NCBI GenBank assembly: GCA_029821735.1
Contig: JALGSU010000012.1
Coordinates: 1 to 64,000 of the forward strand
Length of the DNA: 64,000 bases
Source of the DNA: Candidatus Zipacnadia bacterium
GTDB taxonomy: Bacteria; Armatimonadota; Zipacnadia; Zipacnadales; UBA5352
Reading direction: 5' to 3'
How positions within the stretch are numbered: the first letter of the stretch is position 1; each line of letters opens with the position of its first letter. Positions 1 to 64,000 of this stretch are shown here, piece after piece. Both the position numbers and the translations under genes were made by a program. The notes beneath the pieces were generated by a model, which had not been told where the DNA came from, ran no database searches, and worked only from the letters and a program-made list of their open reading frames with translations.

Positions 1-586
1 TGACCACCGCATGCGCGGGGTGGCACATCCAGATGGCCAGCGGCGTACCATCGGGGCTCTCCACGCGGACCGCGTCGACGTGCTTGCCGCATACGCCGAG
101 GGGGTTCTCGCCGATCACGACGCCCTCACCACGGGCCTCGCGGCGATTGATGCCCACCTGCACCGGCGCTCTGCCCGCTGCCCAGCGCGCTGGTGCGCGT
201 CGGCGCCATGCCTCGATGGCAACCGCTGCCAGCTTCTGGCGGAGGCTCTCGATATACTGTGCGTCCGGGTCGCCGAGATGATAGATACAGGGCATCGCTG
301 GTCCCGCGTGGGTGTGCGAGCAGGTCAGCATGACGTTCGCGCCCGGCACGTCGGTTGCTTCGGCGATCCGGTCGCGTACCCAGTTCATGCTCTCGGGGTC
401 GATGCCAATCAGGTCGGCGGTCATCAGGATCGCGCGCTGCCCGGCTTCCACATACAACGCGGCCGCCTGCAGGTCATCATGAACTCCGTCCGACGGGCCC
501 GGGCGGTTACCGAACCCGCACAGGTCCACGCCCACCGGGGGCGTGATTACAGTGGTTGCAGCGCCGGCCATAAACTGCTCGGCCAT
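1..586 (-). CDS. Neutral/alkaline non-lysosomal ceramidase-like N-terminal domain (partial, runs off window start)
   Basis: Not in the ORF track because it is open at the window edge. Reverse strand from ATG at 586 reads MAEQFMAGAATTVITPPVGVDLCGFGNRPGPSDGVHDDLQAAALYVEAG...VMLTCSHTHAGPAMP; the TCSHTHAGP motif is typical of this family. Confidence 0.85.
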   Translation of the reverse strand, partial: MAEQFMAGAATTVITPPVGVDLCGFGNRPGPSDGVHDDLQAAALYVEAGQRAILMTADLIGIDPESMNWVRDRIAEATDVPGANVMLTCSHTHAGPAMPCIYHLGDPDAQYIESLRQKLAAVAIEAWRRRAPARWAAGRAPVQVGINRREARGEGVVIGENPLGVCGKHVDAVRVESPDGTPLAIWMCHPAHAVV

Positions 587-706
587 GGTGGAAGCGCACC
601 TTTCATCATCGGTCTGGTTGCAGGGCTCGAACATTCCGCCGCTGCGGGCAGTCGACCTCCTCTGCACTCGCCGAAGGGCTCGGACCCGCGGACCGCGAAC
701 TGACCG

Positions 707-1738
707 GTGGTGAGTTCTGTGCGAGTTGACGACTTCGACTACGATCTGCCGCCCGAGAGTATCGCCCAGTACCCGGCCGACCGCCGCGAGCAGTCGCGTA
801 TGCTTGATCTCGGCCGGCAGGACGGGCGCGTGCGCCATCGCGTCTTCCCGGAACTGCTGGAGCTGCTCGAGCCGGGGGACGTGCTGGCGCTCAACGATAC
901 CAAGGTGATCCCCGCCCGTCTGATCGGGCGGCGCGCGGGCGGCGGCGAGGCCGAGGTGCTGCTCCTCGAACCCGCCGGCGACCACCGCTGGCACGCGCTC
1001 GTGCGCCCCGGACGCAAGCTGCGTGAGGGGCGCGTCGTGGAGTTCGGGGACGGTGAACTGCGCGCGACGGTGCTCGAAGCCGGTGAGATGGGCATGCGCC
1101 TGGTCGAGCTTGAGCATGACGGTGAGCTGCTACCCCTGCTCGATCGCCTGGGTCGCCCGCCGCTGCCGCCATACATTCGGCGCGCCACTGAGGCGCTTGA
1201 TCGGGAGCGCTACCAGACCGTATACGCGCGCGAGCCCGGCGCGGTGGCTGCTCCGACCGCAGGACTGCACTTCACCGACGAACTACTGGCGGCGATCGAG
1301 CGATCGGGCGTGAGCGTGTGTCGCGTCACTCTGCACGTGGGGCTGGGCACATTCCGCCCGGTGCAGGTCGAGCGCATCGAGGATCATGTGATGCACGCTG
1401 AGCAGTACGAGGTGAGCGGGGCCGCAGCTGACGCCATCAACTCCCGCGAGGGCCGTCTGGTCGCGGTGGGTACCACCGTCACACGCACGCTCGAGACCGT
1501 GGCCGACGCGGACGGGCTGGTGCATGCGGGTTCGGGGCGCTCTGAGATATTCATCTACCCCGGCTACGAGTTCCGCGCGGTGGAGGCGATGCTCACTAAT
1601 TTCCACCTGCCCCGGTCGACCCTGGTGATGATGGTGTCGGCCTTCGCCGGGCGTGATCACACGATGGCCGCGTATCACGAGGCGCTGGCAGAGGGCTACC
1701 GTTTCTACAGCTACGGGGATTGCATGTTCATACACTGA
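707..1738 (+). CDS. queA: S-adenosylmethionine:tRNA ribosyltransferase-isomerase
   Basis: Full-length ORF with QueA motifs (VDDFDYDLPPESIAQYPADRREQSRML, NDTKVIPARL, APTAGLHFT, LHVGLGTF, FHLPRSTLVMMVSAF). Confidence 0.97.
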   Translation: MVSSVRVDDFDYDLPPESIAQYPADRREQSRMLDLGRQDGRVRHRVFPELLELLEPGDVLALNDTKVIPARLIGRRAGGGEAEVLLLEPAGDHRWHALVRPGRKLREGRVVEFGDGELRATVLEAGEMGMRLVELEHDGELLPLLDRLGRPPLPPYIRRATEALDRERYQTVYAREPGAVAAPTAGLHFTDELLAAIERSGVSVCRVTLHVGLGTFRPVQVERIEDHVMHAEQYEVSGAAADAINSREGRLVAVGTTVTRTLETVADADGLVHAGSGRSEIFIYPGYEFRAVEAMLTNFHLPRSTLVMMVSAFAGRDHTMAAYHEALAEGYRFYSYGDCMFIH

Positions 1739-1757
1739 CGGTCGGGCACGGTGCACC

Positions 1758-2882
1758 ATGAACTTCGAGATCACGTCGCCAAACCAGACGGACCGGGTCA
1801 GGACTGCCAGAACCGGCACGCTGACGCTGGAGCATGGCGTGGTCCAGACGCCAGCCTTCATGCCCTGCGCCAGCCGCGCCACCGTGCGCGGCTGCTCGTC
1901 GAGGGACCTGGCCGAGACCGGCGTTCAGATAGCGGTGAGCAACGGCTACCATCTGCACCTGCTGCCGGGCAGCGACGCTATCGCGCGCTGCGGCGGGCTG
2001 CACGAGTTCATGCGCTGGGACCGCCCGATCCTCACCGACAGCGGCGGCTTCCAGGTCTTCTCGCTCGCCAAGCCCCGCGATATCACCGAGGAGGGTGTGC
2101 GCTTCCGCTCGCCGGTCGACGGCTCGGAGATGCTTTTCACGCCTGAACTGGCCGTGCAGGTGCAGCAGAACCTTGGCAGTGACATCGCCATGCCGCTGGA
2201 CGAGTGCTGCGCAGGCGGGGCGGAGCGCGAGTACGTCGAGCACTCTGTGCAGATGACCTTACGCTGGGCCGAGAGGTGCCGCGCTGCGCACGACCATCCC
2301 TACCAGCAGCTCTTCGGCATCGTGCAGGGCGGAACGTTCCCGGACCTGCGCGAGTTGAGCGCCCGCGAGACCGCAGCGATGGGCTTCCCCGGCTTTGGCA
2401 TAGGCGGGCTGAGCGTGGGGGAGGGGCGCGAGGACATGCTGGTCTCGCTGCAGGCGGCGATGAACGGCCTGCCCGAGGGCGCACCGGTGCACCTGATGGG
2501 CGTGGGCACGCCGCTCGATATCGTGGACTGCGCCGCCGAGGGCGTGGACCTCTTCGACTGCGTACTGCCCACTCGCAACGCCCGCCACGGGAGCGTCATG
2601 ACCTGGCAGGGAGTGGTGCGGATCTCGCGCGCGGAGCATGCCGAGGACACGCGGCCACTCGATGAGAATTGCGGCTGCCCGACGTGCAGCCAGGGCTTCT
2701 CGCGCGCCTACCTGCGACATCTGTTCAAGGCCAAGGAGACAACGGGCGCCCGGCTGCTCAGCCTGCACAACCTCTACTTCTACACCGAACTCATGGCCCG
2801 TGTTCGGGAAGCCATACCCACCGGATCGCTGGCCGAGCTGCGCGCCGAAATCAGCCCGTGGAGCGAGAGGGATCAAGAGTGA
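1758..2882 (+). CDS. tgt: Queuine tRNA-guanine transglycosylase
   Basis: ATG at 1758; TGT motifs (TPAFMPCASRATVRG, ILTDSGGFQVFSLAKPRDITEEGVRFRSPVDG, PLDECCAGGA, HLMGVGTPLDIVDC, C-x-C-x2-C-type zinc site near the C terminus). Confidence 0.96.
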   Translation: MNFEITSPNQTDRVRTARTGTLTLEHGVVQTPAFMPCASRATVRGCSSRDLAETGVQIAVSNGYHLHLLPGSDAIARCGGLHEFMRWDRPILTDSGGFQVFSLAKPRDITEEGVRFRSPVDGSEMLFTPELAVQVQQNLGSDIAMPLDECCAGGAEREYVEHSVQMTLRWAERCRAAHDHPYQQLFGIVQGGTFPDLRELSARETAAMGFPGFGIGGLSVGEGREDMLVSLQAAMNGLPEGAPVHLMGVGTPLDIVDCAAEGVDLFDCVLPTRNARHGSVMTWQGVVRISRAEHAEDTRPLDENCGCPTCSQGFSRAYLRHLFKAKETTGARLLSLHNLYFYTELMARVREAIPTGSLAELRAEISPWSERDQE

Positions 2883-3973
2883 TCGAGATCGGGGACCCTC
2901 CCATCCAGATACCGGCGGACGTGACCGAGCCGATCTACTTCGCCAGTCTGATCGCCGGTCTCGAACCGGTCGTTGCCGATGAGCTGGCCGAGAAGCTGCC
3001 TGAAGCGCGCCTGCTTGGGGTGTTGCGCGGCCGGCTGTTCTTTTCCTACGCGGGTCCGCCCGCAGATACGGTCGAACTGCTCACGGTCGAGAATGTTTTC
3101 GGTTACGCCGCTCAACTCACGGAGATTCCTGCTACCGAGGACGGTCTGGACTTCATCGAGCAGGCCCTGGTCGGCATCGATCTCAGCGGGGCGCTGGCGC
3201 TGCATGAGGAGCTGCACGGCGCGAAGACTGACCCGTGCTTCCGCATCACCGGGCAGCGCGCCGGTCGACATGCCTACAAGTCTCCGGCCATCGCCGCCGC
3301 TGCCGGCTCGGGTGTGGTGCACCGGTACGGCTGGCGCGTGGACCTGGAGAAGTATGACTATGACGTGCGCGTCTACGTCACTGACGACAGCGCGCTGGTG
3401 GGCGTCCGGCTCTCGCCCGAGGCGCTGCACAGGCGGGCGCGCGTGGTGCACGGCGCTGCCTCGCTCAACCCCACAGTCGCCCACGCCATGTGCAGGCTCT
3501 CGCGCCCTGCGCCCGGCCAGGTGTTCGTTGACCCGATGTGCGGCGCCGGGACGATTCTGGTGGAACGTGCGGGCTGGGGCGATGGCCCGCTGCTTATCGG
3601 CGGCGACGCCTATGTGGCGCCGCTTCATCTGGCCCAGCAGAACCTCACGGCGAGCGACGCGAGCGCGGGGCTCATCAACTGGGATGGCCGACGGCTTGCT
3701 CTGGCGACCGGATCGGTGGACGCGCTGGTATGCAACATGCCTTGGGGGCGGCGCATCGGCTCGCACGTGACCAACGTGCACCTGTATCCGGGCTTCATTC
3801 GCGAGGTCGTGCGGGTGGTGCGCCCGGGCGGGGTGGCGGTGTTGCTGACCCAGGAGAAGCGGCTGATCACGCGGCTCATCGACAAGCATCCGGCGCTGGC
3901 GCTGCAGGACACCTTGACCCTCAGCCTGTCGGGTCTGCACCCGTCGATCTATGTCATACAGCGGGTCGAGTGA
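2879..3973 (+). CDS. THUMP-domain-type SAM-dependent RNA (guanine-N2) methyltransferase
   Basis: GTG start overlapping the tgt stop (GTGA). N-terminal THUMP-like region, then FVDPMCGAGTILVERA and CNMPWGRRIG motifs. Confidence 0.8.
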   Translation: MIEIGDPPIQIPADVTEPIYFASLIAGLEPVVADELAEKLPEARLLGVLRGRLFFSYAGPPADTVELLTVENVFGYAAQLTEIPATEDGLDFIEQALVGIDLSGALALHEELHGAKTDPCFRITGQRAGRHAYKSPAIAAAAGSGVVHRYGWRVDLEKYDYDVRVYVTDDSALVGVRLSPEALHRRARVVHGAASLNPTVAHAMCRLSRPAPGQVFVDPMCGAGTILVERAGWGDGPLLIGGDAYVAPLHLAQQNLTASDASAGLINWDGRRLALATGSVDALVCNMPWGRRIGSHVTNVHLYPGFIREVVRVVRPGGVAVLLTQEKRLITRLIDKHPALALQDTLTLSLSGLHPSIYVIQRVE

Positions 3974-3989
3974 CCACGGGTAGAACCGA

Positions 3990-4024
3990 AATGGCCCCAC
4001 GGCTGCGAAGCCGCGGGGCCATTG
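3990..4024. terminator. Bidirectional intrinsic terminator-like hairpin
   Basis: AATGGCCCCACGGCTGCGAAGCCGCGGGGCCATT inverted repeat between convergent genes. Confidence 0.75.
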
Positions 4025-4043
4025 TTCGCTTCTGTGTTTCGGC

Positions 4044-4757
4044 TTACTCGTTCGTCTGGAACTTGTAGCCAACGCCCCAGACCGTCGCGATACTCCACGG
4101 CACCGCACGGTTCTCCTCGATCTTGCGGCGCAGGCGCTTGACGTGGGTGTCGACCGTGCGCAGGTCGCCCCCGCCGGGCCGGCCCCAGATGTCGCGGATG
4201 ATGTCGTCGCGCTTGAAGACGACGTTCGGCTTCGCTGCCAGGTAGACCAGGAGGCCGAACTCCTTGGGCGTGAGGTGCACCTCTTCGCCCTGAACAGTGG
4301 CGCTCCGCCGCGGGATGTTGATCTCCAGTTCGGAGAAGCTCAGATGCTCGAGGGGTTCGGTGTGCTCGCGATTGATCTTGACTCGCCGCAACATCGACCG
4401 CACCCGCGCTATCAATTCGCGCATCCCGAAGGGTTTGGTGATGTAGTCGTCCGCGCCGACCTCGAGGCCGATAACGACGTCAATTTCGTCACTCTTGCCG
4501 GTCAGCATGATGATCGGCAGGTCGTACTTGCGCCTGATCGTCCTGCATACCTCAAGCCCATCCATGCCAGCGAGGATAAGGTCCAGAATCAGCAGGTCTG
4601 GCATGTCTTCTTCGACTATCTCCAGGGCGGCCTCGCCAGTCTCAGTGACGGTCACCTCGAAGCCTTCTGCTTCCAGCTTGGTTGCTACCAGTTTGCTGCA
4701 CTGAACGTCATCCTCTACGATGAGGACCTTGCGGTTCTCCAACGTGCGCACCTCCAC
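4044..4757 (-). CDS. OmpR-family DNA-binding response regulator (orphan in this window)
   Basis: Receiver (VLIVEDD, LLILDLILAGMDGLEVC, IIMLTGK, GADDYITKPFG) plus winged-helix effector (LTPKEFGLLVYLA, RTVDTHVKRLRRKIE, TVWGVGYKF). Confidence 0.95.
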   Translation of the reverse strand: MEVRTLENRKVLIVEDDVQCSKLVATKLEAEGFEVTVTETGEAALEIVEEDMPDLLILDLILAGMDGLEVCRTIRRKYDLPIIMLTGKSDEIDVVIGLEVGADDYITKPFGMRELIARVRSMLRRVKINREHTEPLEHLSFSELEINIPRRSATVQGEEVHLTPKEFGLLVYLAAKPNVVFKRDDIIRDIWGRPGGGDLRTVDTHVKRLRRKIEENRAVPWSIATVWGVGYKFQTNE

Positions 4758-5133
4758 GGGATCTGTGTAAGGTCTTTTGGCAACTCACGTGGGTCTCACT
4801 AAGTTGCGCGGTTTGTTATGTCCGTAATGATACCAGAACGTGGCGCTGAACGCAACTGCATTTGATTGAATAGTGAACTGTACAAGATTTCCCGAACTTC
4901 CGGCGTGGCGATCCTTCGTGGTCCAGTGGCAAGAGCCCCACGTAGCGGTCACAAAGCGTCTTGTCAGGAGAGATCGGGGACTATGACAAAGCAAGTTTTG
5001 CTGTTAGGGCCAAAATCCATAACCGCCCCATTGAACGCCACCATTGGCGTTCCTGACCAGTGTTCTTAAGATTCAGACGCTTGAGCATATCATATGTTCC
5101 GCTTGCCGCCAGGGAGGTAGGCTGCCGGTTCGG

Positions 5134-6114
5134 CTAGGCGGGCGGGGGGTCATCCGTAAGAGCCAGGACTTCGTCGAAAGTCGGGTTGGGAGCCGATGCC
5201 TGACGGCTGATTCGCACGGCCGCAGCGTCTGATGCGAATCGGGCCGCCCGCGTCGGCGGCATTCCGCTCAAGTGACCGGCCAGCAGGCCGGCATGGAAGG
5301 TGTCGCCCGCCCCGATATCGTAGGCTACCTCGACGTGTCGGGGCGGCACCTCGCTCAGCTCCCCGTCGGCCAGCAGCAGAGCGCCATCCTCCCCGCTGGT
5401 CACCACTATGATGCGTGGCCCGAGCTGCGCGACAGCGTGGGCTGCAGTCGGGAGGTCTTCGCTGCCAGCGATCAGGTGCGCTTCGTCACAGTTCATCAGC
5501 ACAATGTCGGCGGCCGCGCACGCCTCCCGTTGCACCGCCACGACCTGCTCCTCGCTCTGGCCGCGCCACGAGGACGGTCGGTAGTTGACCGCGTAGCAGA
5601 CCTCGCGCCCGGCGGCACGGGCCAGTGCCGCCGCATGAAGCGCCGCCGAGCGCAGCGGCTCGTTGCGGACAGTCGCCTCGGTGAAGTCGAACAGCTTGCC
5701 TGCAGTGACCTGCGCGGGGTCAATGGTTGCGGCGGTGAGGGTGCCCATCGGGTCACAGTGGTCCTCGAAGCGGTAGAAGTAGAAGGTCTTCGCCCCGCCT
5801 TGGTCCATCCAGGCGAAGGAAACCGGCGTCATCTGCCCGGGGACCATCTCGGTGAAGCTCGTGTCGATGCCCCGCTCGGACAGCCGGTTGATCAGCCACT
5901 GGCCCAGTTCGTCGTCACCCACTCGCGAGATGAAGCCCACCGTGATGCCGAGCCCCGCCAGCACTCCGGCGAAATTCGCGGCTGCCCCCGAGGGCAGTGG
6001 CATCATCGTGTCAACTTCCGCGAGCGACTGGCCCATCTCGGTCGGCGTAATCTCGACCAGTGACGAGCCGATGACGACGAGATCGTGCGTTGGCGCATCG
6101 CTTGGCTGCGTCAC
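5134..6114 (-). CDS. PfkB-family carbohydrate kinase (ribokinase-like)
   Basis: N-terminal GAAANFAGVLAGLG motif, C-terminal DIGAGDTFHAGLLAG signature. Confidence 0.93.
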   Translation of the reverse strand: MTQPSDAPTHDLVVIGSSLVEITPTEMGQSLAEVDTMMPLPSGAAANFAGVLAGLGITVGFISRVGDDELGQWLINRLSERGIDTSFTEMVPGQMTPVSFAWMDQGGAKTFYFYRFEDHCDPMGTLTAATIDPAQVTAGKLFDFTEATVRNEPLRSAALHAAALARAAGREVCYAVNYRPSSWRGQSEEQVVAVQREACAAADIVLMNCDEAHLIAGSEDLPTAAHAVAQLGPRIIVVTSGEDGALLLADGELSEVPPRHVEVAYDIGAGDTFHAGLLAGHLSGMPPTRAARFASDAAAVRISRQASAPNPTFDEVLALTDDPPPA

Positions 6115-6117
6115 CGG

Positions 6118-6816
6118 TTATGCCCCCAACTGCTCTGGCTCGCCGAAGATATCCGAGAGGGTGACGAGGAATGCCGCCCCGTCTGCGCCATCGGAAGATC
6201 GGTGATCCATGACCAGCGTCATGTGTACTGACTGGCGGGCGACGACCTCGCCGTCCACCACCATGGCGTGGGGTATGATTGAGCCTACGCCGAGGATTCC
6301 CGCCTGCGGGGGGCTGACGATCGGCGCGAACGAGTCGATGCCCACGGGCCCGAGGTTGGAGATGGCGAAGCCCGCGCCCATCTGCAGCGAGGCCCGGAGC
6401 TTGCCCGTGCGGGCCAGCTCCACCAGTTCGGCGGTTTCAGTCGCCAGTTCGACGAGCGACTTGGTGTCGGCTTCCCGGACGCATGGCATGAGGACGCCTT
6501 GCTCGGAGCTCACCGCAAAGCTGATATTGATGGAGTCAAGGATCTTGACTTCCTCGTCCTCCACCCAGGCGCAGAAACGCCGATGCTCGCGCAGCGTGAG
6601 CGCGACGGCCTTGAGGATCATGTCGTTGTAAGACGGCACTCGCTCGAGGCCGGCGCCCTTGAGCTGCGTGCGCATCGCCATCAGGGGCTCCATGTCGACC
6701 AGTGTGCGCAGGTGGAACTGGGGCACCTCGTTGACGCTTCTGGCCACGTGCGCCGCGATGTTCTTGCGTGCGCGCGAATATTCTACGACTTCAAAGGTTT
6801 CCTCTTGTCGTGGCAC
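6118..6816 (-). CDS. 2-oxoacid dehydrogenase E2-type acyltransferase catalytic domain, standalone
   Basis: GTG start at 6816 chosen over the longer track ORF. FEVVEYSRARKNIAAHVARS...VPQFHL and C-terminal DHRSSDGADGAAFL active-site motif; no lipoyl or PSBD region. Confidence 0.85.
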   Translation of the reverse strand: MPRQEETFEVVEYSRARKNIAAHVARSVNEVPQFHLRTLVDMEPLMAMRTQLKGAGLERVPSYNDMILKAVALTLREHRRFCAWVEDEEVKILDSINISFAVSSEQGVLMPCVREADTKSLVELATETAELVELARTGKLRASLQMGAGFAISNLGPVGIDSFAPIVSPPQAGILGVGSIIPHAMVVDGEVVARQSVHMTLVMDHRSSDGADGAAFLVTLSDIFGEPEQLGA

Positions 6817-7017
6817 AGCGATACCTCCCGGCACTCTCTGACGGACGCTCGTCTTCGTCCACCACACGAGAATGCCATTTCGCCGAGCGGGCCCACGCGC
6901 CCTGCAATGTCCCGGAGCCGAGGGAGGGTTCGTGCGCCTCGGTGGAGAATGAGAGACCCCGGCCGACCGGGCCGGGACGTGCGTGATGACGGAGGCCGTG
7001 CGCCTCTTGAATGGGTG

Positions 7018-8160
7018 ATGAGCATGGGAATACAGGATCTGTCCGCTCAGAAAGTCCGACGCACCGGCGATGACTTGGTCAAGCACCTCGAGAGCTTTGA
7101 GCTGGATCTGAAGTTCACCGCCGGCGTATGGTTCTTCGCGCCCGGTGGCGGCCGCTTCCATGATCGCTATGTGCCTGACATGACCATGGAAGAAAAACTC
7201 GAAATTGCCGTCGGTCTGGAGAAGTACGGTCTGGTGGGGCTTGAGGCGCATTACCCCAGTGAGGTCAACGAGGACAATCTCGACCTCTTCAAGGACCTGG
7301 CCCGAGACACCAACCTGCGTCTGGTCGCGCTCGTTCCGGCACTGTTTTACGACGCCCAGTTCGAGTTCGGCTCACTGTCGTCACCGGTGGCCAGCGCTCG
7401 GAAGGCGGCCATTGAGCGCACCAAGCGGACGTTTGAGCTGAACCTCGAACTCGAGACGGACTTCTCGATCGTCTGGCCCGGCATCGATGGTTTCGACAAC
7501 ACTTTCGGCCAGAACCACATCGCTGCTCGCGATCGGTTCGCCGAAGGCTTGGCCGAGGCCATGGACGCGGTGCCCGGCGTGCGAGTATGCATCGAGCCCA
7601 AGCCCTACGAGCCACGTTGCAACATCATCTACGGGACCACCGCCGAGGCGCTGCTGCTGTGCGACAAGGTCGAGAGCCTGCTCGGCAACGCCGAGAACCG
7701 TGCGCGTATCGACGGTGGCACGCCGATGATGGGCCTTAACCCCGAGGTCGGTCACGTGCTGATGGCTTTCGAGGACCTGGCCTACGCCTTCAGCCTGATC
7801 TGTGAGTACGGCCGGCTGGGGCATACCCACTGGAACTCGCAGCCGCTGGGCAACTACGATCAGGACCTGAACACAGGCGTGGTCTATCCCGAGCAGACCG
7901 AGGCCGCGATGTACATGCTGAAGATGTGTGGCTATGATCAGCTCTTCGGCATCGACATCAACCCCGAGCGCATGCCGGTTGAGCGCGCGCTGATGAACAA
8001 CTTCGACATGCTCCGGGCGGTCAACGACCGTATCAATGGTATGGACCATGCGGCGGTCGTGGACTGCGTGGAGAACCCGCAGGACAACCGCGGCATCCTG
8101 GAAGCCATTCTCATCAGGACGCGCTACCCTGGCGCCACCGGCCTGTCGGAACTGAGTTAG
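7018..8160 (+). CDS. Xylose isomerase-like TIM-barrel sugar isomerase/epimerase
   Basis: MSMGIQDLSAQKVRRTGDDLVKHLESFELDLKFTAGVWFFAPGGGRFHDRY..., metal-ligand-like VCIEPKPYEP, NPEVGHVLM, GHTHWNSQ segments. Confidence 0.8.
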   Translation: MSMGIQDLSAQKVRRTGDDLVKHLESFELDLKFTAGVWFFAPGGGRFHDRYVPDMTMEEKLEIAVGLEKYGLVGLEAHYPSEVNEDNLDLFKDLARDTNLRLVALVPALFYDAQFEFGSLSSPVASARKAAIERTKRTFELNLELETDFSIVWPGIDGFDNTFGQNHIAARDRFAEGLAEAMDAVPGVRVCIEPKPYEPRCNIIYGTTAEALLLCDKVESLLGNAENRARIDGGTPMMGLNPEVGHVLMAFEDLAYAFSLICEYGRLGHTHWNSQPLGNYDQDLNTGVVYPEQTEAAMYMLKMCGYDQLFGIDINPERMPVERALMNNFDMLRAVNDRINGMDHAAVVDCVENPQDNRGILEAILIRTRYPGATGLSELS

Positions 8161-8172
8161 GGGCAGCGTCAG

Positions 8173-9301
8173 GTGATGAGTGAATCGATAGAGAGCGACC
8201 TGAAGCTCTTCTGGGGCGACCTGCATTTCCACTCGTCGCTTTCGAGGTGTTTTCAGACGGGCTGTGGCCCCGAGGGCCACGACGGTTCGCAGCAGCAGTG
8301 CTACGACTATGCCCGGGACGTCGCAGGCATGGACTTCGCGGCCTGCACTGATCACGATTGCGCCAACGAAAAGCCGGTCCTCAGCGAAGAGGACTGGGCT
8401 GGCATCAGGCAGACAGCGGCCGAGGTCAATGACCCCGGCCGCTTCGTCGTTTTCAGCGCCTACGAGTGGACTAACGTGCGCCAGGGCCACTACGCGGTCT
8501 ACTACTTGCGTGACGATGGTCCGCTGATACCAGTGAACATCTACCCGTTGCCGGGCGATCTGTGGGCGGCGCTGCGTGCCGCCGGGCAGACCGGCGAGAG
8601 CGTCATGACCGTGCCCCATCACCTGGCGCGGTGGACGGTGGCCAACGACTGGGACTGGTTCGACGCTGAGTTCCAGCCGGTCGTGGAGATCACCTCAGCG
8701 TGGGGCAACTACGAGCACTGGGGCAACCCCTACGAGTGGCGGCTACCGCTTCGGCTTCCTCGGCGGCGGCGATATTCACGACGGCCGGGCGGGCGGCCAC
8801 GCACCATCTTGGCAGGAGATTCCGCTGCCGGAGTCAGCCCGGAACCTGCGCGCCCTCCGCCGCAATCCGCTGGGTGGTGGCATCACCGGCGTCTATGCTC
8901 GCGAACTCACTCGCGAGAGCATCTTCGAGGCCATTCGCGCGCGCCGGACTATCGCCGCCACGGGTGAAAAGACCGAGCTGCGCATGTGGGTTGACGGGAC
9001 CTTCGTCGGCGGCCGCGCGAAGGCCGAGGGCGAGCAGCACGAGCGTCGCCAGATCACCGTCAGCGCGCAGGCCGACGTCCCGCTACGCACCATCGAGATC
9101 GTCCGCAACGGGCTGACGCTCTTCCGCGAGCGCTGCTCTGGCACCAGCGAGTCAATGGAGTTCACGGATGAGTACGGGCTGGCGAAAGTACTGCCGCCGC
9201 TGCCCAGCACTGATGGCGCCGGCAGCGTGTACTACTACGCGCGCGTTACTCGTGAGGACGACCGCATGGCGTGGAGCAGCCCGATCTGGCTGGACTTTTG
9301 A
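8173..9301 (+). pseudogene. PHP-like metal-dependent phosphoesterase (DUF3604/CehA-McbA-like), frameshifted near 8740
   Basis: Frame 1 encodes FWGDLHFHSSLSRC...ACTDHD...PHHLAR...WGNPYEWR; the family continues in frame 2 from 8741 as GYRFGFLGGGDIHDGRAGGHAPSWQEIPLPESARNL...SSPIWLDF. Confidence 0.75.
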
Positions 9302-9303
9302 CG

Positions 9304-10080
9304 ATGGGTGACTGGACGCCTGACGGCAAGACGAGAGTGACCGGCGAGGAGATTGTCGCCGGGCTGCGCGAGATCGGCCTGCAGGCGGGTGATCTCGTCC
9401 AGGTGCACAGCGCACTGTCTGCTTTCGGGTATGTGGAGGGCGGGCCCGACGCGGTTGTCGACGCCCTGCTGGAGGTCCTCGGTCCCGAGGGCACGCTCAT
9501 GGTGCCCACCTTTAACCACGGCTCGGTCGAGGTCTTCGACGTCGCCACCTCTCCCTCGGTCAGCGGCAAGATCACCGAGGCGGTGCGCGCCCGCCCCGGC
9601 GCCCATCGCTCCGTGCACCCGACCCATCCCTACGCGGCCATCGGTCCGCTCGCCGAGTGGCTCACCGATGGGCATCTCGAGACCGGCACCTTCGACTGGG
9701 AGTCGCCGCTCGGGAAGCTGACCCAGCGCGACGGCCTGATCCTGATGCTGGGGGCCGGATTCAACAGCAACACCATCGTGCACATCGCCGAGGTGAAGTT
9801 TGGTGTGCGCTGCATCGGTGTCCGCGAGCATCCGCGCCGGGTGCGCATGCCTGACGGCACGATCATTGAGGCCTGGGGCGCGCGCTGGCGAAATGGCAAG
9901 TGCCAGGTCGAGTGGGAGCCCATCGAGAGCGAGATGCGTGCGCGCGAGATGATCCGCGACGGGCGCATCGGCGACGCCCGGCCGATGCTCATGCGCGCGC
10001 GAGACGCATTCGACGTTACCTATGAACTGTGCCAGAAGATATGCCCGACGTGCGAGGTCAGGCCGATTGAGGTTGAGTAA
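9304..10080 (+). CDS. Aminoglycoside N(3)-acetyltransferase (AAC(3)) family protein
   Basis: VQVHSALSAFGYVEGGPDAVVDALLEVLGPEGTLMVPTFNH; HRSVHPTHPYAAIG; LGAGFNSNTIVHIAE. Confidence 0.9.
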   Translation: MGDWTPDGKTRVTGEEIVAGLREIGLQAGDLVQVHSALSAFGYVEGGPDAVVDALLEVLGPEGTLMVPTFNHGSVEVFDVATSPSVSGKITEAVRARPGAHRSVHPTHPYAAIGPLAEWLTDGHLETGTFDWESPLGKLTQRDGLILMLGAGFNSNTIVHIAEVKFGVRCIGVREHPRRVRMPDGTIIEAWGARWRNGKCQVEWEPIESEMRAREMIRDGRIGDARPMLMRARDAFDVTYELCQKICPTCEVRPIEVE

Positions 10081-10091
10081 GCTGGAGGGCC

Positions 10092-11327
10092 ATGCTCCAC
10101 GTTTGTGATCTGCATGTACATATAGGACGGTCGGGCAGCGGGCGGCCGGTGAAAATCACCGCGTCGCGCGACCTGACCTTTGAGAACATCGCCGCCGAGT
10201 GCGTTGCGCGCAAGGGCGTGGACGTCGTCGGCGTGGTGGACTGCGCGTCGCCGCCGGTGCTCGAGGACATTCACGCGCTGGTCGAGGCGGGGGAGATGGT
10301 GCCCCAGCCCGGAGGTGGTCTTCGTTACGGCGACCAGAGCGCGACCGGGTCGGCGGTGACCGTGATACCGGCCGCTGAGTTCGAGACCTACGAGACCGGC
10401 GGCGGCCAGTCGCACCACGTGAGCTACTTCCCGACGCTGGAGGCGCTCGCGGGGTTCTCCGCGGAGATGGGCCGGCATGTGACCAACCTGGAGCTGTCCT
10501 CGCAGGCCTGCCGTATGCCCGCCGCCGAGCTAATGACCATCGCTGAGGCGTTCGGCGCGCTCTTCGTACCCGCCCACTGCTTTACCCCGCACAAGAGTCC
10601 GTATGGCGCCTGCGTGCGGCGAATGACTGAGATGTTCGGCGACGCTTTCGAGCGGATACCGGCCATCGAGTTGGGGCTTTCGGCCGACAGCTTCCTGGCG
10701 GACCGCATTGGCGAGCTGGCCGACAAGACCTTCCTGTCGAATTCTGACGCACACTCGCTGCCGAAGATTGGCCGCGAGTACAACATTATTGAGATGCAGG
10801 AGCCGAGCTTCGAGGAGTTGCGCCTGGCTCTGCTGCGCGAGGCCGATCGCGGCGTGGCGGCCAACTTCGGCCTCGACCCGCGTCTGGGCAAGTACCATCG
10901 GACCTTCTGCGAGGAGTGCGAGCACATGGCGGCGGGCCAGCCGCCGGTGCTCGAGTGCGAGGCCTGTGGCTCGGCGAAGGTCACGCGTGGCGTGCTTGAC
11001 AGAATTGTCCAGATAGCGGACCATGGCGAACCGCATCAGCCGGAGCACCGGCCGCACTATCAGTATCAGGTGCCGCTGCAGTTCGTGCCTGGCATCGGCG
11101 CGGTGACGCTCGGTAAGCTCATCAACCGTTTCGGCTCGGAGATGGCGGTGCTGCACGAAGCGTCCGCCGAAGACCTGGGCCAGACGGTCGGCGCGAAGAC
11201 CGCTGATCTGATCATTCGTGCCCGCGAGGGCACACTTCCCATGCGCGCAGGTGGGGGCGGGCATTACGGGAAGGTTGCACCGAAAGATACCGGCCAACTC
11301 GGACTGCCAGGCGTACACCTGAGGTGA
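10092..11327 (+). CDS. PHP-domain protein resembling endonuclease Q, with zinc-finger-like and HhH-like C-terminal regions
   Basis: DLHVHIGRSGSGRPVKITASRDLTFENIA; PAHCFTPHKSPYG; SNSDAHSLPKIGREYN; CEECEHMAAGQPPVLECEACGSAKVTRGVLDRI; FVPGIGAVTLGKLINRFGSEMAVL. Confidence 0.8.
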   Translation: MLHVCDLHVHIGRSGSGRPVKITASRDLTFENIAAECVARKGVDVVGVVDCASPPVLEDIHALVEAGEMVPQPGGGLRYGDQSATGSAVTVIPAAEFETYETGGGQSHHVSYFPTLEALAGFSAEMGRHVTNLELSSQACRMPAAELMTIAEAFGALFVPAHCFTPHKSPYGACVRRMTEMFGDAFERIPAIELGLSADSFLADRIGELADKTFLSNSDAHSLPKIGREYNIIEMQEPSFEELRLALLREADRGVAANFGLDPRLGKYHRTFCEECEHMAAGQPPVLECEACGSAKVTRGVLDRIVQIADHGEPHQPEHRPHYQYQVPLQFVPGIGAVTLGKLINRFGSEMAVLHEASAEDLGQTVGAKTADLIIRAREGTLPMRAGGGGHYGKVAPKDTGQLGLPGVHLR

Positions 11328-11334
11328 CCGACCG

Positions 11335-12837
11335 ATGAAACTGCGCAGCTTGTGCCCCGAAGCCCTGAGCTATGAGGAACTCGACCAGATCGCCGAGGCG
11401 TCGGTGCGGGTGGCGAAGCGTGTTCCGCTGCGCGTGGGCGGCGCGTCCGAGGGCGGCCGCGAGGACAACTACACCGACCAGTTGCTCGCCGCTCTGCGCG
11501 ATTTCGGCTGCGAAATCCGCGACAACGAGTACGTGATCTTCACCGACGCAGTCATTGACCGTTTGATGGAAACCATCGCAACGCACAAGGCCGGGATGCC
11601 CCTCGAGTTCCCCGACTACCCGAGCAAGCTGAGCTACTCTGCATCGGGGCAGGGGCTGTGGTGCTGCGACATCGAGGACGACAGCACTCGCGCGGCGACG
11701 ACCCAGGACCTGGCGGACCTGTCGCGCGTGGTGGATGCTATCGACGGACTCGGGCGCTCACACCCGACATTCCTGCCACAGGATGTGCCGATCGGCATCG
11801 TGGACGTGCATGCCTTCGCCACCATCATCCTCAACTCCAGCGTGCCCTACCGGGTCTCGCTCTACAACGCGGACCTGCTGGAGCACTTCATTGAGCTCGA
11901 CACACTGGCCCGCGGTGGCGACCGGGACGCCGTAATGGCGAACCCGACCTTCGCGTCTAAGGCTTGGTTCAACACTCCCTTTATGCTCACCGGCGAGAAC
12001 ATCGCCATAGGCATGAAGACGCGCGAGATCATGGGCAGCCCGCTGACGGTCTCGACCATGCCGCTGGCCGGCGCTGCGACTCCGGTGACGCTCGCGGGTT
12101 GCCTCGCACATGCGACCGCCGAGGTGCTGCAGTCGAACGTCATCTCGATGGCCATCGACGACCGTCTGATGGGCTGGACGGCCGGGCCGCTGACGATCGA
12201 CCCCCGGACCGGGGCTCACACCCAGAGCGGGCCCGCGGTTCTGCTGCTATTGCTCGGCGCCAAGCAGGTTTGCTGCCATATCTTCGGCGGACAGGTCACC
12301 GCTGGCGGTGGCCCGACTACTGCGGCCAAAGTACCGGGTGCGCAGTCGATGATGGAGAAGAGTCTCGAAACCGCGTGGGCGGTCATGGGCGGGATGCGCT
12401 CGTTCGGGTCGCTTGGCACGCTGGCGGTCGCCGACACGGGCAGCATGGTTCAGCTCATGCTGGACCTGGAGATCATGTCGCACTTCCAGCGTCTGCTCGA
12501 TGGCATCGAGGTCAGCGCCGAGACCATCGCCGAGGAGGTCATCGCCGAAGTCGCCCCGCGCGGCGCATACTTCCTGGGTCATGACCACACCGCCGAGCAT
12601 TTCCGCACCGAGCTGTGGCTCCCCGAACTGGTGGACAGCCAGGTGCCGATGGCCTGGGTGCAGAATCCGGTGACGATGCTCGACAGCGCTCGTGACAAGG
12701 CCCGCCGGCTGGTCGCGACTGCCGAGAACAAGTGTCCTCTCTCGGACGAGCAGCGCCGTCAGGTGGCGGCGATCGTAGAGGACGCTCGTCTCGTGGTCGA
12801 GGCAAAGGCCAGCGGCGGCACGGCGCCGAGCGCGTGA
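11335..12837 (+). CDS. Trimethylamine methyltransferase (MttB) superfamily protein, non-pyrrolysine type
   Basis: MttB-family blocks (LNSSVPYRVSLYNADLLEHFIELDTLARGG, TPFMLTGENIAIGMKTREIMGSPLTVSTMPLAGAATPVTLAG); complete ORF with no in-frame TAG. Confidence 0.85.
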   Translation: MKLRSLCPEALSYEELDQIAEASVRVAKRVPLRVGGASEGGREDNYTDQLLAALRDFGCEIRDNEYVIFTDAVIDRLMETIATHKAGMPLEFPDYPSKLSYSASGQGLWCCDIEDDSTRAATTQDLADLSRVVDAIDGLGRSHPTFLPQDVPIGIVDVHAFATIILNSSVPYRVSLYNADLLEHFIELDTLARGGDRDAVMANPTFASKAWFNTPFMLTGENIAIGMKTREIMGSPLTVSTMPLAGAATPVTLAGCLAHATAEVLQSNVISMAIDDRLMGWTAGPLTIDPRTGAHTQSGPAVLLLLLGAKQVCCHIFGGQVTAGGGPTTAAKVPGAQSMMEKSLETAWAVMGGMRSFGSLGTLAVADTGSMVQLMLDLEIMSHFQRLLDGIEVSAETIAEEVIAEVAPRGAYFLGHDHTAEHFRTELWLPELVDSQVPMAWVQNPVTMLDSARDKARRLVATAENKCPLSDEQRRQVAAIVEDARLVVEAKASGGTAPSA

Positions 12838-12884
12838 GTTGCTTGCCGCCACTGCGTCGTGGCGCACTTGCACCCGCGAATTGG

Positions 12885-12913
12885 TTGACACGCTTGGCGC
12901 ATAATGCTAAGCT
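12885..12913 (+). promoter_or_regulatory. Putative sigma70 promoter of rpsE
   Basis: TTGACA (12885-12890), 17-nt spacer, TGC-TAAGCT (extended -10-like) at 12905-12913. Confidence 0.5.
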
Positions 12914-13006
12914 AAGCATCCGGCAGCCCCCGAGGTCGTCTGCTTCGGGGGCCCTGTTAACTATGTCAACTAAGGCTTGCTGACCAGGGGAAGGATACTG
13001 GAAAGA

Positions 13007-13723
13007 ATGCGCCGTCCCTTTCGTCGTGAAGAAGACGAGGAAATTCAGGAGCGAGTAGTTCGGGTCGACAGGACCCGCAAGACAGTGAAGGGTGGCAGGA
13101 TCTCGAGCGCCCGCGTGGTGTGTGCAGTGGGCGATGGCAAGGGTAACGTCGGCGTGGGCATCGGTAAGGCCCGCGACGTCCCCCAGGCGATCGAGAAGGG
13201 CATGAAGCGCGCCCGCAAGCAGATGATCCGCGTGCCGCTGGATGGCTACACCATCCCCCACGTGATCGAGGGCAAGAGCGGTGGCGCTGTCATCCTGCTC
13301 AAGCCTGCCTCGCGTGGCACCGGGATCGTCGCCGGTGGCGCCGTGCGCCAGATCGTTGAGGTCAGCGGCATTCGCGACATCCTCACCAAGTCGCTTGGTA
13401 GCGGCAATGTCTTCAACCGGGCCATGGCCTGCTTCGATGGCCTGCAGTCGCTGTACGATCCAGCCGTTGTGGCCGCCCGGCGCGAAAAGAGCGTCCGCGA
13501 ACTGCTCGGGCGCGACGTCGTCGATCCCTACAAGCAGGCCGCTGAGGACGCAGCCAAGGCCGCCGAGAAAGCAGCCGCAGAGGCTGAGGCCGCCGCCGAG
13601 CAGGCCAAGTTCGAGCAGGCTCTTGAGACTTCCGAGGAAGCCCCCGCCGCCGAGGGCGAGGCCGCTCCGGAGGCACCCGCTGAGGCCGCTCCCGCAGCAC
13701 CCGAGGCGCCGGCCGAGCAGTAG
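13007..13723 (+). CDS. rpsE: 30S ribosomal protein S5 with Ala/Glu/Pro-rich C-terminal extension
   Basis: ERVVRVDRTRKTVKGGRISSARVVCAVGDGKGNVGVGIGKARDVPQAIEKGMKRA...; GIRDILTKSLGSGN; tail AAEDAAKAAEKAAAEAEAAAEQ...EAPAEQ. Confidence 0.95.
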   Translation: MRRPFRREEDEEIQERVVRVDRTRKTVKGGRISSARVVCAVGDGKGNVGVGIGKARDVPQAIEKGMKRARKQMIRVPLDGYTIPHVIEGKSGGAVILLKPASRGTGIVAGGAVRQIVEVSGIRDILTKSLGSGNVFNRAMACFDGLQSLYDPAVVAARREKSVRELLGRDVVDPYKQAAEDAAKAAEKAAAEAEAAAEQAKFEQALETSEEAPAAEGEAAPEAPAEAAPAAPEAPAEQ

Positions 13724-13750
13724 TCTTCGGCTTCGGCTATTCACAAACAC

Positions 13751-13780
13751 AGGCGGCGGACCCATTGGGTCCGCCGCCTT
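13751..13780 (+). terminator. Intrinsic terminator after rpsE
   Basis: AGGCGGCGGACCCATTGGGTCCGCCGCCTT strong hairpin. Confidence 0.85.
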
Positions 13781-13807
13781 CGCGTGTACATTGCCTCCCG
13801 CGCCTTG

Positions 13808-15760
13808 CTACCTCGCCGCCGGTGCCAACTCCATCAGCAGGTATCCGCGGTCTCTGCCTGGCGCCGCCCAGATGATGTCCAGGAACTCCTCGTCAATCGC
13901 GTCGCCGATGTTCTCTGCGAGCGGGTCGCCGCTCCTGAACAAGTCGGGGAAAGCGGGGTTGCGCACGAGTACGTGCGTGATGCCCAGCCTCCGCCACTCG
14001 GCCACGAGTGCCTCCGGCGTCTGCGCGCGCTCATAGTCGATCAGCGCGGCGTGCCCCGGCTCGGCCCAGATGTGCGTGCGCTCCAGGTAGTAACCTCGGG
14101 GCTCGCCATAGAGCGCCACGATGGCGTCGGGTGGTGTGTGCTCGGCCACATAGTGGCTGACCGGGTAGACGTCGAGCGACGCGGTGAGGTATTGCTCCTC
14201 GCTCTGCAGCCCCAGTGCGGGGGCGACCTGCGGGTAAACGTACACCGCCATGATGAGCAGCACCAGCGCCGGCCACAACCCCATCGCGAGTTTCGCCGCT
14301 GCTCGCAGCGCACCGCCCCGGCGCTCGGCTTCGGCGGCCGCCCAGCCCGCCGCAGGTGCGGTCAGCGCGAGCGACGGCAGCAGGTATCTCGCCAGTTGCA
14401 TACTCATCAGCCACCACACCCACAGCGCTGCAAAGACAAGCATGATCCAGCCAACCGCTCTCGGTCGCTTGAGGAGCAGCAGCAGGGGTATGAACGCAAG
14501 ATACAGCGGGCCCGGACTGGCGAAAGCGAATGCCCCGAGGCCGGTCGGCCCAACGGTGAACTGCTCGGGATCGGTGAGCAGGTTCAGTGGCGCCAGCAGC
14601 AGGTTGGCTGGTGCGCGCGGACCGCTGAAGGTTCGCCGCAGCGGAGACATCTCGGCGCGCTCCTGAGGGCCGGGCAGGTCGCCCTTGCCGAACTCAAGCT
14701 GCGAGATGTGATAGACTTCGGCCCGCTCGGCTGACCACATCTTCCCGCCGAAAACGCTGTGGGCGAACGGGTAGAACGGGTTGCCTGTCCACAGATAAGT
14801 CTTCGCGTACCAGGGCGCGCACACCGCGAGCGCGATGCCCACGTACGCCGCCGCGAGCTTCACGCGCCGCATGCGGCCACCCGCAGCGATCAGTACCGCC
14901 ACCGTGAGCATCCCGAGCAACGCCAACGCCTGCATCTTGGTGCCTGCGGCCGCTCCGACCATCAGCGCAGAGAGCCACAGATGCGTGTTGTCGCGATCTC
15001 GCAGCCACAGGCACAGCAGCGCAAGTGCCAGAATTGACCCGGCGATGGTAGCAAGATCCACGTAGGCCACGCCCATAAGCCACGCGAAGTTCGGGGTGGT
15101 CGCGAGAATCAGCGTCCCGTATGCGCCTGCGTCTGCGCCCAGCAGTCGCCGCCCTGCGACGAGTGTGGCGAGCAGCGCGAGCACGCCGAAGCCCCAGTGA
15201 AAGAGCTTCGCCGCCTGCGGCTGTCCGAAGGCCTGCATGGTCATGTAATACATCTGCACGGTCGCGGGGAAGTGGCTGTGGTGGTCGTGCCAGAGGGGCG
15301 TGATCTTCCCGGCCGCCAGGTACTGTTGCCCGTGCACGAGGTGCTGGGCGATACCGTCGTAGTCCGTCGGGCCGGGGGGGGCCAGGGCGGGGGGCAGTTG
15401 CAGGAGGACAATCACGGTGATGACCCAGTAGGCGGGCGCATGTGGCGAGGCGCGCAGCCCGCTCCACATGCGGCGGACCGCGGCGACGATCGCGCGGACA
15501 CTGTCGTCCACCCCATAGGTTGCGACCGCCGCGAAGAACAGCAGTAGCTGCGCCAGCGCCCACCATTGCACGTAGCCCATCAGGCCGAGCGCGAGGATCG
15601 CCAGCGCCACCATCGCGTATCCGAGCATCAGCGCGCACATTGCCGTCAACGCACGATCAGCCAGCCGCAGCTTCAGCGCCTTGAGAAGCTGCGTGCCCAG
15701 CATCAGTGCGACGAAGCCCGTCGCCAGGAAGATCAGTGCACCAGTCAAGCTCGCCCCCAC
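13808..15760 (-). CDS. Multi-pass membrane glycosyltransferase-like protein (GT39/ArnT-like)
   Basis: 650 aa, many hydrophobic helices; TDYDGIAQHLVHGQQYLAAGKITPLWHDHHSHFPATVQMYYM loop resembling GT-C enzymes. Confidence 0.65.
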   Translation of the reverse strand: MGASLTGALIFLATGFVALMLGTQLLKALKLRLADRALTAMCALMLGYAMVALAILALGLMGYVQWWALAQLLLFFAAVATYGVDDSVRAIVAAVRRMWSGLRASPHAPAYWVITVIVLLQLPPALAPPGPTDYDGIAQHLVHGQQYLAAGKITPLWHDHHSHFPATVQMYYMTMQAFGQPQAAKLFHWGFGVLALLATLVAGRRLLGADAGAYGTLILATTPNFAWLMGVAYVDLATIAGSILALALLCLWLRDRDNTHLWLSALMVGAAAGTKMQALALLGMLTVAVLIAAGGRMRRVKLAAAYVGIALAVCAPWYAKTYLWTGNPFYPFAHSVFGGKMWSAERAEVYHISQLEFGKGDLPGPQERAEMSPLRRTFSGPRAPANLLLAPLNLLTDPEQFTVGPTGLGAFAFASPGPLYLAFIPLLLLLKRPRAVGWIMLVFAALWVWWLMSMQLARYLLPSLALTAPAAGWAAAEAERRGGALRAAAKLAMGLWPALVLLIMAVYVYPQVAPALGLQSEEQYLTASLDVYPVSHYVAEHTPPDAIVALYGEPRGYYLERTHIWAEPGHAALIDYERAQTPEALVAEWRRLGITHVLVRNPAFPDLFRSGDPLAENIGDAIDEEFLDIIWAAPGRDRGYLLMELAPAAR

Positions 15761-15895
15761 GACGCGTCCACGCTCTTACCCGACAGCGCCCGCAGCCAGC
15801 GCACGCAGAAACACCGCCAGGACAACCACGACCCAGACTGCTCCTGTTACTGAGCGCCAGTCCATCATCAGCTCTCGTCCCTGTCGATCGTTACT

Positions 15896-16966
15896 TCAGC
15901 CCGTGCACAGGTCGGCCACCAGCATCTCCATTATGGTGCGGTGATCCTGACGACTGCCCTGGCCCTTCAACTCCAGATCAGCGGTGTACAGGCGCTCGAT
16001 CGCTCGGGCCAAATCGGCGTCGGAGAACTTGCGCGCCTGGCCGGAGTACTTGCGCAGCAGCCACTCGCGGCCCTTGACCGCATCGAGCACGTTCTGTTGC
16101 CCAGGGAGCTTGGCGATCACGTCTGGCGGAGCTGCGGACGGGTCGCCGGGGAGCACCTTGCTCATATGCAGCAAGCGGACCTGCCACAGAATCCGGAGCT
16201 GCCGGGCGATGCTGCCCAACAGGCCGATCGCGTCGCCGGACTTGGACGCTTCCGGCAGCATCCCGTCGAGGAGCTTGAGCGCGGTCTCCGCATCACGCCC
16301 GCCGATCGCGTCCAGGAAGTCCCATATCTTGCGCTCGGCAGTCGCGGACGTTACCTCGAGCACATCCATCTCGGTGATCTCGGGCTCGTCGCCGACGTAG
16401 GTCGCGAGTTTCTCGAGCTCGCGAAGCAGTCGGTCAACGTCCTCACCGGCGGTCTCCACCAGCGCGTGCGCCGCCTGCTGGCCCATGCGCTTGCCGAGCT
16501 TCTCCGCCTGCGCGGCGGCCCAACGGTCGAGGCCCTTCGCGCCGGGCCCGGAGATCTTGAGTGCCTGGCCGCTCTTCTTCGCGAGATTTCTCAGCGTCTG
16601 TGACAGCTTTGGGCCATCGCGGCGGCTGTCCTCAGGGGGCTTACGCGCGACGAGCGTCACTGCGACTTCCGCCGGCAGCTCCTTGAGCGTTGCCGCGAGC
16701 GACTTCTGATCGTTGGCGCTCATGGATGTCACGTCGCGCACGACCACCATGCGTCGCGTGGCCATCAGCGACCCCGACCCGAGTTCGGCGAGCACGCCCG
16801 CGAGCCCCACGTCGCGGGCATCCACCTGCACGAGCCCGTACTCGAGCTCTTCGCCGAGCCAGCCGGCCGCGACCTTCTGCGTGGCTTGCAGCTTGTAGCT
16901 GTCCGCATCGCCCTCGATGAGCGTTATCTGTACGTCGGTTCGTAGACTTCCGTCTTCCTGCCTCAC
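15896..16966 (-). CDS. holA: DNA polymerase III subunit delta
   Basis: HolA-like layout: LIEGDADSYKLQATQKV, SLMATRRMVVVRDV, LREALEKLATYVGDEPEITEMDVLEVTSATAERKIWDFLDAIGGRDAETALKLLDGML. Confidence 0.88.
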   Translation of the reverse strand: MRQEDGSLRTDVQITLIEGDADSYKLQATQKVAAGWLGEELEYGLVQVDARDVGLAGVLAELGSGSLMATRRMVVVRDVTSMSANDQKSLAATLKELPAEVAVTLVARKPPEDSRRDGPKLSQTLRNLAKKSGQALKISGPGAKGLDRWAAAQAEKLGKRMGQQAAHALVETAGEDVDRLLRELEKLATYVGDEPEITEMDVLEVTSATAERKIWDFLDAIGGRDAETALKLLDGMLPEASKSGDAIGLLGSIARQLRILWQVRLLHMSKVLPGDPSAAPPDVIAKLPGQQNVLDAVKGREWLLRKYSGQARKFSDADLARAIERLYTADLELKGQGSRQDHRTIMEMLVADLCTG

Positions 16967-19089
16967 CTGTGATCCCTTCGTGTTCTTGTTCTGTTGCTGC
17001 GCATGGCGGCCAGCAGTGCACGTGCCCGTTTCGCCACCAGACGCACCTGGCCCTCGGTGGGCTCAGTCGGGCCGTAACGTTGCGCGCAGAAGATTGCCGT
17101 GAATCGCTCGAGTCTCTCCCGGACAGGCCCGTCGGTTGCCATCCCTGCGGCGATCAGTGCCTCGCTCATTTCGCCGGGCGTGCGCCACTTCTCAGCCCTG
17201 ATCCCCGCCAGCCGGGACGCCCGCTTGCGGAACCCCTCGTAGGTCTTTCCGATACGGGCGCGCGCCGACTTGCGCGTTGCGCGGCCCTGCGCCCAGCGCA
17301 CCAGCACTCCCGGACCGAGCAGGGCGCTGACGATGGCCGCCAGTCCGCCCACTATTGCGAGTACACTCACCAGCTTCTCAGCCGCGTGGCCGAGGCGTCT
17401 GCGCAGTTCGGACATGCTCACTGGGAAGATGCTCGGTGACTGGCCGACCTGGCGCTCCGCAGCGGCGTCAAACGGCACCCAACCGATCCCGGGGAAGTAG
17501 ATTTCCGCCCACGCGTGCGCGTCCCTTTGCAGCGGCACGAAGGCCTGTTTCTCCTGATTCCACGCGCCAGACATGAAGCCGGTCGCGACGCGTGCGGGCA
17601 CTCCCGCGATCCGGCACATCACCGCCAGCGCGGTCGAGAACAGGTCGCAGGCGCCGGTTTTGGACGTGTTCACGAAGTAGCCCGCCGCGTCCTCGCTGGC
17701 AGGCACGGCCGGCGTCCGATCGCTGTAGGCGCACTCGTGTTCGATGAAGTCGCGCAATGCCACGACTTTGTCGTAGGGGGTCTGTGCCCCCGCCGTCAAC
17801 TCGCCGACCAGTTGCTCCAGCTCCGCCAGGGCAAGCGTTGGCACCTGCTCAATGTAATCCGCCCTCATCTGCGCGGTATATCTGGTCCCGCAGGCTCGCA
17901 ATGTCTCAGGGTCTCTGGGCGGCACAATGGATTCGACCTCGAACTCAATGCTTCGCGGCATCACGTAGGTGGTCATCAGGCATTCGTAGTTGTCGACCTC
18001 AGGATGGAAGCTCATCCTGCGGCCCTCGTACTCCTGGTTCGTCATACGCACTGCCACCGGTCGACCAGCGGCGAACATGGCCCGACTTGGCAACCCAAGC
18101 AGCTTCACACGCTGCACCAGCCGGTCACCCTTGAGATTGTCGGGGACAGGCAATTGGTACCATTCGTCCCCCTCCGGGAGGCGGGTGGTTTGCTGGACAC
18201 CCTTGCTCCAACTTCGGCCCGTGTAGAAATTGTATGCCTGGCCCCGCCAGAGCTCGGAGCGCTCCGCCTTGACCTCGATAGCCGGTGTGGCGGGCAGGTT
18301 GACAGGCCCGCGCCCGATATAGAAGCTGCTCAGTGATCCGCCATAGCTCAAGAGCGATACCTGAATCCAGCGTGCGTAGCGGCCCATTCCGCCGGGGTGG
18401 ATGTAGAGCCGCGGCCCTACCGTGTAAAGCAGCGTGCCGACGAGGATGCCCAGGACCATCAGCGGTGTGACCAACAGTGTCCCCGCCAGCGCCTGGGTTC
18501 GGGCCATCTTCGCCCAGTTGTGGGTGCGGCCGGTCACCCGCACCCGGCCCACGCCCTTCGCCGATCCCTCATCCAGGTTCAGCAGATGCTCGTAGCCCCA
18601 CACGAACACGGCCGCGAACATCATGATCGCGAAATACAGGACCATCACCGTGTTGAGGTTCACGGTGGCGGTGAGTCCGAACATCGCCAGGCCCGACACA
18701 ATGCAAAACAGCACGACGTGCCGCGAACTGAGCATGAAGCAGAAGCCGACCATCAACCAGCCGCAAAGTGTTGCGAGGGTCAGGTCATCGTCCGCAAGGG
18801 CCTCAACCGAGAACATCAGGCTGAGCCCGGGCACCGGCACCCCGCGCTGGGTCGCCGCCACCGCCGCGAGGCCAATGACCAGTATGCCCAGCCACGCCGC
18901 AGACCCGCCGACCATGGTTGCCAGCGCACTGGCACCGATCGCCACCACAATCATCGCGTGCAGAAGCAGTTCCCAGCCCGGGTCGCCGAGGGTGTTGGTC
19001 AGCCCGGCCGCCGCACAGGTGCACACCACAAGTGCGCCCAGGAGGAGGGGACCGGCCCGACTGATGCGCTCGCGCGCTTCTTCAGACAC
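16963..19089 (-). CDS. Membrane-anchored transglutaminase-like protein (TgpA-like)
   Basis: N-terminal TM segments; transglutaminase triad region KTGACDLFSTALAVMCRIAGVPARVATGF...DAHAWAEIYFPGIGWVPFDAA; C-terminal TM and DUF4129-like region. Confidence 0.9.
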   Translation of the reverse strand: MSEEARERISRAGPLLLGALVVCTCAAAGLTNTLGDPGWELLLHAMIVVAIGASALATMVGGSAAWLGILVIGLAAVAATQRGVPVPGLSLMFSVEALADDDLTLATLCGWLMVGFCFMLSSRHVVLFCIVSGLAMFGLTATVNLNTVMVLYFAIMMFAAVFVWGYEHLLNLDEGSAKGVGRVRVTGRTHNWAKMARTQALAGTLLVTPLMVLGILVGTLLYTVGPRLYIHPGGMGRYARWIQVSLLSYGGSLSSFYIGRGPVNLPATPAIEVKAERSELWRGQAYNFYTGRSWSKGVQQTTRLPEGDEWYQLPVPDNLKGDRLVQRVKLLGLPSRAMFAAGRPVAVRMTNQEYEGRRMSFHPEVDNYECLMTTYVMPRSIEFEVESIVPPRDPETLRACGTRYTAQMRADYIEQVPTLALAELEQLVGELTAGAQTPYDKVVALRDFIEHECAYSDRTPAVPASEDAAGYFVNTSKTGACDLFSTALAVMCRIAGVPARVATGFMSGAWNQEKQAFVPLQRDAHAWAEIYFPGIGWVPFDAAAERQVGQSPSIFPVSMSELRRRLGHAAEKLVSVLAIVGGLAAIVSALLGPGVLVRWAQGRATRKSARARIGKTYEGFRKRASRLAGIRAEKWRTPGEMSEALIAAGMATDGPVRERLERFTAIFCAQRYGPTEPTEGQVRLVAKRARALLAAMRSNRTRTRRDHR

Positions 19090-20302
19090 GGTAAGACCTC
19101 CTCATGCTGGTGGCCAGTTCGCGACCGGGGCCCACCACGTATGCGCGCACTCTGCGCGATGCCAGCCGGGCGGCGAGTTGATCCTCTTCCATCTCGCCGG
19201 GACCCAGATCCTGCCAAGGCGCTGCGAGGACCATCCACACTACGGCGTAACCCATCTGCTGGAGCAAGGTTGCCGTCTCCACGGCCTCCGTCGTGCGAAC
19301 CGGTGAGACGATGGCCATCAGCCCGCCGTCGGGCAGCGCTCCGCCGCGTGCCGTAATCTGCCCGGTCAGACTCTGGGCCGAGTCTGCCTGCACGCGCGCC
19401 AGCGCGTCCATGATGCGCGCCTTCTGGCGCGGATCGGATGAGGAGATCAGTGTGCGCTCCTCCGCTCCCGACGCGATCAGGCCGACGCGGCTGCCCCGTT
19501 CGATCATCTGCACCGCCATGGAGGCCGCCAGTTTCACGCCACGCTCCAGCGTGCTGTGGTCGCTCTCACCCGAATGTGTTGCGTTCGAGAGGTCGAGCAC
19601 GATGGTGCAGTCCTGCGCTTCGGCCCGCTCATACTCGCGCACGATCAGGTGTCCGCGACGCGCGGTCGATTTCCAGTCGACGCGGCGGAGATCGTCGCCC
19701 GGCACGAAGGTCCGCGTCCCGTAGAACTCAGTACCTTCGCCACGGAAGCGCCGGCGGGGTTGCTGCATAGCCCGGATCGAGCTTGCTCGCATCCACGTCT
19801 CGGGCAGGCGTTCAGGCGTGGGATGCACGACCAACTCGCTGGCCTCGCCAATTTGCCGGGAGAAGTTGAACAGGCCGATCAGGTCCGAGTGGCCGAGCAG
19901 CGCCGGGCCGACGTTGTAGACACCCCGGCGCCTGGCCTCCAGCACGTACTGCACCTGCACCTCTTCCTCGGACGCGAGGCTGGGCACCAGCACCGCCTCG
20001 TCACCCACCACCGCCAGTCCGTCGGGCAGACGGTCTCTAACGGTGAAGAAGTAGCGGCGCCGGAGGGCATCGTTGGTGATCGTCAGCCGGACTGGGAGGT
20101 GCTGGCCCTCCTTCATGACGCCAGTCACTTCGCGACGGGCGGAGAGCGTCCTGAGCGTGCCTCGGGACATGAAGTAGGAGGCCGGAGCCATCAGCGCGAG
20201 GACCGAGAACATGATGTAGAGTTGGTGGATGGACAGAACCATGCCCACCAGAAGCAGGATCACTGAGCCCCAGATCAGGACTTGTCTCTTCCCGAATTCC
20301 AT
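19082..20302 (-). CDS. DUF58 domain-containing protein
   Basis: FYGTRTFVPGDDLRRVDWKSTARRGHLIVREYERAEAQDCTIVLDLS. Confidence 0.93.
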   Translation of the reverse strand: MEFGKRQVLIWGSVILLLVGMVLSIHQLYIMFSVLALMAPASYFMSRGTLRTLSARREVTGVMKEGQHLPVRLTITNDALRRRYFFTVRDRLPDGLAVVGDEAVLVPSLASEEEVQVQYVLEARRRGVYNVGPALLGHSDLIGLFNFSRQIGEASELVVHPTPERLPETWMRASSIRAMQQPRRRFRGEGTEFYGTRTFVPGDDLRRVDWKSTARRGHLIVREYERAEAQDCTIVLDLSNATHSGESDHSTLERGVKLAASMAVQMIERGSRVGLIASGAEERTLISSSDPRQKARIMDALARVQADSAQSLTGQITARGGALPDGGLMAIVSPVRTTEAVETATLLQQMGYAVVWMVLAAPWQDLGPGEMEEDQLAARLASRRVRAYVVGPGRELATSMRRSYRV

Positions 20303-20340
20303 ACCATGCCCCCGTCCCTGTGCATCGTGCTGTGCGCTGT

Positions 20341-21300
20341 TCAGCTTCCGGCGAGCGGCACCGGCACGAGTTGGAGCACTTCTTCCACGATGCGGCTTGC
20401 GGGCAGGCCCTGGGCGCGCTGCTCGCTCTTCATGATCAGCCGGTGGGCGAGTGCGGGGACGGCCACGCGCTTGATGTCGTCGGGGGTCACGTACTCGCGG
20501 CCGGCGATGGCCGCCACGGCCTGTGCGCCTCGCATCAGCGCCAGCGATCCGCGCGGGCTGGCGCCGAGCTCCAGGTCCGGGTGCTCGCGCGTCTTGCCCA
20601 CCACGGCGACGATGTAGTCCTTCAGGCTCTCCTCGAGGAAGACGTCGCGCACGGCCAACTGAAGCTGTGCCGCCTCGTCAGCCGGGAGTACCGGCACGAC
20701 TTCGTCGATCGGGTGGGTCTTGATCTGCTGGGTGAGGATCTCGACCTCGTCGTCCGGAGCCGGATAGCCGATGTTCACGCGCATGATGAACCGGTCGAGC
20801 TGCGCTTCGGGCAACGAGTAGGTGCCCTCGTATTCGATGGGGTTCTCGGTCGCCAATACGAAGAACGGTCGGGGCAGGTCATGGGTGGTGCCGTCGACGG
20901 TGACGGTGAATTCTTCCATGCACTCGAGCAGCGCCGCCTGCGACTTCGGCGTGGCCCGATTGATCTCGTCGGCCACCACCACGTTCGCGAAGACGGGCCC
21001 GGGGCGGAACTCGAATTTCCCTTCGGCCTGGTTGAAGATCGAGCTGCCCGTCACATCCGCAGGCAGCAGGTCTGGGGTGAACTGAACGCGCTTGAAGGTG
21101 CCGCCGACCGATTTCGCGAGCGTCCGCGCGAGCATGGTCTTGCCCACGCCGGGGATGTCCTCGATGAGTATGTGTCCGCCACTGAGGAAGCCGGCGACCG
21201 TCAATTCGACAACGCTGCGCTTCCCGACAATGACGGTCTCGATGGCGTCAATGAGTCGCTGCGCAGCCTCGGTTACGTTGTGTATCTGCATTGGGGCCAT
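20341..21300 (-). CDS. MoxR-family AAA+ ATPase
   Basis: IEDIPGVGKTMLARTLAKSVGGTFKRVQFTPDLLPADVTGSSIF; VVADEINRATPKSQAALLECMEE. Confidence 0.96.
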   Translation of the reverse strand: MAPMQIHNVTEAAQRLIDAIETVIVGKRSVVELTVAGFLSGGHILIEDIPGVGKTMLARTLAKSVGGTFKRVQFTPDLLPADVTGSSIFNQAEGKFEFRPGPVFANVVVADEINRATPKSQAALLECMEEFTVTVDGTTHDLPRPFFVLATENPIEYEGTYSLPEAQLDRFIMRVNIGYPAPDDEVEILTQQIKTHPIDEVVPVLPADEAAQLQLAVRDVFLEESLKDYIVAVVGKTREHPDLELGASPRGSLALMRGAQAVAAIAGREYVTPDDIKRVAVPALAHRLIMKSEQRAQGLPASRIVEEVLQLVPVPLAGS

Positions 21301-21405
21301 CAGCTCCCTGCGTTCGGGTGTGCGAACCGTACCCGCGTGTGCTCGCTACCTCATACAGTGCAACGCCATCTGGCCCCTGTAGAATTCCCGGACAGGTCGG
21401 GAGGA

Positions 21406-22581
21406 CTATCCCATCGCCTGCCCATACACTGCCATCACGTCCTCGATAGTGATCACGCGTGGGTTGACTTTGATATGTGCGCTGGGCATGGCGTCCTCGG
21501 CCATGCGCTCGATCGCGTCGGCCGTCACGCCCACCTCGGCCATCGTTCCCGGCGCGCCGACATCTGCTGCCAGGCGCTCCACCCCTTCGACGGCTCGACC
21601 GGCCGCCGCCTCTTCGCTCAGGCCCTCGGTGTCCTCGCCCATGAGCGCGGCCACTTCGGCAAGCGCCGCCCCGGCCGCCGGAATGTTGAAGCGCATGCCG
21701 TGGGGGAGCAGGATGGTGTTGGCCACCCCGTGTGGCACACCAAAGAGGGCCGACAGCGGCAGCGCCATGGCGTGCACGATGCCCAGCCGCGTCTTCGCGA
21801 AGGACAGGCTCGCGATCATCGCCGCCCGTTGCATGGCCTCCTGGGCGGGCAGATCATCGGCGCTCGCGGCCGCCGCGCGCAGGTTGCCGGCAATGCCGCG
21901 GATGGCCTCCGCAGCTCGGCGGCGAGTGTCGTCGGTGGCGTTCAGGTTGATGTATGACTCAACCGCGTGCGTCAGCGCGTCCATACCCGCCGCCACGCGG
22001 ACGCTGTCGGGAGCGCTCGTTAGCAGCGTCGGGTCCAGCACCGCGCAGCGGGGGAAGAGCGCCTCATGGTTGAGCACGAGCTTGCGCTCCGTCTGTGTGT
22101 AGGTGATGACCGCAAAGGGGTTGACCTCGGAACCGGTGCCCGCCGTCGTGGGCACGCACACGATCGGCAGCGCCCCGTGATCGATGACCGTGGGCTCGCC
22201 GGGGCGGTCCTGCTCGCGCACCCAGCCCTCGTGGCCGATCTCAGCCGCGATGGCCTTGGCGGCATCCATGCTCGATCCACCGCCGATGCCTATCACTGCT
22301 TCGGCGTTGGCTTCCCGTCCGGCCGCTCCGCCCGCCATGACCTCCTCATCGGTGGGGTCAGGTGACATACCGCTGAAGACGGTCACATCGGTGCAGCCTT
22401 CGCAGCCGCATGCGAACATGCCGACCTGGGGCAGTTTGGCCACGTTCTGACCGCACACCACCAGTGCCCGCGATATGCCCATCCCGGCCAGGCACGCCCG
22501 GCTGCTGTCCAGTGCGCCGGGGCCTGAGACCACTCGCGTCGGCGTCTCGTCGAAGCACTCGATCCTGACTGTGTCGCTCAC
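21406..22581 (-). CDS. Iron-containing alcohol dehydrogenase
   Basis: GIGGGSSMDAAKAIA; PTTAGTGSEVNPFAVIT; GIVHAMALPLSALFGVPHGVANTILLPHGMRFN. Confidence 0.93.
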   Translation of the reverse strand: MSDTVRIECFDETPTRVVSGPGALDSSRACLAGMGISRALVVCGQNVAKLPQVGMFACGCEGCTDVTVFSGMSPDPTDEEVMAGGAAGREANAEAVIGIGGGSSMDAAKAIAAEIGHEGWVREQDRPGEPTVIDHGALPIVCVPTTAGTGSEVNPFAVITYTQTERKLVLNHEALFPRCAVLDPTLLTSAPDSVRVAAGMDALTHAVESYINLNATDDTRRRAAEAIRGIAGNLRAAAASADDLPAQEAMQRAAMIASLSFAKTRLGIVHAMALPLSALFGVPHGVANTILLPHGMRFNIPAAGAALAEVAALMGEDTEGLSEEAAAGRAVEGVERLAADVGAPGTMAEVGVTADAIERMAEDAMPSAHIKVNPRVITIEDVMAVYGQAMG

Positions 22582-22747
22582 TGTTGACCCTCCCGGGCGC
22601 CGCTCCCGTCTGCTCCCGCACCAATGGGGCGATTATACCCCGCAGCACCGGGCAGGGCAAACACTGGCCTGATTGTACCCGGCGGCGAGGAGCCGCAGGC
22701 ATTCGCGCCGAACCTGTCGGAACACTGCACCAGATGGGGCCTGAGGC

Positions 22748-23977
22748 ATGAGCGAACGCCCGGCGAGCCAATCCGCAGCTCCCACGCAGCGCACCGTCAG
22801 CCTGAGGCGTGCTGCCCTGGCCTTCGTGTTGCTGTTGGCCCTCGGCACGCGCCAGTACGTGCTGCTCGACTTCGCCACGCCACTTAGTGAGAAGATCGAT
22901 CGCGACGGCTACCACAAGTTGCTTGGCGTGGCGGCGGACTCGAGCCCGCGCGCCGTGCTTGGATGGTTCATCGGCGACGATCCCCAGCGCGTACACGCTT
23001 TCAGGCCGCTACCCGCTGTGGCGCTGGCGGCGCAGTACCGTCTCTGGGGATGGCTCCGCTGGCCGTACCTCGCCGCGAACATCCTCCTCTTCACCGCAAC
23101 CGCGCTGGCGCTCGTGTGGCTGGGGCTGCTGCTGGGCATGCAGCCGCGCGTGGCGTTCATGGCCGGTGCGCTGCTGATGATCGTGCCCTCTCGGAGCTCG
23201 CTGAACGTCCTGCAACTGATAGCGACCCAGCCGGACGTGTTCTGCACGCTCTTCGGGATACTGGCGGTCGGCTGCCTGATCCGCTGGCTCGATGCGGGGC
23301 GCCGCCGGTCACTGGCGGCGATGTGCGGCTTCGCACTGCTGGCCTGCCTGTCTAAGGAGATGGGCATCGCCCTGACGCCGGTCATCGTGGTATTCGCACT
23401 CGCCCATCTGCGCCGGCGGCCGCCGCGCCGGATCGTGATGGCGTGCGTTGGGGTGTTGCTGATGGGGGCCATCTGGATCGTGTGGTACCAGTTGGCGCGG
23501 GGGAACATGCCGACCGAGGCGCACCCCAGTCACACCTTCGCGGGTATGTGGCTGCTGCTGACCGAGCGCTGGGCGAACTGCCTGATGCTCTACCTGCAGT
23601 CGCTGTGCCGCCCGCTGGTACAGGTGTTCCGCTGCCTCTACCACGCCGACTGGTGGATACTCCTCTTCCATGGACTGTGGCTGGGCGTGGCTAAGCTGGC
23701 CCTGTGGCTGTGGGCGGTGTGGCTCTTGTGGTGCTATCGTCCACGCTGGCTGGTTGTGCTCGTCTTGTGGAAGGTCTTCACCTACCTGCCTGTTCTCCCC
23801 CTCTGCGGCGCCTGGGGCTGGTACTACCATATGCCACATATTCTCGATCACATCTTCCCGGTGGCTGTGGTGTGGGTGTTCGTGGTGCCTTTCGGCGGAC
23901 CGAGGCGGATGGTAGGCTGGTGGCATGCGCACAGCCCCTTCGGGGACGGAGGGAACACCCGCACAGAGGCGAACTGA
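22748..23977 (+). CDS. Hypothetical multi-pass membrane protein
   Basis: 409-aa ORF with repeated hydrophobic helices; no confident family call. Confidence 0.6.
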   Translation: MSERPASQSAAPTQRTVSLRRAALAFVLLLALGTRQYVLLDFATPLSEKIDRDGYHKLLGVAADSSPRAVLGWFIGDDPQRVHAFRPLPAVALAAQYRLWGWLRWPYLAANILLFTATALALVWLGLLLGMQPRVAFMAGALLMIVPSRSSLNVLQLIATQPDVFCTLFGILAVGCLIRWLDAGRRRSLAAMCGFALLACLSKEMGIALTPVIVVFALAHLRRRPPRRIVMACVGVLLMGAIWIVWYQLARGNMPTEAHPSHTFAGMWLLLTERWANCLMLYLQSLCRPLVQVFRCLYHADWWILLFHGLWLGVAKLALWLWAVWLLWCYRPRWLVVLVLWKVFTYLPVLPLCGAWGWYYHMPHILDHIFPVAVVWVFVVPFGGPRRMVGWWHAHSPFGDGGNTRTEAN

Positions 23978-24013
23978 ATCCTCAGAAGACAGGACAACAG
24001 GACTGGGAGTTGA

Positions 24014-27000
24014 ATGGTCATGACCGCGTCAACAGGTGTCCGTCCCATTGCGACGATGCTCACGGTGTTTGTGCTGGGAGCGCTCCTGCTGTCAGCCCTC
24101 GCCGCCGGAGCCGATGACTGGCCGGCCTTCCGCCACGACCGCGAGCGTAGCGGCCTGACAACTGAGGGCCCCGAGGCGCCCCTGCCCCAGCGCTGGACCT
24201 TCGCGCCGCAGGCTCCGCCTCAGCAGGCTTGGTCCGGTCCTCGCGACGAGCCAGTTGAGGGCAATTGGGAGATACACCGCGTCGACTACGACGCCGCCAA
24301 CCACATCGTCGCGGTCGGCGATCGCGTCTACTTCGCCTCTTCGGGCGACAGCCGCGTATACTGCCTCGACGCCGCCACCGGCCAGCAGGTCTGGACTTAC
24401 CTGTGCGGCGCGCCCGTGCGCCTCGCGCCGACGGTGGCCGAGGGGCGGATCTACTTCGGCTCCGATGATGGCTATGCGTACTGCCTGTCCGCCGCCGATG
24501 GCTCTACTGTGTGGAAGCTCGCCGCCGGCCCCGATGATGGTATGTGCATCGGCAACGGCCGGATGATCTCCCGTTGGCCGATCCGCACTGACGTCCTCGT
24601 GGACGGCGGGATTGCGTATTTCGGCGCGGGCGTCTTCCCGCATGAGAAGGTCTACATCTACGCTGTCGACGCCGCGACAGGCGAGCTGGTCTGGCGCAAT
24701 GATACGATTGGCCAGCAGAATGCCGGTCGCAACGGCTTCTCGCCCCAGGGCTACATCCTCGCCTCCGATACCCGCATCTTCGTCCCTTCCGGGCGCGACC
24801 TGCCCGCGGCCTTCGACCGCGAGACCGGTCGCCAGATATTCCAGTCGCGCGACTCCTGGCGCTCGAGTAATATCGTCGGTGGCACCTACGCACTGCTGCA
24901 CGGCGAGCATCTGCTGGTCGGCGCCAACCAGGCTGTCGCATACTCACAGGAGACCGGGCGAGGCGGCTTCGCCTGGTTCCCTGCCCGCCGCCTGGTCGTG
25001 GGTGAGGACAAGGCGTGGATGTCCACGCACACGCAGGTGAGTTCGGTGACCTTCGAGTCCTACGCTGAGGCCACGCGCCTGCTCAAGGCTCAGCAGCGCA
25101 AGCGCACCGCTGCCAGCAGCAAGCTCTCCGTCGTGAAGCGCACGCTCGCGGCCGAGAAGCGCAAGCCCGAGGATCAGCAGGACGCAGATCGCATCGCTGA
25201 AGTCGAGACGCAGGTCGCCGAGGCTCAGACTGCGGTCGACGAGATCAAGGCTGAGATTGAGCGTTTGCAGGGCGACAACGTCGAGCCCAGCACCAGTTGG
25301 GCCGTCGATCGCGTCTGCGTGGAGGCACTCATCGTTGCCGGTGGCCTGGTCTTCGGCGGTGGCGACGGTGTGGTCTACGCCTTCAACCGTGACACCGGCG
25401 AGGAAGTCTGGAGCGCTGAGGTCGCCGGTCGCGCCAGATCACTGGCTGTCGCTGGCGATGCGCTCTACGTGGGCACCACTGAAGGCTTGGTCTACGCCTT
25501 CGGTCAACCGCTGGACGGCATGGCGACCGCTGTGCCCGCTGCGCCCGCTGCGCTGGAGCCCTTCCCCGACGATGCTCTCACCGCTGCCTGCTCCGCCGCC
25601 GCGGATGCGATCGTGGCGCAGAGCAGCGTGACCCGTGGCTACGCGCTGGTGCTTGGCGCGGTTGACGGCCGCCTCGCCTGCGAGTTGGCGAAGCGCACCG
25701 AGCTGAAGATCTACTGCATGGCGCCCGATGACGCCTCCGTCCAGCGGGTGCGCGCGACCGCCGACGCCGCTGGCCTGTATGGTTCGCGCATCTGGGTTGA
25801 GCAGGGCGAGCCGTCCCACATGCGCTTCAGCAGCTACTTCGCCAACCTGACCGTCTGTGAGAGTCTGATCACTGACGGGACACTGCCCGACGCGACACCT
25901 GAGCTGGTCAAGCGCATCAAGCCCTGCGGTGGCGTGGTCTGCATCGGCCGCCCGGTCAATGCACCGGCCGCCGCCGCTGGCCGTGCGGCCGACCCCGGCC
26001 CGTGGGTGAAGTCGCTTGGCCTGGGTGATCCTGAGACATCCACTGAGCAGGGCAATTGGGCGCTGCTCACACGACCGGGCCTGTCCGGCGCCGGCGACTG
26101 GACCCATCAATATGGCGACGCAGCCAACACCACCTGCGGGACAGACACCATCGTCAAGGCCCCCTTCCGGATGCTCTGGTACGGTGATCCCGGGCCTGAC
26201 AAGATGATCTCACGGCATGCCCGCTCGACTGCCCCTCTGGTAGTCAACGGCCGCTTCTTCGCTCAGGGCTTCGACCTGCTCATGTGCTATGACGCCTACA
26301 ACGGCATGCAGTACTGGGAGCGCGAGATGCCGGGCGCCATGCGCGGTTCGGTCAGCCATATCGCCTCGAACTTGTGTGCCAACGAGGAGGCGTTCTTCGC
26401 GGCGATCGGTGGCCGCTGCCTGCGGCTGGATCCCGACACTGGCGAGACCGTCCGCACGTATGACCAACCCGGGGCCGATGACCCGGTGAAGTTCTGGGGC
26501 TACGCTGCCACCGCCGGTAACGTGCTCTTTGGCACCACCGGTATGGCCGATGCGCTCGACGCGAATGGCGTGCCGCAACGCTACAACCGTGACAACGGTC
26601 GCAGCACGCGGATATTCGGGCTGGACATTGAGACTGGTGAGACGCGCTGGTCGCACGACGCCACGGGCGAGATTCGCAACATCACAATCTCGATCGGTGA
26701 CGGCAAAGTCATGTTCGCTGAAAGCGGCGTGTCGGACGCTGAGCGGGCCGAGGCGCTCGCGCCGCGCGTTGCAGCTGCGGAGGAACTGACTGGTGCGGAC
26801 CGCAGCATCGCCGACGAGCGCATCGCGCGCGCCGAGGTCGTGAAGGCGTGGTGCCTGAACGCGGAGACCGGTGAGACGATCTGGTCCCGACCAGTTGACG
26901 TCACTGACTGCGGTGGCATGTCGAGCCTGCTAATCACCATGTATAAGGACGACGTGCTGGTCTTCTGTGGTGCGCACGGCAACGGCCACTTCTGGCACCA

Positions 27001-29191
27001 ATTCCTCGGTGGCGAGTTCGGTGACCGGCGGGTCGTGGCGATCGACACCAACGATGGGCACACGCTCTGGAAGCAGGCAATCGGCTACCGCATCCGCCCG
27101 CTCATCGTCGGCGACAAGCTGGTCGCGGAGCCGTGGGCCTTTGATCTGAAGACCGGCGAGCAGAAGATGCGAAAGCACCCGCTCACCGGTGAGGAGAGCG
27201 CCTGGCAGTTCGAGCGCCCCGGCCATCACTGCGGCTCGGTCGCGGCGAACACGAATACCCTCTTCTTCCGCTCCTACAGCTTCGCGTACTATGACCTGAT
27301 CAACGATTACGGCACCAGCCACTCCGCCGGCCAGCGCGCTGGCTGCTGGATCAATTTCCTGCCGGCCAGCGGCCTGCTGGTCATGCCTGAGGCGAGCTCG
27401 GGCTGCCAGTGCTTGTTCTCGATACAGAGCACGGTGGTTCTCGAGCCATGGGAGGACGGCCGCGAGTGGGGCATCTTCAGTTCGCCCGGTCCGCACAAGC
27501 CCGTGCGCGAGGCCCACATCGATATCGGTGGTCCCGGCGACCGGCGTGATGACGCGGGCAATCTGTGGCTTTCGTATCCGCGGCCGAGCTCGCGGATGCA
27601 GGTGGAGGTGGATATGCGACTGGCAATGGCCGAAGGTGGCGGGTACTTCCGCAACGATGCCGACGCAGTGCGCCTCAAGGGCACCGAGACCCCGTGGGTG
27701 CATGGCACCGGGGCGGCGGGCCTGCAGCGGATCGTCATGCCGCTGCTCGAGCCGGGGAATGAGCCCATGGGGTACAGTGTCGCGCTGCACTTCGCCGACT
27801 CGGCCAACACTGAACTGGGGGCGCGCGTGTTCGATGTGAAGCTGCAGGGCGAGACCGTCCTGGCCGATTTCGACATCGCCGGCGAGGCGGGCGGACCCGA
27901 CGGCGCCGTGATCAAGCGCTTCGAGAACGTCCAGGTGCGCCGCGCGCTGGAGATCGAGTTCGTGCCCAAGACCGACATCGCTGACCCGGTCTCATCACCG
28001 CTGCTCAACGCCATCGAACTGAAGGGCGCCCCCCTGCCGGAGATGCAGGTGCAGGTGGGTAACTTCGCCCAGCCCATGGAGGTCTACAACGTGGGCTACT
28101 GGTTCGCAGACCTCATCCGCGAGCGCACCGGGGCGGATATCGCGATGGTGCCCGGCGCTGCTCTGTGGTCGGACGGCGACACGTACCCCGAGGGCGCGAT
28201 GACGCTCGGGCAGCTCTTCGCCCGCCTCGGCGACGTGCGACTTGTGCGCCACACGATCGTCGGTGCTGACCTGCTGGCGTATCTCGACAAGCCGTGGGTT
28301 AGGGACCGCTTCAACCCGTATCATCACCCGAAGACGTCGCTGGAGGGTAACCCGATCTATTCGTCGGGGATCGATCTCGTCTACAACGCCGAGGCGCGCC
28401 GACCGTTCTTTGGCATCAAACCCCAGCGCACCTACACGGTGATCACGACCTCGCCCTTCGCGGGCGGTCTGCCCGACATGCCACCTGCTGTGGCCGACAC
28501 GCTGACGGCCATCGCCGGCCTGCAGACTCAGCAGAGCGAGTGCCTCGAGCAGACCACGTGGGACCTGCTGGGGGACGCCTCCAAAGCGGGCCGGATGGAC
28601 TTCGCTCGGCGCTACTCCGAACCGAGTGAGGACTGGACCGTGTGGCGCGAGCACTCCGAGGAGGACATGGGCTTTGGCGTCACCGAGTGGCCCGCCGACA
28701 AGCCCACAGAGACCTTCGAGTGCATCGCAGACGCCTCGGTTGGCCTTGGCGCTCCGGACACCAACAACGGCGCGGCGACTGTCCTCTCCCATGACGGCGG
28801 CAGCGGGGCCATGTATGACAGCAGCTTCAAGATGGTCTACCTGCAATTCCCGGTGACGGTGCCTGGCAAGCCGATCGCCGCGAAGCTGGTGATGCGGATG
28901 CACACCGGCGGCAACTCGCAGAGCACGGACGCGGGGGACGTGTACCTTGCCGAAGACGCGTGGGATGAGATGGGCATCACGTACAGCAATCGGCCTCTGC
29001 CGACTGAACGCGTGGGCAGGCTTGGCGAGGTAGGGAACGGCACTGTGGAGGAGCGTCTGCTGCAGATCGACTTGCGAGGGCGCGAGGAGATCACACTCGT
29101 GCTCGACCCGACCAGCGTCGATGGCGCAAACTTCCTTGCGCGCGAGAGTGAAGGGGTGCCCACGCTCATCATCGCGTACGAACCGGAGTGA
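24014..29191 (+). CDS. Giant secreted multidomain protein: PQQ-like beta-propeller, coiled coil, Rossmann/MTase-like segment, malectin-like, 5'-nucleotidase C-terminal-like and DNRLRE-like domains
   Basis: Signal peptide; repeated VYCLDAATGQQVWTY-type blades; LVLGAVDGRLACELAKRTELKIYCMAPD; malectin-like ~27650-28020; FADLIRERTGADIAMVPGAALWSDGDTYPEGAMTLGQLFARL; C-terminal YLQFPVTVPGKPIAAKLVMR...WDEMGITYSNRPLP. Confidence 0.85.
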   Translation: MVMTASTGVRPIATMLTVFVLGALLLSALAAGADDWPAFRHDRERSGLTTEGPEAPLPQRWTFAPQAPPQQAWSGPRDEPVEGNWEIHRVDYDAANHIVAVGDRVYFASSGDSRVYCLDAATGQQVWTYLCGAPVRLAPTVAEGRIYFGSDDGYAYCLSAADGSTVWKLAAGPDDGMCIGNGRMISRWPIRTDVLVDGGIAYFGAGVFPHEKVYIYAVDAATGELVWRNDTIGQQNAGRNGFSPQGYILASDTRIFVPSGRDLPAAFDRETGRQIFQSRDSWRSSNIVGGTYALLHGEHLLVGANQAVAYSQETGRGGFAWFPARRLVVGEDKAWMSTHTQVSSVTFESYAEATRLLKAQQRKRTAASSKLSVVKRTLAAEKRKPEDQQDADRIAEVETQVAEAQTAVDEIKAEIERLQGDNVEPSTSWAVDRVCVEALIVAGGLVFGGGDGVVYAFNRDTGEEVWSAEVAGRARSLAVAGDALYVGTTEGLVYAFGQPLDGMATAVPAAPAALEPFPDDALTAACSAAADAIVAQSSVTRGYALVLGAVDGRLACELAKRTELKIYCMAPDDASVQRVRATADAAGLYGSRIWVEQGEPSHMRFSSYFANLTVCESLITDGTLPDATPELVKRIKPCGGVVCIGRPVNAPAAAAGRAADPGPWVKSLGLGDPETSTEQGNWALLTRPGLSGAGDWTHQYGDAANTTCGTDTIVKAPFRMLWYGDPGPDKMISRHARSTAPLVVNGRFFAQGFDLLMCYDAYNGMQYWEREMPGAMRGSVSHIASNLCANEEAFFAAIGGRCLRLDPDTGETVRTYDQPGADDPVKFWGYAATAGNVLFGTTGMADALDANGVPQRYNRDNGRSTRIFGLDIETGETRWSHDATGEIRNITISIGDGKVMFAESGVSDAERAEALAPRVAAAEELTGADRSIADERIARAEVVKAWCLNAETGETIWSRPVDVTDCGGMSSLLITMYKDDVLVFCGAHGNGHFWHQFLGGEFGDRRVVAIDTNDGHTLWKQAIGYRIRPLIVGDKLVAEPWAFDLKTGEQKMRKHPLTGEESAWQFERPGHHCGSVAANTNTLFFRSYSFAYYDLINDYGTSHSAGQRAGCWINFLPASGLLVMPEASSGCQCLFSIQSTVVLEPWEDGREWGIFSSPGPHKPVREAHIDIGGPGDRRDDAGNLWLSYPRPSSRMQVEVDMRLAMAEGGGYFRNDADAVRLKGTETPWVHGTGAAGLQRIVMPLLEPGNEPMGYSVALHFADSANTELGARVFDVKLQGETVLADFDIAGEAGGPDGAVIKRFENVQVRRALEIEFVPKTDIADPVSSPLLNAIELKGAPLPEMQVQVGNFAQPMEVYNVGYWFADLIRERTGADIAMVPGAALWSDGDTYPEGAMTLGQLFARLGDVRLVRHTIVGADLLAYLDKPWVRDRFNPYHHPKTSLEGNPIYSSGIDLVYNAEARRPFFGIKPQRTYTVITTSPFAGGLPDMPPAVADTLTAIAGLQTQQSECLEQTTWDLLGDASKAGRMDFARRYSEPSEDWTVWREHSEEDMGFGVTEWPADKPTETFECIADASVGLGAPDTNNGAATVLSHDGGSGAMYDSSFKMVYLQFPVTVPGKPIAAKLVMRMHTGGNSQSTDAGDVYLAEDAWDEMGITYSNRPLPTERVGRLGEVGNGTVEERLLQIDLRGREEITLVLDPTSVDGANFLARESEGVPTLIIAYEPE

Positions 29192-29200
29192 GGCGCTGCA

Positions 29201-31537
29201 ATGAGACTGACCATTGGTTCCAGCGTCATCGCTGCGATCGCCATCCTTTCGGTGCTGAGCGCCCACGCCGACGAGGTGGTATACGCGGGCACGGTTGTCA
29301 GCGCCTCTGATGGCCAGCCGATATCCGGGTCTGGGGTCGCCGCGCGGCTGTACGGTGAGGGCGGAAGCACCTGGGTGTCAGTCGAGACCGATGCCGAGGG
29401 CCGCTTCGAGTTGCGGCATGAGGGGTCCGGCAATGCGGCTCAGATAGTGGCGGCCGCGGTGGGCTACGCCGTGGGCCACGCGGTGACTGTCCCCGGACGT
29501 CCTGCAACCATAGAACTGTCGGCTGACCTCGGCTCGGTCACGGGAATTGTGCTGGGCGATGGCGATCCGATCGAGGGCGCAGAAGTGTTCGTGACCCACT
29601 TCCGCGTGGACGGTCGTCGCTACGATGAAATGGTGTCGACATGGGGCTGGGAGAGCACTCCGCACGCGATCACAGGAGCAGATGGACGCTTCGAGGTGAC
29701 GGGTCTGCCGCAGGGGTCACACGTGATGTTGCGGGTCTCTGCGCCGGGATGGGTGACGTGGTACTGGCCGAGCCTGTCGGGGCGGGTGCCGGTCGGCGAT
29801 AGTGTGACTATCAGGCTCGAGGTCGAGGCGGCGATTGAGGGTCGCGTGGTCATGGCAGGCGAGCCTGTCGCGGGCGTAGAAGTCTGTGCTACGCCGTGGC
29901 CCTACGCTTCAGTTTCTGACGACGCGGTCAGCGATGAGGAGGGCCGCTACCGCATCGGCAGTCTGAGGGCAGGCACGTGGCGCGTCCAGGCGACGGACAT
30001 GGGGGATCTCTACGCGCGAGACGAGCAGACCGTGAGTTTGACGGCGAGCGAGACGGCGACCGTGGACATTGAGCTGGCGGATCGTACCGCCGGGCCGGTG
30101 GTGTCCGGCACAGTCACGTTCGTGGACACCGCAATGCCCGCCGTCGGCGCCGAAATCGGCGGAGCATCCATCAACCACTACTCAGCCGGTGGTCCGCACT
30201 GGGCGGCGACATGTGACGAGCAGGGACGCTATCAGTTGCGCCTGCCGCCGGGGCCCGTCGTAGTCGGCTACACGGCGAACTTGGATGGCTATGACGGGCA
30301 GGGCGCTGAGCCACAAGGGCGAGAGATGCGTCTCACGGCGGACGGCGCCACGGTTGACTTCGTGCTCCACCGCACCGGCGAAGCAGTAGCGCCGGTCCCC
30401 TGCTTCGTCTTTGGCCCGGATCGAGAGCCGGTCGCGGGCGCGCTGGTCTTCGACGGTCGCGAGCCATACTACGGCCCCCCGGCGCGCAAGCCCATTGTTG
30501 CCGATGAGCAGGGCAGGTTCACGATGTCCCCGCCAGTCGAAGACGACCGAATCCTGCTGGTGACTGACCCAGAGCGGCGGTGCTGCGCGCTGGCGACGGT
30601 GTCGCGTGACACGCTCCGCCTGGAGGTCAATCTGGAGCCCGCTGCGTGGGCGGTGGCGAAGATTGTCGATATGGACGGGCAGCCAGTGCCGGGGATCGCC
30701 GCCACCGCGGCTCTCCCCACCGAGCGCGCCGGGATGCCCGGTGAGCGTGACCTGCCCGTCACCGGTGTGAGCGACGAGCAGGGCGAGATCCGCATCGGGC
30801 CGCTACCGCCGGGGCAATCCGTGGTGTTCGCGCTGCCCTGGGTCTGCAAGGCGATGGCGGTGGAGGACGCCTGGGAGGGGTTGGGGGAGATCGCCCTGGA
30901 TCCGGGCGAGACGTGGGAGTTGGCGGACCTGGTTCTCAATCCTGCAGGGCGCGTGCTGGAGGGGCGAGTGCTTGATCTGGCTGGTGAGCCGGTGTCCGGC
31001 GCCACGGTGCTCTCGACCTCGGGCATCTTCACGAAGGCGTTGACGACCAGCGGCGAGGACGGGCGGTTCCGACTTGAAGGGCTCCGCACTCTCGGCGAAG
31101 TGCAGGTGGTAGCCTTTTCCGATGACGGCATGAGGGCCATTGCGGTGAAGTGCGACCCCGACGACTGGCCGCGTCTGCGTCGCACGCTTCCGGCACGAGG
31201 CGAGCCCCACGAGTTGGGTATGGTGATGACGCTGGAGCCGCTCGCAGCCGTGACCGGTGACGTGGTTGACCTGGAGGATGAACCAGTGGCAGGCGCGGAA
31301 GTCGAGGTGACGACGTTTCGCGCCCGATACGGCCCAGCCTTCTCCCGGCAGGTGAGACTCCGCGTGACGACGCTGACCACGCAGGAGGGCACCTGGCGCG
31401 TTGAGGGCCTCATGGCCGGGCTCGAGTACAGAGCGTACGCAACCGACGCCAGGAGCCCTGACGCCGGCATGGCGGAGCTGGTAGTGCCCTCCAGCATCGA
31501 GACACAGTCGCTGCGACTGCGGCTGCAGCGGCGCTGA
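29201..31537 (+). CDS. Secreted protein with multiple carboxypeptidase-regulatory-like domains
   Basis: Signal peptide; repeated G.V.D..G.P..GA.V......T..DGRF...GL motifs. Confidence 0.85.
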   Translation: MRLTIGSSVIAAIAILSVLSAHADEVVYAGTVVSASDGQPISGSGVAARLYGEGGSTWVSVETDAEGRFELRHEGSGNAAQIVAAAVGYAVGHAVTVPGRPATIELSADLGSVTGIVLGDGDPIEGAEVFVTHFRVDGRRYDEMVSTWGWESTPHAITGADGRFEVTGLPQGSHVMLRVSAPGWVTWYWPSLSGRVPVGDSVTIRLEVEAAIEGRVVMAGEPVAGVEVCATPWPYASVSDDAVSDEEGRYRIGSLRAGTWRVQATDMGDLYARDEQTVSLTASETATVDIELADRTAGPVVSGTVTFVDTAMPAVGAEIGGASINHYSAGGPHWAATCDEQGRYQLRLPPGPVVVGYTANLDGYDGQGAEPQGREMRLTADGATVDFVLHRTGEAVAPVPCFVFGPDREPVAGALVFDGREPYYGPPARKPIVADEQGRFTMSPPVEDDRILLVTDPERRCCALATVSRDTLRLEVNLEPAAWAVAKIVDMDGQPVPGIAATAALPTERAGMPGERDLPVTGVSDEQGEIRIGPLPPGQSVVFALPWVCKAMAVEDAWEGLGEIALDPGETWELADLVLNPAGRVLEGRVLDLAGEPVSGATVLSTSGIFTKALTTSGEDGRFRLEGLRTLGEVQVVAFSDDGMRAIAVKCDPDDWPRLRRTLPARGEPHELGMVMTLEPLAAVTGDVVDLEDEPVAGAEVEVTTFRARYGPAFSRQVRLRVTTLTTQEGTWRVEGLMAGLEYRAYATDARSPDAGMAELVVPSSIETQSLRLRLQRR

Positions 31538-31614
31538 CGGGGCACGGATGGTTGTGCGCAGGCGATTGCGTGGCCCTTGGCGAACGTTCCCCAACACCGA
31601 AAGGGGAGTTCGCC

Positions 31615-32619
31615 ATGTCCAGCGAGATTCGCGCCCTGAAACCATCCGAGTTCGATGAGCACGCCGACCTGGTCTATCAATCCTACTTCTACGACCGCGA
31701 GCTGGCACCCGGCTCGATGCTCACCCGCCGGGACTGGTGGTTGCGAGGGATGGAGCGCGAGCCATACTATGAGCCCGCCCAGACGCGCGTCATGGTCATG
31801 GACGGGCGGCTGGTATCCTCCGTCGGGTGCTACCTGCGCCCGAGCTACATCGCCGGCAGAGAGGCGAAAGCGGCCTGCATCGGGAGCGTCTGCACCCACC
31901 CGGAGTATCGCAAGCGCGGGCTGGTGAAGCAGGTGCTCGCCGAGGCCTCCGACTGGATGGTCGCCGAGGGCTTCCTCTGGTCATTCCTCTTCGGCCTCGA
32001 AGCGGTTTACGGGGGCAGCGGCTGGCGCATGCTGGCGTCGCCCACGGTTGCAGCCGACGTGTGCGTGCGCGACGAGTTCGGTGGCGATATAACCGCTCGC
32101 CCCGCTGACCCGGCGACCGACGCCCCGCTTCTCACCAGCATCTACGAGCAGTTCAACGCCTCGCTCACCGGCCCGACGATCCGGACTGAGGAGTACTGGC
32201 GGCAGCGCACGCTCTCGACCAAGCCGGGCTTTGACTCTCCGGCCATCGAGGTGCTGGAACGCGCGGGCGAACCGATCGGTTACTGGCAGCGCGGCGATGC
32301 CGCGGCGGTTGAGCTGGGCTGGATCGACGCGCCCCGCGACGTGCTCGCGTACATCCTGCGCCAGTTTCCGGGCAAGCCGGTGGGCTTCGGCCTGGGCACT
32401 GACGAGGTGGTCGAGCATCTGCGCGCGATCTCGTACGTGCCAGGCTATGACGCCTGGCGGGAGCATCGCGGTAGCATCACGATTGCCGAGACCTACCACG
32501 GACTGTGGCGCTTCCATCAGGACCCGGACGGCCTGTTCCCGCAGGTGACCGACACCGCGAGCCTGCTAGGCTTCCTGCGCGATAAGCAGTACGTCATGTG
32601 GCCCACCGACAGGTCCTGA
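31615..32619 (+). CDS. GNAT-family N-acetyltransferase (Eis-like)
   Basis: ACIGSVCTHPEYRKRGLVKQVLAEASDWMVAEGFLWSFLFG; start ATG at 31615. Confidence 0.82.
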   Translation: MSSEIRALKPSEFDEHADLVYQSYFYDRELAPGSMLTRRDWWLRGMEREPYYEPAQTRVMVMDGRLVSSVGCYLRPSYIAGREAKAACIGSVCTHPEYRKRGLVKQVLAEASDWMVAEGFLWSFLFGLEAVYGGSGWRMLASPTVAADVCVRDEFGGDITARPADPATDAPLLTSIYEQFNASLTGPTIRTEEYWRQRTLSTKPGFDSPAIEVLERAGEPIGYWQRGDAAAVELGWIDAPRDVLAYILRQFPGKPVGFGLGTDEVVEHLRAISYVPGYDAWREHRGSITIAETYHGLWRFHQDPDGLFPQVTDTASLLGFLRDKQYVMWPTDRS

Positions 32620-32631
32620 CCGGGCCGGCCG

Positions 32632-32640
32632 TGGTATAAT
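32632..32640 (+). promoter_or_regulatory. Extended -10 promoter element upstream of mtaD
   Basis: TGGTATAAT at 32632-32640; no strong -35 seen. Confidence 0.5.
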
Positions 32641-32692
32641 GCGCCGACGCCGCTTCTCCACTGTCGCCAATCCGCCAGGAGGCCATCCGCCC

Positions 32693-33988
32693 ATGCCGAC
32701 TCTGCGCATCGACAATGCTGAGATCATCACCATGAACGGCGAGATGGGCGTCGAGTCGGGCTGGACGCTGCTGGCCGTCGACGGCGAGATCACCTACGTC
32801 GGGCCTGTCGGGGACGCACCGGCTCTTGAGGTTGACGAGTTGGTGGATGGCTCCGACTGCCTGCTGCTGCCAGGCTTTGTGAATGCGCATACTCACGCGG
32901 CGATGACGCTCTTCCGCGGGAACGCCGATGACATGGAGCTGCAGCCCTGGCTGGAGGAGAAGATATGGCCCGTTGAGGCCACGCTCACCGAGGACGATGT
33001 CTACTGGGGCGCGATGCTCGGCTGCGTCGAGATGCTGCGGGCGGGCGTTACCTGCTTTGCGGACATGTACCACATGCCCGAGGTCGGCACACGCGCGTCG
33101 ATCGACGCCGGAATTCGCGCGCGGCCCTCGGGCGTGCTGCTCGGGCTGCTGCCGAACGCCGGCGATATGCTCGCGAAGGCGGAGGTCTTCTGCCGCGACC
33201 ATGACGAGGCGGGCGACGGGCTGATCAAGCCGATGCTGGCCCCGCACGCGCCCTACACCTGCCCCGAGGAGATGCTGCGGCAGGTCATTGGCGTGGCCGG
33301 TGACCTCGGCGTTCCCATCCATATCCACATGGCCGAGACTGATGACAATGTGCAGTGGTCGCTGGAAAACTACGGCGCGCGCCCGGCCGAGGCAATGAAG
33401 CAAGTGGGCCTCTTCGACGTCCCGGTACTGGCGGCTCACTGTGTGCATCTGGACGAGGCCGACATCGCGATCATGGCTGACGAGGCGATCGGAGTGGCGC
33501 ACTGCCCGGGTAGCAATCTGAAGCTGGCGAGCGGCATCGCGCCGGTGGCGGCCATGCTGGCGGCGGGCGTGCAGGTGGGGCTGGGCACTGACGGTTGTGG
33601 CTCGAACAACAATCTCGATCTGCTGCAGGAGGCCCTGCTCGCGGCGCTTGTAGCCAAAGTGCAGACTGGCGACCCGACGGCCGTGCCCGCGGCGGCGGCT
33701 TTGCGCATGGCGACGCTGGGTGGGGCCGAGGCCGTGTTCCTGGCCGACCGGATCGGGTCGCTGGAAGTGGGCAAACGCGCCGACTGCATTCTGGTGGACC
33801 TGACCGCTCCGCATATGTACCCGCGCCACAACCTGGTTTCTGACGTCGTCTACTCCGCCCAGAGCGCGGACGTCCGCGCTACCATCGTGGACGGGTGCGT
33901 TCTCGTCCGTGACGGTGAGTTCACGCAACTCGACGAGGCCGAAGTCATGGAGAAGGCCTGCGAGAGTGCGGCGCGGCTGTTCGGCTGA
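32693..33988 (+). CDS. mtaD: 5-methylthioadenosine/S-adenosylhomocysteine deaminase family amidohydrolase
   Basis: LLPGFVNAHTHAAMTLFRGNADDMELQPWLEEKIWPVEATLTEDDVYWGAMLGCVEMLRAGVTCFADMY; HMAET; AHCVHLDEADI; GTDGCGSNNNLDLL. Confidence 0.92.
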   Translation: MPTLRIDNAEIITMNGEMGVESGWTLLAVDGEITYVGPVGDAPALEVDELVDGSDCLLLPGFVNAHTHAAMTLFRGNADDMELQPWLEEKIWPVEATLTEDDVYWGAMLGCVEMLRAGVTCFADMYHMPEVGTRASIDAGIRARPSGVLLGLLPNAGDMLAKAEVFCRDHDEAGDGLIKPMLAPHAPYTCPEEMLRQVIGVAGDLGVPIHIHMAETDDNVQWSLENYGARPAEAMKQVGLFDVPVLAAHCVHLDEADIAIMADEAIGVAHCPGSNLKLASGIAPVAAMLAAGVQVGLGTDGCGSNNNLDLLQEALLAALVAKVQTGDPTAVPAAAALRMATLGGAEAVFLADRIGSLEVGKRADCILVDLTAPHMYPRHNLVSDVVYSAQSADVRATIVDGCVLVRDGEFTQLDEAEVMEKACESAARLFG

Positions 33989-34002
33989 GCAACCGTCTAC
34001 TC

Positions 34003-34032
34003 TTGCGTTCAGTGCTCCCCAACGGCTATAAT
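34003..34032 (+). promoter_or_regulatory. Putative sigma70 promoter of amidase gene
   Basis: TTGCGT (34003-34008), 18-nt spacer, TATAAT (34027-34032). Confidence 0.55.
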
Positions 34033-34073
34033 CTCCTCAACCGCCGGAAACGCAGCTATCGGAGCAGCATACG

Positions 34074-35732
34074 ATGCAGCAACACCTACGCTACAACCGG
34101 CTGGCGGCCGGTGTGCTGACGCTTGCCCTGTGCGCATGCGCGGTCGCCGAAGTCCAGGTGCGCGTGCTCGGGGAGGCCATTGAGGCCGACCCCGCTCCGA
34201 TCGTGCGCGATGGCCGCCTCGAGGGCTCCCCGCTTCCCATTGTCGGTAGACTCGGCTGCCGATTCATCACGGGCGTGAAACATCGCCTCACCATCATCGC
34301 CCCTGACTCCACCCGTGTCGAACTGGTGCCTGAATCAGGCCGTCTGCTGATCAACGACGAACCCGTGGACGTGCCCGGCGGCGTGCGCGTGCAGGACGGC
34401 CGGGCCTGGTGCACACTGCGCCCGGTGCTCGAAGCGGTCGGCTGCGAAATGCGCTGGGACGGCGCTGCGCAAGAGCTCGACCTGTGGGCGCGAGTGACCG
34501 AGATCACCGTCCGTGGCGACCGGCGCGGTTGCGAAGTGAGCGTTCGCACCACACTCCCCGTTACCGGCACACTGGCAAGCATCCCCGATCCGGAGCGCTG
34601 GTACGTCGATCTGGCGGGCGCGTTCGTCAATCTGGAGCGCGAGAACACCTGGGTGAGCACCGGGCGAGTGCGGCGGGCGCGCTGGGGTCAGTTCGACGAC
34701 GATCCACCGGTGGCGCGGATTGTGGCGGACCTGTCGCAGGAGGCCGAGGTGAAGTGGCGGCCCCGGGAGGATCGGCGCGGCGGAAGCATAATCATCGGTC
34801 GAGTTGACGGTGACGAACCCATCATTGACCGCCCGCTCCCGAGCATCACCGGGCTGACGGCGGTCGTGCCCAACGAGCGAGTCACGCGCCTGCGTGTGTC
34901 CATGACCGACCCGGTCGACATCGACTACGAAGTTCTGCGGCAACCCCCGCGTGTGGTCCTGCATTTCCCCGACGCCAAGCTCGATGCCGAGCCCGGCTGT
35001 ATTCCGGTGGCTGGACCGTTCGTGCAGGAGGCCGAGTTCACGTGCGGCTCCGGCGGCGCGGGCGTGAGTCTGACGCTGGCGATGCGCCAGCTCATTCAGT
35101 TTGAGGTGCACCAGTACGACGATCCGGCGGCGCTGGAGGTCATCTTCAAGCGCGAGCGGCTGCGGGACAAGCGCGTGGTTATAGATCCGGGCCACGGCGA
35201 TCACGATCCCGGTGCGGTGGGTGAGCGGCTGCGGGAGAAGGACGTCAACCTGGATGTGGGCCTGCGCACTGCCGCGCGCCTGGTGGATATCGGCGCGCAG
35301 GTGCGCATGACCCGTGAGGGAGACCAGTTCGTGGACCTGTACGAGCGCCCACGTATTGCCGAGCAGATCGGCGCGGATCTGTTCGTGTCGATCCACTGCA
35401 ACGCGATGCCCAAGCCGAACCAGGGATGGGGCACCGAGACCTACTACTACACGCCGCAGAGCATGTGCTTGGGACAGATCATGCAGGCTTCGCTGGTGGA
35501 TGCGCTGGGCAGGCGCGATCGCGGTCTGCACCGCGCGCGATTCGTTGTGGTGCGCGAGGCATCGATGCCCGCGGTTCTGGTCGAGTTGATGTTCCTCAAT
35601 CACGATGAAGAGCACGCGCTGCTCGAGCGCCCCGAGATCCGGCAGAGCGCCGCCGAGGCGATCTTCGAGGGCTTGCGTCAGTACGTCGAGGGCACCGGAC
35701 CGGGCGAGGACAGGCAACTGCTTGGGTACTGA
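34074..35732 (+). CDS. N-acetylmuramoyl-L-alanine amidase with stalk/CuAO-N-like and AMIN-like domains
   Basis: C-terminal Amidase_3: VVIDPGHGDHDPGAVG...EKDVNLDVGLRTAARL...DLFVSIHCNA...VLVELMFLNHDEEHALL. Confidence 0.92.
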   Translation: MQQHLRYNRLAAGVLTLALCACAVAEVQVRVLGEAIEADPAPIVRDGRLEGSPLPIVGRLGCRFITGVKHRLTIIAPDSTRVELVPESGRLLINDEPVDVPGGVRVQDGRAWCTLRPVLEAVGCEMRWDGAAQELDLWARVTEITVRGDRRGCEVSVRTTLPVTGTLASIPDPERWYVDLAGAFVNLERENTWVSTGRVRRARWGQFDDDPPVARIVADLSQEAEVKWRPREDRRGGSIIIGRVDGDEPIIDRPLPSITGLTAVVPNERVTRLRVSMTDPVDIDYEVLRQPPRVVLHFPDAKLDAEPGCIPVAGPFVQEAEFTCGSGGAGVSLTLAMRQLIQFEVHQYDDPAALEVIFKRERLRDKRVVIDPGHGDHDPGAVGERLREKDVNLDVGLRTAARLVDIGAQVRMTREGDQFVDLYERPRIAEQIGADLFVSIHCNAMPKPNQGWGTETYYYTPQSMCLGQIMQASLVDALGRRDRGLHRARFVVVREASMPAVLVELMFLNHDEEHALLERPEIRQSAAEAIFEGLRQYVEGTGPGEDRQLLGY

Positions 35733-35754
35733 CGGCGGGCGGCAGTATTCTATC

Positions 35755-35786
35755 CCGTGCAGCGGGCGGGGGCGCCCGCTGCACGG
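35755..35786. terminator. 14-bp perfect hairpin downstream of amidase gene
   Basis: CCGTGCAGCGGGCG-GGGG-CGCCCGCTGCACGG; no clear U-tract. Confidence 0.5.
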
Positions 35787-35817
35787 AAGGGAAACAGCTA
35801 CGACTACGGCACCGGCG

Positions 35818-38001
35818 TCACCGTGTCAAGCTCAGCGTTCGCATCGAGGTCCAGCGTGCGCCGCTTGACGCGGTTGCCGTCATCCGCACCAGGTACACTC
35901 CCGACGGTGCGCGCAACCCCGCCGCATTCCGTCCGTCCCATGCCAGCGAGTTGATGCCCTCCGCCATCGGTCGGTCCACCACGATAGTCTTCACCGCACG
36001 GCCCGCGATGTTGAGCACCTCGCAGGTGATCGACGCATCAGCCGATAGGGTGAAGGTCATCTGTGCCCCGACCGCCGTCGGGCAACATGCCAGCGAAGCC
36101 ACTGTCATCACGACGCTCTTCGAGCTTACCGTCGGACCGGTGGCAATGGCAGCTGGCGGCCCCGTAGCCAAGATCCCTTCGGCACGAGCTTTGAACCGGT
36201 AGCTCCACACGCAGTCCCGGTTCAGTGTCTTGCGCAGGTAGAAGACCTGGCCCGTAGTGGGCGACCCCTTACCCGCGGTCATGAGGAACGGGTTGCTCGG
36301 GTGTGCCATGCCGTCGCGGTAAAGAAACAGACGCACATACTCCGGCGACGACCCGGTGTACTTCACTCGGAAGCGGAACTCGGCGCCGATATCGCCGCTA
36401 TTGGGATCCACCCCATCGCCCACGAAGCCCGTGTCACCAACCCACGCGAGTCGGGGACTGCCCACGAACGGCCCGGCGGTGACTGCGGTCGGTGGCCCTG
36501 CTGCCAATGCCCCAACTGCACGAGCTTTGAACTGATAGCTCCATGCACAGTCCTGGTTCAGCGTCTTGCGCAGGTAGAAGACCTGGCCGGTGGCAGGGGA
36601 GCCCTTACCTGCAGTCAGGGCGAACGGGTTGAGCGGGTGCGGCACACCGTCGCGATACAGGAGCAGGCGCACATACTCCGGTGACGGGCCGGTGAATTTC
36701 ACTCGGAAGCGGAACTCGGCGCCGACGGCGCCGCTATTGGGATCCACCCCGTCGCTCATGAAGCCCGTGTCGCCCACCCACGCGAGGCTGGAACTGTCCC
36801 CGATCGTCACTGACGCTTCGCCGGTGGCGCCGTCGTCGATGCCATCGTTGGGTGTCACCACACAGCGCCAAGTCTGACCGGGACTCGTTCTCCACGAGCC
36901 AAGCCCCGGCCAGACGCAATCCGTCTGCAGCACACCGTTCTTGTACCACTGGTACTTGTAGGTAACTGGATCGCCGTCGGGGTCAGTGCTACCCGAGGCG
37001 TTGGCCCGCAGCGAGTCGGCGGTGTTCGGACTCGCGGGGGAGATCACCACCGTCGGCTGCGTCGGGGGCGTGTTGCTGCGCGCGAACTTCTGGATGCGGC
37101 TGTTGTTACTGTCGGCCACGTACACGTTGCCGGAGGCACTAACCCCGATGCCGTCGGGGTGGTCGAACTGCCCATTGCCGGTGCCCTCCGAGCCCCACTT
37201 GGTGATAAACTCGCCGCTTGAGGTGAATTTCGCGATCTTGTTGTCGTAGTCGGATACGTATACGTTATCAGCGCCGTCAACCGCCACCCGCATCGGGCTG
37301 TGTAGCATCTGGTCGTAGGGGCCCGTGGTGCCCCACTGGGCAATGTATGCGCCGCTTGAGGTGAACTTCTGAACGCGTTGGTTGCCCCTGTCTACGACAT
37401 ACACTTTGCCGGAGACATCAACGGCAATGCCGGAGGGGTACTGGAACTGCCCATTGCCGATGCCCCAAGATCCCCATTTGGTAATGAACGCACCGTTTGC
37501 GGTGAACTTCTGAACGCGGTGGTTCTGTTCCTCAACTACATAGACGTGGCCGGAAGTACCTACAGCCACGCCGTAGGGCCAATTGAACTGCCCATTGCCG
37601 GTGCCCTCGGTACCCCACTTGGTGATAAACTCGCCGCTTGAGGTGAACTTCTGGATACGGTGGTTCTGGGTGTCGGCCACATATACATTGCCGGAGCCAT
37701 CTATAGCCACACCCCGGGCGACGCAGAACTGCCCATTGCCGGTGCCGCCAGAGCCCCATTTAGTGATGAGCGAACCGTCAGAGGTGAACTTCTGGATGTT
37801 GCTGTTGCTGCAGGCTGCTACGTACACGTGACCGGAGGCATCGAGCGCCACGCCTGCCGGGTAACTCTCCTCTTCCAAACCGGTGGCAGGGATGCCCCAC
37901 TTGGTGACGAAGGTATAGATCTGCGCCTGGGCAGCCGTAGCCGCCAGCATCAACACGACACACATGCAGACTGCGCTCTTTAGAACATCTCGCCGCATCA
38001 T
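35818..38001 (-). CDS. Secreted NHL-repeat beta-propeller protein with two tandem ~112-aa repeats and FlgD-Ig-like C terminus
   Basis: Signal peptide MMRRDVLKSAVCMCVVLMLAATAAQA; five to six NHL blades; two near-identical LAWVGDTGF..DGVDPNSG modules; C-terminal NIAGRAVKTIV...LAWDGRNAAGLRAPSGVYLVRM. Confidence 0.9.
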   Translation of the reverse strand: MMRRDVLKSAVCMCVVLMLAATAAQAQIYTFVTKWGIPATGLEEESYPAGVALDASGHVYVAACSNSNIQKFTSDGSLITKWGSGGTGNGQFCVARGVAIDGSGNVYVADTQNHRIQKFTSSGEFITKWGTEGTGNGQFNWPYGVAVGTSGHVYVVEEQNHRVQKFTANGAFITKWGSWGIGNGQFQYPSGIAVDVSGKVYVVDRGNQRVQKFTSSGAYIAQWGTTGPYDQMLHSPMRVAVDGADNVYVSDYDNKIAKFTSSGEFITKWGSEGTGNGQFDHPDGIGVSASGNVYVADSNNSRIQKFARSNTPPTQPTVVISPASPNTADSLRANASGSTDPDGDPVTYKYQWYKNGVLQTDCVWPGLGSWRTSPGQTWRCVVTPNDGIDDGATGEASVTIGDSSSLAWVGDTGFMSDGVDPNSGAVGAEFRFRVKFTGPSPEYVRLLLYRDGVPHPLNPFALTAGKGSPATGQVFYLRKTLNQDCAWSYQFKARAVGALAAGPPTAVTAGPFVGSPRLAWVGDTGFVGDGVDPNSGDIGAEFRFRVKYTGSSPEYVRLFLYRDGMAHPSNPFLMTAGKGSPTTGQVFYLRKTLNRDCVWSYRFKARAEGILATGPPAAIATGPTVSSKSVVMTVASLACCPTAVGAQMTFTLSADASITCEVLNIAGRAVKTIVVDRPMAEGINSLAWDGRNAAGLRAPSGVYLVRMTATASSGARWTSMRTLSLTR

Positions 38002-38341
38002 ACCCAACTCCCCGCTCGCGTAGCATTGTGAGACCAAGTCATTATACAGCGGTGCCAGAATATTGCAATGATGACAAGCAGATACCTCTGGTGAACATAT
38101 CAACGCATGAGCTGCCATAAGCTTGAGCACATATTGGCCTCGCCAGGAACAAGGACGGCAGCGGCAACGAGCACAGCAACAATGACGACGCGGAATCTCC
38201 GCTACCCGTCTTCGCTGAAGCTTGGGCCTTCGCTAAAGCTATGGCCCACAAGCCGGTGGGAAGGCAAGGTCCGGGCACCACAAATGGCGAATGACTCATC
38301 GCAAGTCGTACTAGCCACACACACCGACGGGAGCGAGCGAC

Positions 38342-39070
38342 GTGCTACGTGAAGACGGACGTGACAACAAGGACCTGCGCAAGTGCAAGATCACCCGCAA
38401 CATAAACAAGTATGCGGAGGGATCCTGCCTGATAACCATGGGCGATACACGCGTCCACTGCACCGCGTCGGTGGACGACTGGCAGCCGAACTTCCTGCGC
38501 AACACCGAGGCGGGCTGGGTCACCGCCGACTATTCGATGCTGCCCCGCGCGACCAACACGCGCAACCGTCGCGAGCGCGACACCAGCGTTTCGGGTCGCA
38601 CGCAGGAGATTCAGCGGCTGATCGGGCGATCGCTGCGAGCGGTGTGCGACACCAAGCTGCTCGGGCCACTGACCATCCAGATCGACTGCGATGTGTTGCA
38701 GGCGGATGGTGGCACCCGGACCGCGTCGATCACCGGCGCGTATGTGGCGCTGGCCGATGCCTGCGCGTGGCTGCAGGAGAACCGCGGCATGAAGCGCTGG
38801 CCGCTCAACGACCAGGTGGCCGCAATATCGCTCGGGGTGGTGTCCGGCGAAGTGATGCTGGACCTGGCCTACAGCGAGGACTCGCGCGCGGGGGTGGACC
38901 TGAATCTGGTCATGACCGGGCGCGGGCAGATGGTGGAGGTGCAGGGGACGGCCGAAGGGGCGCCCTTCACTCGCCAGGAACTCGACGCGATGGTGGGGCT
39001 CGGCGCCGAGGGATGCGAGAAACTGTTCGCACTGCAGCGCGAGGTGCTCGGGGACGTGTTGCCCAAGTGA
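38342..39070 (+). CDS. rph: Ribonuclease PH
   Basis: AEGSCLITMGDTRVHCTASVDD; GWVTADYSMLPRATNTRNRRE; EIQRLIGRSLRAVCD; DCDVLQADGGTRTASITGAYVAL. Confidence 0.97.
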   Translation: MLREDGRDNKDLRKCKITRNINKYAEGSCLITMGDTRVHCTASVDDWQPNFLRNTEAGWVTADYSMLPRATNTRNRRERDTSVSGRTQEIQRLIGRSLRAVCDTKLLGPLTIQIDCDVLQADGGTRTASITGAYVALADACAWLQENRGMKRWPLNDQVAAISLGVVSGEVMLDLAYSEDSRAGVDLNLVMTGRGQMVEVQGTAEGAPFTRQELDAMVGLGAEGCEKLFALQREVLGDVLPK

Positions 39071-39684
39071 GCGCCGAGCAGATCAGACTGACACTGGCCA
39101 CAGGCAATGCGCACAAGGTCGACGAGATCCGGGCGCTGCTGGCAGGCTGCGACGTGCTCCTCGATCACCTGGGCGAACTGACCGACCCGCCTGAACTCGT
39201 GGAGCCGCACGAGACGTTCGCCGAGAACGCGCTGGCGAAAGCGTTGACCGTGGCGCGTCACACCGGCGGGTTGGCGCTGGCGGATGACTCGGGGCTGATG
39301 GTCGACGCGCTGGACGGGGCGCCGGGCGTGATGAGCGCGCGTTACGCGGGCGAAGGCGCTACCGGCGAGCAACTCATAGCCAAGCTTCTGGACGAGCTGG
39401 CGGGTGTCCCAGCGGAGGAGCGAACCGCGCGCTTTGCGTGTGTGCTGTCACTCGCGGATCCCGAGGGCGAAGTGGGCCAGTGGGAGGGCGTTGTGGAGGG
39501 GCTGATAGCCCTTGAGCCGGCAGGCGATGGCGGCTTCGGCTATGATCCGGTCTTCTACTACCCGCCGGCGCGCATCACCTTCGCCCAGATGACGCCAACC
39601 AACAAGAATGCGGTGAGCCACCGAGGCCGGGCGCTACGGGCATTCGCCGCCGACCTGCCGGCAATCGTGAACCCGACTTCATGA
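39067..39684 (+). CDS. rdgB: XTP/dITP diphosphatase (RdgB/HAM1 family)
   Basis: GTG start overlapping the rph stop; LATGNAHKVDEIRALL, ETFAENALAKA, LADDSGLMVDALDGAPGVMSARYAG, GFGYDPVFYYP. Confidence 0.95.
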   Translation: MSAEQIRLTLATGNAHKVDEIRALLAGCDVLLDHLGELTDPPELVEPHETFAENALAKALTVARHTGGLALADDSGLMVDALDGAPGVMSARYAGEGATGEQLIAKLLDELAGVPAEERTARFACVLSLADPEGEVGQWEGVVEGLIALEPAGDGGFGYDPVFYYPPARITFAQMTPTNKNAVSHRGRALRAFAADLPAIVNPTS

Positions 39685-39711
39685 CCCGAACGCACTGAGA
39701 GGAAGAGTGCA

Positions 39712-40530
39712 GTGGAACTGAAGCTGTCAGCGCGAGAGTATGCGGCCATTGGCCAGACGTACGAGCAGAAGATGCAGTCCATGGTGGATATGGGCTACGA
39801 CGCCATCGAGTTGACCGGACGACCGGACCTGCTTGAGGTGGTCGGTGAGATCGCGGACGCGAGCCGCAACACCGGTTGCGCGGTCAGCACCATCTGCAGC
39901 GGCGGGCGCGGTGCGCTGATGGCCGCCGAACGCGATGCGCGCGACCTCGCGGTGGCGGACCTGAAGATGTTCCTGACCGCCGCCGCCGAGCTTGGGGCCA
40001 ATGGGGTCATCTACGCGCCGCTGATCGCGGTGAAGATGAACCCGGACCAGTACACGCGTCTGCCGGACATGAGTCCGTGGAAGTCCGTCGAGCAGGCCGA
40101 GATGGAGCTTCTGGCCGAGCTGGGCCGGGACATCGCCGAGCATGCGGCGGGCCTAGGCGTGTGTGTGCTGTGGGAGCCGCTGAACCGCTATGAGCAGTGG
40201 TGGTTCAACCGGCTGGAGAATGGCGCAGCGCTGTGCGATCTGGTGGATAGCGACGGCTGCAAGATCATGGCCGACCTCTTCCACATGAGCATCGAAGAGG
40301 ACAACATCGCCGCCGCACTGCGGCAGTGGGGCCCGCAGTATGTGCGCCACGTCCACCTCGCGGACAGCAACCGCGCCACGCCCGGCCACGGAAGCACCGA
40401 CTTCGCGGCAGCTTTCGCGGCACTTGAGGAGATCGGCTTCGACGGCTACATGGCGATGGAATGTTCGACTCGCGGCGACAAAGCTGAGGACCTGACGCGC
40501 GCCGCGCAGTTGCTGCGTTCGCTTGCCTGA
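39712..40530 (+). CDS. Sugar phosphate isomerase/epimerase (AP-endonuclease-2-like TIM barrel)
   Basis: MVDMGYDAIELTGRPDLL; VLWEPLNRYE; DLFHMSIEEDNIAAALRQ; VHLADSNRATPGHGSTDFAAAFAALEEIGFDGYMAMECS. Confidence 0.92.
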   Translation: MELKLSAREYAAIGQTYEQKMQSMVDMGYDAIELTGRPDLLEVVGEIADASRNTGCAVSTICSGGRGALMAAERDARDLAVADLKMFLTAAAELGANGVIYAPLIAVKMNPDQYTRLPDMSPWKSVEQAEMELLAELGRDIAEHAAGLGVCVLWEPLNRYEQWWFNRLENGAALCDLVDSDGCKIMADLFHMSIEEDNIAAALRQWGPQYVRHVHLADSNRATPGHGSTDFAAAFAALEEIGFDGYMAMECSTRGDKAEDLTRAAQLLRSLA

Positions 40531-40538
40531 GGAGACCG

Positions 40539-41489
40539 ATGGGTGCATCGAGCAGCGATCAGGAGGCGCGAGTGGACGCACTCACCGTGCTTACAGTCAT
40601 CACCCCAGCGAGGTATTCTGGCGCTGAACGCATGGCTGTGTACCTTGCAGACGGGCTTCAGGAGCGCGGCCATCGCGTCGTGTTCGCCTGCAAGCACAAC
40701 GAGCTGATGCTCGCGGAGCTTGCCGCGCGCGATATCGAAGCCTATCCGCTGCCCATCGCCGGGAAACTCAACGTCATGAGCCCGTTTCTGCTCGCATGGC
40801 TGGCCGAGCGCGTCGGCGCACAGGTCATCCACACCCATCTATCGACCGCCGCTTTGTGGGGAAGTGTTGCGGGGCGGCTGGCAGGCATCCCGACCGTGGC
40901 ATCGGTGCATGCTCTCAACCGCAAGGACTGTTACCTGTATGCTGATGTGATCGCCACGTGTTCTGAGGGGGTCCGCGACCACCTGGTGGGGCAGTCAGTG
41001 GAGCCCGGACGCCTGCGGGTGCTGCGCAATGGCGTCGACCCCGGGCAGTTCGAGGGCCTGACCCCGGCCGACGAGATGCGTGCGGCCGAGCGCTGGCCCG
41101 ACATTGTGTGCCTGCTGGTGGGCGAGGGGGATGACCGCGCCAAGCTTCAGGAGCAGGCGGCAGCGCTTGGCGTGGCCGAGAACGTGCGCTTGCTGGGCTA
41201 CCGGCACGACGCGCCGCGGGTGATGCAGGTGATGGACGCGGTGGTGCTGGCGTCTGTGGCGATGGAGGGGTTTGGCGTGTGCCTGGTGGAGGCGGGGCTG
41301 CTGCGCAAGCCGGTGGTGGGCAGTGACGCTCCGGGGATCCGCGAGGTGATTGCGGACGGGGAGACGGGCTTCCTGGCAGCGGTGGGGGATCTCTCGCCAC
41401 GATGGCGGCAACAGCCGAGGCGATCTACCGCGAGGCGATTTCGAGAACTGACACGGAGCGCTTGGTCTGACCGTCAAAGCGAGTCTTGA
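40539..41489 (+). pseudogene. GT4-type glycosyltransferase, probable internal deletion and C-terminal frameshift
   Basis: N-terminal GAERMAVYLADGLQERGH and C-terminal MEGFGVCLVEAGLLRKPVVGSDAPGIREVIADGETGFL are intact. The usual G-R-L..KG segment between NGVDPGQFEGLTPADEMR and ERWPDIVCLLVGEGDD is missing, and the tail MAATAEAIYREAISRTDTERLV lies in another frame. Confidence 0.65.
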
Positions 41490-41514
41490 CTCAGTTGGGG
41501 TGTATGCATATAAT
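41486..41514 (+). promoter_or_regulatory. Sigma70 promoter of tRNA array
   Basis: TTGACT (41486-41491), 17-nt spacer, TATAAT (41509-41514), just upstream of the first tRNA. Confidence 0.85.
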
Positions 41515-41532
41515 ACCCCTTGCCTGTTCGGG

Positions 41533-41621
41533 GCCGAGGTGGTGGAATTGGTAGACACGCTAGCTTGAGGGGCTAGTGACCTTCATTGGTTGTGCGGGTT
41601 CGAGTCCCGCCCTCGGCACCA
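41533..41621 (+). tRNA. tRNA-Leu (GAG), CCA encoded
   Basis: GCCGAGG...CCTCGGC acceptor stem, anticodon loop TTGAGGG, long variable arm, GGTTCGAGTCC T arm. Confidence 0.95.
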
Positions 41622-41639
41622 GGCTAAATGAGCAGCCCG

Positions 41640-41715
41640 GGGCGGTTAGCTCAGCCGGAAGAGCGCTTGCTTCACACGCAAGAGGTCGCAGGTTCAAGTC
41701 CTGCACCGCCCACCA
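41640..41715 (+). tRNA. tRNA-Val (CAC), CCA encoded
   Basis: GGGCGGT...ACCGCCC, loop TTCACAC, GGTTCAAGTCC. Confidence 0.95.
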
Positions 41716-41775
41716 TCAGCAGTGGAAAAAAAGTGAAGTCGCGCTCTCGCCAGAAGCAGGATTCAGTCGCGACGA

Positions 41776-41851
41776 GCGGGAATAGCTCAGTTGGTAGAGC
41801 ATCAGCTTCCCAAGCTGAGGGTCGAGGGTTCGAGTCCCTTTTCCCGCTCCA
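41776..41851 (+). tRNA. tRNA-Gly (CCC), CCA encoded
   Basis: GCGGGAA...TTCCCGC, loop TTCCCAA. Confidence 0.95.
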
Positions 41852-41875
41852 CCAGATCAATCGGTTCAACCAGAC

Positions 41876-41950
41876 GCGGGAGTAGCTCAGCGGTAGAGCA
41901 TCTGCTTGCCAAGCAGAAGGCCGAGGGTTCAAATCCCTTCTCCCGCTCCA
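41876..41950 (+). tRNA. tRNA-Gly (GCC), CCA encoded
   Basis: GCGGGAG...CTCCCGC, loop TTGCCAA. Confidence 0.95.
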
Positions 41951-41960
41951 GATAACCTCG

Positions 41961-41988
41961 GGCGAGCCGGCCACTAGCCCGGCTCGCC
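41961..41988 (+). terminator. Terminator-like hairpin inside the tRNA array
   Basis: GGCGAGCCGG-ccactagc-CCGGCTCGCC followed by TGTTCATT. Confidence 0.65.
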
Positions 41989-42020
41989 TGTTCATTACGG
42001 GCATACAGTTGTGTATGCGA

Positions 42021-42096
42021 GGCGGCATGGCCAAGTGGCTAAGGCGGCGGTCTGCAAAACCGCTATTCACCGGTTCGAGTCCGGTTGCCGCCTCCA
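42021..42096 (+). tRNA. tRNA-Cys (GCA), CCA encoded
   Basis: GGCGGCA...TGCCGCC, loop CTGCAAA. Confidence 0.94.
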
Positions 42097-42172
42097 TTTT
42101 CTGTTCTGAGCGAGTATTCACAACCCCCACGTGCTCTGAGCTGTTGCTGGCGCTTCTTCCTTTACTTCGTAA

Positions 42173-42263
42173 GCCGGAGTGGCGGAACTGGCAGACGCCC
42201 GGGACTTAAAATCCTGTGAGGGTTACCACCCTCGTGCGGGTTCGAATCCCGCCTCCGGCACCA
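42173..42263 (+). tRNA. tRNA-Leu (TAA), CCA encoded
   Basis: GCCGGAG...CTCCGGC, loop CTTAAAA, long variable arm. Confidence 0.95.
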
Positions 42264-42288
42264 TACAGCAGAAACGACAGAGACGGCA
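42252..42288 (+). repeat. Direct repeat copy 1 (tRNA-Leu 3' end plus downstream; att-like)
   Basis: CCTCCGGCACCATAcagcAGAAACGACAGAGACGGCA; 35/37 identical to 43233-43269. Confidence 0.9.
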
Positions 42289-42346
42289 GAAAAGAAAGAA
42301 ACGACAGCAACGGCACTGGATGAACGGTGGCATGCGGTGAGAAGCC

Positions 42347-43150
42347 CTATTCGTCGATCTCGGTCTGGGCTTCGCCATCACTCCCCTGGTCCTCAGTAGT
42401 AAGGTCGTCCCCCTGGCGCGAAAGGCGCTCAGATATCGTCGTCTGCACGTATCCGGCGATTGACCACCAGAGCGACGCCGCAAAGGCCAACCCCAGGAGG
42501 AACACCCCCCAAGGGAAGTGGAACCCCTTAGGTGCGTTCAGGTCCCGACCTGCTCCCTGCGAGTGCTGCACCGATATGGTCGGTTCGTATGCCACGCCCG
42601 CGATCCTGGTGGCGTAGTACCATACCTTGATGGTCACGCTCTCTTGCGGTACCAGCCGTGGCAGGTCATTCTCGGTCAGCTCCAGGCCAGTGGGGGCAGC
42701 GCCGTCACCGTCATGGAACAGCTTGGCTTTGAGGCCAGGCCTTGCTGAGCACTCAGCCGTCTGGTGCACCACAACTCCCGGCAACTGAACAGCGATCCTG
42801 ACCGCCTCGGCTGAACCGCGCCCACGATTGCTAACCTGGAGTCGCAGATACTGGTCCTCGAAGAGGTTCTCTGGGAGCAATGCACGGCGGGTCCCCTCGT
42901 CCCAGCGTTTATCGTGGTCCCACTCAGGATGCTCAGCTTCTACTTCAGCACGGATCTGTTCTCGCCGCCGTTTCTCCAATTCACCGATGGCCTTGCTCAG
43001 GTTGGGCCCCACGATTGTCTCGGCTTCATCGAACTCGTACACCACATCTGGGCGGAACAACAGCCTCTGACCCACGTCTCCGAACAGCCCAAGCAGTATC
43101 GCGGCAACGGCAACCACTATCCCGATTGACACGGCATGTTTCGCCAACAT
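42347..43150 (-). CDS. Hypothetical membrane protein with two TM segments
   Basis: 267 aa; N-terminal AVSIGIVVAVAAILLGLFG and C-terminal FPWGVFLLGLAFAASLWWSIAGYV helices around a charged/beta-rich region; no family recognised. Confidence 0.65.
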   Translation of the reverse strand: MLAKHAVSIGIVVAVAAILLGLFGDVGQRLLFRPDVVYEFDEAETIVGPNLSKAIGELEKRRREQIRAEVEAEHPEWDHDKRWDEGTRRALLPENLFEDQYLRLQVSNRGRGSAEAVRIAVQLPGVVVHQTAECSARPGLKAKLFHDGDGAAPTGLELTENDLPRLVPQESVTIKVWYYATRIAGVAYEPTISVQHSQGAGRDLNAPKGFHFPWGVFLLGLAFAASLWWSIAGYVQTTISERLSRQGDDLTTEDQGSDGEAQTEIDE

Positions 43151-43214
43151 TGTCCCGCCTCCCGCTTCTAGTCCCCGGCCCGACCGAGGCCCCTATCCAC
43201 CGTACACGCATTTC

Positions 43215-43244
43215 GCCGGAGGTGGATGTGCACCTCCGGCACCA
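43215..43244 (+). other. tRNA-acceptor-minihelix-like hairpin (remnant tRNA-Leu candidate)
   Basis: GCCGGAGGT-ggatgtgc-ACCTCCGGC-ACCA: 9-bp perfect stem ending in ACCA; the first 7 nt equal the 5' acceptor strand of tRNA-Leu(TAA). Confidence 0.6.
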
Positions 43245-43269
43245 TAGGGCAGAAACGACAGAGACGGCA
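43233..43269 (+). repeat. Direct repeat copy 2 (att-like)
   Basis: CCTCCGGCACCATAgggcAGAAACGACAGAGACGGCA, 981 bp from copy 1. Confidence 0.9.
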
Positions 43270-43298
43270 CTGGCCTCAGAGCCGTCGCTCACCTCGCT

Positions 43299-44261
43299 CT
43301 AGTTCTCCGGAATGTAGATCCTCACAATGTCATTGCCGTAGTCACAGACGTAGGTGTTGCCGGATTCAGCGACGGCGATGCCGTGGGGCTCGTTGAGCCC
43401 CCATGGATCCTCCGCGTCGCCGAAGTGCCCGAACTGCTTGATGAAGACCCCCTTGGACGTGAACTTCTGTACGCGGTGGTTCTGGGTGTCGGCGACCAGC
43501 ACTTGCCCCTTCTGGTTCACCGCGATGCCCTCCGGGAACTCGAACTGCCCCGGCCCATCACCGCGCCCGCCCCACTGTCTGATGAAGTTCCCGGTGTCAG
43601 AGAACTGCTGAATGCGGTGATTGCCGCGATCCACGACGTAGACGGTGATCCCGTCGCGCGCGCACGCGATGCCGCAGGGATTGCGGAACTGGCCGTTGCC
43701 CCCTCCGAAGCCGCCCCACATTGACCACCCTTGAGTGGGAGTGTTCATGTGCACGCGGTGGCCGGTGAAGTCGGTGATCCACAGGCGTGAGGTCTCGAAG
43801 AATCCCCGCGTGTATGCGATGCCGTAGGGGTTGGCGATGTTTCCCGGGCCTCCGGTCGAGCCCGCGAGAGTGATGCGGTAACTGCCGTCAGTCCGGTCGA
43901 AGACCTGGGTGCGCCCGCTGAAGTAATCCGCCACGTAGATGTTGCCAGAGGAGCCTGTAGCTATGCCGGTGGGCATGAGGAATTCGCCGTTGCCGTTGCC
44001 CTGCGACCCCCACTCCAGCGTGGGAATGCCCAGGGAAGTGAACTTGACCACGCGCTGATTTCCGGCGTCAGTCACGTATACAGCGCCGCCGCCATCCACC
44101 GCGACCCCGAAGGGTAGCTGGAATGGGGCCAGGAGTCTGCCCGCGAACTCGTATCCGCCCTGCGGCGGGGCGTCTACGCTGCCGCCCCCCGCGCAACCCA
44201 CAAGGGCACAGCTCACGGTGACCATCGCGATCAGCGAAACGACATACTTTGACCCGTCCAC
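43299..44261 (-). CDS. NHL-repeat lipoprotein
   Basis: Lipobox-like VSCALVGCAGG; repeated GIAV..G.VYV.D..N.RVQ.F blades. Confidence 0.9.
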   Translation of the reverse strand: MDGSKYVVSLIAMVTVSCALVGCAGGGSVDAPPQGGYEFAGRLLAPFQLPFGVAVDGGGAVYVTDAGNQRVVKFTSLGIPTLEWGSQGNGNGEFLMPTGIATGSSGNIYVADYFSGRTQVFDRTDGSYRITLAGSTGGPGNIANPYGIAYTRGFFETSRLWITDFTGHRVHMNTPTQGWSMWGGFGGGNGQFRNPCGIACARDGITVYVVDRGNHRIQQFSDTGNFIRQWGGRGDGPGQFEFPEGIAVNQKGQVLVADTQNHRVQKFTSKGVFIKQFGHFGDAEDPWGLNEPHGIAVAESGNTYVCDYGNDIVRIYIPEN

Positions 44262-44345
44262 TGTCTCTCCTCCTCCATACGCTCAACTCAGGCAGCAGTA
44301 GGGCATCGTACTAAGTTTTCACCGTGGCTCGAGTTGCTCCTGCCA

Positions 44346-46565
44346 TTAAGGCTCGGGCACGATGAGCTGCACACGCACCCGCGGGCGGACGGTCGGGACC
44401 TCGTCATCCTCGTAGCTGAACATCTGGATCGAGTTTCTGCGCAGGATCGGGAACGCGCCGCGCACCATCTCCGAGACGTTCAGGCCGTCCGTGGGCACAT
44501 CCGTGCGCTCGAGCTTCACCGGTCCGTACCAGACGGTTCCCTGTTTCTTGAGGCGGTAGAGATAGATCCACTCCAGTGAGGTCGCGCCGTCGGGCGGCGT
44601 CACTTCGCCCGCTACCTCGGTCCAGGTTTCGCGCAGACGGTTGGTCAGGGCGCCCACGTCCTTGTCTCCGTCTGGCGTCTTGAAGCGAAGGATGATGTGG
44701 CTCTGGTCGCCGTCGGCCACCTTGCCGGTGATGGTCAGCAGCAGGGGCATCCCCGCCTGCACCGTGCGCCCCACCCGGATGCGGTGGATCAGATAGCCGT
44801 CGTTCACGCCTGTGAAACCGGACGGGTCGTCGGCATTCGCGCGAGCCGAACCATCGTCGTCGACCATCGGCAGCACATACACGCGCGAGTCCCCCGCCGG
44901 GTCTATCACGAGGCGCGCGCCATCCTCCAGCACGCCCTCGAATCTCACCCGCGCGTAGGCATCGCCCACCGACGGATTGCGCACCGATCCGCGCAGAGAC
45001 TCGATCTCGATCACCGGGCGGAGTTCGCCCTGCGGCAGGCGGAAGGGCGCCTCCATCCAAGTTGTTCCGGAGACGCCGATCTCGTGTGGCTGAGCATATG
45101 CGACCGCGGTGTCGGCGCTCAGTTGCAGCCTCGCGGGCGAACTGCCGTCGGCCTTCGCGTTGAAGGTGAAGGCCCCGGCAGGTGCGCCAGCGTAGTCATC
45201 GGCGACTTTGATCCACCAGTCAGCGATGCGTCGCTCGCCTGGCTGCAGATCGCCGAGCTTCAGCGTCGCGGGCGGTGATGCGTCGGGGTCAACAGCAAAG
45301 CCCGCCGGTGGCTGAATGGTGATGGTCGCGTCCTTGGCGACGGCTTCCGTGGAGTCGAGGTAGAAGCTCTCCTCGCGAGCGTTCTCGACCACTACCATCG
45401 GATGCAGGTAGCCGCCGGGCTTCGCGGCATCGAGCGGGAGTTCAGCGTGCAGGCGCAGAGCGGGCTGAGCGCGGACGATATCCATGCCCACATCTTCGAG
45501 GGCAAGGTGTCGGCGCATATGCAGCTTGATCGACACGCTGCGGGTGTTCCACGCTGAGCCCTCGGGAATGCCATGATCGTCATTCCACACACCTCGGGCG
45601 GCGCAATCGCCCTGGCAGTAGAAGAAGTAGCCCATGTTGTGCGGGTCGCGGGTCTTGGCCATCGCCACGTTCTCGTCCCAACTGCAGAGTCTCATGAACG
45701 ATGGGTGGGAGATCTGGGAGAAGAAGAGCCAGTCGTTTTCGCGGGCGAGCTTGAGGTAGCGGTCCCAGACTTGCTGGCTGTTGGGGTAGGCGAAGAAGCC
45801 GTCGCAGAAGCCCGGCTTGATGATCTCGCCCCAGCGGATGGGCATGAGCATGCGCTTGTCCAGCGGCGTGCCGTCGGGCACCATGTCCAGAGACGCGTGG
45901 TTGGTCTGCTGGTAGTACCATATCAGCCGGCCCTCGGACGCTTCCTTCATGGCCGCGTGGACCTCGCCGATGGCCTGCACCCACTTCTCGCCCCACCAGA
46001 TCCGGGTCTCATCGTCCCACACCAGTGGCTTGCCACGCTCGGCTTCGATCTCGGTCTGGAAGCGCTTCAGGTCCCAGGAGAGTTCGCCGCCGGTCTCGTT
46101 CTTGCCGAAGGGCCCGGCGGAGAAGTGTCCGGGAAGCTCCTCGAGGAAGGTCAAGCCGACCACGTTCTCGGGCTTGCTGATGTTGTCGAGCACGACCCGG
46201 ATCTGGTCATGGATGGCCTGATTGACCTTGTCCTTGACCCCGTCCTTGTAGAGGTAGTGCAGGAAGGTTGCCTGGTAGCGATTCTCGGGGCAGTCGCCCG
46301 CGCTCATGATGGGCCACACGCGGATGACGATTTTCAGCTCGGGATTGATTTCCAGCAGGCGGTTGAGACCGGCGACGGTCTCCTCGGTGGCGCCGATGTT
46401 GCCAAAGCACAGGTAGAGCCAATCATAGCGCGCCACGTCGAGCGCCGAACTTGCCTGCATGCCGCCGTAGTAGCAGCCAGCGCCGAGTTCCCAATAGTGG
46501 TCCTCTGCGGCGAAGCAGGGGACGAGAACGATTGCGGCGAGACCCACGGCCAGAAGCGTGCGCAT
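44346..46565 (-). CDS. Hypothetical secreted protein with TIM-barrel/glycoside-hydrolase-like N-terminal half
   Basis: Signal peptide MRTLLAVGLAAIVLVPCFAA; YDWLYLCFGNIG, LKIVIRVWPIMSAG, GKPLVWDDETRIWWGEKW. Confidence 0.7.
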   Translation of the reverse strand: MRTLLAVGLAAIVLVPCFAAEDHYWELGAGCYYGGMQASSALDVARYDWLYLCFGNIGATEETVAGLNRLLEINPELKIVIRVWPIMSAGDCPENRYQATFLHYLYKDGVKDKVNQAIHDQIRVVLDNISKPENVVGLTFLEELPGHFSAGPFGKNETGGELSWDLKRFQTEIEAERGKPLVWDDETRIWWGEKWVQAIGEVHAAMKEASEGRLIWYYQQTNHASLDMVPDGTPLDKRMLMPIRWGEIIKPGFCDGFFAYPNSQQVWDRYLKLARENDWLFFSQISHPSFMRLCSWDENVAMAKTRDPHNMGYFFYCQGDCAARGVWNDDHGIPEGSAWNTRSVSIKLHMRRHLALEDVGMDIVRAQPALRLHAELPLDAAKPGGYLHPMVVVENAREESFYLDSTEAVAKDATITIQPPAGFAVDPDASPPATLKLGDLQPGERRIADWWIKVADDYAGAPAGAFTFNAKADGSSPARLQLSADTAVAYAQPHEIGVSGTTWMEAPFRLPQGELRPVIEIESLRGSVRNPSVGDAYARVRFEGVLEDGARLVIDPAGDSRVYVLPMVDDDGSARANADDPSGFTGVNDGYLIHRIRVGRTVQAGMPLLLTITGKVADGDQSHIILRFKTPDGDKDVGALTNRLRETWTEVAGEVTPPDGATSLEWIYLYRLKKQGTVWYGPVKLERTDVPTDGLNVSEMVRGAFPILRRNSIQMFSYEDDEVPTVRPRVRVQLIVPEP

Positions 46566-46586
46566 ACTCTGTGCCTCCTGTGTGCG

Positions 46587-48425
46587 TCAGTAGATCTTCA
46601 GGCGCAGCAGGTCCATGGCGGTGAAAGCGTAGAGCCACTCGCCGGTCAGGGCGATCTGGCGATGCAGGCCTGGGTAAGTGGCGATGATCTCGCGTTCGCG
46701 GGTCTCCGGGTCAATGCGGAGGATCGTGCCAGCCATGGCAACGTAGATCATCCCGTCCTCTTCGCGAAGTTGCAGGTGGCCGGCACCGAAGCCCCAGTCA
46801 TCAAGGTAGACGATTTCCTCCGTTGTGAAGTCGAAGACGCCGATCTTGCCGTTGGGCGCGCCTACGAACCACAACTGGTCCCCGATGCGCAGGAAGCTGT
46901 CGATGACGTATTCGTCCTCCCACGGCGTGAACTCCTTGATGGTCTCGCGCGTGCGCAAGTCCCATAGGATGAGGCGGCCGGGGGTGACGACCTTCGGCGC
47001 GCCGGTGCCAGCGTAGAGGCTGGTCCCTACCATGATGACATCATCATCTGGCGTGGTGGAAAGGCGCCAGGCGCTCTGGGGCAGGAAGGGCTGTTTGACG
47101 ACATCGAACTCGGCGGCGGCGGAATCGACGATCACGATGGCGCCACCGGACTTCCCGTAGCCCGGCTGGCCGGCGACGATGGTGTGCGTGCCGTCGGGTG
47201 CGAGGATGAGATCGCCGGCGCGCTGCAACTCGCGGGAGGTCTTGCCGATGTGGCGCGGGTTGCTGCCCTCCTCTTTGCCGAAGTTCCACTCTAGGGCCGG
47301 GTCCCAGATGGTGTAGCTGCAATCGGAGTATGCCGCCATGTGCAGCTTACCGTCAATCCAGGTGGATGCGTAGACCTGCCCGGCGTGGCCGACGGGGTTG
47401 CCGAATATCTCCACCTCACCGCTGCCCGGGTCATGGGCGAAGAGCGTGATAGGCGTGTGGGTGTTGCCGTAGACGCGGCCGTCCGATCCGGTGAAGATGT
47501 CCCACAACCGGGTCCCGCTGCAGTCGTACTCGAAGTCCACCATGAACTTCTCGCCGTCGGGCCTCGAGACCATGTATTGGTTCTGCTCGATGAACTCGGT
47601 GTATGCGAACAGCATGGTGCCGTCCTCGAGTTCGTAGTAGGAGGTGTGGGGCAGCTTCTCAACGGGCTCCATTTCCAGCCCGCTCATGCGCCAGTACTTG
47701 CCACCGTTCCCGTAGACGTAGACGCGCCCGTCCTCGAAGGTCATGGCCCGGCCCCAGCCAGCGCCCTCACGGGATTCATCGGGCAGGAGCTGGGTCTTTT
47801 CGCCGCTGTGAATGTTGTATGCCCAGACCGCCGGCCCGGTCACGCCGCAGCCGCAGTAGACGTAGTCACCCTCGACGGCGATGGTGCGCACATACATCTG
47901 GTCGGGGTCCATGCGGCCGAGGTCCTCGATCTCGTAGGTCTCCAGGTTCACGCGCACGAGCTTGCAGCTTGGGTATGTGCCGCCGTAGAGGTGGCCGTCG
48001 GACGCTTCGTACAGCTCCCAGACCACGGCCTCGCCCTCGGGGGGATTGCCGATGAAGCGCTGCTCGCCGGTGGCCGGGTCCATCTCGAAGATGCCGCCCG
48101 ATCCGGTAGTAGCGTAGCCCTTGCCATTTGAGTGCGCGCATATGCTCCAGACCTGGCCGGTGTAGCCATCGAAGCTGAACTGCTGGCCCTCGCCGGTGAG
48201 GGGATCGAGAGCCACGACGAACGCGCGCACCGCATCGGTCATGCCCAGGTAGTAGACTTCATCGCCGGCGGTGTCCTTGCCGACCGCCTGCGAGTAGACC
48301 CGCGAGAGCTTGACCGGAGTGCCGAGGTCCTCCCAGGCATTGGCCGGGGTGATCTCGGTGGCGGCTTCCCACGCATGAGAGATCAGTGGCAGGAGCACAG
48401 CGGCGACGAGCAGCAGGCAGCGCAT
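46587..48425 (-). CDS. Secreted beta-propeller protein
   Basis: ATG at 48425 (MRCLLLVAAVLLPLISHAWEAATEITP) preferred over the longer track ORF; repeated propeller-like blades. Confidence 0.78.
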   Translation of the reverse strand: MRCLLLVAAVLLPLISHAWEAATEITPANAWEDLGTPVKLSRVYSQAVGKDTAGDEVYYLGMTDAVRAFVVALDPLTGEGQQFSFDGYTGQVWSICAHSNGKGYATTGSGGIFEMDPATGEQRFIGNPPEGEAVVWELYEASDGHLYGGTYPSCKLVRVNLETYEIEDLGRMDPDQMYVRTIAVEGDYVYCGCGVTGPAVWAYNIHSGEKTQLLPDESREGAGWGRAMTFEDGRVYVYGNGGKYWRMSGLEMEPVEKLPHTSYYELEDGTMLFAYTEFIEQNQYMVSRPDGEKFMVDFEYDCSGTRLWDIFTGSDGRVYGNTHTPITLFAHDPGSGEVEIFGNPVGHAGQVYASTWIDGKLHMAAYSDCSYTIWDPALEWNFGKEEGSNPRHIGKTSRELQRAGDLILAPDGTHTIVAGQPGYGKSGGAIVIVDSAAAEFDVVKQPFLPQSAWRLSTTPDDDVIMVGTSLYAGTGAPKVVTPGRLILWDLRTRETIKEFTPWEDEYVIDSFLRIGDQLWFVGAPNGKIGVFDFTTEEIVYLDDWGFGAGHLQLREEDGMIYVAMAGTILRIDPETREREIIATYPGLHRQIALTGEWLYAFTAMDLLRLKIY

Positions 48426-48564
48426 GACGGACCTCCGGTGCGGCAGACTGCATACAGTGAGCATTTCGCGTCCGCCGGGCGCAGTCCTGCCCGGCAAGGT
48501 CCGCGGGGCGTTTGCGGCGAAGGCCCGATGGCCAGTTCGCACAGGCGTCACGGGAGTTGATGAC

Positions 48565-51153
48565 ATGCACGGAGCGAAGTTGTCTGCGGGTCTGATCGCA
48601 TTGTTCGGCATGGCGACATCGGTCGCTCTGGCCGCCCCGGCGCATCCGCGCATATGGATCACCGCCGATGACTTGCCCCGACTGCAGGCGATCGCGGACG
48701 ACACTACCGAGAACGCCCTGGGGTGTGTGCCTGCGGAGGCATGGGCGAAGATCCTCGCACGTGCCGATCAACTCGTAGCCGCGCCGGCCTATCACTACAA
48801 GGTGAACATGCCTGGGCGCGAGGGCGCGCCGCCGCAGATGTGGGAGTACACGCTCTCTGACGAGCGGCCACCACGGCACGACGACTACTCGCACTACCCG
48901 CCATGGACCGCGATGTTCCAGGAGCGCTCGGACTCTATCTCCACGCGCCTGAAGTATTTCCTGCTCGCCTGGGTCATCACGGGCGATGATGTCTACTATG
49001 AGAAGGCGCGCGAGATCGTCATGCACCTGTGCGCGTGGGACGACATGTGGCATGACCTGAGCACCTCAGGCGGGCAGCGCAGCAGTCTCGACACCAGCCA
49101 CGGGACCATCTGGGTCAGCATGTTCTATGACTGGTGCTACGATGAGCTGAGTGAGGCCGACCGGACCGTTGTCCGCCAGGCGCTGCTGGAGAAGGGGCTC
49201 GAGTGGCTGGCCATCGGCGCTGCGAAGGGCACGGTCTACCACAACATCACCGTCCTGCAGGTGTGCGCGCTGGGCATCGGCAGTATCGCGATTATGGACG
49301 AGGAAGAGCGGGCCGGCGAATGGATAGACCTGGCCCTCAGTCGCATCGCGGAGAATTTCGCCGAACAGGGCGCTGATGGTGGTGCGATGGAAGGGCCGAT
49401 GTATGGCAACTACGCCGCCTCGGCGATAGCCGATCTGCTATGGGCGACGCAGACCGCTGAGATTGAGCACAACCTGTTGGAGCACAACTACCTGCGGACG
49501 CTGCCGCGCTACTGCGTGAGTCTGCTGGACCCGGGGACCAACATGCAGCCGTGCTTCGGCGACGGTGGTCCGGGGCAGGCCTTCGGGCATACGAACCTGA
49601 CGCTGGCACTGGGCGGCGACCCGGATGCGGCCTGGTACTGCCAGCGCATAGGCATGTTCGACGAGCCCACGCCGCGCACGCTCATCGCGATGGATCCTGA
49701 ACGTATCCAGCCGGTCGATCCGGACTACAACCCGTCGCAGGCGTTCGTGGACGTGGGTTACGGGATTCTGCGCGATGGCTTTGATCCGACCTCGGCGTTC
49801 ATGGCTTTCAAGGCTGGGCCGCCCGCGAAGGGCATCGGCCACAATCACTACGACCACAACAGCTTCGTGATCAGCTATGCAGGCGCGTGGATCGCGTCGG
49901 ACCCCGGGTACCGCGATTACTTCCATCCGGCGCGGCGCAAGTACACCGTCAGCAGCCTCGGGCACAGCACCGTGGTTCTGGACATGGACGAGGAGTATCT
50001 GGCCAGTCACAACTATCGCAGCGCCGGCCATGAACAGGTGAAGCTCACCGACAGCCGGATCGCCGAGTTCTTCGCGGGTGAGAGCTATGACTACCTGCTG
50101 GGCGACGGGGCTGGCAGCTACAATACAGATGAACTGACTGTGCTGGATCGCTTTGATAGACAGGTAATCTTCGCCAAGCCGAACGTCTTCTTTGTGCGCG
50201 ACACGCTGGCCGCGCCCGAGCCGCATCGCTTCACAGCGCTGACGCACACCGGCGGGCACAACGCTTTCCAGATCGACGGCCAGCAGGCGCAGGCCATCGC
50301 CTCGACCTGTCTGTTGCAGGTACACCCGTTCTCGCCGGACGGGATCACACTCACGACCGCCCGCTACCTCGAGGCCGAGAGCCGCGGGCCGTATTTGGCG
50401 GCGACGACTGAGCCCGTGAAGCAGACGACGATCGTGACCGCGCTGATCCCGCGCCATCACATGGAGCCGATCACCAACGGGGGCTTCGAGAACGGGATGG
50501 TGGGATGGACGCCGCGGAGCGCGCAGAACCAAATGCCCAACCACGTGGTGGACACTGAGGTGGCACACTCGGGAGCGGCGTCGGGGCGTATCGACAACAA
50601 TGGCTACTACTATACGCGGCCATTCCACCTCGCGCCTGGCACTGAGTTCACTGCCCGCTGGTGGGGTAAGTGCACCGGCGAGGGCGCGCATGGCTACGTC
50701 TACCACTCCGCCGGTGGCAAGAGCGTGAAGCGCGTGGAGCTGGCCGGACCGACCACTGACGAGTGGACGCAGTTCGAGTATACGGGGATCATCCCCGAGG
50801 GCACTGAGCAGACGCGGCTGGCGCTGCAGATGTTCGGGGAGGGCCAGTGCTGGTACGACGACGTGGAGGTCATTGCGGCGGTGGATCAGGATGCGGCCGA
50901 GCCGGCGACGGTGACGGCGCTGGATGAGGGCGCATCAGGCGCGGTGGTCGAGGTGGACGGAATCACACACGTTTTGCTCTGCGGCGAGGCCGGACAGGCG
51001 CGGACCATCGAGGCCGCCGGGCACACGTTTGTGACTGACGCGGAGATTGCGGTGGTGACGGTGGGTGACGGCGCAGCGCGCGCGTTCATGCTGCGAGGCG
51101 AGACGATCACCGTGGACGGTCAGGCGCGAGGGCACGTGGCAGGTAACGCGTGA
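48565..51153 (+). CDS. Heparinase II/III family protein with C-terminal carbohydrate-binding-like region
   Basis: HPRIWITADDLPRLQAIADD; HDLSTSGGQRSSLDTSHGTIWVSMFYDWCYDELSEADR; GIGHNHYDHNSFVISYAGAWIASDPGYRDY; CBM-like ITNGGFENGMVGWTP. Confidence 0.85.
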   Translation: MHGAKLSAGLIALFGMATSVALAAPAHPRIWITADDLPRLQAIADDTTENALGCVPAEAWAKILARADQLVAAPAYHYKVNMPGREGAPPQMWEYTLSDERPPRHDDYSHYPPWTAMFQERSDSISTRLKYFLLAWVITGDDVYYEKAREIVMHLCAWDDMWHDLSTSGGQRSSLDTSHGTIWVSMFYDWCYDELSEADRTVVRQALLEKGLEWLAIGAAKGTVYHNITVLQVCALGIGSIAIMDEEERAGEWIDLALSRIAENFAEQGADGGAMEGPMYGNYAASAIADLLWATQTAEIEHNLLEHNYLRTLPRYCVSLLDPGTNMQPCFGDGGPGQAFGHTNLTLALGGDPDAAWYCQRIGMFDEPTPRTLIAMDPERIQPVDPDYNPSQAFVDVGYGILRDGFDPTSAFMAFKAGPPAKGIGHNHYDHNSFVISYAGAWIASDPGYRDYFHPARRKYTVSSLGHSTVVLDMDEEYLASHNYRSAGHEQVKLTDSRIAEFFAGESYDYLLGDGAGSYNTDELTVLDRFDRQVIFAKPNVFFVRDTLAAPEPHRFTALTHTGGHNAFQIDGQQAQAIASTCLLQVHPFSPDGITLTTARYLEAESRGPYLAATTEPVKQTTIVTALIPRHHMEPITNGGFENGMVGWTPRSAQNQMPNHVVDTEVAHSGAASGRIDNNGYYYTRPFHLAPGTEFTARWWGKCTGEGAHGYVYHSAGGKSVKRVELAGPTTDEWTQFEYTGIIPEGTEQTRLALQMFGEGQCWYDDVEVIAAVDQDAAEPATVTALDEGASGAVVEVDGITHVLLCGEAGQARTIEAAGHTFVTDAEIAVVTVGDGAARAFMLRGETITVDGQARGHVAGNA

Positions 51154-51156
51154 CGG

Positions 51157-51906
51157 TTAGCTGAGATCTGCCAGGAAGCGCTTGACCTCTGCGCGGAAGA
51201 GCCTCGGGCGGCTCCACGCCAGCGGATGGGCGCCGGTGGGCACGAAGACGACCTTCGCGGTCGGGATCTGCCGCGCGACCGCGCACATGCCCCGCTCGAT
51301 ATCCGGCAGCACCTCGTCGGACAGACTCCCGGTCATCAGCACCGGGCAGCGCACCTCGTTCAGGCGACCGTGGAAGACGCTGCCGCCTGCCTCGACCGCC
51401 GCCAGCATCATGGCGCTGTCGGCGGCCACCACGCGCCCGAAATCGTCGCCATGCGCGTGGCGCCAGAAGGCGAGTGCTCGCTCATCGCGGCGGTCCCTCT
51501 CAGCGATCCAAGCGTGCACGCGGGCCTCATCGAGGAACTCCCCGAACCAGCTGTCGGCGACCACCGCGCGCACTCTGCCCGGCGCCATGATGGTCGCGCT
51601 CAATGCCACTACCGCACCGCCGCTGACGCCGACGAGCACCGCGTCGCTCAGGTCGAGGTCGGCCATGAGCGCCACCACGGCCTCGGCACTGGACCACCAG
51701 AAGTTCGTGGGCAATTCCGTCAGCCGATCCGAGCGCCCGTAGCCGGGGTAGTCTGGGCAAATGACCTCGAACTCGCGTGCGAAGCGCTCGATGGTCGGGC
51801 CATGCACTGCCGATGACTCCGTGTTGCCGGGCAGCAACACGAGCGGCGGACCCTCGCCGGTTCGCTCGTAGTGCACGCGCGTCCCGTTGTGGTCGTAGGT
51901 TGGCAT
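51157..51906 (-). CDS. Alpha/beta hydrolase
   Basis: HYERTGEGPPLVLLPGNTESS; CPDYPGYGRSDR; VLVGVSGGAVVALS. Confidence 0.93.
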   Translation of the reverse strand: MPTYDHNGTRVHYERTGEGPPLVLLPGNTESSAVHGPTIERFAREFEVICPDYPGYGRSDRLTELPTNFWWSSAEAVVALMADLDLSDAVLVGVSGGAVVALSATIMAPGRVRAVVADSWFGEFLDEARVHAWIAERDRRDERALAFWRHAHGDDFGRVVAADSAMMLAAVEAGGSVFHGRLNEVRCPVLMTGSLSDEVLPDIERGMCAVARQIPTAKVVFVPTGAHPLAWSRPRLFRAEVKRFLADLS

Positions 51907-52074
51907 GGGGCCGAGAGTTCGACGCGGGCGTGGCGAGGGCCTTCCACCTCGAAAGCGGCCGTTTGTCAGGGCTTAGCGGGCAAACCAATCTGTTTCACCC
52001 ACGACACGAGATCGCGGGGTCCGGCTCGGAAGGCTAACTGCAGAGGTCGTTTCAATACGCTGCAGGCACACGTC

Positions 52075-53502
52075 CTACGGCGCAATCAGTCTGATATGGA
52101 GAACACTGTCCCCACTGAACGGTGCGCGGAAGGTGCTGTTGTCACCACCGTTTACGGAACCGCCAGTCACCGTCTCCCCTGTTTGCGGATTGAACCAGTT
52201 ATATGAAGCCGTGCCTTGCAGAGCAGCCAAGTTGACGATGACGGTGCCACCTGAAGGGTCATAGACGAGATATTCCCGCCCCGCGTCCGCGAGGCAGTAA
52301 CCGGAGTCCGCGATGGATTCATCGGGCAGCATCTCAGCGAGGTCTGCGAATCCTGCCGCAAATCCTCGGGTATGCCCCATGGCGGCCCGGATGGGATCCC
52401 ATTTGGAGTCGATTTCTCCGTAGGCCCCCCATTTCGGTGCATATGAATTGTACTGATCCATGAGAATGGGGTGGTTTCCCCTCGTGAATGTCTGCCAGAC
52501 CCACTTTCGTATGGCGAGCGAGGTGTCGTCCGTAGCGACTGCCCAGAGGTGATCCACGTCGTTGATGACGATCTTATCGCTGTAGGCGGCCGGCCCGCCC
52601 TGACGATAGTCGTAGGAGCCGTCCGCCGCACTTGGCGAAATCCAGTCGGCCGGTCCGGCTCTCAACAGTCCGTTCGTCTCTGCCTTTCTATGGCCTGCGG
52701 TGATGCCGACGAGATGCTGTTTCGGCTTCTCTGCCTCATAACTCTTCGCGTAGTTGACCATCTCATTCTGCCAGTTCGCAGAATCCGGGAAACTGGCTTC
52801 GTTCATGATCTCCCAGACCAGGTTATCCAAGTCATTGAGGGTATCAATCATCCTCCTCACGAGCAGTCGCTGAATCTCGAGCGCCGCGGGGTCTGTCGTG
52901 AAGAACGAGTTGCCATCTTCCCTGTCAAAGGCAGCCGCGAGCTCTGGATTGGTGTTGTTAGAGGGGTGCCATGCCACCGTCTGCCACTTGTCCGAGGTCC
53001 TGAAACCGTTGAACGAACCGAAGAACATGACGGAGAAGTAGATGCCTCGATCCTGAAGTCGAATGAGCCGGTCCCGCACATGATCGAAGTAGGCCTGGTC
53101 CAGTTCTGTCATATCGAATTTCGGTTTGCCGTCCGCTGCGTTGCCCGGCCCGGTGCGTTTCCAGGGATAGGCGCTGTATGTGGGGTAGGCAGAGCCGATC
53201 CAGATCCTGGTGAAATTGTGACCAAAGGACTCGAGGTAATCGAGAAACACCTCGAAATCGGCGTCGCTGAACGGGGAGTTCCGGTCGCCACTGCTCACGA
53301 CGTTCCACCAGACATGCGATCCGGTCATGTAGATAGCTTCCCCCGAGTCATCCGTGAAGTACCGCGAATTGCCTGGGTGCACGCGGAGTACGCCGCCGGT
53401 GGGTTCCGATGGAATCGAGGCCACGTCCGCGCCAGGCACACTTACTGCTCCTGCAAAGAAGAGAGCGAGAACGGAGTGGGAGAGGAATCGGCAAGTCTTC
53501 AT
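52075..53502 (-). CDS. Apiosidase-like/DUF4038-type secreted glycoside hydrolase
   Basis: Signal peptide MKTCRFLSHSVLALFFAGAVSVPGA; RYFTDDSGEAIYMTGSHVWWNV; NFTRIWIGSAYP; NLVWEIMNEASFPDS; putative collagen-binding-like C terminus. Confidence 0.82.
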   Translation of the reverse strand: MKTCRFLSHSVLALFFAGAVSVPGADVASIPSEPTGGVLRVHPGNSRYFTDDSGEAIYMTGSHVWWNVVSSGDRNSPFSDADFEVFLDYLESFGHNFTRIWIGSAYPTYSAYPWKRTGPGNAADGKPKFDMTELDQAYFDHVRDRLIRLQDRGIYFSVMFFGSFNGFRTSDKWQTVAWHPSNNTNPELAAAFDREDGNSFFTTDPAALEIQRLLVRRMIDTLNDLDNLVWEIMNEASFPDSANWQNEMVNYAKSYEAEKPKQHLVGITAGHRKAETNGLLRAGPADWISPSAADGSYDYRQGGPAAYSDKIVINDVDHLWAVATDDTSLAIRKWVWQTFTRGNHPILMDQYNSYAPKWGAYGEIDSKWDPIRAAMGHTRGFAAGFADLAEMLPDESIADSGYCLADAGREYLVYDPSGGTVIVNLAALQGTASYNWFNPQTGETVTGGSVNGGDNSTFRAPFSGDSVLHIRLIAP

Positions 53503-53524
53503 TGGGTTCCCCTTCTTAGCCGGG

Positions 53525-54271
53525 ATTGCCCATATGGAACTGGGCGCCCCGGCGTTGGCTGAACGGTCAGCCATTCACTGTGACGCTTCGGCAACTAGAC
53601 TCCGGAAACCTGCACATGCGGCTGTGGGACCCGAGATCGTCGGGGTCTGCCGCACATCTTGACGGTTTGTGGACTTCGTATTCGCCGAAAGGCTCTCCCA
53701 ACTGCCCAGGTCCAGGATGAGACGTTGGGTCTTCGTATGGGCCATTGCCGACGAGACCCACCGGGCATTCAGTGACGCCAACCCTTCCCGATTGCCCTTG
53801 GCGGAGAGTATCTCGGTCTCGAAACGTCCCACCGTATTTCGCGCTGCTGCCTTTCGATCGACCGGCCGTCTGCTCACCACCAATCGCATCGTCGGGTCCC
53901 GCGCAAGACGGTCCGCATCATTGGTGTCTGGGCATCCCGCCCGGCGACTATAGACCGACTGTCGAACCAACGGCACCAGGTGATGCTGGACGTTGCGCCC
54001 CGGCCGCTGCTCCGTCAGATACTGATCGGCCATATCCGTCAGTCCGAGCTTCTCACCCAACTCGCGATACGCCAGCAAGCCGGCGTCAGAGGTCATCTTG
54101 CTGCCCACAAACTCCAGCCGCACCCGAGCGTCGAATTCCAGGCTCAACGCCTCCTGTTGGCTTTGACTCATTGGGTGCCTCCCGCGATCATTGCTGCCAT
54201 GCCCGCTACGGCGTGTCTGCAGCCAGTTTCTTGGCACCCCTACCGAGAGCCTTCCTGCTCATATGGGCAAT
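53525..54271 (-). mobile_element. Internally deleted IS1380-family insertion sequence
   Basis: 12-bp inverted termini ATTGCCCATATG (53525-53536) and CATATGGGCAAT (54260-54271) bracket an IS1380-type transposase N-terminal fragment. Confidence 0.7.
53575..54171 (-). pseudogene. IS1380-family transposase, N-terminal fragment
   Basis: MSQSQQEALSLEFDARVRLEFVGSKMTSDAGLLAYRELGEKLGLTDMADQYLTEQRPGRNVQHHLVPLVRQSVYSRRAGCPDTNDADRLARDPTMRLVVSRR...AMAHTKTQRLILDL, then unrelated sequence. Confidence 0.85.
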
Positions 54272-54357
54272 GCGGGTCCACAGACCACAGAGGAGGGCCG
54301 GTGTACTGCGGCGAAGACGCTTGCGCCGTAGACCCTGCAGAGAACGGGTGATCAGCC

Positions 54358-56433
54358 ATGACCGGCGAGCAATTCGCGAACTACCAGCGCAAAGTCCATC
54401 TGGATATGCACCTGCCCGAGGACGCGCCGGGCATGTTCACGAACTTCGACCCCGTCGCGTATGTGAAGACACTGCGCGATGCGGACGTGAACTCCGTTGC
54501 GCTGTTCGCGCACTGCCACCACGGCAACTGCTACTTCGACACGAAAGTCGGCCACAAGCACGTGCACCTGCAGGCCGACTACCTGCGCGAACTGGCCGAG
54601 GAGTGCCGGCGCCACGACATTGCGACCACCGCCTACGTGAGCTGCAACTGGAACGCGCGCGGGCAGGAGCACCCCGACTGGATCCAGCGCGACAGCAGCC
54701 GCGAGCCGCGCTTCCACCAGGGCTACTGGTGGTGGATGTGCATGAACACAGGGTACGGCGATTTCCTCGCTGGGCTGGTGCGCGAAATCACCGAGGGCTA
54801 CCCCGTGGACGGCCTGTGGTTCGACATCACCTACGTAGCTGCTCCGGGGTGTTACTGCGAAGTGTGTCGGAGGCTGTTCCGTGAGCGATACGGGCGGGAG
54901 ATGCCGGTGGATCCGGAGCCGGCGACCGAGGACGCACGCGAGATGGAAGAGTTCCGCATGTGGACGGAGACCAACTTCCGGGCACGCATGTGCGAGCTGA
55001 TCCGCTCCATCGACCCGACCAAGGCAGTGAGCTGGAACCACGCGTCCGACATCACGCAGATGTACCTGGACAATGATCTGCTCGCCGACGTGCTCTTCCG
55101 CGAGACCCACACGCCGGAGGACTGGCTCCCCAGCTTCCAGGCGCGCTGGTTCCAGCAGTTTGGCATCCCGCATGAGGGTTGCACCTCGCGCTTCCACTAC
55201 GGTGGCTGGTCGAGCTTCTCATACAAGTCGGCGAACAAGCTGCATGTGGAGGCGGCCGGGGCGCTGGCGCATGGCGGGATCATCGACATCGGCGACCAGG
55301 CGCTGCACGACGGGACGCTCGACCGGGGCGCGTACGAGATCATCGGCGAGGTGTATGGGCGGGCGAAAGTGGTGGAGGAGCACTGCCGGGAGACGAAGAG
55401 CGTGCCGAACATCGCGGTGCTGCACTCTTCGCGCTCGCACCATCTGGCGAAGTGGGCCGAGCCAGTAAATCTGCGCCAGCCGATCAACAGCGTGTTCGGG
55501 GCAGGCCGGGCGTTGAACGAGACGCATCGGCATTACGACATATTGTGCGAGCGCTTCCTCGATCGGCTGGGCGAGTATCACGCGCTGATCGTGCCGGACC
55601 AGATTGTGCTCACCGACGACGAGACCGCAGCCATCCGCGACTACGTGCAGGCCGGCGGCGCGGTCATGGCCGCGTATCGTTGCGGCATGTTCGATGAGCG
55701 TAATGGCACGGTCGAACCGAACTTCCTGCGCGAGGTATGCGGCGTGAACCCGCTGGGCTTCGCGCCCTACTCGGTCGGGTATGTCACGGGCATCGGCTTC
55801 GATGTGGACGTGCCGAACGGTCCGGTGGTCTTCCGGAGTCCCGAGCATGGTGACTCGCCGAACGTCATCCCGGCGATGGAGTGCGAGGCCATCGACGCCG
55901 AGCCGCTGGCGGAGCTGACCCACCCGATCTACGAGCGCACGCCCGAGCACTTCTACTCCCACACTAACGCGGCTCCGGCGGAGCCCTCCGGGTTCGGCTC
56001 GATCTTCCGGCGCACGCTGGGGGATGGGCAGGTCATCTACTTCCCGTTCGACATCTTCAAGTTCTACCGGCTGGACAGCTACATCCCCATGCGCAATATC
56101 GTGGAGGCGCTGCTCGACCAGATCGCGCCGGTGCAGGAGGCGTACGTGGACGCGCCCAGCCAGGTCGAGGCGGTTCTGAGAGAGCGAGACGGGCGCCGAT
56201 ATCTGCACTTGGTGAACTACGCAAACATGAGATTTGGCGGGGGTTTCATGCCGATCGTGGTGGACGATGTGCCACCGATCTTCGAGATCAAGGTGCGGGT
56301 GCGCGGGCAGGCGGCGGCGGTGACTGAGATCCCGTCAGGGCATGCGCTGGAGTTCGAACAGGATGGCGAGTATACGGTCTTCACCATCCCGCGCCTGGAC
56401 ATTCACTCAATCATCGCGGTGGACATGGGGTAG
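54358..56433 (+). CDS. Glycoside-hydrolase-like protein (GH29/GH42-like TIM barrel with beta-galactosidase trimerisation-like region)
   Basis: FTNFDPVAYVKTLRDADVNSVALFAHCHHGNCYF; VDGLWFDITYVAAPGCYCEVCRRLFRERYGREMP; LIVPDQIVLTDDETAAIRDYVQAGGAVMAAYRCG. Confidence 0.78.
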   Translation: MTGEQFANYQRKVHLDMHLPEDAPGMFTNFDPVAYVKTLRDADVNSVALFAHCHHGNCYFDTKVGHKHVHLQADYLRELAEECRRHDIATTAYVSCNWNARGQEHPDWIQRDSSREPRFHQGYWWWMCMNTGYGDFLAGLVREITEGYPVDGLWFDITYVAAPGCYCEVCRRLFRERYGREMPVDPEPATEDAREMEEFRMWTETNFRARMCELIRSIDPTKAVSWNHASDITQMYLDNDLLADVLFRETHTPEDWLPSFQARWFQQFGIPHEGCTSRFHYGGWSSFSYKSANKLHVEAAGALAHGGIIDIGDQALHDGTLDRGAYEIIGEVYGRAKVVEEHCRETKSVPNIAVLHSSRSHHLAKWAEPVNLRQPINSVFGAGRALNETHRHYDILCERFLDRLGEYHALIVPDQIVLTDDETAAIRDYVQAGGAVMAAYRCGMFDERNGTVEPNFLREVCGVNPLGFAPYSVGYVTGIGFDVDVPNGPVVFRSPEHGDSPNVIPAMECEAIDAEPLAELTHPIYERTPEHFYSHTNAAPAEPSGFGSIFRRTLGDGQVIYFPFDIFKFYRLDSYIPMRNIVEALLDQIAPVQEAYVDAPSQVEAVLRERDGRRYLHLVNYANMRFGGGFMPIVVDDVPPIFEIKVRVRGQAAAVTEIPSGHALEFEQDGEYTVFTIPRLDIHSIIAVDMG

Positions 56434-56504
56434 GCGGACCCGCAGGAATCCACGAGGCCGGGGCGCGCATCATGCCCCGGCCTCTTCACTTGTACGAGGG
56501 AGCG

Positions 56505-57315
56505 TCAGGCCGGTGGGGTGGTGTCGAAGAACTCGACCTCGTGGCGGTTGGCGAAGACCTTCACCTGCAGGAAGCCCACAGGTTCGCTCCTCGAGTTCCA
56601 GTTGGTCGACCGGCAGCCATAGACCGGCACGCCGTCGATGTCGAACCAGACGCGGTAGTGTCGGTGGCCGAAGAAGAGCGCCTCCGGCCGACTCTCGCGC
56701 ACGCGGCCGTGCAGCCACGCCGAGTCGTTCTGCCCCAGGCACATACCGTTGGGCCGGTTCTCCACCTCGGGCGGGATGTGGCCGTACATGAACACCCGTC
56801 CGAACTCCTCATCCACGTGCACTGTTTCACTCCGCCGGCAATGAACTGCGACTGGAAATGGCCGATGTGATCGCTGGGGGTGGCGGTGCACATGCCCATG
56901 AACAGGTCGCCCTTGTGCTCAAACGAGTAGTAGTCGCGCTCGCCGAAAACGTCGGGGAACATCGCGCGCAGATGCGCTCGGTGCTTGGTGCTTTCGTGGT
57001 TGCCGTGCACCGGGTAGATTGGCAGCGACACCTCTGGCAGCAGCGGCTCAAGCTGATCGGGGTGGATGTCCCCGAGCATCAGCATCATGTCGGCTCGAGC
57101 GCGGCGATCGCGTCCAGCGCGCGGCGGAACTTGTCCACGCCCGTGAGCTGGCCTTCGCGGTTCTCTCTAAGATGTGGATCCGCCAGCGCGATGAAGCTGT
57201 AGAGCGGCTGTTCAGCCGCTTGTGCGAATACCGGCAGGCCGGAGAGCGCGAGACCTGCGGCGGCCGCGCCTGCGCCTGCGATGAACTGCCTGCGGGACAA
57301 GCCTTCATGGGCCAT
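56505..57315 (-). pseudogene. Tat-exported metallophosphoesterase, interrupted by two frameshifts/small deletions
   Basis: MAHEGLSRRQFIAGAGAAAAGLALSG...SFIALADPHLREN | MMLMLGDIHPDQLEPLLPEVSLPIYPVHGNHEST | ETVHVDEEFGRVFMYGHIPPE...FFGHRHYRVWFD: one protein split over three frames (breaks near 57086 and 56855). Confidence 0.8.
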
Positions 57316-57447
57316 TGACCATCACCTCGCCGCGCAGGTTCGCCGGCGGACCCGGTACGGCCTGCACGCGTGGCGCAAGGACATTGGCCGTCGCTGGAGA
57401 AGGTGCTGTTATGTGACGCGCGTCAGTGTTTGAGGGGAGAGCTACAG

Positions 57448-58434
57448 ATGAGCGATACCGTTGGCTTTGGAGTTGTCGGGCTGGGAGTGGGGAAGAGCCG
57501 CGCGAAGATGGCGGCTGAATGTCCGGACGCGACGCTGGTGGCCGTGTGCGATCTCGACGAGGAACGGCTGGATCCGTTCGCCGAGCAAATGGGATGCGAC
57601 AAGCACACGGACTACCTGGAGATGGCCGAGCGCGATGACATTGACTGCGTCCTGGTCATGACCCCCTCGGGGCTGCATGCGCCGATGGCTATCGAGTGTA
57701 TGAAGCGGGGCAAGCACGTCGCCACCACCAAGCCGATGGATGTGCGGCTCGACATCATCGACGACGCGATTGCCGCCGCTGAGGAGAGTGGGCTGACCTA
57801 CGCGGTGGACTTTGGTCGCCGGTATGAGGATGAGCCTCGGCGGATCAAGCGCGCAATGGATGCGGGCTGGTTCGGTACGCCGATTCTGGCGACTCTGGAG
57901 ATGAAATGGTTCCGCAATGAGGAGTATTACGCGGGCTGGCGCGGGACGTGGGAGCTGGACGGCGGCGGGTCGTTGGCCAATCAGGGGATCCACCAGATCG
58001 ATCTGGTGCAATGGGTCATGGGGCCAGTCAGCCGTGTGTGCGGGCACTACGCGGTGATGGGGCATGAGAACTGCGCGACCGAAGATCTGGGCATGGCCAT
58101 GCTGGAGTTCGAGAGCGGCGCGCGCGGCAGCTTCGTGACCACAACGACTTTCCCGCCCAAGCAGGTCACACGCGTCGGCTTTCATGGCACCGCCGGCGGC
58201 GTGCAGCTTGAGAACGAGGAACTGACGACATTTGAGTTCGAGGGTGAGCCGGCTGAGGAGTCGCTGGCCGATCACCCGAGCGATATTGTCGAGGACATGG
58301 TCGGGTGCATCCGGGGTGAGCGCGAGCCGGCCTGCCCGCCCTGTGAAGGGCGCAAGTCGGTTGAGATTCTGCGTGCCATCCTGCGCTCGGCGGACACGCA
58401 GCAGTGGGTTGACCTACCCATCGAGGGCGCGTGA
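57448..58434 (+). CDS. Gfo/Idh/MocA family oxidoreductase
   Basis: GVVGLGVGKSRAKMAAECPDATLVAVCDLDEERL; GKHVATTKPMDVRLD; ANQGIHQIDLVQWVMGPV. Confidence 0.95.
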   Translation: MSDTVGFGVVGLGVGKSRAKMAAECPDATLVAVCDLDEERLDPFAEQMGCDKHTDYLEMAERDDIDCVLVMTPSGLHAPMAIECMKRGKHVATTKPMDVRLDIIDDAIAAAEESGLTYAVDFGRRYEDEPRRIKRAMDAGWFGTPILATLEMKWFRNEEYYAGWRGTWELDGGGSLANQGIHQIDLVQWVMGPVSRVCGHYAVMGHENCATEDLGMAMLEFESGARGSFVTTTTFPPKQVTRVGFHGTAGGVQLENEELTTFEFEGEPAEESLADHPSDIVEDMVGCIRGEREPACPPCEGRKSVEILRAILRSADTQQWVDLPIEGA

Positions 58435-58496
58435 GAGGTCCCGTTCGATTCTGGCGTGAGTTGACAAGCGCAGCAAGTCCTCAGGAGGCGAGTTGG

Positions 58497-59933
58497 ATGG
58501 AAAGAATGGGAACGGTTGTGTTTGTGGCACTGCTGGTCGCGGTTGGGATAGCGGGTGCGCAGGTTGGCGATGCGCCGACGCTGCTTCACTCGACGGTGCT
58601 CAACGGCGTGAAGATAGAGCAGGCTACCGGCGAGCTGTATCTGTATCAGATACAGGTGGCCAATCTGCCGCCGCCAGCCGGCGCGGGGTACTACCCCTAC
58701 AACCCCGACACTGGCGGGAAACTGTGGGCGACATTGTCGTCGGTTGCCGGAGCGCAACTTGCGCGCTTCGACTTCTCAGCTCAGCGGCTGGATGACCCTT
58801 ACTGGCTGATGAAAGAGTACAGGCTCACGGACGTGCGTAGCGGCCAGCAGTCGGGCACCGGACGATTCCCGCTGGACCCCGGTATCTACACGCTGGACTT
58901 CTACGTGGAGGGTGCCCAGTTCAGCACTTTCACCTTTGGGGTCAGTTCGCTGACGGACAATGCCGGGCACACGGGCTGGTTCCTTGACGGTCCGTGGGAG
59001 GACTGGGCGTATCTGTACTACGCGGACGCCAACGTGCAGAGCAGTCTGACGTGGAAGATGTGGCTGCGTAACAAGATGGTGAACGTTCCCCGCAACGCGC
59101 GCATGTCCGTGGAAATCATCCGAGACAGTGACGGGCAAGCGGTGTGTGAGTCCCGCCTGCAGGGCGAGCGCCTGTTGCCGAACTACTGGGTGCGCCAGGA
59201 GTTCCCGCTGGGAGGGCCCGCGGACAGCGCACACCCCGGGCTGACGATGGTGGCCACGAACCTGCTGGAGAACAACGGGGCGTACACCGTGCGAGTCGCG
59301 ATCGAGGGGCAGGAGTATGCCACCTGGAAGTTCTCGGTGGTCGACGGCCAGCTCTCGTGGGTGCCGCGCACCGACCGAGCGACCGCCGATCCGCTGACGT
59401 TCATTGAGGGGGGCGGAGACGCGTGGTGGTATGAGCGGGAGGGCGCGCCGAGCCTGGTCATCCCGACCGCTGGCGCCACGACCGGCGGCGAGCCGGCGAC
59501 AGGTGGTGAGCCGGCAACCGGGGGCACGCAAACCGGTGGCACCCAGACCGGCGGGCAGACGACCATCACTGCAGACGTGATCGAGGTCATCGTGGGTGCG
59601 ACGCCGATCGAGGTGAACGGTACCACGCTGGTGCCCATGCGCGCGATCTTCGAGTGGCTTGGCGCGGAAGTGAAGTATATCCCGCAGGCGCTGAGCATCT
59701 ACGCGAGCAAGGGCGACGACATCATCGTACTGATGCGCCTGGACGAGACCGATGCAACCGTGAACGCCAAGAAGGTCCCCATGGGGATCACACCTCAACA
59801 GCGTGATGGCGTCACTTACGTGCCGCTGCGCTTCGTGGCCGAGACTTTCGGGGCGACGGTTGGCTACGACGCGGGCACTGGCACAATCACGATCACTGAC
59901 GGAAACCGTGTGGGGCTGATCCTGAACGGATAG
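58497..59933 (+). CDS. Secreted protein with C-terminal copper amine oxidase N-like (stalk) domain and Gly/Thr repeat linker
   Basis: ATGGEPATGGEPATGGTQTGGTQTGGQTT linker; EVNGTTLVPMRAIFEWLGAEVKYIPQALSIYASKGDDIIVL...GVTYVPLRFVAETFGATVGYD. Confidence 0.85.
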   Translation: MERMGTVVFVALLVAVGIAGAQVGDAPTLLHSTVLNGVKIEQATGELYLYQIQVANLPPPAGAGYYPYNPDTGGKLWATLSSVAGAQLARFDFSAQRLDDPYWLMKEYRLTDVRSGQQSGTGRFPLDPGIYTLDFYVEGAQFSTFTFGVSSLTDNAGHTGWFLDGPWEDWAYLYYADANVQSSLTWKMWLRNKMVNVPRNARMSVEIIRDSDGQAVCESRLQGERLLPNYWVRQEFPLGGPADSAHPGLTMVATNLLENNGAYTVRVAIEGQEYATWKFSVVDGQLSWVPRTDRATADPLTFIEGGGDAWWYEREGAPSLVIPTAGATTGGEPATGGEPATGGTQTGGTQTGGQTTITADVIEVIVGATPIEVNGTTLVPMRAIFEWLGAEVKYIPQALSIYASKGDDIIVLMRLDETDATVNAKKVPMGITPQQRDGVTYVPLRFVAETFGATVGYDAGTGTITITDGNRVGLILNG

Positions 59934-59965
59934 GCGCCACAGAGAGCACGAGAGGAAGCGGGCCG

Positions 59966-61654
59966 ATGCAGGTACGGACACTGATAGCAGCAGTGATCAT
60001 GGCGGCGACGCTCGGGGCGGGCTGGTGCCAGGAGTTCCCCGACATGCGTATGCAGAAGAAGCTGATCGAGTGTGGCTGGGACACGCCGACCACCGACAAG
60101 CTGGGCGAGTATCTGGAGCAGATCGAGCAGGCGCCCTATGACGGCATCCGGATCAAAGCGGTTGCCACCGACGTTGAGGGTAAGCCGGCCTCACTCTCAT
60201 ACGCTTTCTACGCTGCCAAGTGGGAGCGCGAGGCGTTCGGGCAGGTCATTGAGGACCTCAAGGCCTGTGACTGGCAGCGGATGACGGACAACTTCCTGGC
60301 CACGGGCGCCAATCCCGGCGGCGTGGACTGGTTCGATGACGAGGGCTGGGGCGAGATCGCCAGCCACATGGGGATAGCGGCCTGGATCGCGAAGGAGGGT
60401 GGCCTCAAGGGCATCGTCTTCGACGCCGAGAGCTACTCTGAGTATCACCAGTGGATGTACAACGAGCAGCCCATGCGTGCCGAACACAGCTTCAATGAGT
60501 ACTACGCGAAGGCCCGCGAACGGGGCCGGCAGGTGATGGAAGCCATCGTGGCTGAGTACCCCGATATCACGGTGTTCATGTTCTTCGGCAACGTGGTCAA
60601 CTCGCCCTCGGCTGGGGGGGCTGACCCGCGGCCCGCCCTCGCCGGGGCGCAGTACGGTCTCTACCCGGCATTCATCGACGGTTGGCTGGACGCAGTGCCG
60701 CCGACTGTGAAGCTGGTTGATGCGTGTGAGAGCGCCTATCGCTTCACTACCATGACCGACTTCCTCACGGCGGCCCAGTTCATCCGGGGGGAGGCGCAGT
60801 CACTGGTTTCGCCAGAGAATCGGGCCAAGTACCGCGCTCAGGTGCAGGTGGGTTTCGGCATCTATCTGGACGCTCACGCCAATGAGCCCGACGCTGCGTG
60901 GTATCTCGATCCGGGCGATGGCACACCCACGGAACTTCTGGGGCGCAACATCACCAACGCTCTGCGAGTGAGCGACGAGTATGTGTGGACGTGGGGCGAG
61001 AAGTGGCGCTGGTGGCCGGGAACTGAGAAGTCTTGGGAGGAGGCCCTGCCCGGGATCACGGAGACGCTGAACTGGGCGCGTGACCCGATGGGCTCGGCAG
61101 TGGAGCGGCTTGCGGCGATGGAGCAGGAGGGCACGGCGGTGAGCTCGGCCCGGAACGGTGATTTCGGATCGGAGACTTCCGAGGAGGCTGATGGGAGAGA
61201 GGTGCAGTGGCAGGAGGGTGGCGTTCCGGCAGGTTGGCACTCCTGGCAGGGCGGCGACAAGGAGGGCGTCTTCACATGGGATCGTGAGGTGGGTGCCACG
61301 GCACCGGGCTCGGCGCGGGCTGCGGGAGTGGGGACAGGCTGCTTCCTCCAGGGGGGACCGGCGCAACCGGGCGAGAGCTACTTCGTGCGTGCGAAGGTGA
61401 AGCTGCAGGGCACGGGGACAGCGAGCATCCGCGTGCGCTGGCAGTCGGCGGAGGACAAGTGGACGCTGGAGAGGCTCGATCGCGTCATGATGCCGGCGGC
61501 GACCCCGGGCGACGATGGGTGGCAGCTGATCGAGGGCGTGGCGACGGTGCCCGATGGTGCGGCCAACCTGTTCCTGCTGCTTGGGATGGGCGGTCAGCCG
61601 TCCGCGGAGAGCGTGGTCTGGTTCGACGACGTGAGCCTTGTCCGCGTGCGGTAA
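59966..61654 (+). CDS. Hypothetical secreted protein with C-terminal CBM4/9-like domain
   Basis: Signal peptide; GIVFDAESYSEYHQWMYNEQPM; C-terminal PGESYFVRAKVKLQGTGTASIRVRWQ...VVWFDDVSLVRVR. Confidence 0.75.
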   Translation: MQVRTLIAAVIMAATLGAGWCQEFPDMRMQKKLIECGWDTPTTDKLGEYLEQIEQAPYDGIRIKAVATDVEGKPASLSYAFYAAKWEREAFGQVIEDLKACDWQRMTDNFLATGANPGGVDWFDDEGWGEIASHMGIAAWIAKEGGLKGIVFDAESYSEYHQWMYNEQPMRAEHSFNEYYAKARERGRQVMEAIVAEYPDITVFMFFGNVVNSPSAGGADPRPALAGAQYGLYPAFIDGWLDAVPPTVKLVDACESAYRFTTMTDFLTAAQFIRGEAQSLVSPENRAKYRAQVQVGFGIYLDAHANEPDAAWYLDPGDGTPTELLGRNITNALRVSDEYVWTWGEKWRWWPGTEKSWEEALPGITETLNWARDPMGSAVERLAAMEQEGTAVSSARNGDFGSETSEEADGREVQWQEGGVPAGWHSWQGGDKEGVFTWDREVGATAPGSARAAGVGTGCFLQGGPAQPGESYFVRAKVKLQGTGTASIRVRWQSAEDKWTLERLDRVMMPAATPGDDGWQLIEGVATVPDGAANLFLLLGMGGQPSAESVVWFDDVSLVRVR

Positions 61655-61666
61655 GTCCGTGCGGCA

Positions 61667-61711
61667 GCCTGCAGATGCCATCGACATGACGAGGGGCGTG
61701 CATCTGCAGGC
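61667..61711. repeat. 12-bp perfect inverted repeat
   Basis: GCCTGCAGATGC (61667-61678) / GCATCTGCAGGC (61700-61711). Confidence 0.8.
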
Positions 61712-61883
61712 ATGATTCCTGGATGCAACATTTTTCGCTTAGATGGACCACACACGTTAGTTTCCGGCCAGAGGTGGTATACTCCCACTATGGCCGGCTG
61801 GTATGGTTGAACTCCTGGGCGGCGTGGCTTGGGGCGTGGGACCAAGCTACGCGTGACTGTCCGGGACAGGGGGCTTTTTACTG

Positions 61884-62357
61884 ATGTTCTCAGGGGTAAC
61901 TGTGGGGCGCAGAGCGGGGGCCACCTCGATCGAGGTAGCGCTAGTGGCGCCCGTGGTCATAGTCTTGTTCCTTGGCCTCATTGAGATCGTCTCCCTGATC
62001 AAATGTACGAAGTCGCTTGAGGGAGCCACCTCCGAGGCTATTCAGTGCGCCTATCTCGGCGGCTCGCCGCTGGCGATCGACCAACGTGTTGACAAGTCAG
62101 CCAGCGACCTGCCGGCTGACTCGATCATACGGCTCTATCAGTACAGGAACTACGACGCGTCATCGCAAGTCTGGGACGCCTGGCAGACGCTGGACCCCGA
62201 CGGCGTCATCAACCCCGCAAAGCCAGGAGGCGAATTGCGTGTTCGCCTCAGCTACGAGTACTCGATGATCTCCGGTCGTCTGTTCTCCGTGGTGACCGGC
62301 GCGCCGGGCACCGATTCGGTCATGCTCATCGCGGAGAGAACCGAGGAGCGACAGTAG
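61884..62357 (+). CDS. TadE-like pilus-assembly protein
   Basis: RRAGATSIEVALVAPVVIVLFLGLIEIVSLIKC: TadE-like N-terminal processing/TM region. Confidence 0.82.
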   Translation: MFSGVTVGRRAGATSIEVALVAPVVIVLFLGLIEIVSLIKCTKSLEGATSEAIQCAYLGGSPLAIDQRVDKSASDLPADSIIRLYQYRNYDASSQVWDAWQTLDPDGVINPAKPGGELRVRLSYEYSMISGRLFSVVTGAPGTDSVMLIAERTEERQ

Positions 62358-62361
62358 GGCC

Positions 62362-64000
62362 TCAGCCATTCCCCCCGAATCCGTTGACCGGCAGCCAGAC
62401 CCGCATGCTGGCAGGACCGCGATTCGCCCATGCATAGTATGGGATAGCGGTGGCAGTGATTTCGTGCGTGGCAGGAACGGTGGCAGTGTCCGCAGACTGA
62501 TATAGAGGCATCGAGGTCGCCGATGCGTCTGGTGCCAGCGCGGGGCCGCGCAGGACCGTAACGCCCCCGAGCAACTGCGCAGACCACTCGGCCTCGAACG
62601 CCGCCGGCGCGCTCAGGGACAGGTCGGCGACTTCTGCCTGAGGGTTGTCGACGCTTTCGAAGCAGTAGACGAGTGGACCGCGTTGCAGGGCGACGCAGCC
62701 CCGAGCGTCGGACACGCGTGGGTGACTGTGCAGGGCACGCGGCAGCATTGCGAACTGCAAGCAGACGACATCGCCAGGCTCCCAGCGTCGCTTCAGCCTA
62801 TGGTAGCTGCCCGGCTGCGGCGCCTCCGCCACGGGCTCCCCGTTCACGGACAACTGGGCCTCGGCTGCCCACGAGGGAATGCGCAGGAAGAGGCCGAACT
62901 CGGCGGCATCGTCGGGGCTGACGGTGATCTCGACCCGACCGTCCCAGGGGTAACGTGTGTCCACGGTCAGGTCCACAGGCGAGCCATCGGGGGCGGCCAG
63001 CGACGCGTGGCATGCATCATAGAGATGCACCCACAGGCCCTCGTCACTGGCGCTGAAGATCAGCCCGGGCACTGAAGCAAGTGTGCGGTGGACATTGGGC
63101 GGGCAACAGTTGGTGCGGAACCAGCTCTGCCGCTGGTAATCGGCGTCTGCTGCCAGCGGGTTGCGGTAGAAGTACTCGGTGCCGTCCAGCGAGACGCCCG
63201 ACAGGAAACCGTTGTAGAGAATGCGCTCCATGGTGTCCGCGAACCGAGCTTCGCCGGTGACCAGCAGCATCCGCCATGCCCACATGATGTGCGATATCTG
63301 GGCACAGGTCTCCGCGTAGGCTCGCAGACTGGGCAACTCGTAGGGCTCACCGAACGATTCAGCAAGGTGATGAGCACCCACCCCGCCGGTCACGTACATC
63401 TTCCTGCCCGTCAGGTCATCCCAGAGCCGCAGCAGGTTGCCCCACATCTCCTGGTCGCCGGTCTCGGCGTACCAGTCAGTGCCTCCGGAGCAGATGTATC
63501 CAGAGCGGACACAGTGACCGACGAGTTCGGGGCGGTTGGCGATGGGCGGGTGTCCGCCAGATGATTGCGGCTGTGCGAGGAAGAAGCCCGCCAGGTCCAG
63601 GTAGCGCTGTTGCCCGGTCTCGCGGTAGAGCTCAATGAGCGCCATCTCGATCTCAGGGTGACCGTCAGCTTCCTCGCGCTTCCCCGGGCCGAACTCGTCG
63701 ACGAGGTAGTCGGCGAAACGGGTGGCCACCGTCAGGAGCGTGTCGTCGCCAGTGGCGCGGCGCCAGGCGACGGCGGCCTGCATCAGGTGACCGGCGCAGT
63801 AAAGCTCGTGTGAGCCGATCAGACTCGTGAAACGTGCCGGGCGGGTCTCGCTGCTTTGCTGCGTTCCGAGCGAGAGGTAGCCATCGTCCTCCTGGTTAGC
63901 GGCGATGGCGTCGATGATTTCATCGACGGTCTCGCGCAACGCAGGCAGGTCCTCGGATTGCAGTGCGAAGGCTGCGCCCTCGACCCACTTGTAGAGATCC
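62362..64000 (-). CDS. Beta-L-arabinofuranosidase-like protein (GH127/DUF1680), partial at window end
   Basis: Frame stays open past the track start to the window edge (DLYKWVEGAAFALQSEDLPALRETVDEIIDAIAANQEDDGYL); YVTGGVGAHHLAESFGEPYELPS; RTNCCPPNVHRTLASV. Confidence 0.92.
   Translation of the reverse strand, partial: DLYKWVEGAAFALQSEDLPALRETVDEIIDAIAANQEDDGYLSLGTQQSSETRPARFTSLIGSHELYCAGHLMQAAVAWRRATGDDTLLTVATRFADYLVDEFGPGKREEADGHPEIEMALIELYRETGQQRYLDLAGFFLAQPQSSGGHPPIANRPELVGHCVRSGYICSGGTDWYAETGDQEMWGNLLRLWDDLTGRKMYVTGGVGAHHLAESFGEPYELPSLRAYAETCAQISHIMWAWRMLLVTGEARFADTMERILYNGFLSGVSLDGTEYFYRNPLAADADYQRQSWFRTNCCPPNVHRTLASVPGLIFSASDEGLWVHLYDACHASLAAPDGSPVDLTVDTRYPWDGRVEITVSPDDAAEFGLFLRIPSWAAEAQLSVNGEPVAEAPQPGSYHRLKRRWEPGDVVCLQFAMLPRALHSHPRVSDARGCVALQRGPLVYCFESVDNPQAEVADLSLSAPAAFEAEWSAQLLGGVTVLRGPALAPDASATSMPLYQSADTATVPATHEITATAIPYYAWANRGPASMRVWLPVNGFGGNG

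Follow-up and report, generated by a model that had tools for sequence, protein, structure and literature searches.

A remnant IS1380-family element upstream of an apiosidase-like gene in Candidatus Zipacnadia, and related right ends across Armatimonadota

In the genome of a Candidatus Zipacnadia bacterium, the end of an insertion sequence (IS) lies immediately upstream of a GC-poor gene and faces its start codon. The question raised by this locus is whether the IS delivered the gene, supplies its upstream control region, or came to lie there independently. IS1380 elements can move DNA that lies beside their 3' end, and they carry an outward promoter (PMC9330008). A preliminary description of the locus had likened the arrangement to that of ISEcp1, a member of this family.

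The window is a 64,000-nt stretch of contig JALGSU010000012.1, and all window coordinates are positions in this stretch, numbered on the forward strand (Table 1). It derives from a 375-kb contig within a 5.7-Mb genome bin. The class Candidatus Zipacnadia has been described from deep-sea sediments (PMC10290634).

Table 1. Features of the locus, in positions of the window
Feature	Positions	Strand	Basis
Alpha/beta hydrolase host gene, distal side	51157-51906	-	profile match
TCCAC, candidate 5-bp target duplication, distal copy	51943-51947		chance P about 0.12-0.23
Putative degenerate alternative right end of the whole unit	51948-51964		5-6 of 17 bases match IRR/IRL; weak
Block common to the window and G026:C312, 91.6% nt identity	52013-53513	-	nucleotide alignment
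Apiosidase-like secreted protein gene, 475 aa, DUF6298 / Collagen_bind_2, foreign composition	52075-53502	-	profiles, composition
Ribosome-binding-site-like AAGGGG between IRR edge and ATG	53509-53514	-	read from sequence
Dead, internally deleted IS1380-family element, 757 bp, with both terminal inverted repeats	53520-54276	-	profiles, repeats, copies elsewhere
Right terminal inverted repeat (IRR), + strand CCGGGATTGCCCATATG	53520-53536	-	repeat search; edge matches other copies
Right-end segment, about 175 bp, recurring solo before genes	53520-53694	-	copies elsewhere
Transposase remnant ORF	53575-54237	-	Pfam and NCBIfam profiles
Left terminal inverted repeat (IRL), + strand CATATGGGCAATGCGGG	54260-54276	-	identical to the IRL of G018:C113
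TCCAC, candidate 5-bp target duplication, adjoining IRL	54277-54281		chance P about 0.12-0.23
GHL6 / alpha-L-fucosidase-like host gene, IRL side	54358-56433	+	profile match; orthologues

The IS1380-family element

The window element is a remnant of the IS1380 family, complete from end to end and internally deleted. Its minus-strand ORF, rightly recognized as a transposase fragment in the preliminary description, matches Pfam DDE_Tnp_1_4 (PF13701) above the cut-off (E 1.3e-28, profile positions 3-145 of 435) and the NCBIfam IS1380 transposase NF033539 (E 1.2e-22, positions 2-135 of 419). NF033539 scores 80 bits, short of its 180-bit cut-off, owing to the loss of the remaining profile positions. 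The IS1380 transposase N-terminus is matched only by 53704-54141; the N-terminal third is left and the remaining transposase is deleted. This remnant is the only PF13701 match in the source genome.

The two ends form a 17-nt inverted repeat that is 88% complementary. The repeat near the gene had been placed at 53525-53536, about 22 nt from the ATG at 53502. It is real, close upstream and in the same orientation as the gene, but it extends to position 53520, and the gap from this edge to the ATG is 17 nt. About 25 other copies break at the base equivalent to 53520, with unrelated flanks. Originally described as an IS1380 end, the right end does face the gene, but the description understated the element, in which both ends are present.

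Target duplications were sought at these ends. None is found at the IS ends in the window (TTAG vs TCCA), at three other two-ended remnants, or, by comparison of the printed end sequences, in the copy of genome G037 and the intact-transposase copy of genome G036. Since sister copies lack a duplication as well, its absence at the window IS ends is uninformative. Old or rearranged copies can be expected to have lost the duplication, and membership in IS1380 therefore rests on the transposase and the ends, as a remnant only.

Related elements occur in several forms. The G037 copy (contig C8) is an IS1380 remnant with both ends. Loci L093, L105, and L119 are MITE-like two-ended versions of 385, 575, and 655 bp, with their insides deleted and no target duplications. 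A candidate active source of this IS1380 group is the element of G036:C441 (L063:415-3069), which encodes an intact 455-aa IS1380 transposase and adjoins an IS3-type integrase ORF. Its IR-like ends lie about 200 bp past the transposase stop codon and upstream of the transposase start. The right-end segment is mostly non-coding in this intact relative, as its transposase stops about 200 bp inside the IRR.

Origin of the apiosidase-like gene

The gene facing the right end encodes a 475-aa protein in which DUF6298 and Collagen_bind_2 score above their cut-offs. The label apiosidase, used in the preliminary description, reflects a domain match, but Pfam Apiosidase (PF13204) reaches 21.3 bits, below its 26.5-bit cut-off. 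No solved-structure relative of the protein was found, and 'apiosidase-like' is a loose label.

The lower GC content reported for the gene was borne out. At 57.6%, positions 52075-53502 fall below all 526 sliding windows (mean 64.9%, sd 2.2%), and third-position GC is 0.70 vs 0.79-0.87 in the neighbours. Just 6 of the 526 windows equal or exceed the gene in tetranucleotide distance, and some of these overlap the gene itself. A second GC-poor stretch at 35818-38130 encodes an NHL-repeat-like secreted protein with a C-terminal sorting-like domain, as judged by eye. Elsewhere in the window, a TadE-like pseudopilin ORF was recognized by eye at 61884-62357 (MFSGVTVGRRAGATSIEVALVAPVVIVLFLGLIEIVSL).

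Among 291 genomes of the phylum, a close homologue of the protein is found only in G026 (89% protein identity), a genome of a different family in the same order as the source; all others are at most 45% identical. The window and G026 share a block whose flanks are unrelated on both sides. Between the two copies of the gene, dS is 0.21 and dN/dS is 0.27. The G026 copy is also GC-poor within its contig (0.558 vs 0.643), a short contig of 7.3 kb from a bin with about 7% contamination. No IS1380 end is recognisable in the 66 bp between the G026 copy and the contig end, which counts against delivery of the gene by the IS. Though the G026 upstream flank resembles a decayed IS1380 end by eye, the right-end profile gave no match and this candidate was rejected.

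The copy on G026:C312 lies in reverse orientation within the first part of a signal-peptide-like ORF (L058:5616-5748). Ahead of this ORF is a weak match to the right end, 83% identical over 41 bp to a G036 copy (profile E 1.7).

The G026 copy is 91.6% identical yet belongs to another family, differs in its flanks and has no IS1380 end ahead of it, so the gene has entered both genomes by horizontal transfer. The earlier claim that it is foreign to the host lineage agrees with its deviant composition and with its sole close homologue in another family.

The proposed explanation is that the IS1380-family element works, or worked, like ISEcp1 and ISPme1, with a right end that faces outward into the next gene. 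This end would supply the upstream control region of that gene, most likely a promoter or leader. The window copy may also have delivered the apiosidase-like gene as a transposable module, which would span from the IRL at 54276 to the degenerate alternative right end near 51948. As the best explanation overall, an outward-acting IS1380 right end that is here possibly also the vehicle of the gene is given an even chance.

The junctions bear on delivery. Homology with G026 runs out on the 5' side of the gene at 53513, within 7 bp of the IS edge, which fits an IS that was present when the segment was delivered. The G026 sequence upstream of the gene was not found in the window beyond the IRL. Together, the junctions would fit a unit starting at the IRL and already containing the IS, or an IS-adjacent deletion.

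The preliminary description had called for a degenerate right repeat near 51910-52070 and a short duplication around the unit, and a candidate for each is present. The TCCAC pair brackets the IS and the gene, but a 5-mer repeat of this kind is within chance. At the point of the distal TCCAC, near 51948, GC steps from 75.6% to 55.4%. The candidate alternative end matches the true ends at just 5-6 of 17 positions, which counts against the best explanation. Alternative ends of ISEcp1 have 3-12 matching positions and require a terminal G (PMC12116815), so the end at 51948-51964 is permissible, though weak. An ISEcp1-style transposable module is plausible from these features.

Neither a donor nor an empty site for the IS and gene as a unit was found in the relatives searched, and this also counts against the best explanation. 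The GHL6 gene has orthologues of 61-64% identity in eight same-family genomes, in other gene contexts. When an empty site was sought via this flank, none of the eight orthologues retained the window's other neighbours.

The strongest rival is independent arrival of the gene and the IS. The foreign gene would have come by other means, with the IS1380 element inserted upstream or an IS-adjacent deletion stripping away the native upstream region of the gene, and the right end then kept as a promoter or because it was harmless. Other right ends precede native genes (one of them heparinase-like) and genes of ordinary composition, an adjacent deletion would be in line with the missing target duplication at the IS ends, and this IS was not at the 5' edge of the G026 copy when it moved. 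However, independent arrival requires an extra event for the stop of homology so close to the IS edge (7 bp) and for the G026 upstream sequence missing beyond the IRL. It also leaves the TCCAC repeat to chance. We regard this rival as a real possibility, somewhat under even.

The two accounts, module transposition and independent arrival, carry almost equal weight, and the junctions tip the balance slightly towards the module. The view that this IS moved the gene, rather than joining it later, is accordingly a tentative one. The preliminary claim of capture with the IS, on the model of one-ended transposition by ISEcp1, finds agreement in the foreign gene and the nearby homology stop, but the transposase is dead and the alternative end is weak.

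Right ends across the phylum

Pattern and similarity searches of relatives recovered about 27 usable copies of this right end, diverged and for the most part solo, in the Armatimonadota class and phylum of the source. In a taxon-wide scan, the exact right-end pattern was found in five records. Four are named Armatimonadota or Candidatus Zipacnadia; the fifth, labelled Bacillota, is probably G262, a genome placed in Armatimonadota.

The position of these copies relative to genes is strongly biased. A gene start faces the right end within 120 nt in 19 of the 27 copies, whereas the proportion is 9.7% for random positions and 10.8% when these are drawn from intergenic DNA. In this test, a gene start is an ORF of at least 250 aa in the same direction that starts at most 120 nt past the edge, with ORFs called mechanically. 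The distances from edge to start are 0-112 nt. When classified by nearest gene, none of the right ends faces a gene end, whereas random positions give 123 starts and 157 ends. By this measure, 10 copies face a start outright and 9 more have a same-direction ORF overlapping the element, whose mechanical start reaches 96-263 nt back into it. Copies from one genome or from a tandem duplication (G041, L098) are not independent in these counts.

Many of the downstream proteins are confirmed by Pfam, including rhodanese, D-Ala ligase-like, GH2, GH5 cellulase, GH123, DUF4838, oligogalacturonate lyase, radical SAM, and epimerase proteins. A sulfatase-like ORF is also among the genes behind right ends. 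At L098:5441 and 6725 (G041:C73), a right end and a beta-propeller (PD40) gene are tandemly duplicated together, in units that are 80% identical.

Genes behind the other right ends are mostly of ordinary composition, and foreign composition was rejected as their general trait. The source genome has two further right-end copies, each just upstream of a same-direction gene. One (L004:6118, contig C23) precedes the gene for a 569-aa protein that is 33% identical to the product of window positions 59966-61654. The other (L005:6695-6711, contig C21) precedes a heparinase-like gene with 66-68% identical orthologues in three same-family genomes, where the right end is absent. This gene is family-native, which indicates that the IS inserted before a resident gene. 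Capture is therefore not the general rule, and the earlier suggestion does not extend to right ends beside ordinary or native genes.

The position bias suggests a function for the right end. A truncated 179-bp right end of ISEcp1 drives ramAp (PMC13253676). Transposable modules, an ISPme1 promoter, and the fixation of an ISEcp1 remnant of about 200 bp as a promoter are likewise known for IS1380 (PMC9330008). The right ends described here are like ISEcp1 remnants in length, position, and orientation, from which we infer that they provide the control region ahead of the gene that they face.

Promoter activity of the right end is somewhat probable. The idea of ISEcp1-like promoter supply, raised in the preliminary description, is in keeping with right ends that face starts. 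A sigma-70-like promoter was not found on the outward strand of the right end, which counts against it, although that consensus may not be the one used in this phylum. An Rfam search gave no match. The single-sequence fold of the right end looks strong (z -3.4), but a structured-RNA leader was rejected as evidence, as the alignment is without covariation.

The remaining rivals concern the pattern as a whole. The element could be a neutral relic of an intergenic insertion that decayed, with its closeness to the start functionless and the pattern a matter of insertion bias only. The window element is dead, IS are commonly located within 100 bp of genes (PMC9208149), and the genes on both sides start next to the element and point away from it, so that orientation alone says little at this locus. 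However, unoriented insertion bias would give about half gene ends, and of about 27 right ends at least 19 face starts and none faces an end. The right end alone is kept in most copies, with the left end on the inner side retained in 4 of the 26 checked. A neutral relic is improbable.

Least likely, and very improbable, is a strand-specific target effect, in which fixed-orientation insertion just upstream of ribosome-binding sites gives no promoter; it accords with the strong orientation bias and the short distances, but the flank beside the right end has no consensus and oriented targeting is not known for IS1380.

A broader reading of the outward-acting right end is that about 27 dispersed right ends are what is left of an IS1380 element of marine-sediment Armatimonadota, most copies having lost the rest, and that they serve as mobile promoters for native and foreign genes. 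This reading is possible and is offered with reserve. If true, it would be a natural promoter-distribution system outside antibiotic resistance that includes secreted carbohydrate enzymes. Research on IS1380 elements has dealt almost exclusively with their carriage of resistance genes in clinical bacteria. Their anatomy recurs here in an uncultured marine phylum, which suggests that such elements may shape the expression and transfer of ordinary genes, such as those for sugar enzymes.

Comparison with known systems

The closest comparison is to ISEcp1 (ISEc9), which forms modules with blaCTX-M and other genes. Both have an IS1380-family transposase and a right end that lies a short distance from an adjacent foreign gene and faces it. 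A 5-bp direct repeat can also be drawn around the IS and gene, though here it is within chance. Truncated right ends of 179-200 bp persist upstream of genes in the ISEcp1 system (PMC13253676, PMC9330008, PMC12116815). In contrast, the window element is dead and diverged, and belongs to an uncultured member of Armatimonadota. The ISEcp1 promoter is TTGAAA-18N-TACAAT, whereas the window right end has no recognisable sigma-70 promoter. For the transposable modules (TMos) of ISPme1, also of the IS1380 family, the likeness is in arrangement alone.

MITE-like non-autonomous IS derivatives keep both ends and lose the inside, as do the 757-bp window element and the three shorter versions found elsewhere. 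Most copies here differ in being solo right ends, and no target duplications were seen.

Promoter fixation is the remaining comparison, and putative mobile promoters were reportedly described by Matus-Garcia et al. in 2012. In the case of the ISEcp1 remnant before blaOXA-232, as here, short IS-end remnants are kept directly before unrelated genes. The present set differs in comprising about 27 mostly solo right ends spread over a bacterial class and phylum. They precede genes for sugar enzymes, a sulfatase-like ORF, and radical SAM, ligase, and epimerase genes. The added interest over the known IS1380 arrangement is this class-wide, orientation-biased set of right ends.
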